Shown here: positions 1 through 64,000 of the stretch, one piece after another
Layout: the number at the start of each line of letters is the position of its first letter
How positions within the stretch are numbered: the first letter of the stretch is position 1
Source of the DNA: Planctomycetota bacterium
GTDB taxonomy: Bacteria; Planctomycetota; UBA1135; GCA-002686595
Assembly: GCA_016872715.1 (NCBI GenBank)
Contig: VGZD01000005.1
Span: 1-64,000 of the forward strand
Direction: 5' to 3'
DNA: 64,000 nt
Position numbers and translations under genes: made by a program
The notes under the pieces: model-generated
What the model was told of the DNA's origin: nothing
Seen by the model: the letters and a program-made list of their open reading frames with translations, nothing else
The model's database searches: none

Positions 1-15
1 CGCGCTCGCTGGCGC

Positions 16-75
16 GGGCGCGGACTCGGGCGCGGACTCGGGCGCGGACTCGGGCGCGGACTCGGGCGCGGACTC
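16..75. repeat. 12-bp tandem repeat, 5 copies of gggcgcggactc
   Basis: Direct reading of bases 16-75; upstream of glmM at the window edge. Confidence 0.9.
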
Positions 76-154
76 GGGCGCGGGCGAGTCTCCCGCGCCG
101 CGCCGCTTTCCCTCGCGCCTCGGGATCGGCACAATCGCGCGCGAGGAGAGCACC

Positions 155-1495
155 GTGACAGGAACGCGCATCTTTGGAACCGACGGCGTCCGCGGCAGGG
201 CCGGCGAGGGCTGGCTCAGCGCCGCTTGCGTCTCGGCGCTCGGTCGCCACGCCGGGGTCGTGCTCGGCGCCAGCAAGCCGCGTCCCTCGGCGCTCGTCGG
301 CCACGACGGTCGACGCTCGGGTCCGGAACTCGAGGCAGCGCTCGCGCGCGGACTCACCGAGGCCGGCTACTCGGTCACCAGCGCCGGGCTGATCGCCACG
401 CCGGGCCTCGCCCTGCTCACGCGCCTGCGCGAGTTCGACCTCGGCGGCATGATCTCCGCGTCCCACAATCCGGCCGAGGACAACGGCGTCAAGCTGTTCG
501 GGCCGAGCGGTCGCAAGCTGTCCGACGAAGAGGAGCTCTCGATCGAGGCGCGGCTGCACGCCGACACGCGCGCGAGCGCAGCTGGTGCGCCGCCGCCGCT
601 CGATCCGCAGATCGAGCAGAGCTACCTGACCTACCTCGTCGACAAGGCCGGCGCGGGCCTCTCCCTCGCGGGCCTGTCGGTCGTGGTCGACTGCTCCCAC
701 GGCGGCTCGAGCCGCGTCGCCCCGCGCGTCTTCGGCCGCCTCGGCGCGCGCACGATCCCGCTGCACGCGGAGCCCGACGGCGAGAACATCAACCAAGGCT
801 GCGGCTCGACGCATCCCGAGGCCCTGCAAGCCGAGGTGCGGCGTCTGGGTGCTCAAGTGGGCATCGCGCTCGACGGTGACGGCGACCGCTGCCTGCTCGT
901 CGACGAGCGCGGCGCGCTGGTCGATGGCGACGCGATCCTGACCATCTGCGGACGTCACGAGGGCCCGCGCTGGAAGGACAAGCGCGTGGTGGCGACGGTG
1001 ATGAGCAACAAGGGCCTGCAGCGCGCCCTGCGCGACGTCGGCGTGACGGTGCTCTCGGTCGGCGTCGGCGACCGGCACGTGGTCGAGGCCCTCGAGCGCG
1101 AGAAGCTCCCGCTCGGCGGCGAACAGTCGGGCCACATCGTGTTCGGGCGCGACAACTACCTGATCGGCGACGGCATCTACACCGCCCTGCGCGTGCTGCG
1201 CGCCATGGTCGCGACCGGCCAGCCGCTCTCGGAGCTCGCCGGGGCCTATCGGGCCTTCCCGCAGGTGCTCGTCAACGTGCGCGTGGCGCGCAAGCCGTCG
1301 CTGTCGGGGATTCCCTCGATCGTGGCGGCCGTGAGCTCGATCGAGCGCGAGCTCGGCGACGACGGGCGCGTGCTGCTGCGCTACTCGGGCACCGAGCCGC
1401 TCGCGCGCGTGATGGTCGAAGGGCCGGAGCACGCGACCATCCAGTCCCACGCTCAAGGGCTCGCGAAGCTGCTCGCGACCGAGCTCGGCGCGTGA
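155..1495 (+). CDS. glmM: phosphoglucosamine mutase
   Basis: GTG start; N-terminus RIFGTDGVRG, phosphoserine loop ISASHNPAEDNGVKLFG, metal loop DGDGDR, C-terminal RYSGTEPLARVMVEG. Confidence 0.96.
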   Translation: MTGTRIFGTDGVRGRAGEGWLSAACVSALGRHAGVVLGASKPRPSALVGHDGRRSGPELEAALARGLTEAGYSVTSAGLIATPGLALLTRLREFDLGGMISASHNPAEDNGVKLFGPSGRKLSDEEELSIEARLHADTRASAAGAPPPLDPQIEQSYLTYLVDKAGAGLSLAGLSVVVDCSHGGSSRVAPRVFGRLGARTIPLHAEPDGENINQGCGSTHPEALQAEVRRLGAQVGIALDGDGDRCLLVDERGALVDGDAILTICGRHEGPRWKDKRVVATVMSNKGLQRALRDVGVTVLSVGVGDRHVVEALEREKLPLGGEQSGHIVFGRDNYLIGDGIYTALRVLRAMVATGQPLSELAGAYRAFPQVLVNVRVARKPSLSGIPSIVAAVSSIERELGDDGRVLLRYSGTEPLARVMVEGPEHATIQSHAQGLAKLLATELGA

Positions 1496-2172
1496 GCGGC
1501 GCCGCCGCCGACCGCGGTCTGGTCCTCGCGCTCGAGACCTCGACCCGCACTCCTTCGCTGGCCGTCGCACGGGGGCAGCGGACCCTCGTCCAGACCCTCG
1601 CGACCGCGCGAGCCCACGCCGCGGACTTGCTCCCGACGCTCGACCGCATGCTCGGGGAACTCGGCGCGAGCCCGCGAGAACTCGCGCTGATCGTCGTGGG
1701 CACCGGCCCGGGCAGCTACACCGGCCTGCGGGTCGGCGCCGCCACCGCCCTCGGCCTCGCGCGAGCGAGCGGCGCGCGCGTGTGCGGGGTGCCGTCGTTC
1801 GAAGCCGCCGCCTACGAGCAGTTGCGGCCGGGAGAAGCGGGACTGGTGCTGCAAGACGCTCGCGCCGGTGAGCTCTACGTGGCTCGCTACCGGCGCACCG
1901 AGCGCCACGTCGAGGTGCTGCTCGCCCCCGAGGTGACGCTCTCGGGCGAGCTCGCGGCGGCGACGAGCGCAGCGAGCGTGGTGCTCGCCGACGACGCCGC
2001 GCTCGCGGCCGCGGCGCTCGTCGGCCCAGCCCGCCCCCACTGCGTGCGTTCGGCGACCCCGACGGCGGCGGCCTTGCTCGAGCTCGGTCGCGCGCGCGCG
2101 GCGTGCGGAGCGTTCGGCAGCGTCGAGCCGCTGTACCTGCGACCGTTCGCAATGCGCTCGCAGCGGCGTTGA
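1492..2172 (+). CDS. tsaB: tRNA threonylcarbamoyladenosine biosynthesis protein TsaB
   Basis: LALETSTRTPSLAVARG and VVGTGPGSYTGLRVGAATALGLA motifs; overlaps glmM stop. Confidence 0.9.
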   Translation: MSGAAADRGLVLALETSTRTPSLAVARGQRTLVQTLATARAHAADLLPTLDRMLGELGASPRELALIVVGTGPGSYTGLRVGAATALGLARASGARVCGVPSFEAAAYEQLRPGEAGLVLQDARAGELYVARYRRTERHVEVLLAPEVTLSGELAAATSAASVVLADDAALAAAALVGPARPHCVRSATPTAAALLELGRARAACGAFGSVEPLYLRPFAMRSQRR

Positions 2173-2206
2173 AATCCGCTCGAGCGAGTGGGATCTTCGG
2201 GCGCGC

Positions 2207-3427
2207 GTGGACGCCTACCGAGCTTGGGCCGAGATCGACCTCGACGCCCTCACCCACAACCTGTCCGAGATCCGCGCGCGCCTCGAGCCGCGCGTGCGCG
2301 TGATGCTCGTCGTCAAGGCGGACGCCTACGGACACGGCGCCGTCGCGATCGCGCACCATGCGCTGCGCTGCGGCGTGAGCGCCTTCGGCGTCGGCACTTC
2401 GGGCGAGGCGCTCGAGCTGCGCAAGTCGGGCGTGCGCGCGCGCATCCTCGTGCTCGGCACGATCGTCGACGAGGAGGCGAGCGCGGCACTGCGCCACGGC
2501 ATCGAGATCGGTTTGCACTCGAGCGATCGCGCGCGTTCGCTCGACGAGCTCGCCGCTCGCCTCGGCGAGCGCGCGCGCGTGCACCTGAAGATCGACACGG
2601 GCCTCGGCCGACTCGGCGTGCTGCCGAGCAAGGCGCTCGAGTTGCTCGAGCTCGTGCACGCCTCGCCGAACCTCGAGCTCGCGGGCGTGATGACGCACAT
2701 GGCGGCCTCCGACGGCATGAACGACGAGTTCACGCTTGCGCAGTTGCGCGTGTTCGACGAGGTGCTCGCGCTCGCGCGCGCGCGCGGACTCTTGCGCGGC
2801 TGGGTGCACGCGGCGAATTCGTCGTGCGTGTTCAGCGGCGTCCAGCCCCAATACGACTGCGTGCGACCGGGCATCAGCGCCTACGGCGTGCTCCCCGGCT
2901 CGATGCGCAGCGCCGAATCGCTGCGGCCCGTGATGAGCCTGCACAGCCAGGTCATTTTCCTCAAGGACGTGCCCGCCGGCGCCAGAATCGGCTACAGCGG
3001 CACGTGGACCGCGCCGGCGCCGACGCGCATCGCGACCTTGCCGATCGGCTACAACGACGGACTCGCTTGGCGCCTCGGCAACCGCGGCCACGTGCTCGTG
3101 CGCGGTCGACGCGCGCCGATCGTCGGACGAGTCTCGATGGACTACACCTCGATCGACGTCGGGCAGATCCCCGGCGTGTGCGTCGGCGACCGCGTGACGC
3201 TGGTCGGGGAACAGGGCTCGGAGCGCATCACGCTCGAGGACCTCGCCGAGCAGGTCGGCACGATCGCCTACGAGCTCTCGTGCGCCGTCGGCAAGCGCGT
3301 CGAACGCATCTACAAGGGCGGCGAGGAACTCGCGGAGCTGCCGCCGACGTTGCTCGTGCCCCGCGCGAGCGCGCACGTCCCGCCGCGCAACGGCGCGCAC
3401 GAGCTCGTTCCGCAAGAGCGCACGTGA
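2207..3427 (+). CDS. alr: alanine racemase
   Basis: AEIDLDALTHNL..VVKADAYGHGAV PLP-lysine motif; RVSMDYTSIDVG C-terminal motif. Confidence 0.95.
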   Translation: MDAYRAWAEIDLDALTHNLSEIRARLEPRVRVMLVVKADAYGHGAVAIAHHALRCGVSAFGVGTSGEALELRKSGVRARILVLGTIVDEEASAALRHGIEIGLHSSDRARSLDELAARLGERARVHLKIDTGLGRLGVLPSKALELLELVHASPNLELAGVMTHMAASDGMNDEFTLAQLRVFDEVLALARARGLLRGWVHAANSSCVFSGVQPQYDCVRPGISAYGVLPGSMRSAESLRPVMSLHSQVIFLKDVPAGARIGYSGTWTAPAPTRIATLPIGYNDGLAWRLGNRGHVLVRGRRAPIVGRVSMDYTSIDVGQIPGVCVGDRVTLVGEQGSERITLEDLAEQVGTIAYELSCAVGKRVERIYKGGEELAELPPTLLVPRASAHVPPRNGAHELVPQERT

Positions 3428-6400
3428 GCGCGCGAGTCGCCACGGCGCTGCGCTGGACGGGCTTCGCGGCCGCGCTCGCGGCGCTCGCAAGCGCTGCGCT
3501 GCTCGCGCACTTCGAGCGCTCGGGTGGACTGCGCGACGAAGTGCGCCGCGCGCTCGCGCGCGAGCTCGGCCTCGAACTCGACATCGAGCGCGCCGAGCTC
3601 GATTGGTTCGGGCCCGGCTTGACCCTGCACGGCGTGACGCTCTCCGGCGCCGCGCAGGCCTGCTCGCTGCGCCAAGTCGAGCTCGCGCTCGAATTCGCCG
3701 CGGGCGGCCTGCGCCCCGCGCGCATCGACGTGCGCGGCGGTCGGCTCGAGCTCTCGAGCGAGCTGCTCGCGCGCTGGGAAGCCGCGCTCGAGCGGCGCAC
3801 GCGCGCGGACGGGGCCAGCGCGAGCGAGGCTGTGCACGTGCCGGTGCTCGTCGTCGAAGGCGTGCGCTGCGACTGGCTGCACCCCGACTGGGGCCGGCTC
3901 GCGCTGGGCGACGTCGACCTGCTCTTCCGCGCCGCCGCCGATGGCGTGCCGCGCATCGAAGGCCGGATCCAACCCGCCTTCGCCGACGCCCAAGCCGCGC
4001 GCGACGCGCAGGTGTTCCTCTCGGGCGAACGCGACGCGCAGGGCCGCATCCGACTGGCCGCGTCCTGCGAGGCCGTGCCCGTCGACTCCAGCGCGATTCC
4101 CGCCGCTTCCCCGGCCGGGCCCGTGCGCGCGTGGAAGCCGAGCGCGCGACTGTCGATCGAGCTCGAAGCGCGCTTCGCGCTCGAGGAGAGCGCGCCCTCG
4201 TCCGGTCGTCTGCGCCTGCGCGTCGTCGATGGCTCGCTCGCGCTGCCGACCTCGCCGGTGCCCCTCGTCGACGTGCGCGGCGACGTCGAGGCGCTGTGCG
4301 CGTCGCCGAACCTCGCAGGTTTGCTCGAGCCCGCGTCCTGGCGGTCCACCGCGCACGTCGCGGCGCGCTGGGACGGACACGAGGCGAGCTTGTGGGCGCA
4401 GTTCGGGGCCAACGCGGGCGCGCAGCACTCCGCGCGCGCGTGGCTGCACGCACCGAGCGTTCCGCTGACGCGCGAACTCGCGCGAGCGACGGGCCACGGC
4501 GACGAACTCGAGGAGCTGTGGCGCATCACCGATCCGATCGGCACCGTCGACGTGCTCGTCGGCGCGCGCTGGCCGCGGGCGAGCTCGGCCGCACTCACCA
4601 CGGCGGCGCTGCGCCCGGAGCTCGTCGCCGACGTCGACCTCGGCGGCACCGTGAGCCTGTGCTACGCGGGAGTGGCGGACTCCGCGGGCGTGCGCGAGGG
4701 CTTCCCCATGCGGGTCGAGCGCGCGCAAGGCCGCCTGCTCGCCCTGCACGACGCGGCCCTCGCGCGCCCCTCGCGTCTGGGCATCGTCGGAGTGCTCGGT
4801 GCCCACTCCCTCGGCACGCGCGACGATCAGCCAGCCTTCGCCGACGGCCTCGTGCAGTTCGACCTCGCGAGCGACGCTCCCGCGTGGCTCGACCTGCGCG
4901 TGGGCGGTCGGCGCATTCCGGTCGGTCAGGAGTTGGAGCAGGGACTGCGCGGCCTCTCCGGCACCGACTTCATTTTTCCCTCGTTTTCTCCCTCCGGCGG
5001 CCTCGCCTCCGTGGTGACACGCCTGCACATGCAAGGGGCGGCCGCGCCGAGCTGCCAACTGGTGGTCGAAGTCGAGGACGTCAGCGCGCGCTGGGACGGC
5101 CTGCCGCTGCCGCTGGTCGAAGTCAGCGGACGGATCGAATTCGCTTGGGATCCGCGGCGCCTCGCGGCGACGACGCTCGACCTCGCGGCGCGCTCGCTGC
5201 AGGGCGCCGAGGTGCTCGTGCGCGGCCGCCTGCAGGACCTGCCGAGCCCCGCGGACGCGCCGCGCAGCCTCGAAGTGATCGAGGTCGATGCGCGCGGCAT
5301 CGGACTGCGCGGCAGCGATCGCACGGCGCTGGCGCAGGAGCTTCCCGAAGTCGAGTCGGTCTTGGGCTCGCTGCATGCCACGGGCCACGCCGATGCACGT
5401 TTCCGCATGGCGGGGAGCGGCGCCTACGGTGGCCGCAGGACGTGGCGCGCGGAAGTGGAGCCGCGCGCGGACTCCGAAGTGCAGCCCGACGCCTTCCGAG
5501 TGCGCGTCAGCGACCTGCGCGGTCGCGTGCTGCTCGAGGGCGAGCTCGCGCTGGGCGAGACGAGCGGCGCAGCAGCGCGGCAGGGGGCCCACGGACACGT
5601 CGCTCCGCTGGTCGGGCGCTGGGTCGCCGGCGGAACCCTCGCCGCCATGGCGGACATTCCGCCCAGCGGCGACAGCACGATCGCGATCGACGCCGCCGCG
5701 CTCGACCTCTCGCACCCCGCGCTCGGCGGTGCGCTCGCCGAGGCCCGCTCGAGCGGCGTCGGCGGCTTCGCCGGCCCGGGACTGGCGAGCCTGAATGTCA
5801 CCGGACGCGTCGATTTCCACGGCGACTTCGTGCTGCCACAAGCTGCGCCGCGGGCGCTCGAGTCGCTCTACCGGGTGCACCTGCGCGAGAACGACGTGCG
5901 CACGGCCGCGGAGCTCGGGCGCTTGGACTTCACCGCGCTCGTCGGCACGCTGGAACAGTCCGGAGCCGGGGACCTCTACGGAGCCGAGCTGCGCGCGGAA
6001 CTCGCCGGCACGCCGCTGTTGCTGCGCGACACGCGCTTCGGTTCGCGCGCGGACCGCTTCCGCTTCGAGACTTCGCTCGAGGCGCTCGAGCTCCCCATCG
6101 ATCGCGAGCATCTCGCGCCGTTGTTCGACGAGGCGCTGGTCGCGAGCCTGCTCGACGATCTCCACTGGCGCGGCGAGCTCGACATCCGCGGCGCGCGGCT
6201 CGAGCTCGAGACCGGAGCCGACGGGGTCGGCGAGGCCGTGTTGCGCGGCAGCATCGAGCCGCGCGCGATGGCGATCGATCTGGGACTGCCGATCGAGATC
6301 GACACGGCGCTGGTCACCATCGAGGAGTTCCGTTTCGGCCCAGCGGGCGCGCGGCTGCAGGCCAGCGTGTCGAACCTGCACGGCCAAGTCAGCGATCGCG

Positions 6401-7137
6401 AGATCGAGCGCGGGTCGCTGCGCCTCGCCTATGCCGATGGACGCCTCGAGGTGATCGGACTCACGGCGCGGCTCGAGAACGGACGGGTCGACTCGCTCCC
6501 CGCGGCCGCGGGCGAGCGCCCGTTCTTCGCCGTCGAGCTCGCCGAGCCCTATCGCTTCGAGCTCGCCGGGGCGCTCAGCGATGTCGAGCTCGAGGGCCTG
6601 CTGCGCGGCATGTTCGAGTCCGACTTCGCCAGCCGCGGGACGCTCGACGCGCGACTCGAGCTCTCCGGTGACCTCGAGCGCGTCTCGGGCATCCACGGCA
6701 GCGGCAAGCTCGAAATCGACGACTCGGTGCTGTGGTCGATTCCGCTCGTGCGCGACCTGCTCGCCAGCCTCAAGGTCGAAACCGGCTCGGTCTTCGAGCG
6801 CATCGAATCCGACCTCGCGCTGTCCGAGGGCGCCCTGCGCCTGCGCAACCTGCGCATCGAGAGCCCGCTGCTCTCCCTCGACGGCGATGGCACGCTCGAC
6901 CTCGACGGTGGCCTCGATTTCGACCTCGACGTGCAGTACCGCATGCTCGACTGGCTGGGCGTCGTCAATCGCGTGATCTACTGGGTGCAGTCGGGCCTCG
7001 TGCGCGTGGCGATTCGCGGCGACATGGCCCGCCCGCGGGTCGAGGTCGGAGGCGCCCTCGGACGCGCCACCGACAAGCGCCGGGGTCCGCGCGACCTGCC
7101 CTTGCCGCCGCTCGCGCCGCTGCCCGCGCGCTTCTAG
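3424..7137 (+). CDS. large AsmA/YhdP-like membrane-anchored protein
   Basis: GTG start overlapping alr stop (GTGA); N-terminal TM helix, repetitive beta-rich body, AsmA-type C-terminus (GTLDARLELSGDLERVSGIHGSGKLEI..). Confidence 0.7.
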   Translation: MSARVATALRWTGFAAALAALASAALLAHFERSGGLRDEVRRALARELGLELDIERAELDWFGPGLTLHGVTLSGAAQACSLRQVELALEFAAGGLRPARIDVRGGRLELSSELLARWEAALERRTRADGASASEAVHVPVLVVEGVRCDWLHPDWGRLALGDVDLLFRAAADGVPRIEGRIQPAFADAQAARDAQVFLSGERDAQGRIRLAASCEAVPVDSSAIPAASPAGPVRAWKPSARLSIELEARFALEESAPSSGRLRLRVVDGSLALPTSPVPLVDVRGDVEALCASPNLAGLLEPASWRSTAHVAARWDGHEASLWAQFGANAGAQHSARAWLHAPSVPLTRELARATGHGDELEELWRITDPIGTVDVLVGARWPRASSAALTTAALRPELVADVDLGGTVSLCYAGVADSAGVREGFPMRVERAQGRLLALHDAALARPSRLGIVGVLGAHSLGTRDDQPAFADGLVQFDLASDAPAWLDLRVGGRRIPVGQELEQGLRGLSGTDFIFPSFSPSGGLASVVTRLHMQGAAAPSCQLVVEVEDVSARWDGLPLPLVEVSGRIEFAWDPRRLAATTLDLAARSLQGAEVLVRGRLQDLPSPADAPRSLEVIEVDARGIGLRGSDRTALAQELPEVESVLGSLHATGHADARFRMAGSGAYGGRRTWRAEVEPRADSEVQPDAFRVRVSDLRGRVLLEGELALGETSGAAARQGAHGHVAPLVGRWVAGGTLAAMADIPPSGDSTIAIDAAALDLSHPALGGALAEARSSGVGGFAGPGLASLNVTGRVDFHGDFVLPQAAPRALESLYRVHLRENDVRTAAELGRLDFTALVGTLEQSGAGDLYGAELRAELAGTPLLLRDTRFGSRADRFRFETSLEALELPIDREHLAPLFDEALVASLLDDLHWRGELDIRGARLELETGADGVGEAVLRGSIEPRAMAIDLGLPIEIDTALVTIEEFRFGPAGARLQASVSNLHGQVSDREIERGSLRLAYADGRLEVIGLTARLENGRVDSLPAAAGERPFFAVELAEPYRFELAGALSDVELEGLLRGMFESDFASRGTLDARLELSGDLERVSGIHGSGKLEIDDSVLWSIPLVRDLLASLKVETGSVFERIESDLALSEGALRLRNLRIESPLLSLDGDGTLDLDGGLDFDLDVQYRMLDWLGVVNRVIYWVQSGLVRVAIRGDMARPRVEVGGALGRATDKRRGPRDLPLPPLAPLPARF

Positions 7138-7183
7138 CGCCACAGTGCCCTCGGAACCCCGCGAGCGGTACCCTTGGGCGCCC

Positions 7184-8263
7184 ATGGCTCTCCACGACGC
7201 TCCCCCGCTGTTCGCGGTGCTGCTCTCCGGCGGGACCGGCACGCGCTTTTGGCCCGCGAGTCGGCGCCAGCGTCCCAAGCAATACCTGAACATCGTCGGC
7301 GAGAGTTCGATGCTCGCGCAGACGCGCGCGCGCCTGGAGGGCATCGTGCCGACCGAGCGCGTGCTGGTGGTGACCACGCGAGCGCAGGTCGACGAGGTGC
7401 GCGCCGCGCTCCCCGACCTCGGCGAGGCGAACATCCTCGTCGAGCCGGTCGGTCGCAACACGGCCGCATGCATCGCGCTCGCAGCCGCGGAAATCCGGCG
7501 CCGCGCGCCGCACTCGGTGCAGATCGTGCTGCCCGCCGACCACGTGATCCGGCCACGCGAGGCGTTCCAGCGTTCGCTGCGCGCCGCCATCTCCGCCGCG
7601 AGCGCTCCGCAAGCGTTGTACGTCTTCGGCGTGCACCCTTCGTTCGCCGCCACGAGCTATGGCTGGATCAAGGCCGGCCCCGCCTCCGCCATCATCGACG
7701 GCATCGCCGTGCACTCCGTCGAACGCTTCGTCGAGAAGCCCGCTGCCGAGCGCGCGCGCAGTTTTCTGGAGCAGGGCGGCCACTACTGGAACTCCGGCAT
7801 GTTCGTGTGGAACAGCGCCGCGATCGAACACGCCCTCGCGACGCACCTGCCACAGGTGTGGAGCGCGCTCGACCGCCCGCTCGCGCAGTCGGAGCTCGAG
7901 CAGCTCTACCCGAGCCTGCCGGACGTTTCCCTCGACGTCGGCGTGCTCGAGCGCGCTGGCAACGTGCGCATGTTGCCGATCGACTATTTTTGGAGCGACG
8001 TCGGCTCGTGGGACGCGCTCGCGACCGTGCACGCCTGCGACGCGGTCGGCAACGTCTCGACGGGCGGCGTGCGGGTCTTGGCGAGCGATGCGCAGGGCTG
8101 CATCGTCCACGGGGAGCGCGACTCGCTGGTGGCGCTGCTGGGCGTCGACGATCTCGTCGTGGTTCACTCGGGGTCGGTGACGCTCGTGTGTCGCAAGGAA
8201 CGCGCTCAAGACGTGCGCTTGCTCGTCGAGCGCCTCGAGCGCGAGGCGCGGGAATTCCTGTGA
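7184..8263 (+). CDS. manC: mannose-1-phosphate guanylyltransferase
   Basis: VLLSGGTGTRFWPASRRQRPKQYL nucleotidyltransferase signature; FVEKP and YFWSDVGSWDAL motifs. Confidence 0.92.
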   Translation: MALHDAPPLFAVLLSGGTGTRFWPASRRQRPKQYLNIVGESSMLAQTRARLEGIVPTERVLVVTTRAQVDEVRAALPDLGEANILVEPVGRNTAACIALAAAEIRRRAPHSVQIVLPADHVIRPREAFQRSLRAAISAASAPQALYVFGVHPSFAATSYGWIKAGPASAIIDGIAVHSVERFVEKPAAERARSFLEQGGHYWNSGMFVWNSAAIEHALATHLPQVWSALDRPLAQSELEQLYPSLPDVSLDVGVLERAGNVRMLPIDYFWSDVGSWDALATVHACDAVGNVSTGGVRVLASDAQGCIVHGERDSLVALLGVDDLVVVHSGSVTLVCRKERAQDVRLLVERLEREAREFL

Positions 8264-8778
8264 GTCCCGCCGCGCGCCGCGGCGTGCTCGCCCTCGACCA
8301 CGGCACCAAGCGCACCGGCCTCGCCTGCACGGACGCGCTGCGCATCACGCGCACGCCGCTCGATCCCTTCCATGGACCCGGCGACTCTCCCGCCCTGTTC
8401 GCGGCCGTCGAGGCCGTGCTCAGCGAGCGCGACATCGACACGCTGCTCGTGGGCTGGCCCTGCAACATGGACGGCAGCGACGGTCCGCGCGCGGCGGACG
8501 TCGGGGCCTTCGCCGCGCGCCTCGCCGCGCGCTTTCCGCGCCTGCGCGTGCTGTGCCACGACGAGCGACTGACCACCAAGGCCGCCGAGGAGCTGCTGCG
8601 CGAGTCCGGCCACCGCGGTCGCGACGCCCGCGCCCGCCGCGACTCGTGGAGCGCGCTGGTGCTGCTCGACGACTGGCTGCGCTCCGGCGAGCCCGCCACG
8701 CGCCCCATCGTCGAGCGCCCCAACTCCAACCTGGGCTCGCCGCGACCGAAACCCGACGCCGAGCGCGGGGTTCCCTAG
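8260..8778 (+). CDS. ruvX: putative pre-16S rRNA nuclease / Holliday junction resolvase RuvX (YqgF family)
   Basis: RRGVLALDHGTKRTGLACTD, LLVGWPCNMDGSDGPRA, CHDERLTTKAAEELL; GTG start overlapping manC stop. Confidence 0.88.
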   Translation: MSPAARRGVLALDHGTKRTGLACTDALRITRTPLDPFHGPGDSPALFAAVEAVLSERDIDTLLVGWPCNMDGSDGPRAADVGAFAARLAARFPRLRVLCHDERLTTKAAEELLRESGHRGRDARARRDSWSALVLLDDWLRSGEPATRPIVERPNSNLGSPRPKPDAERGVP

Positions 8779-8791
8779 CCCGGAGGACGCC

Positions 8792-9823
8792 ATGCCCAGC
8801 CCCATCCAACGGACCCTTGCGCTGCTGTGCGCGCTGTGCATCGCCAGCGCGCGGATCGAAAGCGCGCCGCTCGCGACCGTTCAGGGCGCACCCCCGCCGC
8901 CCGACACCGAACGCCCGCAGGGACCGCTCCCCGTCCACGAGCCGCCGACCGAACCCGGCATCGCTTGGTTCGGCACGTGGTCCGAGGCACTCGCGGAAGC
9001 CGAGCGCACCGGACGTCCGATGCTGTTCATGTCGGCCGCGCCGCAGTGCCAGCGCGTGCCCGGCGTGTGGTGACCGGGCTACCAACAGACCGACAGGCGT
9101 GTCCTGTCGCAGCCGCCAGTCGTGGCCGCCTCGCGGGCCTTCGTGTGCGTGCGCCCGCAGACCTACGAGGACGCCGAGGAAGCCAAGATCTTGAGCTACG
9201 TGTTCGCGGGCCGCGGCGGGCTCGAAAACACCTCGTTCGCGCTGCTCGACCCCGCGGGCAAGAAGCTCACCGCGGGCTCGCGCTCGCCAAGCATGAGCTA
9301 CGGCGAAGTCGAGCGCTTCGTCGCGGCGCTCGACGCCACGGCGGCCAAGTACGCCGAGCAGGCCAAGCCGATCGAAGCCCTGCCGACGCTGCGCAACCTG
9401 CGGCTGGCGCTGAACGTGGCGGCGGCGGACATGCGGCCGCTGGTCGTCCTGCGCGGCCGGGACGAGGCCGCCGCGCAAGCGCTCGCGCGCAAGGTCGCCA
9501 AGCTCGCGTGGAGCAAGGAACTCGTCGGCGACGCGCACTATGTCGTGCTCCACGAAGCGGTCGACTTCGAAGCGCTCGCCCCGGAACTCGGCATGAGCGT
9601 CGTGCAGCCCGATCCCTACGGGCTAGGCGGCAAGGTGCTCGTCCATGTGAAGCCGGACGCCGACGCGAAGGCGCTCGCCAAGGCGCTTGCGACGGGCTTC
9701 GAGCAACACAAGGTAGAGGCCCGCGAGCACGATGCGCACGTGCGCGAGGCGCGCCGCCGCGGCATCGAGTGGGAAAGTCCGATTCAGGTGTCCGATCCGC
9801 ATGTGCCGGAGCGCCGCCGCTGA
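8792..9823 (+). CDS. candidate selenoprotein: secreted thioredoxin-like protein with in-frame UGA (Sec94)
   Basis: ORFs 8792-9073 and 9122-9823 share one frame and are separated only by TGA at 9071-9073 (..APQCQRVPGVW-U-PGYQQTDRRVLSQPPVVAASRAFVCV..); SD GGAGG before ATG; hairpin downstream of the UGA. Confidence 0.8.
9091..9109 (+). promoter_or_regulatory. putative bacterial SECIS hairpin for the 8792-9823 CDS
   Basis: CGACAGG-CGTGT-CCTGTCG, perfect 7-bp stem, 5-nt loop with GU at loop positions 2-3, loop starts 24 nt after the UGA. Confidence 0.65.
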
Positions 9824-9851
9824 GGCGCGCGAGAGACACTCGTCCCAACTG

Positions 9852-9911
9852 CCAACCCCGCGGCCAACCCCGCGGCCTATTCCGCGGCCCATTCCGCGGC
9901 CCATTTTCTGG
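9852..9911. repeat. 12-bp degenerate tandem repeat (5 units, consensus ccnattccgcgg) between convergent genes
   Basis: Direct reading: ccaaccccgcgg x2, cctattccgcgg, cccattccgcgg, cccattttctgg; followed by palindrome GGCCGGATCCGGCC at 9910-9923. Confidence 0.8.
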
Positions 9912-9924
9912 CCGGATCCGGCCC

Positions 9925-10806
9925 CTAGCCGAGCTGGCGCACGAGCCAGTCGCGCACGAGCGCGGCGACCTGCGGGCCACCGACGTCGTGCAGCAGCTCA
10001 TGCGCCGCTCCGCGCAGCTCGCGCACCTCGACGGACGTGCCCTCGGCCTTCGAGATCGACGCGTCGCTGAGCTCGCGTCCCTCGCCGTGCAGCACCAGCG
10101 TCGGCACCGCGACCCGCGCGAGACGCCGCTCGACGTCCGCCGCCACGGCCGCGACCTGCTCGATCGCGCGCAGCGTGATCACGTCGTGCACGAGCGGGTC
10201 GCCGCTCCACTCGCGCCGCGCGCTCTCGTCGCAAAAGAGCCGCGTCACGTCGTTCCCGATCGCGCCCGGCGCGTCGGGCGCGAGCTTCTTGAAGAGCTTG
10301 AACAGTCCGCCGGGTGCCGCGGGCGCGCGGAACACCGGACGCCAGCGCGGCGAGATGAGCACGAGCGCTGCCACGCTGTCGGGCTTGTCGAGCGCATAGC
10401 GCAGCGCATACAGCGCGCCGACTCCCACGCCGATCAGCACCTTCGGCGCCACGGGCAGCCGGTACGCGAGGTGATCCTGCACGGAGTCGAGGTCGCGCAG
10501 CACTTCCGCGATGCCCGCGCTGTGACCGCGCGCTCCCTCGCTCTTGCCGTGACCGCGCAGGTCGGGCAGGGCCACCGCGAAGCGCGCCTCGGCGAGCACG
10601 CGCGCCGTGTCGAGGTAGCGCCCACCGTGATCGCCGGCGTCGTGGACGAGCGTGACTCCGCCGCGCGGCTCGCCGTGGGCCGCGAGTTCGAGCACGTGCA
10701 GCAGGAACAGGCCCTTCGACGAGTGCGAGAGCCCCGCGCCCTGCGAGCCGTCCTCCGCGGACACACGCAACTCGAGGTACGTCGCGAGCGCTTGCGTGTC
10801 GGCCAT
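9925..10806 (-). CDS. alpha/beta hydrolase-fold protein (lysophospholipase-like), nucleophile elbow degenerate
   Basis: VALPDLRGHGKSEG, LIGVGVGALYALRYAL in place of GxSxG, VPTLVLHGEG, GAAHELLHD. Confidence 0.8.
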   Translation of the reverse strand: MADTQALATYLELRVSAEDGSQGAGLSHSSKGLFLLHVLELAAHGEPRGGVTLVHDAGDHGGRYLDTARVLAEARFAVALPDLRGHGKSEGARGHSAGIAEVLRDLDSVQDHLAYRLPVAPKVLIGVGVGALYALRYALDKPDSVAALVLISPRWRPVFRAPAAPGGLFKLFKKLAPDAPGAIGNDVTRLFCDESARREWSGDPLVHDVITLRAIEQVAAVAADVERRLARVAVPTLVLHGEGRELSDASISKAEGTSVEVRELRGAAHELLHDVGGPQVAALVRDWLVRQLG

Positions 10807-10808
10807 CG

Positions 10809-12785
10809 CTAGCGCCCCACGTACGTTCCGCCGTTCTCTTCCGCGAGGCGGCGCATCAGCACCGCGTCGTGCGCGTCGGAGAGGCCGATGGTGTGGATCA
10901 CGATGCCACAGTTGCGGTTGCGCTCGCGCACGAAGGAGAGGATCTCGTCGGTCGAGGTCGTCAGTCCCACGGTCGCGCGCCCGTCGGTCAGGAAGTAGAT
11001 CGTGTCGATCACCGGTGCGGACCACGTCGCGCCGCCCTTCGCGCCCGCGAGATCGAGCGCGCGCTCGAGCGAGCCGTAGATGTTCGTGGCGCCGACGGCG
11101 TCCGAGGCCGCGATGAAGTCCGCGGCCTGCTTGCGCACGTCCGGTGTCATCGTCGCGAGCTCGTCCGACCACGTCCACACGTCCGACGCGAACAGCACGA
11201 AATTGAAGCGCGCACCGTCGCGCAACCCGCCGACGGCCTTGGCGAGGTCGCGCTTCGCCGCTTCGAGCCGCGACAACTCGCCTTGCGCGGGCCGGTCGAA
11301 GGGCTTGAGCGGATCGTCGTCGGGGTTGTTCTTCGGCACCATCGAAAATTGCATCGAGCCCGACAGGTCGAGCACGAACAGCACGCGCTGGCTCTCCGTG
11401 GTGATGCCGAAAAACGTCACGCCGCCCGTCTCGGCGGCTTCCTCGAGCGCGGTCTTCTCCGGCGGCAGCGGGGGCACGACGAAGTCGGCCTCGTGCTCCT
11501 TCCACCAGCGCTGCCAGATCGCGAACACCGGTCGGAAGTTCTGGCCCGTGAGCGAGCACAGCGCGGCGTTCAGGTCCGAGCGCGAGCGCCCTTCTTCCTT
11601 CTCGAGCCGCGCGACGAGCACCGGCACCGCCGCGCGCGAACGCAGCTGGGCCAGCGCCGCCGCGGCCCGCGCGCGCACGTACCACGACTCGTGCGCCAAG
11701 AACTTGCCGATCAGCGCGGACTCGATCGTCGCGTCGCCGAGCGCCGCGAGCCCGTCGACGAGCGTCGCGATGCCGAGCGGTTCCGTCTCGGCCGCGAGCA
11801 GCATGCGCAACTGCTCGCGCACGCTGTCCTGCTTGCACTGGGAGAGCAGGCGCAGCGTGTCGATGCGCGTGCGATCCTTCGAGCGCTTGAGCGCGCCGAT
11901 CAGCTTCGCGAGCGTCTTCTCCAGTTCCTTGCCGCTCTCGCGCGCGAGCGCCGCCGCCGCCCCGCGCCCCGACGCCTCGACCAAGATCTCCAGTCGATAG
12001 CCCAGCGTGACGAGTTGGCTCGACTCGCGCTTGGCCTGCTCGTACTGGTCCGCCGTGGCCTGCGCCACTCGCCCGTCGTTGGCGGCCGCCTCCTCCTGCC
12101 AGCGCCGCTCGAGCTTGCGCACGTCTCCCATCGCCTTGGCGATGCGCGCGCGCAGCTTGTCGATGCTCGCGGCCGATTCGCACATCAGCTCGTGCAAGCC
12201 CGCCGCCGTCCCCGCCCCGCCGATGCGGCCGATGAGCTCCGCCGCCGCCGCGCGCTGCAGGGTGTCCGCGCCCTCGCGCGCGTCCGCCCACAACTCGCCG
12301 TCGCTCTTGCGCCGCCGCGCCGGACCGAGCACCTCGCACAGCCGAGCGAGGCCCCCGGCCACCGCCTCCCTCCAAGGCTCGAGCTCCGCGACCTTCTTCT
12401 CCGCCTTGGCGCGCTCCTTGCGCAACTCCGCCAGCCGCTCCTCCTCGCGCTCGAGCGTCGGCTTGACCGACGCATCGCGCTCCGCCTGCGCGCGCAGGCC
12501 CGCGATCACGACGTCCCGACGCTCGCACGCATAGCGCAGCGCGAGCACTTCCTCGCGGCCCGCCCGCAGGCCTTCCGCCGCGTTGCCATACTCCAGCGTC
12601 AGGGTCGCAATCGCGCCGGCCTCGCCCAGCCCGACCAGCTCGGCGAGCGCCGCCTCCTTCTCCTGCGCCGTCCCCGCCGCCGCGGCCTGCGCGAACTTCA
12701 GTTGCGCCGCCGAGAGCGCCTTGTCGTCCGCGGGCGAGAGCAGGCACAGCCACGACGTCACCACGAGCACCAGCGAATGCAGCAT
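10809..12785 (-). CDS. secreted HEAT-repeat plus VWA-domain protein
   Basis: Signal peptide MLHSLVLVVTSWLCLLSPAD; VWA MIDAS-like VLFVLDLSGSMQFS; HEAT-like helices. Confidence 0.8.
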   Translation of the reverse strand: MLHSLVLVVTSWLCLLSPADDKALSAAQLKFAQAAAAGTAQEKEAALAELVGLGEAGAIATLTLEYGNAAEGLRAGREEVLALRYACERRDVVIAGLRAQAERDASVKPTLEREEERLAELRKERAKAEKKVAELEPWREAVAGGLARLCEVLGPARRRKSDGELWADAREGADTLQRAAAAELIGRIGGAGTAAGLHELMCESAASIDKLRARIAKAMGDVRKLERRWQEEAAANDGRVAQATADQYEQAKRESSQLVTLGYRLEILVEASGRGAAAALARESGKELEKTLAKLIGALKRSKDRTRIDTLRLLSQCKQDSVREQLRMLLAAETEPLGIATLVDGLAALGDATIESALIGKFLAHESWYVRARAAAALAQLRSRAAVPVLVARLEKEEGRSRSDLNAALCSLTGQNFRPVFAIWQRWWKEHEADFVVPPLPPEKTALEEAAETGGVTFFGITTESQRVLFVLDLSGSMQFSMVPKNNPDDDPLKPFDRPAQGELSRLEAAKRDLAKAVGGLRDGARFNFVLFASDVWTWSDELATMTPDVRKQAADFIAASDAVGATNIYGSLERALDLAGAKGGATWSAPVIDTIYFLTDGRATVGLTTSTDEILSFVRERNRNCGIVIHTIGLSDAHDAVLMRRLAEENGGTYVGR

Positions 12786-12883
12786 GCGAGGACCTTCCCT
12801 GACTCCCAGTGCACGTAGCCTAACCTCTCGCCCGCGGGAGCTTGTGCGCTGCCGCGGAGCTCGGCGTGAGCTAGGATGTGCGC

Positions 12884-13260
12884 GGCGTGAGAGGTCTGGA
12901 CCGTCGTCGGCGGGCAACCGCAGGAGGAAAGTCCGGACTCCACGGGTCAGGGTGGTTGCCAACGGCAACCGGCCGCGAGGCCAGGGAAAGTGCCACAGAA
13001 AACAAACCGCCGCGCGCTCCTCACGGGGCGCTCGGCAAGGGTGAAACGGTGCGGTAAGAGCGCACCGCGGAGCTGGTGACAGCTCTGGCAGGGCAAACCC
13101 CACTCGGAGAAAGACCAAATAGGGATGGCTCATGGGGACGACCCGCTCCTCGCCATCCGGGTAGGTCGTTCGAGGCCGAGCGCGAGCTCGGTCCTAGAGA
13201 AAGGACGGTCTCGCCGCGCAAGCGGCTAGCCAGGATCCGGCTTACAGGACCTCTCACGCC
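12884..13260 (+). ncRNA. rnpB: RNase P RNA, bacterial type A
   Basis: GGAGGAAAGTCCGGACTCCA, ACAGAAAACAAACCGCC, GGTAAGAGCGCACC, AGACCAAATAGGG; terminal P1 helix GGCGTGAGAGGTC/GACCTCTCACGCC. Confidence 0.96.
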
Positions 13261-13338
13261 ACTCCCCCCTTCCGCGAGGGGTCAAAGTTGGGACGAGCAC
13301 CATTAGTAGTGCTCTCCGAACTACCGACCCTCTGCATC

Positions 13339-13366
13339 TTGACAGGTTGGAGGAGTCGGGGAGAAT
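13339..13366 (+). promoter_or_regulatory. possible sigma70-type promoter (TTGACA-N16-GAGAAT)
   Basis: Sequence match only. Confidence 0.25.
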
Positions 13367-13539
13367 TCAGCGACCTGCTCGGCCACGAGCGCGCCACCCA
13401 AGGCGCTCTCCGACCCGGCCATGGTGCAACCTTGGGCAGTCCCCCTCGCGGACGTCCCACCCCCCCACTCGCATCCCCCCCACCCGCTCTCTTCCACCGG
13501 CCCCCCGCCTGCTTGGGCCGGGTGGCCCGCCCCACCTCG

Positions 13540-14214
13540 ATGGAGTTCGTGTTCGTCGTCCCGCGCCGGGAGCTCTTCCCGGACCACTACCCCCACGGCT
13601 TCGTGCCGTTCGGCGAGGGTTGGAGCGCAGCGCGCCTGCACGAAGTGATCGAGCGCCACGGCTTCTTCGTGGAGCGCGCGCGCGCCGAGATCACGCCCGA
13701 GTGGAAGCAGATCATCCCCTACAACGTGGTGACTCGCGCGGACGCCGTGTTGCTGCTGCGGCGCACCAAGCAGGGCGGCGAGGCGCGCCTGCACCACAAG
13801 CTCACGATCGGCGTCGGCGGACACCTCAACCCCGAGGACCTCGCGGGCGTGGTCGGCCGCAACCCCGTGCCGCGCGGCACGGCGCGCGAACTCGCGGAAG
13901 AGCTCTCGATCGAAGGCCACTACGAGCTCGAACCGCTCGGCCTGATCAACGACGACGCCAATCCGGTCGGCGCGGTCCACGTCGGACTCGCACAGCTCGT
14001 GCGCGTCGACGGCTCGGTCTCGATCCGCGAGACCGATGTGCTCGAGGGACGCCTCGCGCTCCCCAGCGAGCTCGCGGCGATGCTGCGCGACGGCGCCAAC
14101 TTCGAGACTTGGTCCGCCCAGCTCGTCGCGGCCCTGCCCGCGTTGCTCGCTCCTCCTGCCCGCGCGGCCAGCGCCGCCAACGCAGGCGTCTCCCCCGCAA
14201 GAAATTCACGCTAG
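13540..14214 (+). CDS. NUDIX-family hydrolase-like protein
   Basis: GVGGHLNPED...RGTARELAEEL matches a NUDIX box layout. Confidence 0.7.
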   Translation: MEFVFVVPRRELFPDHYPHGFVPFGEGWSAARLHEVIERHGFFVERARAEITPEWKQIIPYNVVTRADAVLLLRRTKQGGEARLHHKLTIGVGGHLNPEDLAGVVGRNPVPRGTARELAEELSIEGHYELEPLGLINDDANPVGAVHVGLAQLVRVDGSVSIRETDVLEGRLALPSELAAMLRDGANFETWSAQLVAALPALLAPPARAASAANAGVSPARNSR

Positions 14215-14309
14215 CGGCGTCCAAGGTCGTCCCCAACAGACTTCCAAGAACGCGCCCGCCGGCCTACACATCCCACCACCAAGCTCCCACACCTTCGGAA
14301 ACCCAATCG

Positions 14310-14525
14310 ATGAAATCCAAGGTCACCTCGGACTCGCAGCGCCTCTACGACCTGTTGCTCGGCGCCCGCACCGCGGACAAGGTCACGCTGTACTTCCGCG
14401 ATGGTCGCGTGCTCAACGGCTCGCTGATCTTCAACCCGTTCAAGGGCACGGGGCGCCTGATCAACATCGATCAGGAGATGTCGCTCGACTTCTCCGTCGA
14501 CCAGCTGCGCGAAGTCAAGTTCTAA
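14310..14525 (+). CDS. small conserved-looking 71-aa protein
   Basis: ATG start, TAA stop, good composition: MKSKVTSDSQRLYDLLLGARTADKVTLYFRDGRVLNGSLIFNPFKGTGRLINIDQEMSLDFSVDQLREVKF. Confidence 0.7.
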   Translation: MKSKVTSDSQRLYDLLLGARTADKVTLYFRDGRVLNGSLIFNPFKGTGRLINIDQEMSLDFSVDQLREVKF

Positions 14526-14655
14526 CCGCCGCGGCGGCCACCGCGAGCGGGACATCGACGCCCGAGCCGGGCTCGAGGCGGCCACTCGACGGATCTGCGC
14601 CCCGCGGCCAACCTCGACCGCGCGGTCGACGCCGACCCCTCCAGCGGAGGGCACC

Positions 14656-14730
14656 CGCTCGGAGTTCCGCCGCTCGGAGTTCCGCCGCTCGGAGTTCCGC
14701 CGCTCGGAGTTCCGCCGCTCGGAGTTCCGC
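14656..14730. repeat. 15-bp perfect tandem repeat, 5 copies of cgctcggagttccgc
   Basis: Direct reading; intergenic. Confidence 0.95.
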
Positions 14731-14919
14731 CCAGAGGAACGCCGGCAACGGCGCCGGAACGCCGGCAACGGCACCCCTTGTCTAAAGTAGACCACTCGCC
14801 TAGCCCGCCACTGGGCTCACCCGTCACGAGCCCGCACTTCGCACGCGCGGTCAGCGGGTGGGCGCTCGGGCGAAGTGGACCAGCTCATTCCGACTCGGCA
14901 TTCCAACGCAAGCACTCCC

Positions 14920-15831
14920 ATGGTGAATCGCAGCGTGCTCGTCGTGTCTCTATCCGGGGCAACACTCCTCGGCCTGATCGCGCTTGGATCGTCGGCATCC
15001 GCCCAGAGAGATGCTCTCGGGCTCGCGAGCTCGCTGGAACTGTCTTCGGCGAATGGCCATGCCGCTCGCAGCCCATCGGAACCGAGCGTCAACGTCATCC
15101 CGATGGGTGAAACGGACGTGAAGAGCGGGACCACCAAGATCGGCGAGGTCGACCCCGCGGCCATTTCAACCGCGGGGCCCGATGCCGCTGGCAAGGTGTG
15201 CAACAAGGTTGCCGCAGGGGTTTCGATCGACGGCCTCACCTTCTCGATCAAGAACGGCAGCGCTGCAACGCTCGAAATCGAAGGTGCGGGAACCACGACG
15301 TTCAACTCATCGGACCACACCGCCCACGTCGATCTGAACCCCGTGCAAGGCGGCAACGTCTGCAGGGGCTACCGCATCAAGGGTCTCCTTGGAGACGCTC
15401 GTGGTGACAATCTCATCCTGAGTGTCACTCCGTCGTTCGTGCAGGCTGTCAATGCTGTCGACGTGGAATGCAACGCGCTGCCGACCTACGAGCTGGATTC
15501 GCTCTCCGATCAAGCGCGCAAGGGCGTCGTCGCGTATCACGCCGACGTACTGGCTTTCGTGCACAATGTGGACGACTCCATGAAACTCAAGGCGATCAAG
15601 GGCACGGTGTCGACTGCCAACGCGTCGACTGCAACCCTGACGGACGTTCGCATTTTCACGTCCGGCGGCGGAACCATGCCCGCATCCATTTCATTCAAGG
15701 GCGCGACGTTCACCATTTCCCCAATCAGTGGCTTGGCGAACGGAGAGTGGTGCCGAGTGTTGATGCGCTGCGAACCCGCGCTCCAAGGCAAGCGGTTTCA
15801 GGCCAGCCTGACCGCCGAATTCGCTCCCTGA
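14920..15831 (+). CDS. secreted protein of unknown function
   Basis: Signal peptide MVNRSVLVVSLSGATLLGLIALGSSASAQ; composition visibly less GC-rich than flanks. Confidence 0.75.
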   Translation: MVNRSVLVVSLSGATLLGLIALGSSASAQRDALGLASSLELSSANGHAARSPSEPSVNVIPMGETDVKSGTTKIGEVDPAAISTAGPDAAGKVCNKVAAGVSIDGLTFSIKNGSAATLEIEGAGTTTFNSSDHTAHVDLNPVQGGNVCRGYRIKGLLGDARGDNLILSVTPSFVQAVNAVDVECNALPTYELDSLSDQARKGVVAYHADVLAFVHNVDDSMKLKAIKGTVSTANASTATLTDVRIFTSGGGTMPASISFKGATFTISPISGLANGEWCRVLMRCEPALQGKRFQASLTAEFAP

Positions 15832-16067
15832 TGCGGTTGGACTTGCCCGACACCTCGGATCGATGATCGGGGCGGGCTGGAGGCATGGAGTCGGGCGCCT
15901 CCCGGGGGCGGCCGACTCCGTTGGCTCGAGCGCGAGCGAGACTCGCCGAGCGAGCACCACTCGCGCCGCGACCGCCACGGCGCGCGCTGCTTCACGGGGA
16001 TCGCTGAGAATCCCGGGCGTCGAGCGCTGGGCGAGGCCGATGTGCGTCGGGAGCGACCCGCTCGCGC

Positions 16068-16642
<575 letters not shown>

Positions 16643-16646
<4 letters not shown>

Positions 16647-18865
16647 GCGAGCGACTCCACCGTGACGTCCGCGTTGTAGTCGGGCACGCCGCCACCGGCA
16701 TCGACGCGACCGTGCGCGATGAGCCCGTTCACTTCCGGCCAATGTCCCTGCAGCGTCCCCGGCGTCACCGCGGCGACGAACACGCGGCCGCGATACTCGC
16801 CGAGTGAATTGCGCAGCCGAATCGGCTGGTCGTGCCGCAGGCCGAGCCGCCGCGCGTCCTCCTCGGCCATGAACACGTGGTCGCGCTCGGCACCGGTCAG
16901 CGGATCGCGCGCGGCCTGCACCATCGAATTGAACTGCTTGCCGCGGCGCGTCGCGAGCGTGAACGTGCCATCGCTTCCGCGCGCCGCGGGCGCGACCACG
17001 CTCTGGAAGTGCGCCTTGCCGTCCGCGGTCGGAAAACAGCGCTCCGCGCACAGGTGCGGGCCGCCCCATTGGAACTGATCGCCCTGCCGCTCGAGCTTCT
17101 CGATGCCCGCGTAGCTCGGAACGACGCGCGCGATCTCCGCTCGCACGGCGGCCGCGTCGGCGAAGCGCACCGCGCCCGCACGCTCGGGCTCGACGGCGCG
17201 CGCGAACTCGAGCAGCAACTCCCACTCCGAGCGCGCTTCCCCGACGTCGTGGCCGGGAATGTGAGGCGAGAAGATCACGCGACGCTCCGTGGAGGTCTGT
17301 GTTCCGCCGCCGCGCTGCTCGTAGCGCGTGCGCGCAGGCAGCACATACGTGACGGCGGCGGGATCGACGAGCATCTGCTTGGTGAGCACGATGTCCGTGT
17401 GCACCCGCAGCGGGATGCGCGCGAGCCCCGCGGCGATGCGCTCGGGCTCCGGCATCGTCTCGAGGAAGTTGCCGCCGATGCAGTACAGACCCTCGAGCTC
17501 GCCGCGGTGCGCGGCCTCGAGATACTCGACCGTCGTGAGCCCGTTGCCGCGCGGCACCTCGAAGCCCCACAGCCGCGAGAAGTGCTTCACGCTCTCCTCG
17601 TCGATCGCGACGCCGCCCGGCAGGGCCGTCGAGTAGGCCCCCATCTCCGCGCCGCCCTGCACGCCGGAGTGGCCGCGGATCGGCATCAGTCCCGTGCCGT
17701 CGCGGCCGATCCACTCGCGGAGCAGCGCGAGGTTGGCGATCGCCTTGACCGTGTCGGCGCCATGCTCGTGCTGCGTGACGCCCATCGACCACACGAGCAC
17801 GCCGCGTTCGGCGCGCGCGATCTCGTCGACGAAGGCTTCGAGATCCGCTCGCGTCGTGCCCGCGCGCGCGAGCAGCTCATCGAAGGGAACTTGCGCGAGC
17901 GCGCGTTCGAGCTCGTGAAAGCCCGTCGTCGCCGCGGCGATGAACTCCCGCGCGAGCGCCCCGCGCTCGATCAGTCGGCGCGCGACGGCGTTCAGGAACG
18001 CGAGATCTCCGCCGACCTTGACGAGGAAAAAGCGGTCCGCCAGCCGCGTGCCAAACAGCGCGGAGTCCGCGTTCGACGGGACCCAGTAGCGCTCCATGCC
18101 CGGCTCGCGATAGGCGTTGACCATCAGCACGCGAGCGCCGCGCTTCTTCGCCTCGTGCAAGTACTTCGTCGACACCGGCTGGTCGTTGGCCGGATTCGAC
18201 CCGAAGAACACGATCACGTCGGCCTTGTACCAGTCCGTGTAGGAGCACGTGGTCGCCGCCACGCCGACCGTCGCCTTCAGGCCGGCGCCGCTCGGGCTGT
18301 GGCACAAGCGCGCGGAGTTGTCGACGGAGTTCGAGCCCAGAAACCGCATCACTTTCTGCGCGACGTAGTACGTCTCGTTGGTGATGCCTCGACTCGTCAC
18401 GAACATCGCCGTGCGGCGGCGTTCCAACGCGCGCCAGCGCGGGCCGATGTCGGCCCACGCTTCGTCGAACGAGACGCGCGCGAAGCCGCGCTCACCCCTG
18501 CGACGGCGCAGCGGATAGGCAATGCGGCCGAGCTCGCGCAGATCCTTCGAGGACCGCGCGCGCAACGCGTCGACGTCGCCCCAGGCACCCTCGGGCATCG
18601 GCCCCATCGTGTTGAGACGCAGGAGGTTGAGCCGCACGAGGCAGAGGTGCTTGCCGTCGACCGTCCAGTCGCGCAGTCCGCTCGTCCCCAGCGCGCAACC
18701 ATCGCACACGCCCTTGTTGAGCACGTCCCATGCGTAGCCCAGATTGTCGCGGTTCTTCCAAGCGATGCGGAGCATCTCGAGGAAGTGATGCGGCTTGGTC
18801 TCGCCGATCCCGAACGGAACGAGCGAGTGGATCCGTTCCGAGAAGCTCTGGCCGCGGCGCTGCAT
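16643..18865 (-). CDS. FdhF/YdeP-family molybdopterin oxidoreductase
   Basis: KGVCDGCALGTSGLRDW, NSARLCHSPSGAGLKATVG, FFGSNPANDQPVSTKYL, IRGHSGVQGGAEMG, C-terminal molydop-binding domain. Confidence 0.9.
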
Positions 18866-18876
18866 GCGCGGGCATT

Positions 18877-19314
18877 CTAGTCGCTTCGCACCCACGCGCC
18901 GAGGGCCCGCGCATGCTGGAGCTTGAGGCGGGCCATGCGTGCGAAGCTCGCATCGAAGCGCGGCTCGCCCTGCTCGCGCAGAAAGGCCCCGAGATGCCCG
19001 TACCAGCGCGCGCGCGTCTCCTCGGCGTCGAGACAAAGGCGCAGCACCATGTGACGGGCCCCCAGCCACACGGTCGCGGCGAGGAGTTCCGCGAGCAGCG
19101 CACGACGCAGGCTCGGCCGCACCGGCTCGATCCCGAGCGCGCGCGTCGTGGCGAGCAGCTCCTCGATCTGCCGCTGTTCGTCTTCGACGAACGTCGCCAG
19201 CACGCGCGCGAGCTCCGCGTCGCGCACGTAGCCTGCGAGCCGCCGGTAGGCCGCCAGCGCTCCGCGCTCCGCGCGCAGGGCCTCGCCGAGTTCCTCTTCC
19301 AACGTGCTCGCCAT
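18877..19314 (-). CDS. ferritin-like-fold four-helix protein
   Basis: EALRAERGALAAYRRLAGYVRDAELARVLATFVEDEQRQIEELLATTRALG. Confidence 0.6.
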   Translation of the reverse strand: MASTLEEELGEALRAERGALAAYRRLAGYVRDAELARVLATFVEDEQRQIEELLATTRALGIEPVRPSLRRALLAELLAATVWLGARHMVLRLCLDAEETRARWYGHLGAFLREQGEPRFDASFARMARLKLQHARALGAWVRSD

Positions 19315-19319
19315 GGACC

Positions 19320-21803
19320 CTAGGGGCCGACGCGCTCGAAGTGGGCTTCGATCGCGCGACGCGCCCGAGCGTCCACGCCGCGCGCATGGAACGCGGCGAG
19401 CGCGGCACGCGCACGTCCATCGTCGATCGCGATCAGCAGGTCGACCAGCGCGAGCTGGAGCCGGAACAGCTCCGTGCGCTCGAGCAACTCCGAGGCCGCG
19501 CGAGATAGGTCGGCGCGCCCCTTGGCGCTTGCCACGAGCGCGCGCGCGGCGGCTTCGCGTGCGGCGACACCCCAAGTCTCGTCGAGCAAGCCAGCCAGCA
19601 AGGCTCGCGACGGGGCGGATCCGCGCACGCTCGCCACCGCGGGCACGAGCGAAGCGCGCAGACTGTCGTGCAACGACCCGCGCTCGAGTTGCGCCAGCAG
19701 CCACGGCAGGGCCTGCTCTCCCTCGGACAAGGCGACGAGGCGCGCGGCCGCGCCCATCGTCGATGGACTGAACTCGGCGGCGTACTGTTCGCGCGCGAAC
19801 GCTGCGAACTCCGCGCGGGTCTCCCAAGCTGCCAGCGTCTCGAGCGCGGCGACCCGGACGCGCGCCGAGCGATCCGCGCTCGCGAGACCCATCAGCTCCT
19901 GCGCGATCGGATTCTCCGCCGACGTGTGCACGCGACCGAATGCGCGCGCCGCCGCGAGGCGCACGGCTTCGCTCCTGTGGGCGAGTCCATCGAGGAGCGT
20001 CTCCGCGATGCTCCAGCGGAGCTGCTCGTTCGGCTCGGTCGCGAGCCTTGAACCGAGCTCCGTCAGCGCGTCGCGCCGCTCGTTCACGTCGTCGGACTCG
20101 CTGGCGAGCGCGCGCCACTCCTCCGTGCTGCGCTCGGTGCGAATGCGTTTGGGCACCCAGCCGTGCTTGTCGAACACGACCCAGCTCGGCCGCGTCGGCG
20201 CTGGGAGCTCGATCACCTCGCGTCGCTCGTCGATCGTCACGCGCGTGCGGCGCGAGCCACCCGCGTCGCGGACCTCGATGTCGACGGGCACGGTGAACAC
20301 CGCCGGTGTGCCATCGGAGCTCGTCTGGACCTGCTCGACCTCGATGCGCACGTTGCGCCGCGATTCGTTCCAGCTCCAGCGCACCGCGAACTCCGGATAG
20401 CCCATGAACAGGAACCACTGCCGGAAGAACGGCGCGAGGTCGAGCCCGCTCTCGCGCTCCATCGCGCGCCGGAAGTCGTCGGTCGTGACCGCGCGGCCTG
20501 CGTGATCGGCCACGTAGCGGCGCAGTCCGCGAAAGAACACGTCGTCGCCGAGTTGAAAGCGCAGCAGATGCAGGCGGCTCGCGGCGCCCTGGTAGGTCTG
20601 CCCACCGCGCGTGAAGAGGTCGAACGGCTCGCGCCAACGATCCCACACGTGCGGTCGGCGCAGCGCGAGCGTGTCCTGCGCCACGTAGGAATCCTGCACG
20701 TCGCGCACGGCGGCGCGGAAGTCGTCTCGGCCGTCGCTGGCCTCGCGGTAGAGCAGCTCGGCGTAGGTTGCGAACCCCTCGTTGAGCCACGCGTGCGACC
20801 AGTCCGCACAGGTGAGCAGGTTGCCGAACCACTGGTGCGCGGCCTCGTGCGCGATGAGTCCCGTGGGATCGTAGTCGCGGCGCGCGCGCTCGTCGCCGAC
20901 GCAGGCGTCCGTCAGCGTCGTCGCCGAGATGTTCTCCATCCCGCCGTGCGGGAAGTTCGCGACCATGGCCTGTGAGTACTTGGCGTAGGGATAGCGCGCG
21001 CCGGTGAGCTCCTCGAAGAACTGCAAGATCGAGGCCGTCGCCTCGAAGCTCGCCGCGAGGTGACTCTCGAGCGGCGGCTCGGCGATCACGCTGAGCGGCA
21101 CGCCGTTCCAGCGCGAGCGCGCCACGACCAGCTCGCCCGCGACGAGCGTGGTCAAGTAGGCCGGATGCGGCACGTTCATGCGCCACAGGTCGACCGTGCT
21201 GCCGTCGGCGCGCTCGAGCGACTCGACCTTCTCGCCCGCGGCGACCGAGATCCAGCCGCGCGGCAGCGTGACTTCGAGCTCGCTCGTCGCGCGCTGGGCT
21301 GGCTCGTCGAGGCAGGGGAACCAGCCGCGCGAATCGTCGCACTGGCCCTGCGTGAAGACGTGCGTGGGCGCCCCATCGCGCGCACCGGCGAACCACAGGC
21401 CGCGCCGCGGCACGCCACCGTAGCGCACCACGACTTCGTGGCTCGTGCCCGCCTCGAGCGGTGCTCCAAAGTCGATCGCCACGACGCCGGGTCGGCGCTC
21501 GAAGGCGAGCGAGCGTCCTTCCCCGTCGCTCACGAACGCGACGTCGAGTGCGTCGAGGTCGAGCTCGAGCACCTCCACGAGCTCGTTCCGCGGATGGAAA
21601 CGGATGCGGCACTCACCCGCGATTGCGCGCGCACGCGGATCGAGCGAGAGCTTCAGCGCGTAGTGTTCGACGTCGACGGAGCTCGTGCGCGGCGCGTGCC
21701 GCTCGAGCGGCGGAACATCGAGCGTGCGCGGCTGCGGCGCCGCACAGGCGGCGAGCGTCGCGAGTACGAGCGCGAGCTTCGACGTGCGCTGGGGGGAGTT
21801 CAT
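19320..21803 (-). CDS. M1-family zinc aminopeptidase with C-terminal HEAT-like region
   Basis: LIAHEAAHQWFGNLLTCADWSHAWLNEGFATYAE (HExxH-x18-E); lipoprotein-like N-terminus. Confidence 0.92.
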   Translation of the reverse strand: MNSPQRTSKLALVLATLAACAAPQPRTLDVPPLERHAPRTSSVDVEHYALKLSLDPRARAIAGECRIRFHPRNELVEVLELDLDALDVAFVSDGEGRSLAFERRPGVVAIDFGAPLEAGTSHEVVVRYGGVPRRGLWFAGARDGAPTHVFTQGQCDDSRGWFPCLDEPAQRATSELEVTLPRGWISVAAGEKVESLERADGSTVDLWRMNVPHPAYLTTLVAGELVVARSRWNGVPLSVIAEPPLESHLAASFEATASILQFFEELTGARYPYAKYSQAMVANFPHGGMENISATTLTDACVGDERARRDYDPTGLIAHEAAHQWFGNLLTCADWSHAWLNEGFATYAELLYREASDGRDDFRAAVRDVQDSYVAQDTLALRRPHVWDRWREPFDLFTRGGQTYQGAASRLHLLRFQLGDDVFFRGLRRYVADHAGRAVTTDDFRRAMERESGLDLAPFFRQWFLFMGYPEFAVRWSWNESRRNVRIEVEQVQTSSDGTPAVFTVPVDIEVRDAGGSRRTRVTIDERREVIELPAPTRPSWVVFDKHGWVPKRIRTERSTEEWRALASESDDVNERRDALTELGSRLATEPNEQLRWSIAETLLDGLAHRSEAVRLAAARAFGRVHTSAENPIAQELMGLASADRSARVRVAALETLAAWETRAEFAAFAREQYAAEFSPSTMGAAARLVALSEGEQALPWLLAQLERGSLHDSLRASLVPAVASVRGSAPSRALLAGLLDETWGVAAREAAARALVASAKGRADLSRAASELLERTELFRLQLALVDLLIAIDDGRARAALAAFHARGVDARARRAIEAHFERVGP

Positions 21804-21837
21804 CCGCGGCGGCCGAGGGTGGATGTCCCGCGCGCTC

Positions 21838-23145
21838 CTAGGGAACGAGCACCAGCGCGATCCCCGCGCGCAGCAGGGCGAGCTCCGCATCCGAAGGCAC
21901 GCCGGTCCACGCGAGCAGCTCGAATTCCGTCGGCGCGAGCCCCGCGGTCAGCTCGACGCCGTGCAACCCGCTCGCGGTGAGCTTCTCGACGCACGCGCGC
22001 TGGTGCGCCAACTGAGCCTCCAGCGCGGCGCGAAACTCCGCCGCGTCCTCTGGGCTGTCCCACACGCTGCGCCAGCGCAGCGCGCGCGCCTCGCCCTTCG
22101 CGCACAGCGCCAACCGATCGCCATCCCAGCCGCTCGCGGCCTTCGAAGTGAACGTCAGCCCGAGCATCGCCATCGGGTTCGAGAAGTCGACGCCGCCGCG
22201 CTTGGCGGGTGCGAGCGCGAGGATCGCGCACGAGAACTCGCCGAGCGTGTCTTCGCGCAGCACACTCCAGCCCGTCGGGATGCTCGCATGGACGAGCTCG
22301 ACGCGCTGGGGCGTGTCGAGTTGCTTCTCGTCCCAGTACTTCGCGGGGTGCAGCGCGACTTCCGTCGACACGGGCGGCGACTGGAATGCGCGCGCGACGT
22401 CCGGGCCCGGCACGGTCGCCATCTGCGCGCTCAGCCACTTCTCGCTGCGCGCGAGGAAGCCCGAGCCGACGAGGTAGCTGCCGACGAGCGGCTTCCACAG
22501 CCACTGCGGCGACTGGTCGAACGTGCCCTTCATCATCTCGCTCGCGGCCGCCATGCTGGCTGCGTCGAGCGAGCGCGCGTTCGCCATTTGCCAGCGATTC
22601 CCGACCAGCGTCGCCGAGCCCTCGACGACACACCAATACGCGAGCTGCGCGTCCGTGTTCTGGCCGAGCTTCGCGATCTGCGCGTCGATGCCGTAGAGCT
22701 GGTCGTCGAGCGCATGGCCGAGCTCGTGCGCCATCGTCATGCGCGCGAGTCCCATCGGGCAGCCGTCCATCAGGCTGAACGAATCGCTGTCGGGGTCGTA
22801 GAAGCCGACCACTTGGCTGTCGAGCAGCCGCAGCGTCTCCGCCATGACGTCGAGCTCCGGCGGAATCACGCCGAGCAGCTTTCCGACGAGCGCGTCGGCC
22901 GCGAGCTTCTGCGGCGACTCGGTCTTGCGCAGGCGCTCTTCGACGTAGGTGCGCAAGTCGGCCTTCGAGGCCAGCTTGACCTTCACCGGAGCCTGAAACG
23001 CCTCGCCGCGCAACTTCTCGATGTCGCCTTGGATCTCGAGCGCGACGCGTTCGAGCTCGGACTGGGTCCAGCCCTGCGCCGGGGCGGCGGGAGGCGGAGC
23101 CTGCTGGCACGAGGCGAGGAGCGGGGCGAGCAGCGCGGTCACCAT
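21838..23145 (-). CDS. putative lipoprotein zinc metalloprotease
   Basis: MVTALLAPLLASCQQ lipobox; MTMAHELGHALDDQLYG HExxH motif. Confidence 0.7.
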   Translation of the reverse strand: MVTALLAPLLASCQQAPPPAAPAQGWTQSELERVALEIQGDIEKLRGEAFQAPVKVKLASKADLRTYVEERLRKTESPQKLAADALVGKLLGVIPPELDVMAETLRLLDSQVVGFYDPDSDSFSLMDGCPMGLARMTMAHELGHALDDQLYGIDAQIAKLGQNTDAQLAYWCVVEGSATLVGNRWQMANARSLDAASMAAASEMMKGTFDQSPQWLWKPLVGSYLVGSGFLARSEKWLSAQMATVPGPDVARAFQSPPVSTEVALHPAKYWDEKQLDTPQRVELVHASIPTGWSVLREDTLGEFSCAILALAPAKRGGVDFSNPMAMLGLTFTSKAASGWDGDRLALCAKGEARALRWRSVWDSPEDAAEFRAALEAQLAHQRACVEKLTASGLHGVELTAGLAPTEFELLAWTGVPSDAELALLRAGIALVLVP

Positions 23146-23271
23146 CGCGCCAAGCCTAGCAGGCGCGAAATCGGGCCGCAGCAGAGTGTTTTCCGCCGCT
23201 TCGCGCGCGCTCGACGTTTGCGCTCGCGCCCCGCGCACTGCACGATCTGCGTTCCCTTCCAAGGTTCCACC

Positions 23272-24408
23272 ATGACGAGCACCGCCACCGCGTCGAAGCC
23301 CATCGCCCCCGTCGACCTCGCCGCCGAGCGCGCCTCCCTCGGCCCGGCTCTGCACGAGGCCGTCCTGCGCACGCTCGACTCGGGCAAGTACGTGCTCGGG
23401 CCCGAGGTCGAGGCGCTCGAGCGAGACTTCGCCAAGCTCCACCAAGCGACGCACGGCGTCGCGGTCGCCACCGGCACCGACGCGCTGTGGCTGGGCCTGC
23501 TCGCCATCGGCGTCAAGCCCTCCGACGACGTCGTGACCAGCCCGTTCACGTTCTTCGCCTCCGCGGCGTCGATCGCGCTGCTGGGCGCCCGTCCGGTGCT
23601 GGCCGACGTCGAGCTCGACACGGCGCTGCTCGATCCGATCAAGGCCCGCGCCGCGCTCACTCCCCGCACGACGTGCATCCTGCCCGTGCATCTGTACGGC
23701 CAGCTCGCGGACATGCGCGCCTTCCGCGCGCTGTGCGACGAACGGCATCTCGCCCTGCTCGAAGACGGTGCTCAAGCGCACGGTTCGCGCCGCGATGGCG
23801 TCGCCTGCGGTACGCTCGGCGACGCGGGCACCTTTTCGTTCTACGTGACCAAGAACCTCGGTGCGGCGGGCGAGGGCGGCATGGTGCTCACGCACAGCGC
23901 CGCGGTCGCCGCGCACCTGCGCGAGCTGCGCGACCACGGCTCGCCGGCGAAGTACGTTCACGCCCGCATCGGCACCAACTCGCGCCTGCAAGCCCTGCAG
24001 GCCGCGATCCTGAACGTGAAGCTGCCGCACCTCGAGCGCTGGAACGAGCGCCGCCGCGCCAACGCCGCGCGCTACGACCGCAACCTCGCGGGCCATCCCG
24101 CGATCGGGCTGATGAAGGTCGTGCCCGGCGCGTACCACACCTACCACCAGTACACCGTGCGCATCGGCGGCGAGCGCACGCGCGACGCGGTGCTCGCCGA
24201 CCTCGCGGCCGAGCAGATCTTCGCCGGGGTCCACTACCCCAGCCCCGTGCACCTGCAGGAGGCCGCCAAGCCCTGGGGCTATGGTCCCGGCGACTTCCCC
24301 AACGCCGAGCGCCTCGCCCGCGAGGTGCTGTGCCTGCCGGTCCATCCGTTCCTTTCCGACGCCGACGTCGACCGCGTCAGCGACGTCCTGCGGCGCGCGG
24401 CGCGGTGA
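23272..24408 (+). CDS. DegT/DnrJ/EryC1/StrS-family aminotransferase
   Basis: ATGTDALWLGL, FTFFASAASI, EDGAQAHGS, FSFYVTKNLGAAGEGGM. Confidence 0.92.
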   Translation: MTSTATASKPIAPVDLAAERASLGPALHEAVLRTLDSGKYVLGPEVEALERDFAKLHQATHGVAVATGTDALWLGLLAIGVKPSDDVVTSPFTFFASAASIALLGARPVLADVELDTALLDPIKARAALTPRTTCILPVHLYGQLADMRAFRALCDERHLALLEDGAQAHGSRRDGVACGTLGDAGTFSFYVTKNLGAAGEGGMVLTHSAAVAAHLRELRDHGSPAKYVHARIGTNSRLQALQAAILNVKLPHLERWNERRRANAARYDRNLAGHPAIGLMKVVPGAYHTYHQYTVRIGGERTRDAVLADLAAEQIFAGVHYPSPVHLQEAAKPWGYGPGDFPNAERLAREVLCLPVHPFLSDADVDRVSDVLRRAAR

Positions 24409-24421
24409 GCTTGTCGCGTCG

Positions 24422-24446
24422 CAAGTCCTTGCTACAAAAGGACTTG
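24422..24446. terminator. 9-bp inverted repeat hairpin CAAGTCCTT-gctacaa-AAGGACTTG
   Basis: Perfect stem 14 nt after the aminotransferase stop codon; no U tract. Confidence 0.45.
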
Positions 24447-24596
24447 TGACTCCAGGGCGACGCGCGGGTCGGGGGCGCTCGCGGAAGGTGGGCGCCGCTG
24501 CTTCCCGGCCCGGCGCGCCGCAACTTTGATTCCGGCGCAACCTTGGGCCCGCGCTGACCCGAAAAGGCCTCCACGGGTCGCTCGCGTCCCGTCTCC

Positions 24597-27002
24597 ATGG
24601 CCCACCCCCGCTCACCCCGGTCGGGACGGATCCTCTGCCTCGCCGTGCGCAGTACGGTGGTGCTGCCGCGCTCCGTCGCCACGCTCGACCTGCAACGACG
24701 CGAGAACCTGCTCGGCATCGACCAGCACCCCGAGGATGACACGCCGATCGTCGCAGTGCCGCTGCTCGACCTCGAGGGCGAGGCCGCGCCTCACAAGCTC
24801 GCGAGCATCGGCACGCTGTGCCGCGTGCTCGACCGAACCAGAATGCCCGATGGCTCCCAGCGCGTGGTGCTGCAGGGACTGCGGCGCGTCGTGCTGCGCG
24901 CGGTCGACGACTCGCGCGGCTGGTTCGAAGTGGAGACGCACGAGCCCACCTACGCGCGCACGACGGACGCCGAGCTCTCCCGCGGCGTCGAGCGCGCGAT
25001 GGCGCAGGTCCACGAGCTCGTGCGCGTCGACACCCGCTACTCCGAAGAGCTGCCGCGCGTGCTCGCGCTGAACACGTCCGCCGCGGGCCATCTCGCCGAC
25101 CTCGCCGCCGCCAAGCTGCACCTCTCCTACTCGGATCGCACGCGCATGCTCGTCGAGACCGACGTGCAACGGCGCCTCGAGCTGCTCTCCAAGTTGCTCG
25201 AGCAGGAAATCGCGCGCGGCGAAGTCACGGCCGCGCTGCACGGCAAGGTCGAGGAGGAGAAGCGTCGCAGCCTGTTGCGCGAGCAACTGCACGTGATCCA
25301 AATCGAACTCGGCGAGGCCGACCCGCTCGAAGCACTCGTCCGCGAGCTCGAGGCGAGAGTCGCCAACGCCCACATCCCCGACACGGCGCGCCGCGCCTGC
25401 ACGCGCGAGCTCGCGCACCTGCGCCGCTGCGGCATCGGCAGCGAGGAATCGAGCCGCATCCGCAACTGGATCGAGTGGCTGCTCGAGCTGCCGTGGAGCG
25501 CGCACACCGCGGATCCGACCGCGACGCCCGACGAGTTTCGGCGCGTCGTGACGGCCCTCGACCTCACGCACACCGGGCTCGACGAAGTCAAGGAACGCGT
25601 CGGCGAGTTCCTCGCCGTGCGCCACCTCTCCGGCGCCTCGCGCGGAACCGTGCTGTGCTTCCTCGGGCCCTCGGGCACCGGCAAGACGAGCATGGGACGC
25701 GCGGTCGCCGAGGCGCTCGGCCGCAAGTTCGTGCACATCCACGTCGGCGGCTGCGCGGACGAGAGCGAGCTGCGCGGTCGACACCTCTCGCAGGCCGGAG
25801 CCGTGGCGGGCCGCCTGCTCAACGGCATCGCGCGCTCGGGCGTGCGCAACCCGGTCGTGCTGCTCGACGAGCTCGACAAGATCCACAGCGCGGGCTGGAG
25901 CCACTCCTCGAGCGCGCTGCTCGAGATCCTCGATCCCGAGCAGAACCGTGAGTTCGTCGACCACTACCTCGGCGTGCCCTTCGACCTCTCCGAGTGCCTG
26001 TTCGTCGTCACCGCCAACGACCTCTCGCCGATCCCCGAAGCGCTGATCGACCGGCTCGAGCTGATCGAATTCGGCAGCTACACGGAGACGGAGAAGGTCG
26101 CGATCGCGCGCGAGCACCTGCTGCCGCGCGCGCGCGAGTCGACCGGCCTCGCCCCGCGCGACCTCACCGTCTCGCAGGGTGCGCTCGTCGAGGTGATTCG
26201 CAGCTACACCGCCGAGCCGGGCGTGCGCGCGCTGCAGCGCTGCCTCGACAGCCTCGCGCGCAAGGCCGCCGTCGCGCGCGTGCGCGAGGGCCACGCCCTG
26301 CACGTGGAGAAGAGCCAGCTCTCCAACCTACTCGGGGCCGCCAACCTCGATCCGTTCGTGCACGCGACCACGCCGCAGATCGGCGTCATCGCGGGCCTCG
26401 CTTGGACGCACGTCGGAGGCTCGATCCTGCCGATCGAGACGGTGCTGATGCCCGGCGCGGGGCGCATCGTGCTCACGGGTTCGCTCGGCGAGGTCATGCG
26501 CGAATCGGTGCAGACCGCGCTCTCCTGGACGCGCATGCAGCTGCCGCGCATCGGTCAGGACGCCGCCGCACTCGAGCGCCTCGACCTGCACATCCACTTC
26601 CCGGCCGGTGCCGTGCCCAAGGACGGTCCCTCCGCCGGCATCGCCATCGCCACGGCGCTCATCAGCGTGCTCACGCGCACACCCGTGCGCCACGACGTCG
26701 CCATGACCGGCGAAATCTCGCTGCACGGCACCGTGCTGCCGATCGGCGGGCTGCGCGAGAAACTGCTCGCGGCCCTGCGCGCCGGCATTCGCACGGTCGT
26801 GGTGCCCGAGCGCAATCGCGAGGACGTCGAGCGCCTGCCCCGCGAAGTGCGCCGACGCCTCGAAATTCGCATGGTCGACCACGTCGGCGAGGCCATCAGC
26901 TGGGGTCTGTGCCTGCGCAAGCCGCTCGCCGAGGAGCAGGCCCCGTCCGCACCGCACAAGCGCGAGTCCGCGCCGCCGCGCAAGCGCCGCCGTAGCGCCT
27001 AG
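24597..27002 (+). CDS. lon: ATP-dependent Lon endopeptidase
   Basis: [22 protein letters not shown] Walker [11 protein letters not shown], catalytic [34 protein letters not shown]. Confidence 0.96.
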
Positions 27003-27066
27003 CTCGCGCCACGGCACTTGCGAGCGCCGCTTCCACGTTCCACGATGCCACCACGTCGCCGCCTCC

Positions 27067-28251
27067 ATGCGCACCCGCACCTTCCTCGCCCTGCTGCTCC
27101 TCGTCGGCGTCGGCCTCGCGCCCGACGCGCTGGCCCAAGGTCGGCGCGGCGGCGGACGCGGCGGCGGACGCGGCGGCGCGCGCGCGGGCGGACGCAACGC
27201 TGGCGGCTCCGGAGTGTTCGGGCCCGCCAAGAACCTGATCGGCGGCACCCTGCCCTCCGCGCCGCCGCTCGGAGCGAACCTCAGCGCGCCCGCGGCAGTC
27301 TCAACCGGCCCCAAGGGCGCGACTCTGGCCGCCGGCGAAAAGCGCTTCCTCGACCTCGTGGCCGAGATCGACAGGAAGCTCGCCGAGTCCGAGCGCGCGC
27401 AAGCCCAACTCGCGCCGACGCCGCAGGCGAGCGCTCTCACGTTGCCCGCGGGCGTCGAGCCCGGGACGCAGGCGTGGCGCAACCTGCAGCGCCCCGTGTT
27501 CCAAGGCATCGACTACGACGAATCGGGCTGGCTCTCGTACCGCGAGATGCGCGACGCAATCGACGTCGACCGCCGCGAGTTCGCGCTCTACGACCGCGAC
27601 CACGACGGCGGCGTGACGTCGCGCGAGTTCATGGTGCGCTACGACGAGCTCGTCGAGCGCAGCGGCGTGTTCCCGCTGCCGCGCCCGCGAAGGGAACCGA
27701 CGCTCGACGAGCCGCGCACGGCCGAAGCGCTGCGGCAGGCCTTCGACGCCGACGCGGACGGTGCGCTCGACCTGCGCGAACTCGCCGCGATGGTCGCCGA
27801 GGGCGACTCGAACGATCCCGAGGCCGACGCGGCGGCGCTCCTGCGCGCGGCCGACGCCGATGGCGATGCTCGCCTCGCGGGCCTCGAGCTGCTCGAGCTC
27901 GCGCGCGTCCAGCTCCACGCGCGCAGCCCGCTCGCAACCGGCGGCGGCGGAGCTCTTGCCAAGCGGACGCTCGAGGAGCTCTTCGGCCGTGTCGAGGAAC
28001 GCCCCGCGAGCGCGTCCAACGTGGAACTGCCGCCGTGGATTCCAGGTCCCGTCCCCCACTTCCGCCGCCTCGACCTCGACAGCGACGGAGTGATCTCCGC
28101 GGACGACCTGCGACGGCTGCAGGGCTCCGCCAGCGTCGGCACGCGCACGGGCGCCGTGCTCGCCGCGCTCGACCTCAACGAGGACGGGGTGATCGACGCA
28201 CGCGAGTTCGCCGCCGCCCTCGCCACGCCACCGCGCGCGCGACCGCAGTAG
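27067..28251 (+). CDS. secreted EF-hand domain protein
   Basis: Signal peptide; multiple DxDxDG loops (DADADGALDLREL, DADGDARLAGLEL, DLDSDGVISADDL, DLNEDGVIDAREF); RGGGRGG N-terminal segment. Confidence 0.85.
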   Translation: MRTRTFLALLLLVGVGLAPDALAQGRRGGGRGGGRGGARAGGRNAGGSGVFGPAKNLIGGTLPSAPPLGANLSAPAAVSTGPKGATLAAGEKRFLDLVAEIDRKLAESERAQAQLAPTPQASALTLPAGVEPGTQAWRNLQRPVFQGIDYDESGWLSYREMRDAIDVDRREFALYDRDHDGGVTSREFMVRYDELVERSGVFPLPRPRREPTLDEPRTAEALRQAFDADADGALDLRELAAMVAEGDSNDPEADAAALLRAADADGDARLAGLELLELARVQLHARSPLATGGGGALAKRTLEELFGRVEERPASASNVELPPWIPGPVPHFRRLDLDSDGVISADDLRRLQGSASVGTRTGAVLAALDLNEDGVIDAREFAAALATPPRARPQ

Positions 28252-28300
28252 CGTCCGCGCGAGCATCGAAGGCCCACGTCGCGCCGCTCGGCAGCGCGAA

Positions 28301-29452
28301 TCAGAGCAACGCGACGAGCGGCTCGAGGCGCGGGCCGCGCTCGGGATCCGCCACCGCGTAGCTGCCGCCGCCCTTGAGCGTGACGCCCGCGGTGCGCCCG
28401 TCGAGCCCGAGCACGTACAAGTGCAGACCGAAACTCGGCCGCCCGTCGGGACCCATCAGCGCCCCCTGCCAGCGCGCTTGGCGCTCGACCTGCCGCACCA
28501 CGCGCCGCGCGGTTTCGAGGCCCGCGTCGAGCGGTGCCGCTCCGCGCCGCAGATACTCGACCATGGTCGCGCTCGCGAGCGAGAGAATCGACGACTCTCC
28601 GCGCCCTGTCGCACCCGCGCTGCCGGCCTCGGAGTCGCAGTAGAGCCCCGCGCCGATGATCGGTGAGTCGCCGACGCGGCCGGGGATCTTCCAAGCGAGT
28701 CCGCTGGTGGTGGTCGTGCACGCGACCTCGCCGCGCACGGAGAGCGCCGAGCAGTGAATCGTGCCCCACGCGTGGTCGTAGCCCGCTCGCTCCAGCTCCG
28801 CGACATCGCGCAAGGTGCGCCCCAGTCGCGCGTTGCGCTCGTCCTTGGTCGGCGGGAGCCAGTCGTCGTCGTTGGAGTGCCGCTCGCGCCACTCGAGCCA
28901 CTGCTTGCGCGTCGCCTCGGTCAACAGCTCGACGTGCGGATGTCCGTGCGCGCGCGCGAACCTGTACGCGCCCTCGCCGACGAGCAGGCAGTGGTCGGTG
29001 CGCTCCATCACGAGCCGCGCGACTTCGCTCGGGTGCAGGATGTTCTCGAGGCACGCGACCGCGCCGGAGTTGTGCGTGGGTCCGTGCATGCAGGCCGCGT
29101 CGAGCTGCACGACGCCCTCCTCGTTCGGCAGGCCGCCCAGACCAACGCTGGTGTCGTCGGGGTCCGCCTCGGTCACCTTGACGACCTCGATCGCCGCATC
29201 GAGCGGATCGGCGCCCTCGACCAGTTGCTTGTAGTGCAGCTTCATGCCCGCGAGTGCGTTGGCGCTGCCGACCATCACGGGGTAGCCCTTGCGTGGCGCG
29301 GGCGCGCTCGTGGTCGGCCCGGCGGGAGCCGCAACCGGCGCCGGAGGGGCGCTCGAGGATTGGCACGCCAGCGCCGCCGCCGCCACGGCGCCTCCTCCGA
29401 GCAAGGCACGGCGATCGAGACTCGTGGGCGACGGACGTTCGTGCTGGCTCAT
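28301..29452 (-). CDS. N4-(beta-N-acetylglucosaminyl)-L-asparaginase-like Ntn hydrolase
   Basis: MHGPTHNSGAVACLENI, GTIHCSALSVRGEVACTTTTSGLAWKIPGRVGDSPIIGAGLY; RR-containing secretion signal with lipobox-like LACQ. Confidence 0.9.
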   Translation of the reverse strand: MSQHERPSPTSLDRRALLGGGAVAAAALACQSSSAPPAPVAAPAGPTTSAPAPRKGYPVMVGSANALAGMKLHYKQLVEGADPLDAAIEVVKVTEADPDDTSVGLGGLPNEEGVVQLDAACMHGPTHNSGAVACLENILHPSEVARLVMERTDHCLLVGEGAYRFARAHGHPHVELLTEATRKQWLEWRERHSNDDDWLPPTKDERNARLGRTLRDVAELERAGYDHAWGTIHCSALSVRGEVACTTTTSGLAWKIPGRVGDSPIIGAGLYCDSEAGSAGATGRGESSILSLASATMVEYLRRGAAPLDAGLETARRVVRQVERQARWQGALMGPDGRPSFGLHLYVLGLDGRTAGVTLKGGGSYAVADPERGPRLEPLVALL

Positions 29453-29454
29453 GA

Positions 29455-31203
29455 TCACTCCTTTGTGGGTGCAGCTTTGGGAGCCGCCGCCGCGGGCGCA
29501 AGCTCCTCGGGCGGAATGCGCAGGCACTCGACGCGCAGCCACTGGCGCGCGCCGTCGGTCCACGTGCGCCACAACTGCGCGAGCTCCTCGTCGTGCGCGT
29601 CGAGCGCGGCCGCCACGCGCAGGGCGCGCTCGCGCTGGTTGGCGCGCAGGTAGCGATCGAGATCACTCGGGCGCGGGTCCGCCGCCGCGAGCGCGGTGGC
29701 GACGACCGCGACACTCATGCGGCGCAGCTCCAAGGCGTCGACGTGCTCGATGCGATCGAGGCTCGTGTGGTACGCGAAGTCGGTGAAGTGCCAGAACAGC
29801 ACGCCGGGAATGCCGCGGCCGAGAAACTCGGAGTGATCGCTGCCGCCCTCGTAGGGATGCTCGGCCGTCTCCCAACCGGGCTCGAGAGCCGCGACGTCGA
29901 GCAGCGCGCAGCGCGCGAGCACGTTGAGCCCCGACGGCGCGAGCTTCGCGGCCGAGTAGGGCCGTCCGCCCCACGCGGTGTGTTCGTCGGGAGCGAGCGG
30001 CTTGACCGCGCCCGGATCGGGCATGCGCTCGAGCAGCGGCCACGCCCCCGTGCGCTCGCGCGACTCGCCGAGCATGTCCGCCGAAATGCCCACGATCGGC
30101 TTGCGCGACGTCGCATCGAGCCACATCGAGCTCTGCGTGAACTCGTCGCCGAACAGGAACACGACCGAGCGCGACGGCGGCGCGATGGCGCTCTCGCGCA
30201 GCGCCCCTGCGAGCGCGATCGCGCCCTCGCACGTACCCGCGACTCCGCTCGCGTTGTCGCACGCGCCCGGCTCCTGCACGTGCGCGGCGATCGCCACCGC
30301 CTCGTGCGAGCGATCCGCGCCGAGCACGGTCGCGACGAGCGTGCGCAGCGCTCGCACGTCGAGCTTGACCTCCGCGCGATAGGCGATGCGCACGTGCGGA
30401 TCCTGCTCGCGCGCCGATCGAATCGCCGCGAGCGAGCGCTTGGAGATCATCGCCACGGGCAGCGTGCCGCGCAGGCCGCGGTATTGAATCGCGTCGAGGT
30501 GCCGCTCGGCACCCGAGGGATCGACATTGAACTTCGGCAGGTACGCGGAAAGCACGGCCACGGCGCCCTTCTCGCTGGCGCCGCGCAGCATTCCGCCATC
30601 GGGAGACGCGTCCGTGACGAGCACCTCGCCAGAGTCGAGTTCCTCGAGCGAGAGTGCGATGGCGCCTTCGACGTCGCACGAGGGAGCGCCCACGGGCAGC
30701 ATCACGCGATCGCGCCCCTGCGGTGTCGAGAACGAGTGCAGCACGCGCGCGCCGTTCGCCCCGCGCAGCTCGAGCTTCCCGGAGACTGGCGTCCAGGCCG
30801 GCGACACGGCGCCGCCGCGCGAGCGCATCGGCTGCTCGAGCCACTCCAGCAGGAGCCCTTCGCTCGCGCCGAATCCCGCCGCGCGCAGGTCCGCTTCGAC
30901 TCGTCCCAGCGTGGCCTCGAAACCGTCGTTCGCCGGAGCGCGGTAGAAGCCGTCGATGAACTGCGCACGCTCGAAGGCGCGCTCGCAATCGAAGCGTTCG
31001 TGCAGCGCTCCGACGAAGCGCGCCGTACCTTCGCGCCCCTCGACCACCGCCGGGCCGCGGTGCGACGCGCCCGCACTCGGCGCGTCCTCGGGGCCGAGCA
31101 GCACCGCTTCGTCGATGCCTCGCGGCAGCGCCGACCCGGCCGAGCAGCCGAGCCCGACGAGCGAGAGCGCGCAGCCCAGCCCGAGATCTCGCGCGCGGAA
31201 CAT
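29455..31203 (-). CDS. M28-family metallopeptidase, lipoprotein
   Basis: LSLVGLGCSAG lipobox; AIAAHVQEPGACDNASGVAGTCEGAIAL; FLFGDEFTQSS; EGGSDHSEF. Confidence 0.8.
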   Translation of the reverse strand: MFRARDLGLGCALSLVGLGCSAGSALPRGIDEAVLLGPEDAPSAGASHRGPAVVEGREGTARFVGALHERFDCERAFERAQFIDGFYRAPANDGFEATLGRVEADLRAAGFGASEGLLLEWLEQPMRSRGGAVSPAWTPVSGKLELRGANGARVLHSFSTPQGRDRVMLPVGAPSCDVEGAIALSLEELDSGEVLVTDASPDGGMLRGASEKGAVAVLSAYLPKFNVDPSGAERHLDAIQYRGLRGTLPVAMISKRSLAAIRSAREQDPHVRIAYRAEVKLDVRALRTLVATVLGADRSHEAVAIAAHVQEPGACDNASGVAGTCEGAIALAGALRESAIAPPSRSVVFLFGDEFTQSSMWLDATSRKPIVGISADMLGESRERTGAWPLLERMPDPGAVKPLAPDEHTAWGGRPYSAAKLAPSGLNVLARCALLDVAALEPGWETAEHPYEGGSDHSEFLGRGIPGVLFWHFTDFAYHTSLDRIEHVDALELRRMSVAVVATALAAADPRPSDLDRYLRANQRERALRVAAALDAHDEELAQLWRTWTDGARQWLRVECLRIPPEELAPAAAAPKAAPTKE

Positions 31204-31209
31204 CGTCGC

Positions 31210-32088
31210 TCAGTCTTGCACGGGTGCGACGTACGTGTCGATCAACAGGCCGAGCCGGTCGCGCGCCGACTGCGGGATGCGATCCTTGGCCGTCATGATC
31301 GCGTGGCGCAGCGCGGTGCCGCAGCCGCACGAGCGCACGGTCGGCGTGCGCGGGGCCGCCGCCATCACGAGCGCCTTCGCGTTTCCGACGTTGCGACCCA
31401 TGACCGCGACCACGGCCTCGACCGTGACCGCCTCGTGCTCCTCGTGCCAGCAGTCGTAGTCGGTGGCCATCGCGATCGTCGCGTAGCACAGCTCGGCCTC
31501 GCGCGCGAGCTTGGCTTCCTGCAGGTTGGTCATGCCGATCACGTCGGCGCCCCACGAACGGTAGAGCTTCGACTCCGCGCGCGTCGAGAACTGCGGGCCT
31601 TCCATGTTCACGTAGGTGCCGCCGTCGTGAACCCTCACGCCGATCGAGCGCGCGGCCTCGAGCGCGACGCGCCGCAGCTCCCCGCACACGGGATCGGCGA
31701 ACATCACGTGCGCGACGACGCCCTCGCTGAAGAACGTGTCGGGCCGATGGCGCGTGCGATCGATGAACTGATCGATCACGACGAAGTCACCCGGCGCGAT
31801 GTCCTCGCGCATGGACCCGACGGCGGAGAGCGAGAACACGCGCGTGACGCCGAGCTTCTTCAGGCCCCAGATGTTGGCGCGGAAGTTGATCTCGGACGGC
31901 GAGATGCGATGCCCTCGGCCGTGGCGCGGCAGGAACACCATGCGCACGCCGTCGAGCACGCCGGTCACGTAGGCATCGCTCGGAGCGCCGAACGGAGTCG
32001 CGAGCGTCACCTCGCGAACGTCCTTGAGCCCCTCGATCTCGTACAGACCCGAACCACCGATCACTCCGATCGTCTGCGCTTGCGTCAT
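31210..32088 (-). CDS. mtnP: S-methyl-5'-thioadenosine phosphorylase
   Basis: IGVIGGSGLYEIEG, PFGAPSDAYVTG, FLPRHGRGHRISPSEINFRANIWGLK, NMEGPQFSTRAES, GMTNLQEAKLAREAELCYATIAMATDYDCW. Confidence 0.95.
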   Translation of the reverse strand: MTQAQTIGVIGGSGLYEIEGLKDVREVTLATPFGAPSDAYVTGVLDGVRMVFLPRHGRGHRISPSEINFRANIWGLKKLGVTRVFSLSAVGSMREDIAPGDFVVIDQFIDRTRHRPDTFFSEGVVAHVMFADPVCGELRRVALEAARSIGVRVHDGGTYVNMEGPQFSTRAESKLYRSWGADVIGMTNLQEAKLAREAELCYATIAMATDYDCWHEEHEAVTVEAVVAVMGRNVGNAKALVMAAAPRTPTVRSCGCGTALRHAIMTAKDRIPQSARDRLGLLIDTYVAPVQD

Positions 32089-32109
32089 CGCACACTCCGT
32101 GGGGTTGTT

Positions 32110-33633
32110 CTAGCGGGGTCGGCGGGGAGCGCGCGGCGGCGGGCCGTCGAAGCCGCGCTCGGGACCGCGCGGCGGGCCGCGGCGCTCGCCCCACGGCGGG
32201 GGGCCGCCCTCGTCACGGCCGAAGCGGCGCGGCGGGCCGTCGCGATCTTCGCGCTCGAAGCGGCGCGGGGGGCCGTCGCGATCGTCGCGCGGTCCACGGC
32301 GCGGCGGCGGGCCGTCGAAGCGGCGCGCGGGGCCGCGCGGCGCGCGCTCGGCGCGCCCGCCGACGCGCGGGCCACGACTCGCTCCGCCTCGCTCGAGCGG
32401 TCCACCGCCGTCGTCGGCGTGCGCCGCTCCCTGCGCCTCGGCGAGCGACTGCGGCGCTCGGCCGGGCACCTCGAACAGCCGGCGCGCGACGAGCGTCGCA
32501 TAGGCGCCGCGGGGAAGTTCGAAGCGCACGCCGACCATGGCCGCGCCGCGGTGGTGCGGATCGCTCTTGGGCGGTCGCACGCGCAAGTGCGCGGGATGGA
32601 CGAACAGCGCTCGATCCTCGCCCTTGAGCGCCATGCCGCTCACACCTTGGATGTTGAACTCGCTCGGCGCGAGCGCTTCGAGCGCGAGCACGTCGGCGAG
32701 CAGTCCGCGCTGCACGGGATCGATCACGTCGTCGAGGAACGGACCGGGCAGGCGGAAGGTGGCGTCGGGAGCGACCGGCATCAGCTCGCGCTCCGACGGG
32801 TAGATCAGCGGCCCTTCCTCGCTCTCGATCACGACGCGCTTCTCGACGCTCACGTGCTCGCGCACGAAGTCGGCCACCGCGCGGTTCCACACGTGCGACT
32901 GATAGGCGTACAGGTGGATCAGGCGCACGCGCGACGCGATGTGAAAAAAAGCTCCGGCGAAGTCGTCGGCGTGTCGGCGCAGGTGCTCGAACACGGAGTG
33001 GTGCGCGCCGAGCTTGCCCGCGATGTCGCGGCAGGCCGGCCAGTCGCCCCAGTTTTCCCACAGCGCTTGCTTGAGCACCTTGCTGCGCGGATCGTCGTGC
33101 AGGGAGCGCGCCGCGACGAGCATCTTGAGCGCGCGCTCGGGGTTGCCCTTCATCAAGTCGAGCGCGATCCAGCCCTGTCCGTGGCGCAGGTTGCCGAAGC
33201 GCTGCTCGTCGAAGTAGTTGATCACGCCCTGCTTGCGGACGCGCGCGAGGTTCGTGCGCATGGCCGCGAGTTCCTCGGTGTGCAGGTCGCGCACCACCAG
33301 TTCGAACGCATTGCCCGTGCTGTCCTTCGAATCGAGTTCCTTGGCCGCGAAGCCGACGGTCTCGATCTTCACGTCGCTGCCCGCCGCGCTGACCTCCGGC
33401 CCGTGGCGGATCGACATGTACTGGGTCGTCACGCCTTGGCGGTCTTTCAGTCCGCACATGGCGATCTCGCCAGCGCCCCGACCGGCCTCGACCGCGAGCA
33501 CCTCGGCTGCCTCGAGCGAAGTCAGCTTGCGCTTGATCACGCGGTAGATGCGGAACTCGCCCTTGTGCTGCAACACGTCCGGCGCGAGCAGCTCGCGCAC
33601 GCGGAAGTCGGCCGGCCTGGATTTCAGCTTCAT
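32110..33633 (-). CDS. truD: tRNA pseudouridine synthase D with long Arg/Gly/Pro-rich C-terminal tail
   Basis: PADFRVRELL, MCGLKDRQGVTTQYMSIR, NYFDEQRFGNLRHGQGWIAL; tail RRFDGPPPRRGPRDDRDGPPRRFEREDRDGPPRRFGRDEGG. Confidence 0.88.
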   Translation of the reverse strand: MKLKSRPADFRVRELLAPDVLQHKGEFRIYRVIKRKLTSLEAAEVLAVEAGRGAGEIAMCGLKDRQGVTTQYMSIRHGPEVSAAGSDVKIETVGFAAKELDSKDSTGNAFELVVRDLHTEELAAMRTNLARVRKQGVINYFDEQRFGNLRHGQGWIALDLMKGNPERALKMLVAARSLHDDPRSKVLKQALWENWGDWPACRDIAGKLGAHHSVFEHLRRHADDFAGAFFHIASRVRLIHLYAYQSHVWNRAVADFVREHVSVEKRVVIESEEGPLIYPSERELMPVAPDATFRLPGPFLDDVIDPVQRGLLADVLALEALAPSEFNIQGVSGMALKGEDRALFVHPAHLRVRPPKSDPHHRGAAMVGVRFELPRGAYATLVARRLFEVPGRAPQSLAEAQGAAHADDGGGPLERGGASRGPRVGGRAERAPRGPARRFDGPPPRRGPRDDRDGPPRRFEREDRDGPPRRFGRDEGGPPPWGERRGPPRGPERGFDGPPPRAPRRPR

Positions 33634-34634
33634 CGACGCGGAGGCCTCACCTTGGAGAGTTGCTTGAGCGCCCGCGCGAAATCGCGCGGGATCGGCGCCT
33701 CGACGCGCAGGTTCACGCCCGGCTCGGCGACGGAGGGAAACTCGAGGCTCTGGGCGTGCAGAGTGAGCCGCTCGATCAGCGGAGTCTCGACCTGTCCGGG
33801 CTTCTTGCGATAGCCGCTCTTGAGCTCGGAGAGCAGGAGCGATCGGCGGCGCCCGTAGAGTGGATCGACCGCCAAGGGAAAGCCCTTGGCCGAGAGATGG
33901 ACGCGGATTTGGTGCGTGCGGCCCGTGCGCGGCTCGCACTCGAGCAGCGTGTAGCCGCGGAAGCGCTGCACGACGCGCACGAGCGTCAGCGCTTCCTTGC
34001 CGTCGCGGCGCGCGCACATCTGTCCGGTGCGCTTGGGATCCTGCGCGAGCGCGAGCCGAATCTCCTCGACCTCGCCCTCATCGAGCGGGTGCTCGCCCTC
34101 GACCAACGCGAGATAGCGCTTTTGGACTCGCGCTTCCTCGAAGGCGGCTCCGAGCACGCGTTCGGCATCCACGGTTTTCGCGAGCACCAGCGCGCCCGAG
34201 GTGTCGCGATCGAGCCGGTGCACGAGCCGCGGGCGGAACGCCTCTCGACCCGTGGCGGCCGCGCGGGCCTCGATCATCTCCTGCACGGTGACGACGAGGT
34301 TCGCTCGGTGGTCGTCCCAGCGGTCGGGCTCCACCGCGAGCCCGGCGGGCTTGAGCACCGCGAGCACATGCTCGTCCTCGAACAAGAACGGGATCTCGCC
34401 CTCGAACGCGTCGACCTCGCTCGTCTGCGGAAGCTCGTCGTCCTCCACGTCGACGATCACGACTTCGTTGTCGCGCAAGCGATGGCCGGGATGGGCCGGT
34501 TGTCCGTTGACGTTGATGCGTCCCACGCGCACGAGCTGCCGCAGGTGGCGCTTGTGCACGCCCGGATAGAGTCGGCTCAGGAACTCGTCGAGCTCCATGC
34601 CGATCTGTTCGGGCAGCACGGTGTAGGGTTGCAT
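33630..34634 (-). CDS. RluA-family pseudouridine synthase
   Basis: S4 domain plus RPRLVHRLDRDTSGALVLAKT and GRTHQIRVHLSAKGFPL. Confidence 0.94.
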   Translation of the reverse strand: MQPYTVLPEQIGMELDEFLSRLYPGVHKRHLRQLVRVGRINVNGQPAHPGHRLRDNEVVIVDVEDDELPQTSEVDAFEGEIPFLFEDEHVLAVLKPAGLAVEPDRWDDHRANLVVTVQEMIEARAAATGREAFRPRLVHRLDRDTSGALVLAKTVDAERVLGAAFEEARVQKRYLALVEGEHPLDEGEVEEIRLALAQDPKRTGQMCARRDGKEALTLVRVVQRFRGYTLLECEPRTGRTHQIRVHLSAKGFPLAVDPLYGRRRSLLLSELKSGYRKKPGQVETPLIERLTLHAQSLEFPSVAEPGVNLRVEAPIPRDFARALKQLSKVRPPRR

Positions 34635-34690
34635 GGCGTCGACGGGGCTCGGCGGATTGGGTCGCGGGGGCGGACCGAGCGAGGAGGGGC

Positions 34691-35326
34691 TCAGCGCGCA
34701 GCGCTGCGCGGGCGCTCGTAGCACTCGCGCTTGAGGGCGCCGACGTAGGGCAAGTTGCGGTAGTGGCCCGCGAAATCGAGGCCGTAGCCGACCACGAACA
34801 GGTCGTCGACCTCGAACACTCGGAAGTCCGACTGAAAGGGCACGGCGCGCCGAGCGGGCTTGTCGAGGAACACGCAGGAACGAACCTCGGCGGCGCCCCG
34901 CTCGTGCATCTCGCCCACGAGCCTCGAGAGGGTCTTGCCCGTGTCGAGGATGTCGTCGACGAGCAGCAGGTTGCGCCCGGCGATTTCGCTCTCGGCCGGG
35001 AAGAAGTTCAGGGCGAGCCGACCGGACTGCGTGCCGTCGCCGTAGCTCGACGCGCTGACGAAGGCGAGTTCCAAGGGGATCGGAATGCGCCGAATCAGGT
35101 CGGAGGCGAAGATGCAGCTGCCTTTGAGCACGCTGACGACCGTGAACGGTCGGCCCGCATAGGCCGCGGTCACCTCCGCGGCCACGCGGTCGGTGCCCGC
35201 GCGGATCTCCGCCTCATTGAAAAGGATGCGTTCAACGTCGTGGTCCACGGCTGCGTCTCGAACCCCTGCGCCGCGGCCCATCGGAGCCTGAACCGACCGC
35301 GCTCGGGCCTCACAGGGTACGGGCAA
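34691..35326 (-). CDS. hpt: hypoxanthine phosphoribosyltransferase (start may be 35281)
   Basis: VVSVLKGSCIFASDLIRRI, NLLLVDDILDTGKTLSRL, VVGYGLDFAGHYRNLPYVGAL. Confidence 0.93.
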   Translation of the reverse strand: MPVPCEARARSVQAPMGRGAGVRDAAVDHDVERILFNEAEIRAGTDRVAAEVTAAYAGRPFTVVSVLKGSCIFASDLIRRIPIPLELAFVSASSYGDGTQSGRLALNFFPAESEIAGRNLLLVDDILDTGKTLSRLVGEMHERGAAEVRSCVFLDKPARRAVPFQSDFRVFEVDDLFVVGYGLDFAGHYRNLPYVGALKRECYERPRSAAR

Positions 35327-35638
35327 GTCCGCTCGGCGGCAACCGCGCCCGCACGCTCACCGAGAGTTCGACCGACGGGGTGCGCCAACCTACGCAGGGT
35401 GCTAGGATTGGTCGGCGAGCAGCGAGGCAACTCCTCGCGCCGCGAAGACCCGGAGGTCGACTTCCTCCCCATCGGGTCGCGCGAGCGCGCAGTCGGTCCC
35501 CGACGCAAGACACGCTCTTGGGCTTGGCCTCGCGCGAGGGTTCGATGCGTGCTTTCCCCACGCATCTCGACGCTCGAACGCCGCTCGATCCGCTCGCTCC
35601 ACTCTCCTCCTCACGACTGCGACAGGTATTCGAAGACA

Positions 35639-35911
35639 ATGGTCCATCGACGTTCGGACGAAGAACGCATCGCCGCCCTTCAGGCCAAGATCGAGCTGCT
35701 GCGCACCAAGGCGCAAGACGCGGCTCGGCCCGATCAGGCCCTGCTGCGCGAGGCCCCGAAATTCCACAAGCGCTTGCGCGAATTTGCCCAGTTGGCCCAC
35801 GACCAAGGTCGCTCGGACGTAGCCAACTCGATCGTGGCGTTCATGGCCGGCCTCGACCGCATGATTCAGGAGCTGCCCGAACCGACGCGGCGGCCACTCC
35901 TGCGGCGCTAG
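35639..35911 (+). CDS. small protein of unknown function (90 aa)
   Basis: ATG start; MVHRRSDEERIAALQAKIELLRTKAQDAARPDQALLREAPKFHKRLREFAQLAHDQGRSDVANSIVAFMAGLDRMIQELPEPTRRPLLRR. Confidence 0.65.
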   Translation: MVHRRSDEERIAALQAKIELLRTKAQDAARPDQALLREAPKFHKRLREFAQLAHDQGRSDVANSIVAFMAGLDRMIQELPEPTRRPLLRR

Positions 35912-36040
35912 ACGGTTCGCGAGTCCTCGCCATTTCGCTCTCCGATCACCGGCCCGCGCGCACCTTTGCGCGCGGCGTTGGGTGCTTGGTTCGACCACGC
36001 TCGACAGCGAGTGCGAGCGACGAGCTTCGGAGACGATCCC

Positions 36041-36574
36041 ATGCAGCCGCGAGTGCAGTCCTCGGCCGTGCTAGTCGCCGGTCGCATCTTCGAGGTGGTG
36101 CGCGAGGTGGTCGAGCTGCCCTCGGGGCTGCGGCAGGACCTCACCATCGTCCGCCATCCCGGCGCCGTGGGCGTGGTCGCGCTGCAAGCCGACGCGCGCG
36201 TGACGCTGGTGCGGCAGTACCGCCACGCCGTCGGACGCGAGTTGCTCGAGATTCCCGCCGGAAGGCTGGAGGCGGGCGAAGACCCGCGCCGAGCGGCCCT
36301 GCGCGAGCTCGAAGAGGAAACCGGCTATCGGGCTCGGTGTTTGGAGTCGCTCGGGAGCTTCTTCCCGGCGCCCGGGTTCTGCTCCGAGGAGCTGCACCTG
36401 TTCTTGGCACGCGACCTCGCTTGGGCTGGGCCCGAGCGGGCCGCCCACGACGCCGACGAGGAGCTCGCGACGGAGTTCCTCCCGCTCCCCGAGGCGCTCG
36501 AGCGCTGCTCCATGGACGCCAAGTCTTGGATCGGCATCTCGCGCGCCATCGCACGACTCTCCGCTCGGTCGTGA
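36041..36574 (+). CDS. NUDIX hydrolase, ADP-ribose pyrophosphatase-like
   Basis: EIPAGRLEAGEDPRRAALRELEEETGYRA NUDIX box. Confidence 0.9.
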   Translation: MQPRVQSSAVLVAGRIFEVVREVVELPSGLRQDLTIVRHPGAVGVVALQADARVTLVRQYRHAVGRELLEIPAGRLEAGEDPRRAALRELEEETGYRARCLESLGSFFPAPGFCSEELHLFLARDLAWAGPERAAHDADEELATEFLPLPEALERCSMDAKSWIGISRAIARLSARS

Positions 36575-36691
36575 GGGCCTCGCACGGCCGATGCCGTGCG
36601 CCGATCGGGTGTACGGCGCTTGAGCACGCTCGGGTCGAGGAGTACAAACGCGGGTGCATCCGACGCCCGAGCCCACCGCGCCACGTTCCCC

Positions 36692-38029
36692 ATGCTTGAC
36701 CGAATCCTGATCGTCGATGACGAGCCCCTCGTGCTCGAGACCCTCTCCGAGGTGCTCAGCTCCGAAGGCTATCCGGTCTCGCAAGCTCCCGACGCGCGCC
36801 AAGGCCTCGAAGTGCTCGCGCGCGAGCCCCACGCGCTGGTGCTGTCCGACATCCGCATACCGGGCATGGACGGCGTGGAATTTCTGCGCGAGGTCCGCCG
36901 CCTGCATCCGGGCACGGACGTGGTGCTGATGACCGGCTACGGCAGCCTCGACGGCGCGATCGACGCCATGGCGCTCGGCGCCGCCGATTACCTGATCAAG
37001 CCGCTCAAGCCCAAGGAGATCCTCGCGCGCGTGCGCTCGATCCTGACGCGCCGACGGCTGGAGAGCGAAGTCCACTCGCTGCACTCCGCATTGCGCTCGC
37101 GCTACGACATGCACAACTTGGTCGCCGAGAGCCCGAGCATGAGCGCGCTCGTGGCGGCGGTGCGGCGCATCAAGGACGGCCAAGAGCCCTTGCTCGTGTA
37201 CGGGGAGTCCGGCAGCGGCCGCCACTTCCTCGCGCGCACGATCCACTACGCCAGCGAGCGCCGCAGCCACGAGTTCGCGCTCGTCGACGCACACGTGACC
37301 ACTCCGCTGGAGCTCGCTTCGACGTTGTTCGGCGAGCGCACTCCCGCCGGCCGCCGCCGCCGCGGCCTGCTCGAGAGGGTCGAGCAAGGCACGGTGCACC
37401 TCGCCTCGCTCGAGGCTCTCCCGACCGACCTCCAGCAGCGCCTCGGCGCCGCACTCTCGACGCGCAAGCTCGATGTGGGCGAGAAGGTCGTCGACCTCGA
37501 ATGCCGCGTGATCCTCTCCAGCGACGAGCCGCCGATCGAGCTCTTCAAGTCCGGCCGCCTCGCGAGCGAGCTCGCGCTGCTGCGGGAGTGCCCGGCGCTG
37601 CACGTGCCGCCGCTGCATCTGCGCAAGCAGGATCTCGCCGGCCTCGTGGCGGTGTTCGTCGAAACCTACTCCAGCGAGCACGGTCGCTCGATCCGCGTGG
37701 GCCCGGGGGTGATCGAGCTGCTCGCCTCGCACCAGTTCCCGGGCAACGTCACGCAGCTGTTCGCGGTGCTCTCCAACGCCGCCAAGTACTCCGTCGACGG
37801 TGAGTTTTCGGTCGAGTCCATCGAGCGCGCCCTGCGCCAGTCGAGCCTCGCCGAAGACCGCGGCATCGCCGATCACCTCGGGGACCGCGAGTACCAAGTC
37901 ATCCTGCGCGCCGTGCAGCGCAACCCCGGCCGACTCGATCAAGCCGCCAAGGAGCTCGGCATCAGCCGCACGACCCTGTGGCGCCGCATGCGCAAGCACG
38001 AGATCAAGCTCGAAGGCGAGGACGCGTGA
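36692..38029 (+). CDS. NtrC-type response regulator with degenerate AAA+ domain
   Basis: Receiver ILIVDDEPLVLETL..VVLMTGYG..LIKPLKPKEIL; AAA+ remnant GESGSGRHFLAR; Fis-type HTH NPGRLDQAAKELGISRTTLWRRMRKHEI. Confidence 0.88.
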   Translation: MLDRILIVDDEPLVLETLSEVLSSEGYPVSQAPDARQGLEVLAREPHALVLSDIRIPGMDGVEFLREVRRLHPGTDVVLMTGYGSLDGAIDAMALGAADYLIKPLKPKEILARVRSILTRRRLESEVHSLHSALRSRYDMHNLVAESPSMSALVAAVRRIKDGQEPLLVYGESGSGRHFLARTIHYASERRSHEFALVDAHVTTPLELASTLFGERTPAGRRRRGLLERVEQGTVHLASLEALPTDLQQRLGAALSTRKLDVGEKVVDLECRVILSSDEPPIELFKSGRLASELALLRECPALHVPPLHLRKQDLAGLVAVFVETYSSEHGRSIRVGPGVIELLASHQFPGNVTQLFAVLSNAAKYSVDGEFSVESIERALRQSSLAEDRGIADHLGDREYQVILRAVQRNPGRLDQAAKELGISRTTLWRRMRKHEIKLEGEDA

Positions 38030-38053
38030 GTCGCGCTCGTCGCGGGCCCTAGC

Positions 38054-39094
38054 TCAGCGAGCCCGCTCCACGTCCACCAAGAACTCCCAGCCGCCCTGCC
38101 CGGGGATCGCGGCCCCGCTTCCATCGAGACACAGGAGCGCGCCGGGCGCTGCGAGCCACAGCGAGCCATCGTCCCCGGCGCTCGCTCGGCTCGCTCCGCC
38201 GTGGGCGAGGTCGACGTGGGCGAGCTCGAGCACTCCGCCCGGACCGAAGCGCCGCGCGAACGCCCCGGCTTCATCGCACAGCCACACACGCTCCGCTCCC
38301 TCGACCGGTGCGAGCGTGAGCGCCGCCACTCCGGCGGGCACCTGCCAGCGCGAGGCGAGGTCGCGTCCGAGCAGCGCCAGCCGCGCTCCCCCCGCGCCCG
38401 AAGCCACGTCGAGCACCCACCACTGCCCCTGCTGCGGTCCCGGCGCCACGTCGCTGATCACACCCCCGAACGCGCGCCGCGCGAGGCGCTGACCGTCGGG
38501 CCCAAAGAGCCTCAGCTCGCCGCGCTCGGACCCGACCAGCGTGCACCCCCACGCCGCCGCCGCGCAGAAGGCATCGGAGCTGCGCTCGACGGTCACGCAA
38601 CCGCCGCTCCTCGCAACCCGGGATACGCGTCGCTCGCCGCCGCTGTCCAACTCGACCACCAGCGCCTCGTCGCCGACCGGCCCCGAGAGCTCCACGCCGT
38701 GCACCGTCTCCAGATCGAGCACCGTCGAGAGCGCCCACTCGCGCGTGACGCCGCCGCTCTCGTCATCCACCAGCAGCAGCCGAGTCGGCCCGAGCGGCGA
38801 GGCGGGGTTCGCGCTCACCACCCAGAGGTCCCCATCGCTCGCCGCGGCGAGTTCCACCGGCGCGGGCACGACGAACCGGCGCACGAGCAGCCGATCCGCG
38901 TCGAGCCCCGCGAGCGCGTTGCCGTCGCGATCGAGCACCCAGCCCGCGATCGCGCCGCGCTCCGCCGCGCTCGAGCCCTTGGACGTGAGCCCCAAGAAGC
39001 CCAGACACGCCGCCGCGCCCGCGACCATGCACGCCGCGCCGCGCATCGCCGTGGAGATCCCCCACCAGTTCCAACGTTCGCTCCAGCCCCCCAT
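38054..39094 (-). CDS. membrane-anchored beta-propeller-like protein of unknown function
   Basis: N-terminal TM; repeated GDLWVV/GQWWVLD/GSLWLAAPG blades. Confidence 0.55.
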   Translation of the reverse strand: MGGWSERWNWWGISTAMRGAACMVAGAAACLGFLGLTSKGSSAAERGAIAGWVLDRDGNALAGLDADRLLVRRFVVPAPVELAAASDGDLWVVSANPASPLGPTRLLLVDDESGGVTREWALSTVLDLETVHGVELSGPVGDEALVVELDSGGERRVSRVARSGGCVTVERSSDAFCAAAAWGCTLVGSERGELRLFGPDGQRLARRAFGGVISDVAPGPQQGQWWVLDVASGAGGARLALLGRDLASRWQVPAGVAALTLAPVEGAERVWLCDEAGAFARRFGPGGVLELAHVDLAHGGASRASAGDDGSLWLAAPGALLCLDGSGAAIPGQGGWEFLVDVERAR

Positions 39095-39184
39095 GACTCA
39101 CCTCCGCATCCCCGTCGCTACGGGAGCGCGCTGGTCGCTGGGAAAAAGGCGAAATCCACCGCGCGCCGCCGCGCGCGGCAGCGC

Positions 39185-39487
39185 TCAGCTCGCCCGCCGC
39201 TCGTCCGCTTCCCAGCGGATCGCACCGGGAGTCGAGAGCTGCTCGCCGCGCGCACGCCGCGCATCCGCGCTGCGGAAGGAGCGCCAGACCACGAACCCGA
39301 AACCGACCGGGATCAGGAACACCATCGAGATCATGAACAGCACGCTCGAGTTGATGCCCGCGGCGAGGTTGCCACCGTCGGAGGCGACCGCCTCCTTGCA
39401 GCTCTCTCAGGCGTAGCCGGTCGCGCGCAGCACGATCAACGCGCAGAGCGGTGCGGCGAGGCGCGCGGTGCGGGCGAGGGCGTTCAT
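39185..39487 (-). CDS. candidate selenoprotein: small membrane protein with UxxC motif (Sec27)
   Basis: MNALARTARLAAPLCALIVLRATGYA-TGA(39407-39409)-ESCKEAVASDGGNLAAGINSSVLFMISMVFLIPVGFGFVVWRSFRSADARRARGEQLSTPGAIRWEADERRAS; signal peptide, redox motif and one TM in a single frame. Confidence 0.85.
39380..39395 (-). promoter_or_regulatory. putative bacterial SECIS hairpin for the small membrane CDS
   Basis: mRNA GGAGGC-GGUC-GCCUCC, 6-bp GC-rich stem, GU at loop positions 2-3, loop starts 17 nt after the UGA. Confidence 0.6.
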
Positions 39488-39498
39488 CGGCGTGACTC

Positions 39499-39939
39499 CT
39501 AGGATAGCGCAGGCGCTGGATTGAGGTGGTAGAGCACCACGTACACCGCCACGCCCGTCACCGACACGTACAGCCAGATCGGGAAGGTCCACCGCGCCAG
39601 CCTGCGATGTGCTTCCCAGCGCTCCTTGCGCGCGAGCCAGAAGGTGCGCAGCACCATCGGCAGGTTGACGACCGCGAGCACGGTGTGGCTCGCGAGCAGC
39701 GCGAGGTACGCCGTGCGCGCGTGCCCTGCGCCGTGGTAGCGCGTGGGCTGCCCCGCGGCGACCGCGACGTGGTAGTAGAGGTAGCAGGCGAGGAACGCAG
39801 CGCTCGCGACGAAGGCGAGCTTCATGCAGCGCTCGTGCAGCTCTCGACGCCCACCCTTGATCGCGACCAGCCCTGCCACGAGGAACGCGGCGGCCACGCC
39901 GTTGAGCGTCGCGTTGACGGCCGGAAGGTGCACGCTCAT
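39499..39939 (-). CDS. DUF420-type integral membrane protein
   Basis: Four hydrophobic helices, LNGVAAAFLVAGLVAIKGGRRELHERCMKLAF; cox-operon location. Confidence 0.8.
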   Translation of the reverse strand: MSVHLPAVNATLNGVAAAFLVAGLVAIKGGRRELHERCMKLAFVASAAFLACYLYYHVAVAAGQPTRYHGAGHARTAYLALLASHTVLAVVNLPMVLRTFWLARKERWEAHRRLARWTFPIWLYVSVTGVAVYVVLYHLNPAPALS

Positions 39940-40574
39940 GCGTCGGGGTGCTCCGCGAGCCAGCGCGCGCGAGCGAGCGCACCCTCGACGCCCGCCTCGC
40001 TCTCGCCGTCGTACATGCCGCGCAGCACGCCCCGCCCGTCGAGCACGACCAGACGCGTCGAGTGCGTCACGCGCATGCCGAGCGCCACCTCGTCGTTCTT
40101 GCTGCGCGCCAGCCACAGCGAGCGCAGCACGCCGTCGATCTGCTCCTCCGCGCCGGTCAGAAACCGCCAGCGTGTCGCATCGGCCCCATACCCCTGTGCG
40201 TAGGCCGCGAGCACCTCGGGCGTGTCCGTCTCGGGATCGACGGAGAAGCTCGCGAGCCGCACGCTCGTGCCCGCGGTCCGCTGCTGGACCCGCGCCATGT
40301 TGGCGGACACGCGCGGGCAGGGGCCCGTGCAGGTCGTGAAGATGAAGTCGAGCACCGTCGGCGCACCCGCGAAGTCCGCGCGCCTCGCCGCCGCTCCGAG
40401 CTGGTCGACGAGCTCGAAGTCCGCCAGCAACGCGCCCTTGAACGCGGAACTCGCCTCCACGTCCAGTCGCGTGAGCGAGGACTGCTCGCGCGCGTCGCTC
40501 TCCTGCGAACAACCGCCACAGACGAGCACGGCGACCGCGAGGGCCGCCGCGCCGATCCTTCGCATCGCTGCCAT
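39936..40574 (-). CDS. SCO1/SenC-family copper chaperone, lipoprotein
   Basis: LVCGGCSQ lipobox; VLDFIFTTCTGPCPRVSANMARVQ. Confidence 0.93.
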   Translation of the reverse strand: MAAMRRIGAAALAVAVLVCGGCSQESDAREQSSLTRLDVEASSAFKGALLADFELVDQLGAAARRADFAGAPTVLDFIFTTCTGPCPRVSANMARVQQRTAGTSVRLASFSVDPETDTPEVLAAYAQGYGADATRWRFLTGAEEQIDGVLRSLWLARSKNDEVALGMRVTHSTRLVVLDGRGVLRGMYDGESEAGVEGALARARWLAEHPDA

Positions 40575-40583
40575 CGCGGAGTC

Positions 40584-41006
40584 CTAGTGCCCCGCGGCCG
40601 GCGCCTCGAGCTCGCTCGCGTGCCCGTGCGGCTTGCCGCGGCCCTTGGCCGGGTGGTCGGGGTCGAGGCCGTTCACGACCTCGCCCGTCTGATCGATCAA
40701 GTAGCCGACCTGATGGTCGCGCTGGTCGTTGAACGCGGTGTCCGGCATGTTCGCGCAGAGCACGATCGCCACGAGCAGCGGCGTCGGCAGGATCAGCGAC
40801 CACACGATCATCTTCTCGAACCGCATGTGCATGAAGTACAGGAGGATCAACAGGCCCTTCCACAGGGCGCAGATGATCAGTCCCGACCACAAGAGCCAGC
40901 GCGGCTCGCGCAGGAACATGCCCCACGCCACCTCCACCGACGTGAGGACGAAGAGGGTGATGAAGATCCTACCGATGCTGTAACCCATGTCCTTGCCGTG
41001 CGCCAT
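40584..41006 (-). CDS. cytochrome c oxidase subunit IV
   Basis: IFITLFVLTSVEVAWGM..LIICALWKGLLILLYFMHMRFE. Confidence 0.85.
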   Translation of the reverse strand: MAHGKDMGYSIGRIFITLFVLTSVEVAWGMFLREPRWLLWSGLIICALWKGLLILLYFMHMRFEKMIVWSLILPTPLLVAIVLCANMPDTAFNDQRDHQVGYLIDQTGEVVNGLDPDHPAKGRGKPHGHASELEAPAAGH

Positions 41007-41020
41007 GTTCGTTCCTCCGC

Positions 41021-41659
41021 TCACATCAGGTAGACGATCGTGAAGAGCAGCACCCACACGAGGTCGACGAAGTGCCAGTACAGACCGGCGAGCTCGACCT
41101 TCATGTACTTCTCCTGCGGGATCTTGCGGAAGATCGCCGCGATCAGGATGCACAAGTTCCAGATCACGCCCACGGCCACGTGGATGCCGTGGAAGCCGGT
41201 CATGGCGTAGAAGGTCGACCAGAAAATGTCGACGTCGGGCAGGTTCCCGTCCTTGATCAGGACCGCGTACTCGTAGGCCTGAATGCCGACGAAGGTCGCG
41301 CCGATCAGCACGGTCAGCGCCAGCCACTTGATGAGGCCCGGGTTGTCGCCGAGCATCGCGCGTTCCACGGCCTTCACCATCGTCGCCGAGCTGACGATCA
41401 GGAAGAACGTGTTGAGCGCCGTGATGTCGACCGCCAGCCGGTCCGCCGGGTCCGGCCACGTCGCGGCGCCCATGCGCAGCACGATGTAGGTGCCGATCAG
41501 TCCCGTGAAGAACATGACCTCCGTCGCGAGGAACAGCCAGATGGCGAACTTGCCGCGGTTGACCGGCGGGCCGCTGTCGTAGTCGTAGATCGCGTGATGC
41601 GGCTTGGGCGCATCGACGGCCGGGTCATGGGCCGGGAGGGCTGCGGAGGAGATGTTCAT
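41021..41659 (-). CDS. cytochrome c oxidase subunit III
   Basis: KFAIWLFLATEVMFFTGLIGTYIVLR; FYAMTGFHGIHVAVGV; LYWHFVDLVWVLLFTIVYL. Confidence 0.95.
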   Translation of the reverse strand: MNISSAALPAHDPAVDAPKPHHAIYDYDSGPPVNRGKFAIWLFLATEVMFFTGLIGTYIVLRMGAATWPDPADRLAVDITALNTFFLIVSSATMVKAVERAMLGDNPGLIKWLALTVLIGATFVGIQAYEYAVLIKDGNLPDVDIFWSTFYAMTGFHGIHVAVGVIWNLCILIAAIFRKIPQEKYMKVELAGLYWHFVDLVWVLLFTIVYLM

Positions 41660-41676
41660 GGGACGATTCCGAGTTC

Positions 41677-42603
41677 CTAGAGAGTGCCTCGCGCACCGAC
41701 GGCGCGCACGAGGGGATCCATGAGGGTGAGCGAGTAGAGCGAGGGCAAGTACACCAGCGAGATGAGCACCACCGCCCGCGCGCGAGCGTGCGTCTCGCGC
41801 AGGGCGAACAGCGCCGCAGCGACCGTGTAGGCGAGGCCGAGCACGAGCGCGGAGGCGACGTACAGCCAGCCCGCATCACCGCGCAGGGCCGGGAGCAGCG
41901 AAACGGGCAGCAGCGCGAGGCTGTAGAGCAGCGATTGACGACCGGCCACCCCTTCGGTGCGCGGCAGCGCCGGCAGCATCTTGAGTCCGGCGCGCGCGTA
42001 GTCCTCGCGGTAGAGCCACGCGATGGCGAGGAAGTGCGGGAACTGCCACGCGAACAGGATCGCGAACAGGTACCAAGCCCAGCCCGCGGCCTCGCCTGCG
42101 ACGGCGACGTAGCCCAGCAGCGGCGGCATCGCGCCGGGGATCGCCCCCACCGCGGTGTTGAGCGAGCTCAAGCGCTTGAGCGGCGTGTAGACGAGCACGT
42201 AGGCCATCATCGTCGCGAGCGTGAGCAGCGCCGCGAGCGCGTTGAAGCGCAGCGCGAGTCCGAGCACGCCCGCGGCCGTCAGCAGCGCTCCGGCCCACAC
42301 CGCATCGCGGGCACGCAAGCGCCCGGTGACAAGCGGCCGTTGCGCGGTCCGCAGCATGCGCGCATCCGTGTCGCGCTCGAGCAACTGGTTGAACACGCTG
42401 GAGGCCATGCCGACGAGGCCGATGTAGCCGCAGGCCTCCGCGAGCGAAACGAGATCCGCGCTCGAGCCCGCGGCGAGCAATCCGCCGACGAAGGCCGCGA
42501 AGCCGACCATGGCGGTGATGCGCGGCTTGCAGAGCGTGCTCCACGCCTGCGCGGACGTCTGCAGCGCGACCGGGGCCGCCGCGAGCGCGTGACTCTGGCT
42601 CAC
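41677..42603 (-). CDS. ctaB: protoheme IX farnesyltransferase
   Basis: LCKPRITAMVGFAAFVGG, NQLLERDTDARMLRTAQRPLVTGRL, YTPLKRLSSLNTAVGAIPGAMPPLLGY. Confidence 0.95.
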   Translation of the reverse strand: MSQSHALAAAPVALQTSAQAWSTLCKPRITAMVGFAAFVGGLLAAGSSADLVSLAEACGYIGLVGMASSVFNQLLERDTDARMLRTAQRPLVTGRLRARDAVWAGALLTAAGVLGLALRFNALAALLTLATMMAYVLVYTPLKRLSSLNTAVGAIPGAMPPLLGYVAVAGEAAGWAWYLFAILFAWQFPHFLAIAWLYREDYARAGLKMLPALPRTEGVAGRQSLLYSLALLPVSLLPALRGDAGWLYVASALVLGLAYTVAAALFALRETHARARAVVLISLVYLPSLYSLTLMDPLVRAVGARGTL

Positions 42604-43544
42604 CGCGCCACCTCCGCGCCCGCGGGGCTCGCCACCGACTCTCTCAGCGTGAGCCTGCGCGCGATCCACAGGGCCGCGCCGACGCAGGCCTGCAGCGTGA
42701 ACGCGCCGAACAGCACGTGCGCGCTCGCCGTGATCGTCTCCGCGGCCGAGACCTCGGCCGTGAACCCGCCGCTGACGAGCACGATCGCCACCAGCGTGAG
42801 CACGCCGATCGCCACCTGCGCCAGAATGAGCCACAGCAGTTGCCGCGCCGCGCGCGCGAGCTCGGGGACGCGCGTCTCGCGCAAGCCGCGCGCGAGAGCG
42901 ATCACCGCGCCGGTCGCGAGCGCAGCGAACGCGATGTGGGCCACGAGCGCGAGGTCGTTGCCGCTGTGTCGCAGCCACGCTCCGAGGAAGATCTGACCGA
43001 AGACCGCGACGATGGCGAGCTTCGCCATGCGCCACAGCGACGCGGCCTGCGCGTGCTCGCGAGCGCGCGCGGCGAGGAAGCCCGCGTCGTTCAAAACCAC
43101 GTTCCCCGCCAGAATCGCGAGCACCGCCTGCGCGAACACCCCGTGGAGGAACGCCAGATTGGGGCTGTTCTCCAACACGCGCAGCCCGCCGATCGTGCCC
43201 TGCGCGCAGACCCCCAACAGCCCCGCCCAAGCGACGCGCACGCGTTGCGCACCGGCCTGCGCGCGCTGCACCGCGATCACCAGCGCGATCGAGAGCAGCC
43301 CGACCAAGGCCCCGAACAGTCGATGGGTGTGCTCGGTGAACGTGCCGACGTTCGCGAACCACTTCTCGATCGGGTAGGCGAACAGGAAGTGGTCTCCCTC
43401 GCCCCGGTCGAGGACCCACCAACCATCGATGGCCATGCCGGCGCGCAGCGTGGTGACGCTGGAGCCGAGCACGACGAGCGGCAGGGCGCTGAGCCAAGTG
43501 GCCAGCGCCAGCCGTCGGGGCCAAGGGTGCTTGAGGGAGTCCAT
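42600..43544 (-). CDS. ctaA: heme A synthase (COX15/CtaA)
   Basis: PLVVLGSSVTTLRAGMA, EHTHRLFGALVGLLSIAL, AHVLFGAFTLQACVGAALW. Confidence 0.92.
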   Translation of the reverse strand: MDSLKHPWPRRLALATWLSALPLVVLGSSVTTLRAGMAIDGWWVLDRGEGDHFLFAYPIEKWFANVGTFTEHTHRLFGALVGLLSIALVIAVQRAQAGAQRVRVAWAGLLGVCAQGTIGGLRVLENSPNLAFLHGVFAQAVLAILAGNVVLNDAGFLAARAREHAQAASLWRMAKLAIVAVFGQIFLGAWLRHSGNDLALVAHIAFAALATGAVIALARGLRETRVPELARAARQLLWLILAQVAIGVLTLVAIVLVSGGFTAEVSAAETITASAHVLFGAFTLQACVGAALWIARRLTLRESVASPAGAEVAR

Positions 43545-43581
43545 CCGTCGCGGATCGAAAAGGAATCGGCCGAGCGCGCTC

Positions 43582-45414
43582 TCAGAGCTTGCGCGTCTGC
43601 GGAATGAAGTCCTCTGCGACGTCCGGCGAGCTGAACTCGTAGGCGCCACGGTAGACCTCGAGCTGTCGATCGAAGTTGCCATGGCCCGGCGGCGACGGAG
43701 CGTCCCACTCCAGCGAGGCCGCGTTCCACGGGTTGCGGCCGACGCGCTTGCCCCAGAACATCGAGTGGAAGAAGTTCACCACGAAGAAGATCTGCCACGC
43801 GAACATGCAGAAGGCCGAGATCGTGATGAACTCGTTGATCGGCTGCAGGTGCTGGTAGACGTCGTAGGCGTAGGGGTCGGCGGTGCGACGCATCAGGCCG
43901 GCCACGCCGACCTGGTGCATCATGTAGAAGGTCATGTTCGTGAAGATGAACGACCCGACGAAGTGGACCTTGCCCACCGTCTCGTTCATCACGCGCCCGA
44001 ACATCTTCGGGAACCAGTGGTAGGCCGCGGCGAAAATCGCGAACAGCGAGCCCGCGAACACGACGTAGTGGAAGTGCGCCACGACGATGTAGGTGTCGTG
44101 GATGTAGATGTCGACCGGCGTCGCGGCCATCCAGATGCCCGAGAGGCCGCCGATGATGAACATCGAGACGAACGCGCAGGCAAACAGCATCGGGGTGCGC
44201 AGGTGGATGCGGCCGCCCCACAGGGTGCCCAGCCAGTTGAACACCTTGATCGCGCTCGGGAGCGCGATCATCACCGTGCTGACCATGAAGGTCATGCCCA
44301 GCGCCGGGTTCATGCCCGAAGTGAACATGTGGTGACCCCAGACGATGAAGCCCAGACCCGCGATGGCGCTCATCGAGTACACCATCGGCTTGTAGCCGAA
44401 GATCGGCTTGCGGGCGTGCACCGCGAGGATGTCCGAGGTGAAGCCCATGGCGGGCAGCACGAGGATGTAGACCGCGGGGTGGCTGTAGAACCAGAACAGG
44501 TGCTGCCACAGAAGCGGCTGACCGCCGGCGGCGGCGCCGACCGCATCCGCGCCGTAGAGGAACGAGTCCGGCGTGATGTTGTTGACCTGCAGGTTCGTCG
44601 GCGTGAAGAAGCCCGTGTTCAGCGTGCGGTCGAGCAACTGCAGGATGCCAGCGGCCGTCAGCACCGGCAGCGCGAACAGCTGCAGGAGCGACGTGATCAG
44701 CAGGCCCCAGATCGTGAGCGGCAGGCGCATCATCGTCAGGCCCGGCGCGCGCATCTTGACGATCGTGGTCACGTAGTTGACCGCGCCCATCATCGAGCTG
44801 ACGCCCACCCACGTGAGGCCGAGCAGCCAGCAGGTCTGGCCCGTGAGCGAGCCCGGCGCAGCGGATTCGATGGTCGACAGCGGCGGGTAGCTCGTCCAGC
44901 CGCCGGCGGCGTGGCCGCCTTCCACGAAGAAGCCCAGCAGGATGAAGAAGAACGCCGGGACCATGGCCCAGTAGCCGAACATGTTCAGCTTCGGGAAGGC
45001 CATGTCGGGCGCGCCGATCATCAGCGGGATCAGGAAGTTGCCGAACGCGCCCGTCAGCAGCGGGATCATCACGAAGAAGATCATGATGGTCCCGTGCATC
45101 GTGAAGAGCATGGTGTAGAACTCGGGGCTGATCGCACCGCCCGTGGCGGGGAACATCCACGCCAGTCCCGGCATCGGGCGCCACGGCCACGCGAGTTGGT
45201 AGCGGATGGCCATCGCCATCAGGCCGCCGAGCGCGAGGAACACGAGGCCCGAGAAGAGGAACTGCATGCCGATCACCTTGTGATCGACCGAGAAGATCCA
45301 CTTGCGGAGGAAGCCGAGCTCGTGGTGGTCGTGGTGCGCGCGGACGGTTCCCGCCTCGCCCTCACCGGGCTCGAGGTGCGGACTGTTCGCTGCGTGCGTC
45401 GTTGCCTGACTCAT
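43582..45414 (-). CDS. cytochrome c oxidase subunit I
   Basis: SVDHKVIGMQF, WQHLFWFYSHPAVYILVLPAMG, HHMFTSGMNP, DTYIVVAHFHYV. Confidence 0.98.
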   Translation of the reverse strand: MSQATTHAANSPHLEPGEGEAGTVRAHHDHHELGFLRKWIFSVDHKVIGMQFLFSGLVFLALGGLMAMAIRYQLAWPWRPMPGLAWMFPATGGAISPEFYTMLFTMHGTIMIFFVMIPLLTGAFGNFLIPLMIGAPDMAFPKLNMFGYWAMVPAFFFILLGFFVEGGHAAGGWTSYPPLSTIESAAPGSLTGQTCWLLGLTWVGVSSMMGAVNYVTTIVKMRAPGLTMMRLPLTIWGLLITSLLQLFALPVLTAAGILQLLDRTLNTGFFTPTNLQVNNITPDSFLYGADAVGAAAGGQPLLWQHLFWFYSHPAVYILVLPAMGFTSDILAVHARKPIFGYKPMVYSMSAIAGLGFIVWGHHMFTSGMNPALGMTFMVSTVMIALPSAIKVFNWLGTLWGGRIHLRTPMLFACAFVSMFIIGGLSGIWMAATPVDIYIHDTYIVVAHFHYVVFAGSLFAIFAAAYHWFPKMFGRVMNETVGKVHFVGSFIFTNMTFYMMHQVGVAGLMRRTADPYAYDVYQHLQPINEFITISAFCMFAWQIFFVVNFFHSMFWGKRVGRNPWNAASLEWDAPSPPGHGNFDRQLEVYRGAYEFSSPDVAEDFIPQTRKL

Positions 45415-46196
45415 TGGCCTTGCTCCTTGCCGTTGGAGAACCACTCGGCCTTGATGTCGGCCATGCGCTTGTCGAATTCAGCCTGCGAGACAACGGTCAT
45501 GCGACCACTCATCTTGTAGTGACCCCAGCCGCACAGCTCGGCGCAGACGAGGTCGTAAATGCCTTCCTTCTCGGCGCGGAACCACACGGGAATCGTGTGG
45601 CCGGGGAGCGCGTCCTGCTTGAGGCGGAACTCCGGCACGAAGAAGCTGTGAATCACGTCGCGCGAGCGCAGGTGGAACACGATGTCGGTGTTCACCGGCA
45701 CCACGAATTCGTAGGAGCGCTCGAGGTCGTCGGCGGTGCCGATGGCGCCGTCGTCGCCGGGGTAGCACACTCGCCAGTCGAACTGGCTGGCCCACAGCTC
45801 GGCGATCGGGCGCTCCTTGGTGTACTTGCCGCCCTTGGGGAAGTTGCTCTCGAACTTCACCTTGGCCCACGTCTCCATCTGCGAGAACGCGATGAAGAGC
45901 AGCGCCACCGCGGGAATCGCGGTCCAGATCATCTCCAGCTTGTGGCTGCCGTGGGTGAACACGGCCTTGCCCGGGCGATTCGCCGAGAACTTGAACACGA
46001 ACCACGCCAGCGCCAGCTCGGTGACGATGAACGTGAATCCGACCATGTACAGGATCAGGTTGAAGAGCCCGTCGATCTCGCCGCCGAAGCTCGAGACGTT
46101 CTGGGGGAACCACAACTGCCAGCGGTCGGCCTCGACAAAGGTCCAGACGCCGAGGATCGGCACCAGCAGGAGCATCAGAGTGAAGAAGTAGCGCAT
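45411..46196 (-). CDS. cytochrome c oxidase subunit II
   Basis: CuA motif CAELCGWGHYKMSGRMTVV; two N-terminal TM helices; LEMIWTAIPA. Confidence 0.96.
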   Translation of the reverse strand: MRYFFTLMLLLVPILGVWTFVEADRWQLWFPQNVSSFGGEIDGLFNLILYMVGFTFIVTELALAWFVFKFSANRPGKAVFTHGSHKLEMIWTAIPAVALLFIAFSQMETWAKVKFESNFPKGGKYTKERPIAELWASQFDWRVCYPGDDGAIGTADDLERSYEFVVPVNTDIVFHLRSRDVIHSFFVPEFRLKQDALPGHTIPVWFRAEKEGIYDLVCAELCGWGHYKMSGRMTVVSQAEFDKRMADIKAEWFSNGKEQGQ

Positions 46197-46226
46197 GGGA
46201 GTTTCTTGGCTTTCCGCTCGGGGCTC

Positions 46227-47606
46227 TCAGTGCTTCTCGCCACTCGCGCCATCGGAGTGCGCGCCAGCGGCGTGATCCGCGTGCGCCGCGGCGGCCTTGT
46301 GCTGCGTTCGCTCGGAGAGCGAGCCGACGTAGTGGACGAGGTGCCAGATGTCGTCGCTCGAGAGGGACGAGGCCGCCTCGGGCATGGGCCCGCCGGCGAT
46401 GCCGTACTTGATGCGGCGGTAGATGTCGATCGGGCGACGTCCGCCGCGGAACACGCCCAGCCGCAGGTTGCGCGGGAGGATTTCGTTGCCCCAGTCATCC
46501 TTGTACGCCGGCACGACCTTGTGCGTCTCCGGGTTGAGCACGAAGGCCGAAGTTCCGTCGCCGCGCCCCTCGGGGCCGTGGCACGAGAAGCAGTTGCCGG
46601 TCTTCGCGTCCATGAAGAGCGTGCGCCCGTGGGCGATCGACTCGGCCGTCGGCGCGGGGACTGCGCCATCGAAGTTGAGCACCTTGGAGTCGGCCTTCTG
46701 CCACTTCTCCCAGACTTCGGCGTAGGCGTCGATCGTGTCGCCGGCGGTGAGCGTCTCTTCTTCCGTGTAGGTCGCGACCAGCGAGCGCTCGACCATGCCG
46801 CGCATCGAGAGCAGCCGCACGTAGTCGACGAGGCCGTGCAATTGCGCCTGCGAGAAGCGCCGGAAGCTCGGCATCGACGTGCCGGTGACGCCTTCGTCGA
46901 GGATGCGGTACAGGTCTGCGCGGCGCGGCTGGGCCTTGCCGACCGCGGTGAACTTGAACGTGCCGTGGCGGTAGTCGCGCGGGCGCGGGTTCAAGAACGG
47001 CGCCGTCGGGCCGTTGCCACCGCCCTCGGGACCGTGACAGTGCAGGCACTGCTGGCGGTAGAGCTCGGACGAGGCCGCGAGGTCGGGATAGTGGTTCTCG
47101 AACGCCTCGCGCGCCGCCTTCTTGAACTCGTCGTTGCGCGCCTCGACCGGCGTTTCGGCGCACAGTTGCTTCCATTGGGTGACCAAGTCCGGCGCGAAGT
47201 CCTGCACGAACACGCGCTCCCACAGCCCCGCGTCGATCGCGGCCAGTTGCCGACGCCAATAGATCTGGTTGTCCGCCCTGAGCGCCGCGGGGTCGACCTC
47301 GCCGCTGCCGTTGTCGCCCTTGGCGAACTGCGGCCAGTTGGGGTTGAACCCCTCGTCCTTCCACTCCGGCAGGAGCTGATAGCTCGGCGCCTGCGGCGTG
47401 CCGAACAGCATCTCCAGCGAGCCCGCGATGCCGGCCTGAGCCGAGGCGGAAATCACCGGCTCGCCGTCGTCGCCGAGCGCGGTCGTGGCGCTGCTCAGGC
47501 TGTAGTGCACCACCCCTCGGGCGGGCTTTTGGTCCTTGTCGAGCTGGCAGGCGCTGACCCACAGGGCCAGTCCGAATACAGCGCACAGAGGGAGGCGGAG
47601 GCTCAT
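46227..47606 (-). CDS. diheme cytochrome c lipoprotein of the cox operon
   Basis: LWVSACQ lipobox; CLHCH and CFSCH heme-binding motifs. Confidence 0.92.
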   Translation of the reverse strand: MSLRLPLCAVFGLALWVSACQLDKDQKPARGVVHYSLSSATTALGDDGEPVISASAQAGIAGSLEMLFGTPQAPSYQLLPEWKDEGFNPNWPQFAKGDNGSGEVDPAALRADNQIYWRRQLAAIDAGLWERVFVQDFAPDLVTQWKQLCAETPVEARNDEFKKAAREAFENHYPDLAASSELYRQQCLHCHGPEGGGNGPTAPFLNPRPRDYRHGTFKFTAVGKAQPRRADLYRILDEGVTGTSMPSFRRFSQAQLHGLVDYVRLLSMRGMVERSLVATYTEEETLTAGDTIDAYAEVWEKWQKADSKVLNFDGAVPAPTAESIAHGRTLFMDAKTGNCFSCHGPEGRGDGTSAFVLNPETHKVVPAYKDDWGNEILPRNLRLGVFRGGRRPIDIYRRIKYGIAGGPMPEAASSLSSDDIWHLVHYVGSLSERTQHKAAAAHADHAAGAHSDGASGEKH

Positions 47607-47746
47607 CGACGTCCTTGGGGCGGGCCTTGGACCCTCCACGGGCCACCCCCCGCTCGGCATCCGAGCTGGGACGAGGGCAGGCCGCGAAAGAGGCTGGGGA
47701 CCGCGCTGGGGAGGAAGCGGCCACGGCCCTGGGTCGGGCCGCGGAC

Positions 47747-47776
47747 ACCTCACGCAACTTGAAGGTCGCGTGAGGT
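47747..47776. promoter_or_regulatory. 9-bp inverted repeat ACCTCACGC-N12-GCGTGAGGT upstream of the cytochrome oxidase operon
   Basis: Direct reading, perfect arms; in the divergent intergenic region. Confidence 0.5.
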
Positions 47777-48038
47777 TTGGTCGGGAAGGTTACGAATACG
47801 GGCGCACGAGTCAAGCGTCCGAGAGCGTAGTCGCGCGTCCTCCAAGGCCGCGACCGCTCCACGTAGGTCCGCACGGGCCGGTCTATAGTCCGCGCGCTCC
47901 TTCCCCACGGGGGTCGGGAGCGACGATTGCGTCGGCGTTTCCTACGACCCGCGCCCCCGATGCGCTGCGCCCTCCCCACGCCGCTGCAATCCCCGCGGGG
48001 AACGGACTTCGGCGCCGCCGGTCCTATGCTCCCGCGTC

Positions 48039-49160
48039 TTGAAGTCCGAACACCTGCTCCCCCGCCATCGCCGCGTCGGCGCCGAGCTCTCGGGCGGCAG
48101 CTCCCCGATCGTCCTGTGCTTCGGCGAGGTGCCCGACGAGTACCGCGCTGCTCGCGAGGGCGCCGCGCTGTTCGACCGCACCCGACGCGAGGCCCTCGCC
48201 CTCTCCGGTCCCGACGCCGCGGGCTTCCTGCACCGCCTGCTCGCCAACGCCGTGCGCACGCTCGCCGTCGGCCAAGGCAACCGCAACCTACTGCTCTCGT
48301 CCAAGGGCAAGGTGCTGTTCGACCTCGACCTCGCGGTCGGCCCCGAGAGCATCCACCTCTCGCTCCCGCCGAACTCCGCCGCGGCGCTCGCCAAGGCGCT
48401 CGACACGTACCACTTCAGCGAGAAGCTCGTCGTGCGGGACGTGTCGGACGCGCACGCGCCGCTCGAGCTGTGCGGCCCGCGCGCCGCGGACATCGTGGCC
48501 CGCGTCGCCGCCATCGAACCGCCGCGCGAGTTGCACGCACACGTCGACGCACGCTTCGGCGACGCGCCGCTGCGCGTGACGGCCCTGTGCGTGGCGGGCT
48601 CCCCCGGCTGGCGCCTCGACGCCGGCCCCGCGAGCGCCGAGCAGCTGTGGGACACGCTCGTCGAGCAGGGCGCGACGCCCGCGGGTCGCATCGCCCACGA
48701 CTGCCTGCGCGTCGAGGCCGGCGCCGCCGAGTACGGCCTCGACGTCGATGACTCGATCTACCCTCAGGAAGCACGGCTCGAGCGCGCCTTCTCGCTCGAC
48801 AAGGGCTGCTACATCGGCCAAGAGGTCGTCGCCAAGATCGATACCTACGGCGGCCTGAACAAGCGCCTCGTCGCCCTGCGCATCTCCCACGACGACCCGC
48901 TCTCCGCCGGCACCCGCCTCTTCCGCGACGACGAGGGCGAGTGGCGCGACCTCGGCCTCGTCACCAGTTGGGCCTACTCCTTCGTGCTCGACTCCGGCCT
49001 CGCCCTCGCTTACGTCAAGCGCCGCCACCAGTCCGCCGGCACGCGCTTCCACCTCGGCGACGCCCAAGGCTCCCTCGGTCAAGCCACGGTCGTCCCCCTG
49101 CCCGTCCGCCCCGACGCCCTCCCCCCCACCGGCGACTTCGAGCCCGCGCTCGACGCCTGA
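48039..49160 (+). CDS. ygfZ: YgfZ/GcvT-like folate-binding protein (TTG start)
   Basis: SLDKGCYIGQEVVAKIDTYGGLNKRLVAL signature (KGCYxGQE). Confidence 0.9.
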   Translation: MKSEHLLPRHRRVGAELSGGSSPIVLCFGEVPDEYRAAREGAALFDRTRREALALSGPDAAGFLHRLLANAVRTLAVGQGNRNLLLSSKGKVLFDLDLAVGPESIHLSLPPNSAAALAKALDTYHFSEKLVVRDVSDAHAPLELCGPRAADIVARVAAIEPPRELHAHVDARFGDAPLRVTALCVAGSPGWRLDAGPASAEQLWDTLVEQGATPAGRIAHDCLRVEAGAAEYGLDVDDSIYPQEARLERAFSLDKGCYIGQEVVAKIDTYGGLNKRLVALRISHDDPLSAGTRLFRDDEGEWRDLGLVTSWAYSFVLDSGLALAYVKRRHQSAGTRFHLGDAQGSLGQATVVPLPVRPDALPPTGDFEPALDA

Positions 49161-49305
49161 GGCCGAGCTCGCCCCGCCCGTCCACGCGCCTTGGCTCCGA
49201 CCGAAACTGGCGCACGCAACGCACGGGCGCGACAACGCGAAACCCGCGTGTAGGTTTGCGACCCCACGCATTCACCCTGCGCTCGGCGACACCGATCGCG
49301 AACGA

Positions 49306-50379
49306 CTACTTGGCGAGCGGCGCGAAGGCGGCGGGGGTGCCGCGGTAGGACTCGAGCTCGATCCGGACGTCGAACTCCAGGGGGCCGGCGGGGATGCGGC
49401 CGGAGATCTCGACCGGCACGCCGGAGGTCGAGTGCATGAAGATGGAAATCGAGCCGTGCAGGCCGAACAGCCCGCGGAAATCGTCTTCGCGGCCGACCGT
49501 GCCCTCGGGCGGGCGGGTGGTGAGCCGCACTTCGACGGCTTCGAATTGGCCGGCGATCACCTTGCGATTCGAGAGCGCACCGCGCGCGACCTCGACCTCC
49601 CACAGCTCGTCGCGCTCGACCAGCGTGAAGGTCGTGCCGCGCTTGCCCTGCGCAATCGTCGTGCGCGCGAGCATCACCGCCGTGACCATGTCGACGGAAC
49701 CGTCGGGCACTTGCTGGGTCTTGGGCTCGCGCCACACGCGGTGCGTCGCCGCCTTGCAGCCGTCACAGTGCGCGCGCTCGTTCCAAAAGAACGTCGGATC
49801 GACGAAGTGCGCGTCGTCCTTGCAACCCTTGCAGTGCGCGTCGGAGCGATAGCTCGAGCTGCCTTGGGCGTCGCGCAACCCCAGCGTGAGCTCGCGGCGG
49901 CGGTTCTCGGTGCCGCGCTGGATGCTCTCGTGGTGCAAGCGCGGCCAAGCGAGCGGCCGAAAGGCCGTGCGAATGGTCTCGTCGAGCGTGTACACCTGAT
50001 ATTCGCCGCGCGCGCGCGCGGAGACCAGCGCTTGCTCGAGCGTGCGCTCCTCGTCGAAGCGCACTTCGAGCGAGCCATCCGGCAGGTAGGGACGCACGGT
50101 CGAGCTCATCGTCACGCGGCCGACGCTCGGCTCGCCCAAGAGGCCGAGGTCGATGGACACGACATACACGAGCTCTTCGTCGCGAGGGAAGTGCACTGCC
50201 TGCCGTCCCGGGCCGCGGTCCATGATCAGCGGGCCGCGCTGCGCCTTCGGCAAGTGCGCCTGCGCCGTCGGCGCGTTCCCCTGCGGCACCTGCGCCGCCG
50301 GCGCGTTCCCCTGCGGCGCCTGCGCCGCCGGCGCGAGCGGCGGCGCGAGCAGGGCGAGCGAGAGCACGAACGCGAACAT
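49306..50379 (-). CDS. secreted DUF3108-like protein with two CxxC motifs
   Basis: Signal peptide; APQGNAPAAQVPQGNAPTAQ repeats; DAHCKGCKDDAHFVDPTFFWNERAHCDGCKAATH; DUF3108-like C-terminal half. Confidence 0.6.
   Translation of the reverse strand: MFAFVLSLALLAPPLAPAAQAPQGNAPAAQVPQGNAPTAQAHLPKAQRGPLIMDRGPGRQAVHFPRDEELVYVVSIDLGLLGEPSVGRVTMSSTVRPYLPDGSLEVRFDEERTLEQALVSARARGEYQVYTLDETIRTAFRPLAWPRLHHESIQRGTENRRRELTLGLRDAQGSSSYRSDAHCKGCKDDAHFVDPTFFWNERAHCDGCKAATHRVWREPKTQQVPDGSVDMVTAVMLARTTIAQGKRGTTFTLVERDELWEVEVARGALSNRKVIAGQFEAVEVRLTTRPPEGTVGREDDFRGLFGLHGSISIFMHSTSGVPVEISGRIPAGPLEFDVRIELESYRGTPAAFAPLAK
50261..50340. repeat. 30-bp imperfect tandem repeat (2.5 copies) inside a CDS, encoding APQGNAPAAQ-type repeats
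   Basis: Direct reading. Confidence 0.8.
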
Positions 50380-50397
50380 GGCGGTGGCGAAGGGTAT

Positions 50398-51456
50398 CTA
50401 GCGCTCGAGGCGTCGACGCTCTACCAGCATTTCGGCTTCGCGCGCGGCGATGCGCGAGGGCGACAGCCCCTGCTCGCGCGACTGGGCGAGGATGTCCTCG
50501 ACGACGGCGCCCACGCGCGCGGCGATGCGCTCGAGCGGTTCGCGCACGCCGTCGAGATGGAAGCGCGAGCCGCGCATGAGCGCCCCGGAATTGATCGCGT
50601 AGTCGGGCACGTAGAGCACGCCGCGCTCGTGGAGCGCCTCGCCGTGTTCCGCGCTCGCGAGCACGTTGTTGGCCGCTCCGGCGACGATGCGGCAGCGCAG
50701 GCGCAGCACGGACAGGTCGTGCAGGATTCCGCCGAGTGCGCAGGGCGAGAACACGTCGCAGGGGACCTCGAGTTCCTGCGTGGGATCGACGCGCTCGATT
50801 CCCGCCTGTTGCGCGAAGAGCTGCGCGCGCTCGGCGTCGAGCTCCGAGGCGAGCACGCGCGCTCCGTAGCCGCGCAGCGTGAGCGCCACGCGCGAGCCGA
50901 CTTCGCCCAGACCCTGCACGACGACCGTGCGGCGGGACCACTCCTCGCCGCCGTCGAGGTGCCTCAGGGCCGCCGCGATCCCGGCCACCACGCCCGCCGC
51001 CGTCGACTCCGCCAGCTCGCCCGGGCCGTCGGGGCCCGGATCGGTGACGAAGCGCGTGCGCTCGCGTACGAGCGCGAGCTCGGCCGAGTTCGTGCCGACG
51101 TCCGGACCGGCGCAGTAGCGCCCGCCGAGCCGCTCGATCACCTCTCCTAGGTGCAGGTAAGCGTGCTCGACGTGCAGCTCGGGCCGGTCGAGCAACACCA
51201 TCTTGGCCCCGCCCGCCGGGATGCGCGCGAGGGCACATTTGTAGGTCATGGCGCGCGCGAGCCGCATGCAGTCGCGCAGCGCCGCCTCCTCGTCGAAGTA
51301 GCTCCAACGCCGGATGCCGCCAAACGCCCGGCCCGGGCCGGAATCGTGGATCGCGAGGAAGGCCCGCAGACCGGAGCGGCGGTCGTGCAGCGCCACCATC
51401 TCCTCGAATCCCTCGCGGGCGAGCTGGTCTAGGAGCTCGAAGCTCATCTCGTTCAC
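50398..51456 (-). CDS. Glu/Leu/Phe/Val dehydrogenase family (leucine dehydrogenase-like)
   Basis: GGIRRWSYFDEEAALRDCMRLARAMTYKCALARIPAGGAKMVLL; GPDVGTNSAEL; VVQGLGEVGSRVAL. Confidence 0.92.
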   Translation of the reverse strand: MNEMSFELLDQLAREGFEEMVALHDRRSGLRAFLAIHDSGPGRAFGGIRRWSYFDEEAALRDCMRLARAMTYKCALARIPAGGAKMVLLDRPELHVEHAYLHLGEVIERLGGRYCAGPDVGTNSAELALVRERTRFVTDPGPDGPGELAESTAAGVVAGIAAALRHLDGGEEWSRRTVVVQGLGEVGSRVALTLRGYGARVLASELDAERAQLFAQQAGIERVDPTQELEVPCDVFSPCALGGILHDLSVLRLRCRIVAGAANNVLASAEHGEALHERGVLYVPDYAINSGALMRGSRFHLDGVREPLERIAARVGAVVEDILAQSREQGLSPSRIAAREAEMLVERRRLER

Positions 51457-51473
51457 GGTAGCCTCTACGCGAC

Positions 51474-52502
51474 GTGAATGCGCGGGCGAGCGGAAGAAGC
51501 TCGCGCCGCGCTCGTCTCACCCTGCCGCCCCACGCACGCCGCCGCCCCACCGTGAAGCCCAGCCGCCCCTTCGCTCGTCATCCCTCGCCGCTGCTCTTCC
51601 TCGCCGCCGCCCTCGCACTGACGAGCGCCTGCGCGGCGAGCGGCGCCGCGGACAAGCGTTCCGAGCCGGAGTCGAGCGCGCCGCCCGAGCGGCCCGTGAT
51701 CCAGCCCGAGGATCCGATCGGGAAGTTCCTCGCCGACGCCGACAACGCCATCTACCAATGGTGCAAGCTCGCGCTGACGGGCAGCACGCCCGCGCACAAG
51801 AACCAGCAGCGCGCGCTCGAGGGCGTGCTCGTCGATCGAGCCTCGCGACGCGCCGACGCGCTCATCGCCGAGCTCTCCGCCGGTCCGCCGATCAACCGCA
51901 TCCGCGCCGCGGCCATGCTCGGCTTCTCTCGCAGGAGCGAGGCCCAGTCGCCGCTGCTCTCCGCACTCTCCGATCCGCACCCCGACGTCGTGCACAACGC
52001 GCTGCTCGGCCTCGCGGTCCTCGGCCGCGCCGACACGCCGCTCGAAGCGATCTGCCACGCGGCCGAGTTTTCCGTCGACCCACAAACGCGCGCCCAAGCC
52101 GCGTTCGCCCTGCGCTCGATCTTGAACAACGGCGGCGCCGGCGCGTGCGCGCTCGGCACCGCGCGGCGCGGCCTCGCCGACAGCGAGCCCTTCGTGCGCT
52201 CGCAGTGCGCGCTCGCCGTCGGCCTGCTCGGCGACAGGGAGTCGGTGCCGGCGCTCGAGGCGCAGTTGCGCGACACGCTCCCCCACGTGCAGAGCGCGAC
52301 CGTCGAGGGCCTGCTGCTGCTCACCGAGCGCAATCCAGAGTCGAAGGGTCCCGTCGGCCGAGCACTGGTCAAGGCCTGGGGCGCGGCCGACGACGAACAG
52401 CCGCTCAAGGCGCTCGCCATGGCCGCGCTCGTGCGCATCGCGGACGTCAACTACGGCACGGACCTCACGCTGTGGACCGAGTGGTCCAACCGCCTGCCGT
52501 AG
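51474..52502 (+). CDS. HEAT-repeat lipoprotein (start may be 51552)
   Basis: LALTSACAASG lipobox; helical repeats IRAAAMLGFSRRSEAQSPLLSALSDPHPDVVHNALLGLAVLG. Confidence 0.75.
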   Translation: MNARASGRSSRRARLTLPPHARRRPTVKPSRPFARHPSPLLFLAAALALTSACAASGAADKRSEPESSAPPERPVIQPEDPIGKFLADADNAIYQWCKLALTGSTPAHKNQQRALEGVLVDRASRRADALIAELSAGPPINRIRAAAMLGFSRRSEAQSPLLSALSDPHPDVVHNALLGLAVLGRADTPLEAICHAAEFSVDPQTRAQAAFALRSILNNGGAGACALGTARRGLADSEPFVRSQCALAVGLLGDRESVPALEAQLRDTLPHVQSATVEGLLLLTERNPESKGPVGRALVKAWGAADDEQPLKALAMAALVRIADVNYGTDLTLWTEWSNRLP

Positions 52503-52534
52503 CCCGAGGTGCGCGCGTCGGGTAGCTTCGCAGC

Positions 52535-53707
52535 ATGGCCCCGCGCATCCACGTCTCCGCCAAGGCGGCGCGCTTTCAGGAGTCGGTGATCCGCGAGATG
52601 TCGCGCGTTTGCGCGCGCGAGCAGGGCGTCAACCTCGCGCAGGGCTTCCCGGATTTCGCGGCGCCGCTCGCGATGAAGGAAGCGGCCTGCCGGGCAATCG
52701 GCGCGGACCACAATCAGTACGCGGTGACCTGGGGCGCACCCCGCCTGCGCGCGGCGATCGCGCTGCGCACGCGCGCCTACAACCGCCTGCCGGTCGATCC
52801 CGACCGCGACGTCACGGTGTGCTGCGGCGCGACCGAGGCGATGATCGCGGCCCTGCTCGCGGTGCTCGACCCCGGCGACGAGGTCGTGATCTTCGAGCCG
52901 TTCTACGAGAACTACGGGCCCGACTGCATCCTCTCCGGCGCTACGCCGCGCATGGTGCGCTTGCACGCGCCGGACTGGAGCCTCGACGAGCGCGCGCTGC
53001 GCGCCGCCTTCGGCCCGCGCACGCGCGCGATCGTCGTCAACACGCCGCACAACCCGACCGGCAAGGTGTTCACGCGCGAGGAGCTCGAGCTGATCGCTCG
53101 GCTGTGCATCGAGCACGACTGCCTCGCGATCACCGACGAGATCTACGAGTACATCCTCTACGACGGCACCGAGCACGTCTCGCTCGCGACGCTGCCCGGC
53201 ATGGCCGAGCGCACGATCACGATCAGCGGCCTGTCGAAGACCTGGAGCGCGACGGGCTGGCGCATCGGCTGGTGCATCGCGCCGCCGCCGCTCGCGGGCG
53301 CGATCCGCAAGGTGCACGACTTCCTCACCGTGGGCGCTCCCGCGCCGCTGCAGGAAGCCGCCGCCGACGCGCTCGCCTTCCCGCAGTCGTACTTCGACGA
53401 CCTCGCGCGCGACTATCGCGAGCGCCGCGACCTGCTCGCCGCCGCGCTGCGCGAGACCGGCCTGCGCGTGTACCTGCCGCGCGGCGCCTACTACATCATG
53501 ACCGACATCTCGGGGCTCACGCGCAAGGACGACGTGAGCTTCGCGATGGAGCTCGTGTCGCAAGGCGGCGTGGCCTGCGTGCCCGGCTCGAGCTTCTTCC
53601 TCGATCCCTCGGACGGGCGGTCGATCGTGCGCTTTTGCTTCGCTAAGCAGCGCGCGACGCTCGAGCGCGCGGCGGTCGTCCTGCGCGAGAGGCTCGGCGC
53701 GCGTTGA
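52535..53707 (+). CDS. class I/II PLP-dependent aminotransferase
   Basis: NLAQGFPDF, VVNTPHNPTGKVF, ITDEIYEYILYDG, SGLSKTWSATGWRIGW. Confidence 0.94.
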   Translation: MAPRIHVSAKAARFQESVIREMSRVCAREQGVNLAQGFPDFAAPLAMKEAACRAIGADHNQYAVTWGAPRLRAAIALRTRAYNRLPVDPDRDVTVCCGATEAMIAALLAVLDPGDEVVIFEPFYENYGPDCILSGATPRMVRLHAPDWSLDERALRAAFGPRTRAIVVNTPHNPTGKVFTREELELIARLCIEHDCLAITDEIYEYILYDGTEHVSLATLPGMAERTITISGLSKTWSATGWRIGWCIAPPPLAGAIRKVHDFLTVGAPAPLQEAAADALAFPQSYFDDLARDYRERRDLLAAALRETGLRVYLPRGAYYIMTDISGLTRKDDVSFAMELVSQGGVACVPGSSFFLDPSDGRSIVRFCFAKQRATLERAAVVLRERLGAR

Positions 53708-54867
53708 AGCTCGCGCTGGCAGTGTTCGCGACGCTCGCGCTGCAAGCGCCGCAGACTCCGGCCACCGCGCCGACGCAGGACCGTCTCGCGGCTCTGCCCG
53801 CGCGAGCGAACATCGCCGGACTGAGCGGACTGCAGACCTCCTCGCGCATCACCTTCGCCGCGCAGGGAGCGCGGCTCCACTCGCTCGAAGCGACCTTCGC
53901 GTTCCCCGATCGCGCGCGCTGGACGCTGGCGCCCGAAGGCGCCCGCGCCGGCGACCGCAGCATCGTCTTCCGCTGCGGCCCAGCGTTTTTCGAGCTCGCA
54001 CCGCAACAGTCGACCGCGCGGCTGGTGAGCGAGTCGGGCCCCAAGGACGCGCAGTGGCGCGCCAGCCTCGCCGCGGTCGAGGTGCGGCGCGCGCTGTTCC
54101 TCTGGCCCGACGGCTTCGCATGGGAAGGCGACGCAGCGCGCAAGAGCGTCAAGCTCCCCGGCGGCGAGTCGCTCGTCGCCGAGCTCGGCTCCGATGGGCT
54201 TCCGACGGCGCTGTACGTCGGCGGCGAGCGCGCGCTCCGCGAGCGCTTCGATGCGCTCGCGTGGCGCGAGCACCGCGGCCGCAAGGTCCCCGCGAGCTTC
54301 GATTTCTCGGTCGATGGCACTCGCATCTGGCGTGAGGACGTCGTGACGTTCGAGACGCGCGCGCAGGTTCTCGACAGCTTCTTCCTGCCGGCCGAGCTGC
54401 GGCGCGACGCCGTGGCCCTCGCGGGCGGCCCGCGCATCGCGTCCGTCGATGTCCCGCGCTCGCACGAGCTGCGCGTCGAGTTGGAGGATGGCACCGAGTG
54501 GAGCGCCGTGAAGGAGCGCTGGCAGGCGGCGCTCGCACCCTACGCGCGAGCGAAGGGCGATGGCTGGCGCCTCGAAGGTGGCGCGCTGGTCGAGGTCGAC
54601 GAGCGCGGCGCGCCGCGCGCGCTGCTGCTGCGCTTCAAGCCCGGAGTCGACACGGCGCCCGAAGGCGTCGCCAGCGTGCGCGAGCACGGCGCCCTCGCGC
54701 TCTCGATTCCGAGCGCGCCATCGTCGCTGGTGGAGAGCCTCGCCACCCTGCGCGGCGCCCTGCCCCCCAACTCACGCGTCGCGCGCAGCTTCGCCCGCTT
54801 CCCCAACGCCCCGGCCCTCGACGCCGTCCCGTTTCAGCTCTACCTAGCGCTCGAGCCCGCGCCGTAG
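53704..54867 (+). CDS. secreted protein of unknown function
   Basis: TTG start overlapping the previous stop; signal peptide [16 protein letters not shown]. Confidence 0.6.
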
Positions 54868-55016
54868 CCCGCGCACCCGCCGCGGCAAGGTCCCGAGCTC
54901 GAGCGCGAGCTCGCAGGGCGAGGGGCATGTCCTCCGGGGAGGACGGCGCGGGAGCGGGAACAGGCTGCGTGGGCCAGTGGGGCGCGACGGAGCTCCGGGC
55001 ACTTCATTTGCTATAT

Positions 55017-55171
55017 GCGGACCGGAACCGCGGTTCCGCACTGCAAGCCGCGGACCGGAACCGCGGTTCCGCACTGCAAGCCGCGGACCGGAACCGCGGT
55101 TCCGCATTGCAAGCCGCGGACCGGAACCGCGGTTCCGCACTGCAAGCCGCGGACCGGAACCGCGGTTCCGC
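55017..55171. repeat. 33-bp tandem repeat (4.7 copies), each with the perfect palindrome CGGAACCGCGGTTCCG
   Basis: Direct reading: units start at 55017, 55050, 55083, 55116, 55149; one C/T variant in copy 3. Confidence 0.96.
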
Positions 55172-55225
55172 GCGCGCACTCCAGCGAACGAACCGATCTC
55201 ACGCCGCCCCCTCTGGAACACCACC

Positions 55226-57721
55226 ATGGATCCCCGCCACTGCCGCCCGCTGGTGCTCGCCTTGTCGCTCCTTTGCGCACTGCCGAGCGAGGCTTTTGCC
55301 CAGGATCGCGAGCGCCCCGGCCGACCGTCTCAGGGCTCCGGCGGAACCGGGCGACCCGCGCCGAGCCCGTCGCCGAGCCCGTCGCCGAGCCCGTCGCCCG
55401 CACCCAGTCGCCCCTCGCCCAGCCCATCTCCGGCGCCCTCGCGGCCGTCACCCTCGCCCGCCCCCTCGCGCCCGAATCCGAACCCCGCGCCTTCGCGCCC
55501 GACCCCCGCTCCAACCCCGACTCCAACCCCGACTCCAAGTCCGGCGCCGTCTCGCCCGACTCCGAGTCGGCCGACTCCGAGCCGGCCGTCTCCGAGCCAC
55601 CCGACTCCGAGCCCGTCGCCGTTGCGTCCCGCCCCGACGCCCACCCCGACGCCACCGAGCGCGCAACCCTCGACTCCCTCGCGGCCGAGCACGACTTCGC
55701 CCGTCGCGCCCGCGCCATCGACGCGGCCGAGCACACCGCCGCCGACGCGCACACCTGCGAGCGGTCGTCCCGACACGAGCTCGACGCCGCGCGCGCGCGA
55801 GCGCGCACCGACGCCGACTCCGACACCTGCTCCGACACCTGCTCCGACGCCGTCGAACACGCGACCGCGTTTCCCCACACCGGCGCCGCGCGCGTCGACG
55901 CCCGAGCCGACCACGCGGCCTCCTACCGTGCCCCAGCCGACACCGTCTCGATCGACACCGTCTCGATCGACACCGTCTCGATCGACGCCGTCTGGATCGA
56001 CACCGTCTGGCACGGGCACCGGCGGTGTGAGCGCGCCCGAGCGCGACCGCACGGGCCCGTCCGCGGGTCGCGTCGGACACACGCCGCTCTCCCCGAGCAG
56101 TGCGCGCCCCGCTCCCGAGCGCAGCGAACCTCCGAGCGCTGGCTCGCGTCCGATCGAGCGCGACGCGATCCTCGAACGCTACGGGCGCAGCGAGCGCAAG
56201 GACGCCGAAACTTCACCCGCCACACAACCCGCGTCTCCCGCGCGCGCTGAGGACGCCGTCAAGTCGGCGCGCGAGGCCTATCGCGGCGAGCAGGCCGCGA
56301 AGGACGCCGCCCGAGGTGAGAACGCCGCGGATGCGAAGCAGCGCGCGGGCGAAGCGGCGCTGAAGTCCGCTCGCGATGGCTACCGCGACGAGCAGGCCGC
56401 CAAGGACGCGGCTCGGCGCGAGAATGCCGCGAACGTCAAGGCGCGCTCGGAAGCCGAGGCCGCGCGCGTGCGCGACGCGCGCACGCAATTCCGCTCCGAG
56501 CAAGGCGCGCGCTCGGTGAAGGAGCGACGCGATGACTTCCGCGGACAACAGTTGAAGAGCGAGCGCGACCTCTATCGCGCCGAAGCAGCTCGCAAGGAGA
56601 GCGCGCGCGCGGCGAAGCTCGCCGAAGAGCGCACGCGCGGCGTGCGCGGCGACTACCAAAACAACCCCTACGCGACGCCCAGTCGCTGGAGCCGCGGCCG
56701 CAGCGCGTCGTCGTGCCACGGTTGGGGCCTGAGCCTCGGCTTCGGCCTCGGCCTCGGCTGGTGCAATCCCTACGGTTGGTCGTGGTCGTCGAACTGCTGG
56801 CCGAGCTGGTACTGGAACGGCTGGTCGGGCTGCAACAACTACTGGTACTGGTGGGGCCTGGGCGGCTACTCGTACTCGTGGCTGTGCCACCCCTTCTCGT
56901 GGAATTACCGCTGGAACTACGGCCGCTGGCCGAACTACGGCACGTGGTGGCCCTCGCTGTGGGTGACGAGCGCGTGGGCGCCGCCGGTGTACTACGCCAG
57001 CGTGTACGACCGCGAGAGCGACGTCGTGATCTACGACAACGACGGCACGAGCGAAATCGTCGTGCAGGGTGGGAGCGTCGAGGTGCGCCAAGGCGCGAAC
57101 TCCGGCGCGAACTCCGGCGCGAACTCCGGCGCGAGCGCCCCCTTCGCGGTCGGCGAGTCCGTGCAGTACGAACCGAACTCCGGCCAAGCCGTCGACCCGG
57201 TGGTCGCCCACGTGCTCGGCCAGTCGGGACCGGACACGACCATGCGTCTGGTGCAGCAGTATCTGGCCTCCGGCGACGCCGCGTTCCGCGAGAGCCGCTT
57301 CGGCGACGCCGCGCACCTCTATGCCAAGGCCATCGAGCTGCGGCCGGACGAGGGCGTCTTGTATCTCGTGCTCTCCGACGCGCTGCTCGCCACGGGCGAC
57401 TATCACTACGGCGCCTTCGCCCTGCGGCGCGCGTTCCACCTCGACCCCTCGCTCGTCGCGAGCGACATCGACAAGCGCACGTTCTACCGTGATCCGCGCG
57501 AGTTTCAGGACCAATTGCAACTGCTCGAACGCTTCCTCGCCGAGCGTCCCACCGACGTCGACGCGCGCCTCTTGCTCGCGGTGAACTACCTGTTCTCGGC
57601 GCGGCCCGAGCTCGCCGTCGACCTGCTCGAGTCCGGCTCGAGCGCCGAACTGCGCGCCGAGTCGACCGGCCAGCGCGTGCTCGAGGCCGCGCGGGCCGCC
57701 ATCGCACGCCGCAAGGCCTGA
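55226..57721 (+). CDS. secreted low-complexity protein: Pro/Ser/Thr-rich, charged helical, Trp/Tyr-rich and TPR segments
   Basis: Signal peptide [39 protein letters not shown] repeats; [31 protein letters not shown]-terminal TPR-like [31 protein letters not shown]. Confidence 0.75.
55938..56012. repeat. 15-bp imperfect tandem repeat (5 copies, cgacaccgtctcgat) within a CDS, encoding SRSTP-type repeats
   Basis: Direct reading. Confidence 0.85.
57092..57127. repeat. 12-bp tandem repeat (3 copies ggcgcgaactcc) within a CDS, encoding GANS repeats
   Basis: Direct reading. Confidence 0.9.
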
Positions 57722-57806
57722 AGCGCGCGCTGCGCCGACTGCGGCGAGCCGATCGCGCGCACGAACGCGGTCGCGCGCTCGCCCCTGCGCCGTCGTGGCG
57801 TCGTCG

Positions 57807-59030
57807 CTACAGCGGCACTTCGCGCGGGCCCGGATCGCCGCCGAACACGCGCACGCCCGGACGGCGAGCGAAGCGCGCCGCGAAACCCTCGCCGATGCGC
57901 GCGAGGGCCTCGTCCGAGCGCTCGCGCTCGAGCAACGCGACGACGCAGCCGCCAAAGCCAGCGCCCGTGAGGCGCGCGCCGAGCACGCCCGGAGCCGACG
58001 CGGCGGACTCGACGAGGCAGTCGAGCTCCGGCACCGAGACTTCGTAGAGCTCGCGCAAGGAACGGTGCGTCTCGAAGATGCGCGCGCCGAAGCTCGCCAC
58101 ATCGCCGCGCAGCAGCGCCGCGCGCGCGGCGAACGTGCGCTCGACCTCCTCGATCACGTGCCGCGCGCGCCGCGCAATGTGCGGCTCGAGCGATGCCTCG
58201 CGTTCCTCGAGCACGGACAGCGGAACGTCGCGCAACACGCGCGCGCCCGGGGCGAACGGCGCGAGCGCCTCGAAGGCGCGACCGGCCTCCGCCACGCGCT
58301 GGTTGAACGCACCCTGCGCGAGCTCGCGCCGCACGCCGCTGTCGGCGACGGCGACCGCGACGCGCTCGTGATCGATCGGCAGGTGCTCCCAGCTCGCATC
58401 CTTGCAGTCGAGCCACAGGATTTGCCCCGCGCTCGCCATGCCGATCGCAAACGGGTCCATCAGGCCACACTGCACGCCGACGAACCCGCGCTCCGCGCGC
58501 AGCGCGATATCGACCCATTCGCGACGCTCGATCCCCAGTCCCCACACCTCGCCCAAAGCGAACGCCGTGCCGACGCAGATCGATGCGGAGCTCGAGAGCC
58601 CCGCGCCCACCGGCAGGTTGCCGCCGAAGAGCACGTCGACTCCGTGCGCGATCGTGCCACGCCGCGCGAGCTCGCGCAGCACGCCGAGCGGATAGTCGAA
58701 CCAGCGCCCCGCGCGCGCGGATTCGAGCTGCGCGAGGTCGAACACGACCTCGCCGGGCTCGAGCGTCGAGGCGAACGCCACGCGAGAGTCGGCGCGAGCG
58801 CGCACGGCGAAGAACGTGCCGCGGTCGACGGCCATCGGCATCACCGGACCGCCGTTGTAGTCGAGGTGCGCACCCATCAGGTTGACGCGACCGGGCGAGA
58901 AGAAGAGCCGCGGCGCGTCGGCGGGGCGTCCGAAGATCTCGAGGAACACCTCGCGGTGCTCGCGCAGCCGTCGCTCGAGCGAGGTGCGCGCGGAGTGGGC
59001 CTCATCGCGGCGCATGGGGCGCGCGAGCAT
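57807..59030 (-). CDS. galactokinase-family GHMP kinase (start may be 59015)
   Basis: FFSPGRVNLMGAHLDYNGGPVMPMAV; LPVGAGLSSSASICVG; GVQCGLMDPFAIGMA; ARLTGAGFGGCVVALL. Confidence 0.88.
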   Translation of the reverse strand: MLARPMRRDEAHSARTSLERRLREHREVFLEIFGRPADAPRLFFSPGRVNLMGAHLDYNGGPVMPMAVDRGTFFAVRARADSRVAFASTLEPGEVVFDLAQLESARAGRWFDYPLGVLRELARRGTIAHGVDVLFGGNLPVGAGLSSSASICVGTAFALGEVWGLGIERREWVDIALRAERGFVGVQCGLMDPFAIGMASAGQILWLDCKDASWEHLPIDHERVAVAVADSGVRRELAQGAFNQRVAEAGRAFEALAPFAPGARVLRDVPLSVLEEREASLEPHIARRARHVIEEVERTFAARAALLRGDVASFGARIFETHRSLRELYEVSVPELDCLVESAASAPGVLGARLTGAGFGGCVVALLERERSDEALARIGEGFAARFARRPGVRVFGGDPGPREVPL

Positions 59031-59086
59031 AGCCCCGAGCGAGGCCCAACTCGACCGCCCGCGCAGGCGGCGCTAGTCTCCTGCGC

Positions 59087-59443
59087 ATGACAAGGCTCTC
59101 GCTCGCAACCGCACGCCCGCTGCTCTTCACCGCCGCCCTTTCATGCGCTTCCTGCGCGAGCATCGACATCACGCGCGACACGCAGACCTCGGGCCGCTTC
59201 GAGTCGACCGGCGCCGCCTTCACGATCCTCTCGATCGACCTCCCCAAGCCCGCGCTCAACATCGCGCGCGACAACGCCGCCGACGCGCGCCTCACCAACA
59301 TGCAGGTGACCGACATCGTGCGCCGTCCCGACCTCGGGTCGTGGGACTGGCTGCTCGACATCCTCGGCGTGCGCTTCGTGCGCATCGAGGGCACGTGGGG
59401 ATTCACGGGCGCAGAGGCCGGCAACGGCCAAGCCGGGCAGTAG
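59087..59443 (+). CDS. small lipoprotein-like protein of unknown function
   Basis: Lipobox region LSCASCAS; 118 aa. Confidence 0.6.
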   Translation: MTRLSLATARPLLFTAALSCASCASIDITRDTQTSGRFESTGAAFTILSIDLPKPALNIARDNAADARLTNMQVTDIVRRPDLGSWDWLLDILGVRFVRIEGTWGFTGAEAGNGQAGQ

Positions 59444-59446
59444 CGC

Positions 59447-61270
59447 TCAGCGGGCGAGGGCGGCCAAGGCCGCGAGCGTGGCGTCGAGTGGTTCGCCGCG
59501 CTCGACATGGGAGAGCCAAGTGCTCGCGAGGCGCGCGGCGAGCGGATCCGCGGGGAGCACACCGGCCGACTCCGATCGGAACGCGCGCCGCGTGATCGAA
59601 CCAGCCTCCGCGCGCACGACGGCCTCGAGCGCGAACGAGGCGCGCGCACCGAACGCGGCACGCAGCGCGGCCAGCACCGGCGTGGATTCGATGTCCCGCG
59701 CGCTCGCTCGCAGCAACACGCGCGAGAGCAAGGCCTCGAACATCGAAGTGGCGTCCCCCACGGACAACGTCTCGGCGGTCACGCCCGCGTCCGCGCCCTC
59801 CGTCACCAGCGCGAAGCGCAACATCGAGCGCGGATCGGCCACTCGCAGTTCCCGCAGGCCCGTGTCGAGCGCGGCGTCGAAGGCCGCGACCTGACGCTCG
59901 CGCAGCAGCCCGAGCGCGCTGTCGATGCTCCGCGCGCGCGCGGGCCAGTGCTCTTGCAGGAACGGCGGCTCGAGCGCCGCGAGCGCGCGCGCGCAGCCGA
60001 GCGCGAGCTCGCGCTCGGGCTCCGCGCGCAACGCGCTCCAAGCCGCGAGCTCCTGCGACGAATTCAGGCGCACCAAGGCCTGCGCCAGTTCCTCCCGCGA
60101 TGTTGCACCGCGAGCGAGCTGCGCCAGAGCCGTGCGTGCGGCCCCATGTCGCGCGTCGTCCTCCCTACCCAGCGTCACCCAGCGCTCGAGCTCGGCGAGC
60201 GCGCTGCGCCGCACCTCGACCTGCGTGCGCGGCCCCGAATCCTCGCGGCGCAGCAGCACGAACCCCATGCGCGTCGCGATCGGTCCGATCAACGTGCCGG
60301 GCGGCTCGAGGAACACGGCGTCGAAGAACTGCGGCATCTGCGTGGTCCCACGTCGCACCCAGCCGAGATCGCCGCGGCGCTCGCGTCCGCCGCGGTCATC
60401 GTCGTGGAGCGCGGCGAGCGCGCCGATGTCCTCGCCGCATCGCACGCGCGTGGCCAGTTCGTCGGCCAAGGCCTCGGCCTCGTCGTGGTCGCGCGCGATC
60501 TCGCTTCGTGCGCCCTGTGCCCCCGAAAATGCGACCAAGAGCCCGCGCACGCGGGCCCAGGCATCGTCGCGCAGACTCGGCGCGAGCGCCTCGACACCCA
60601 CGCGTTGGAGCACGTGAAAACCAAGCGGCGTTTCGACCGGGCCGACGACCTCGCCCACGCTCATCTCGAACGCGGCCGCGCGCAGCAACGCATCGCGCCG
60701 CCCGCGCTCGTAGATCGCCAGATCCCCGCCGCGGAGCGCGCTCGCCGGATCGTCGGATCGCTCGCGCGCGAGCGCCGCGAAGTCCCCGCCCGCCCGCAAC
60801 TCCCGCACGAGCGCCGTGGCGCGCTCGCGCGCTGCCCCGTCCGTACCGGCGACCAACACTTGCCGACAGGCGGCGTCGCGCTCGATGCGTCGCACGTGGT
60901 ACACGCCGCCGTCCGTTCCGACGAGCGGCCCGGATTGCTCCGAGTGAGCATCGAACACGGCCGCGGCCACTTCGGGATCGAGCATCGCGCGCGAGAAGGT
61001 CCCCAGCGCGCCGCGCACGTCGCGCGTCGGGCGCTGCTCGTAGGTCGAGACGAACGCGACGAAGCTCTCCGGACGCACCGCCGCGAGCAGGCGCTGCGCG
61101 AGCTCGGCGCTCGATTCCGTCGCCGCCGGGTCTTCCACGCGCACGCGCAGCAGCGCCACGGCGTGCGTCGGAGGGATCGTCGGTCCCAGCTCGAGCGGCC
61201 GCACGAGCATCGAACTCGGTGCGGCCTGAGCGAGCAACGCGAGCGCCAGCGAGAACATCAGCGAGAACAT
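59447..61270 (-). CDS. parvulin-type peptidylprolyl isomerase with tandem PPIC-like domains
   Basis: ELRAGGDFAALARERSDDPASALRGGDLAIYERG..VGEVVGPVETPLGFHVLQRVG and a second copy GDLGWVRRGTTQMPQFFDAVFLEPPGTLIGPIATRMGFVLLRRED. Confidence 0.85.
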   Translation of the reverse strand: MFSLMFSLALALLAQAAPSSMLVRPLELGPTIPPTHAVALLRVRVEDPAATESSAELAQRLLAAVRPESFVAFVSTYEQRPTRDVRGALGTFSRAMLDPEVAAAVFDAHSEQSGPLVGTDGGVYHVRRIERDAACRQVLVAGTDGAARERATALVRELRAGGDFAALARERSDDPASALRGGDLAIYERGRRDALLRAAAFEMSVGEVVGPVETPLGFHVLQRVGVEALAPSLRDDAWARVRGLLVAFSGAQGARSEIARDHDEAEALADELATRVRCGEDIGALAALHDDDRGGRERRGDLGWVRRGTTQMPQFFDAVFLEPPGTLIGPIATRMGFVLLRREDSGPRTQVEVRRSALAELERWVTLGREDDARHGAARTALAQLARGATSREELAQALVRLNSSQELAAWSALRAEPERELALGCARALAALEPPFLQEHWPARARSIDSALGLLRERQVAAFDAALDTGLRELRVADPRSMLRFALVTEGADAGVTAETLSVGDATSMFEALLSRVLLRASARDIESTPVLAALRAAFGARASFALEAVVRAEAGSITRRAFRSESAGVLPADPLAARLASTWLSHVERGEPLDATLAALAALAR

Positions 61271-62484
61271 CAGCGCTCTCCGTAGCGCGGAGCGACGTAC
61301 ACCTCGGATGGATCGACCTCGCTCGCGTACGTGGAAGTCCAGAGCTCCTCGTGGAGCGCGGCGACGCGCTGCGGCAGCGCTCCCCCATCGATGAACACGC
61401 TCGCATTGCGGCTCTCGTGGAAGTAGTCGCGCTCCCAGTTGCTCGTGCCGAGCCACAAGCGTGCGCCGTCGGCGACGAGCGTCTTGGCGTGCATCACGCG
61501 GCCGAACGGAATGTGACCCGACGAGTGCTCGGGGATCGTCACGAAGCGCACGGCGATGTGCTCGAGCGGTTCGAGCGACTGCAGACCCTCGACGATGCCG
61601 CGGCGCTTGCACCAGTCGGCCACGAGGATGCGCACTTCGACGCCGCGCGCGGCAGCGCGGCGCAGCGCCGTTTCGAGCTCCGCGAAATACTGCTCGTCGC
61701 GCCCGACCATCCTGTACGTCAGGAGCTGTAGCTGGAGCGTTTTGCTCGCGCCGTCGATGCGCTCGACGAGCTCGGGCAGGTCCCACCACGGCTCGCCGGG
61801 AATGCCGAGCAGCGGACTGAAGCGCGTCTCGATGCGCACGCCGTCGAGCTCGTCGAGCGGCGCGGGCAGGGCCCGCAGCGGCGCGAGCGCCGCGGCGAGC
61901 GGTGTCCCGCCCGCCACGCGCCAGTCGCACTCGAAGATCGCGGCGAACGCGCGCACCGACTGCGGCGCGCGCACGCGCAGGCCGAGTTCGACGATGTGCT
62001 CCAGCGCGCGCCAGTCGAAGTTCTGGCTGCCGACGAACGCCTCGCGTCCGTCGACCACGATCGCCTTGGAGTGCAGCACGCCGCCGAAGGCCTTGGCCAC
62101 ATCGAAGCGACGCACCGCGATGCCGGCCGTGCTCCCGAGCCGCTCGAGCGTCTGGGGGTAGGTCGCGACGAACTTCTCCTCCGCGAGAAAGCGCACCACC
62201 ACGCCGCGCGCGGCGGCCGCCTCGAGCGCCGCCACCACGGGCTCGAGCCGACTGCCCTGCTGGTCGGACGCGTAGAAGTGCGCGAGGTCGATCGAAGTGC
62301 GCGCGCCGCGGATCATCTCGAGCCACACGACGTGCGCATCGGGAATGTCCGCATGCTCGAGCGTCGTCTCGACGGGCATCGTCTCGACGAGCTCGAGGGG
62401 CGGGAGCGACTGGAACGCGAGCGAGAGGGTCAGCGAAGCCAGCGACATGGAACCCATGCTACGTGGCGGCGCGTGTCGCGACAC
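61270..62484 (-). CDS. phospholipase D / cardiolipin synthase-like protein
   Basis: Two HxK(x4)D motifs: HSKAIVVDGREAFVGSQNFDWR and HAKTLVADGARLWLGTSNWERDYF. Confidence 0.92.
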   Translation of the reverse strand: MSRHAPPRSMGSMSLASLTLSLAFQSLPPLELVETMPVETTLEHADIPDAHVVWLEMIRGARTSIDLAHFYASDQQGSRLEPVVAALEAAAARGVVVRFLAEEKFVATYPQTLERLGSTAGIAVRRFDVAKAFGGVLHSKAIVVDGREAFVGSQNFDWRALEHIVELGLRVRAPQSVRAFAAIFECDWRVAGGTPLAAALAPLRALPAPLDELDGVRIETRFSPLLGIPGEPWWDLPELVERIDGASKTLQLQLLTYRMVGRDEQYFAELETALRRAAARGVEVRILVADWCKRRGIVEGLQSLEPLEHIAVRFVTIPEHSSGHIPFGRVMHAKTLVADGARLWLGTSNWERDYFHESRNASVFIDGGALPQRVAALHEELWTSTYASEVDPSEVYVAPRYGER

Positions 62485-62490
62485 CGTGCT

Positions 62491-63999
62491 TCACCGCAGT
62501 CGAACGCGCAGATCGACCGGGCCCGTGCCCGAGAGCGTGACGTCCTCGCTCGCGCGCTCGATCCCGCGTTGCACCTCGAGCAGGTATTCGCCCGCACCGT
62601 AGGTGCCGAGCCCGAGCATGCCCTTGGCGTCGGACACGCCCTGGCCGGAGAAGATGTTGTTGAAGGCCCGCCCCACGTCACGCTCGTCGACGACCGCCGC
62701 GCGGCCCTTGGGCACGAGCCGTCCGGTCGCTCCACTGGCGGGCTGACCATTGGCGCCGAGGACCTTCACGCGCACGAGAATGCCGGGCTCGAACACCAGT
62801 TCGAGCGGCGTGCCGCCGCTTGGAAGGGCCTCGACGCCCTGGCGCTCGAGGTCGGCGAAACCATCCGCGGTCGCCGAGAGATCGTGACGTCCCGCCGCGA
62901 TCGTCGCGAAGCGCCACGACCCATCCTCGCGGCTCGTGGCGCGCTCGGGAACTCCGCCCTCGACGCCGGCGCGCCGCGCGAAAATCTGCGCCCCGACGAC
63001 GGGATTGCCCGCGCCGTCGCGCGCGCGCCCGACGAGCTCGACGGCCTCCGGCAAGCTCAGCTCGAGCCCCGCGCGCACGCGATCCTCATCGACGTCGATC
63101 GCGACGTCCGACAGCGACGCATAGCGCGGCCCGTCCTCGCGCGGCGCGGGAGCGCGCACGGAGACGGCGTAGCGCCCCGCTCCGAGCGCGCCGATGCGGA
63201 ACTCGCCGTCCGCATTCGTGCGCCCGCGGCGCACGAGAGCTTCCTGCGCCAACGCGCGGCCGAGCCAGCCGGAAGACCGCGCGCGCTCCGCGAGCCGCAG
63301 CGTGACCTCGACACCCGCGAGCGGAGTGCGAGCCGCTCCGCCGACGACCCGCCCCTCGACGGCGCCGAGCGGATAGCGCAAGTCGAGTCGGAATTCGGGC
63401 GCGTCGGGAACCTCGGCGACCACGCGCACGCTCGGTCGTCCGTCGCCGGGAGCATCGATGTTGAACTGGTACTCGCCCGGCGCGAGCCCGGCGAACTCGT
63501 AGCGGCCCTGGCTCTGGATCTGCGCGATCTTGAGATCGACGCCGAGCATGCCTTCGGCCTCGAATGATATCGCGGTGATATTACCGCGGCCGACCGCGCG
63601 CCCGTCGTCCGTGACCGTTCCGTACACCCGCGTCGCGCCCGACGAAGTGTCGACGATGTCGTACTCGACGAGCTCTTCGGGGGGCACCGTCAACAAGTCG
63701 AAGTTGAGCGTGCCGAGGAAGCTCATCGGGTTGAGCGCCTCGTCGCCGCGCGTCAGCAGCAAGAAGTAGCTGCCGCCGACCATGCGCGTGATGCGGTAGT
63801 TGCCGCTCGCATCCGTGCGCGACTGGTAGACGCCGCCGCCGTGGGAGCTGCCTTCGCCCGCGAGGTTGGTCGGCGAGAGCGCGAGCACGATCGCGCCCGC
63901 GACGGGCCGCGCGAAGCGATCGCGCGCCACGCCGAACACGCCGCCACCCTGCGTGAGCTCGATGCTCACCTGCGCGCGTTCGAGCGCCACCACCACCAC
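62491..63999 (-). CDS. carboxypeptidase-regulatory-like (Cna-B/beta-sandwich repeat) protein, 5' end outside the window
   Basis: Repeated GxVxGxARTPLAGVEVTLR..GEFRIGALGAGRYAVSVRAP units; frame open to the window edge. Confidence 0.75.
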   Translation of the reverse strand: MVVVALERAQVSIELTQGGGVFGVARDRFARPVAGAIVLALSPTNLAGEGSSHGGGVYQSRTDASGNYRITRMVGGSYFLLLTRGDEALNPMSFLGTLNFDLLTVPPEELVEYDIVDTSSGATRVYGTVTDDGRAVGRGNITAISFEAEGMLGVDLKIAQIQSQGRYEFAGLAPGEYQFNIDAPGDGRPSVRVVAEVPDAPEFRLDLRYPLGAVEGRVVGGAARTPLAGVEVTLRLAERARSSGWLGRALAQEALVRRGRTNADGEFRIGALGAGRYAVSVRAPAPREDGPRYASLSDVAIDVDEDRVRAGLELSLPEAVELVGRARDGAGNPVVGAQIFARRAGVEGGVPERATSREDGSWRFATIAAGRHDLSATADGFADLERQGVEALPSGGTPLELVFEPGILVRVKVLGANGQPASGATGRLVPKGRAAVVDERDVGRAFNNIFSGQGVSDAKGMLGLGTYGAGEYLLEVQRGIERASEDVTLSGTGPVDLRVRLR

Positions 64000-64000
64000 C

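Follow-up and report, generated by a model that had tools for sequence, protein, structure and literature searches.

The gene analysed here lies on the minus strand of the window (the whole stretch of 64,000 nucleotides that was analysed), where it stands at the end of an operon whose preceding genes are in the order COX2-COX1-CtaA-CtaB-COX3-COX4-SCO-DUF420. The features of this region are, from upstream to downstream:

43582..46196, minus strand: cytochrome c oxidase subunits I and II, with the CuA motif CAELCGWGH in subunit II (from sequence and context)
41677..43682, minus strand: heme O synthase CtaB and heme A synthase CtaA (assigned by sequence and context)
41021..41659, minus strand: cytochrome c oxidase subunit III (assigned by sequence and context)
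40584..41006, minus strand: cytochrome oxidase subunit IV-type protein, COX4/CyoD-like (from operon position and homologues, without a Pfam scan)
39936..40574, minus strand: SCO1/SenC copper chaperone with a CxxxC motif, CTGPC (Pfam PF02630, E 1.6e-25)
39499..39939, minus strand: DUF420 membrane protein, the immediate upstream neighbour (Pfam PF04238, E 8.9e-42)
39496..39500, minus strand: AGGAG, a plausible ribosome-binding site 8 nt upstream of the ATG, overlapping the DUF420 stop (sequence only)
39185..39487, minus strand: proposed selenoprotein gene, 100 codons counting the Sec UGA, then the stop TGA at 39185-39187
39410..39487, minus strand: predicted signal peptide or N-terminal hydrophobic helix (residues 1-26), ending in TGYA before Sec (hydropathy and model)
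39407..39409, minus strand: in-frame UGA, proposed Sec27, first position of a UxxC motif; same TGA column in relatives
39398..39400, minus strand: Cys30, second position of the UxxC motif; TGC in 24/24 Sec relatives of the near set
39380..39395, minus strand: bSECIS-type hairpin GGAGGC-GGUC-GCCUCC, with its loop at 39386-39389, 17 nt past the UGA
39281..39349, minus strand: predicted transmembrane helix (about residues 47-69), then a basic, probably cytoplasmic tail (hydropathy and model)

The DUF420 gene ends with a TAG at 39501-39499, and the ATG of the proposed selenoprotein gene is found 11 nt further downstream, at 39487, with the in-frame TGA at 39409-39407. A preliminary description of the locus, made from sequence alone, had given this frame and this spacing (11 nt after DUF420, SCO next, all on the same strand), and both held, the translation being identical letter for letter. 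Its statement that the unit contains no other listed ORF failed, as two long mechanical ORFs overlap it. The first of them (38201-39502, plus strand) is antisense to the gene, while the second (39407-39982, minus strand) is the selenoprotein frame extended upstream, where it runs across DUF420 and SCO in a frame that neither of them uses. Downstream of the gene, an ORF of 346 amino acids at 38054-39094 (minus strand) has no Pfam match. Elsewhere in the window, a bacterial RNase P RNA of class A at 12888-13260 (plus strand) is the sole Rfam match at the gathering threshold.

Homologues of the protein continue past the TGA. When 61 related genomes were searched in six frames, 29 hits were obtained, most of them with one in-frame TGA; two (L028 and L029) were unrelated, leaving 27 true relatives. 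The nearest ones with named contigs come from planctomycete metagenome assemblies. The TGA occupies the first motif position in 24 of the 27, and the other three carry TGC (Cys) there. These codons were checked directly, because the MAFFT alignment (A1) displaces a Cys form, L022, by three residues. Since the same TGA recurs in several independent assemblies from many genera, a sequencing error can be excluded. The sequence downstream of the TGA is under purifying selection, with within-genus dN/dS values of 0.09-0.31 that are lower than those of the signal-peptide part in nearly every pair, the single values being rough due to the shortness of the sequences.

Searching 392 Planctomycetota genomes with a profile extended the family to 108 of them. 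The 107 loci fetched, which exclude those of the window and of two near relatives, comprise 31 UxxC, 13 CxxU and 60 CxxC forms (104 loci classified by motif) and three that remained unclassified. The UGA thus takes the place of the first or the second Cys in a single CxxC motif, depending on the lineage. It aligns with Cys and with nothing else, the 60 CxxC forms run straight through the site, and TGA is confined to the motif positions. In a family tree built with the motif positions masked, from few columns and with weak forks, a rough count gives 14 changes between motif forms, and gain cannot be separated from loss. Two loci near the profile match are of a different aspect: L157 (genome G253) reads AKUUEG, where two TGA codons stand side by side, and L173 (genome G242) reads CPGUKE, without a clear signal peptide.

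The preliminary description had also reported the hairpin that follows the UGA, which was confirmed exactly at 39395-39380. Its stem of 6 bp starts 11 nt after the UGA and it folds at -10.4 kcal/mol. Published constraints for bSECIS elements demand a loop of 3-9 nt with a G in the first two positions, a stem of 4-16 bp, a distance of 16-37 nt from the UGA, and an MFE at or below -7.5 (PMC13188914), all of which are satisfied by this hairpin (loop GGUC, 6 bp, 17 nt, -10.4 kcal/mol). By itself, the hairpin was rejected as proof of Sec and is only weak evidence, because a comparable GGU-loop hairpin follows 14 of the 894 TGA triplets in the window (1.6%). One further TGA in the window, at 15994 (minus strand), precedes a 9-bp GGU-loop hairpin; its read-through is not protein-like, and the combination is probably due to chance.

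What exceeds chance is conservation, as 24 related loci have the TGA in the same column. In all 24 of these near relatives the loop codons GCG GTC are invariant, though Ala and Val have synonymous codons; stem pairing is kept in 94% of cells, and three pairs show compensatory change. Across the phylum, 28/44 Sec forms (21/31 UxxC and 7/13 CxxU) have, at the expected distance, a GGU-loop hairpin whose stem is 5 bp or longer, compared with 0/60 Cys forms. Because this distance is counted from the UGA, the hairpin of CxxU forms lies nine bases further along the frame, moving with the UGA; loci with this shift in step include L104, L115, L129, L136, L150, L169 and L176. The folding MFE is below that of synonymous-codon shuffles in Sec forms but not in Cys forms (p 7.7e-8). 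The 16 Sec forms of the 44 that lack a simple GGU-loop hairpin count against the reading, although they may use other structures. The UxxC forms in this situation include L074-L076 (genus g56), L108, L109, L139 and L147, whose SECIS elements are perhaps atypical.

These data bear on an alternative in which the UGA is a true stop that ends a short leader peptide, and the remainder is untranslated or a separately started remnant (a pseudogene, or the product of a sequencing error). Standard gene finding indeed ends here, and TGA is the ordinary stop of other genes in the operon, such as SCO and subunit III. Nevertheless, this reading is very unlikely, given that the TGA is common to independent assemblies, selection persists past it, Cys homologues read straight through, TGA occurs only at the motif positions, and the Cys forms have no hairpin.

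The genome also encodes the machinery for Sec insertion, namely a tRNA-Sec (anticodon TCA), SelA, SelB and SelD. SelA was identified with TIGR00474, a search with PF00266 being uninformative about it. The genes for SelA, SelD and tRNA-Sec are located on one contig and that for SelB on another; the SelD gene (L182, G000:C82) has an in-frame TGA of its own. Among the genomes of the phylum-wide set, tRNA-Sec is found in 41/47 with a Sec form versus 25/58 with only a Cys form (Fisher p 2.5e-6), a p-value that is only a guide because related genomes are not independent. Three of the six Sec-form genomes without tRNA-Sec do have SelA, and the other three are assemblies that are 67-79% complete. A second alternative, decoding of the UGA as another amino acid through code reassignment or a suppressor tRNA, shares with the selenoprotein reading the need for read-through. 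It is practically ruled out by the sole alignment of the UGA with Cys, by the use of TGA to end other genes of the operon, and by the presence of the complete set of tRNA-Sec, SelA, SelB and SelD.

The preliminary description had named three results that would refute a selenoprotein: no homologues downstream of the TGA, no Cys or Sec conservation at its column, or no Sec machinery. All three points were checked and none was met, since homologues continue beyond the TGA, the column holds Sec or Cys throughout, and the machinery is present. The hairpin, for which it had proposed SECIS prediction, behaves as such an element should. It is therefore almost certain that the gene encodes a real selenoprotein whose UGA is read as selenocysteine. 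This rests on sequence comparison without protein-level evidence, and a point against it is that no peptide, Ribo-seq or mutant data exist.

Regarding the protein itself, hydropathy reveals an N-terminal hydrophobic stretch, also found in most relatives, and one strong transmembrane segment. This matches the signal peptide and single transmembrane helix of the preliminary description, which placed the UGA right after the cleavage site; the sequence pattern and the basic tail are the grounds for inferring that cleavage precedes Sec and that the motif faces outward. An AlphaFold2 model (mean pLDDT 73.8, pTM 0.41) contains helices at residues 3-22, 28-34 and 47-79, the last with pLDDT above 90 over most of its length. 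The motif is predicted at the start of a helix, resembling the usual setting of CxxC, at a point where the model has low confidence. This geometry is only suggestive because the overall confidence of the model is low, the structure amounting to one helix and a part of low confidence. No thioredoxin domain was found, there being no Pfam match, no PDB relative, and an all-helical, low-confidence model.

The family is encoded alongside cox and SCO genes across lineages, an association that is weak for CxxU forms. A cox or cta gene is located nearby in 29/31 UxxC and 44/60 CxxC loci, and the immediate upstream neighbour is SCO or DUF420 in 17 UxxC and 37 CxxC loci; several loci are truncated by contig ends. 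Five inspected loci without recognised neighbours have surroundings that look unrelated, so the linkage to the oxidase is strong but not universal. It has been considered, as a less likely possibility, that the protein may have a general redox role in the envelope (thiol homeostasis or peroxide defence), with its position in the oxidase operon serving only for co-expression. In favour of this possibility, cox genes are missing from the neighbourhood of several loci, chiefly CxxU loci in families f70 and f77, and the neighbours in the examined locus of the CxxU family f70 are unrelated. Against it, UxxC, CxxU and CxxC forms alike, from many families, are found adjacent to SCO or DUF420. A role in oxidase biogenesis remains the likely one, although it is inferred and not supported by mutant data.

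Before copper is loaded, the cysteines of SCO (in its CxxxC) and of the CuA site in subunit II must be in reduced form, and in Bradyrhizobium it is TlpA that reduces them (PMC9145763). In the mechanism proposed for the planctomycete protein, SelB, guided by the GGUC-loop hairpin, would insert Sec at residue 27 instead of termination taking place. The N-terminal hydrophobic segment would export the protein, and its single transmembrane helix would anchor it with the basic tail inside, so that Sec27 and Cys30 would face outward, where a short helix begins. There, while cytochrome c oxidase is being assembled, the protein would serve as a selenol/thiol reductant that holds the CxxxC of SCO, the CuA cysteines of subunit II, or both, in the reduced state needed for copper loading. 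A membrane protein of the DsbD/CcdA type is encoded in the genome and could feed electrons outward. Taken as a whole, a selenoprotein of this family acting as a reductant in oxidase assembly is likely the best explanation. The Sec/Cys exchange, the SECIS-like element, the Sec machinery, the purifying selection and the gene order are shown by sequence, while export, topology, redox activity and substrate are inferred. The same applies to the proposal of the preliminary description, an exported U-x-x-C thiol/selenol protein working in copper-oxidase assembly, whose link to the oxidase is backed by gene order and whose biochemical role is inferred. A point against the explanation as a whole is that only 4/13 CxxU loci are near cox or cta genes, though five have SCO or DUF420 directly upstream. 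CxxC motifs in membrane proteins may also bind metals or be structural.

In the main rival reading of the same selenoprotein, its selenol and thiol would not reduce disulfides but would be Cu(I) ligands that ferry the metal to SCO, subunit II or CuB. CxxC is well known as a Cu(I) site, either motif position tolerates Sec, as a ligand role would allow, and the operon evidence is the same as for the reductant. PCuAC is the usual periplasmic copper carrier for CuA, and 36 of the 37 genomes from the family and order lack it, many of them having cytochrome c oxidase operons; this absence makes a replacement copper carrier plausible. On the other hand, the motif has no nearby cluster of His or Met, Sec is mainly known in redox sites, and the CcdA/DsbD-type protein of the genome fits a reductant at least as well. 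The copper carrier is regarded as the less likely candidate. If a role in oxidase biogenesis is granted, the preference for the reductant is itself an inference, with the balance between the two readings close to level and tilted, at most, a little towards it. It remains possible, as the boldest form of the carrier reading, that planctomycetes lacking PCuAC deliver copper to SCO or the CuA site via a membrane-anchored Sec/Cys pair, a selenolate-thiolate Cu(I) carrier.

Returning to the reductant, the closest functional parallel is TlpA, the periplasmic thioredoxin of Bradyrhizobium (PMC9145763). Both proteins would be membrane-anchored, outward-facing dithiols tied to SCO and CuA biogenesis, this being inferred for the planctomycete side. 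Contrary to TlpA, which has a thioredoxin domain, the planctomycete protein has no Pfam match, contains Sec in many members, and holds only about 20 residues between the motif and the membrane helix. With the known UxxC selenoproteins (thioredoxin and DsbA-, DsbG- and TlpA-like proteins; PMC13188914) it shares UxxC/CxxU motifs, Cys homologues and a bSECIS-like hairpin. Unlike them, it lacks Pfam/NCBIfam homology, spans the membrane once, and carries Sec at either motif position, lineage by lineage, within one family. SCO1/SenC and PCuAC belong to the same pathway by gene order, with SCO adjacent, but they have no sequence similarity to the selenoprotein; SCO holds CxxxC in a thioredoxin fold and PCuAC relies on His/Met. 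CtaK, CtaM and similar proteins (PMC9145763) are also small factors for oxidase assembly, a likeness of role only, no Pfam/NCBIfam link having been found.

Searches of Pfam and NCBIfam gave no significant match for Sec or Cys forms, a PDB profile search returned chance matches only and no sequence relative, and a plasmid search with the Cys form gave no match. A wider contig scan, which hardly covered phyla beyond Planctomycetota, retrieved only four close planctomycete loci. The family is not among the 119 prokaryotic selenoprotein families of the 2026 inventory (PMC13188914, Table 1), and no description of it was found in the open literature searched, a scope that excludes supplementary tables, for example the list of selenoprotein candidates in PMC4807772. 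These small membrane-anchored [U/C]xx[C/U] proteins of Planctomycetota thus constitute a conserved family that is probably undescribed, although it may already have been noted in supplementary tables or in other work outside this search. Its novelty is that of a family within a known kind, the bacterial selenoprotein, with Sec at either motif position as its unusual trait. The CxxU lineages, the spread through the phylum and the absence of a database model lay beyond the view of the preliminary description.

If these readings are correct, an undescribed selenoprotein family that is spread widely through one phylum, and that standard gene callers miss, links selenium to how the aerobic respiratory oxidase is built. 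It would also be a concrete candidate for a missing thiol or copper step in the oxidase assembly of bacteria without PCuAC, and, should the bolder carrier reading be true, a selenium-based copper chaperone. The exchange of Sec and Cys at both positions, with a hairpin moving along with the UGA, provides a comparison set for the question of why Sec replaces Cys, and for the gain and loss of SECIS elements. One genome (G148) carries two copies, a Sec form (UPSC) and a Cys form (CAMC), at loci L087 and L102.
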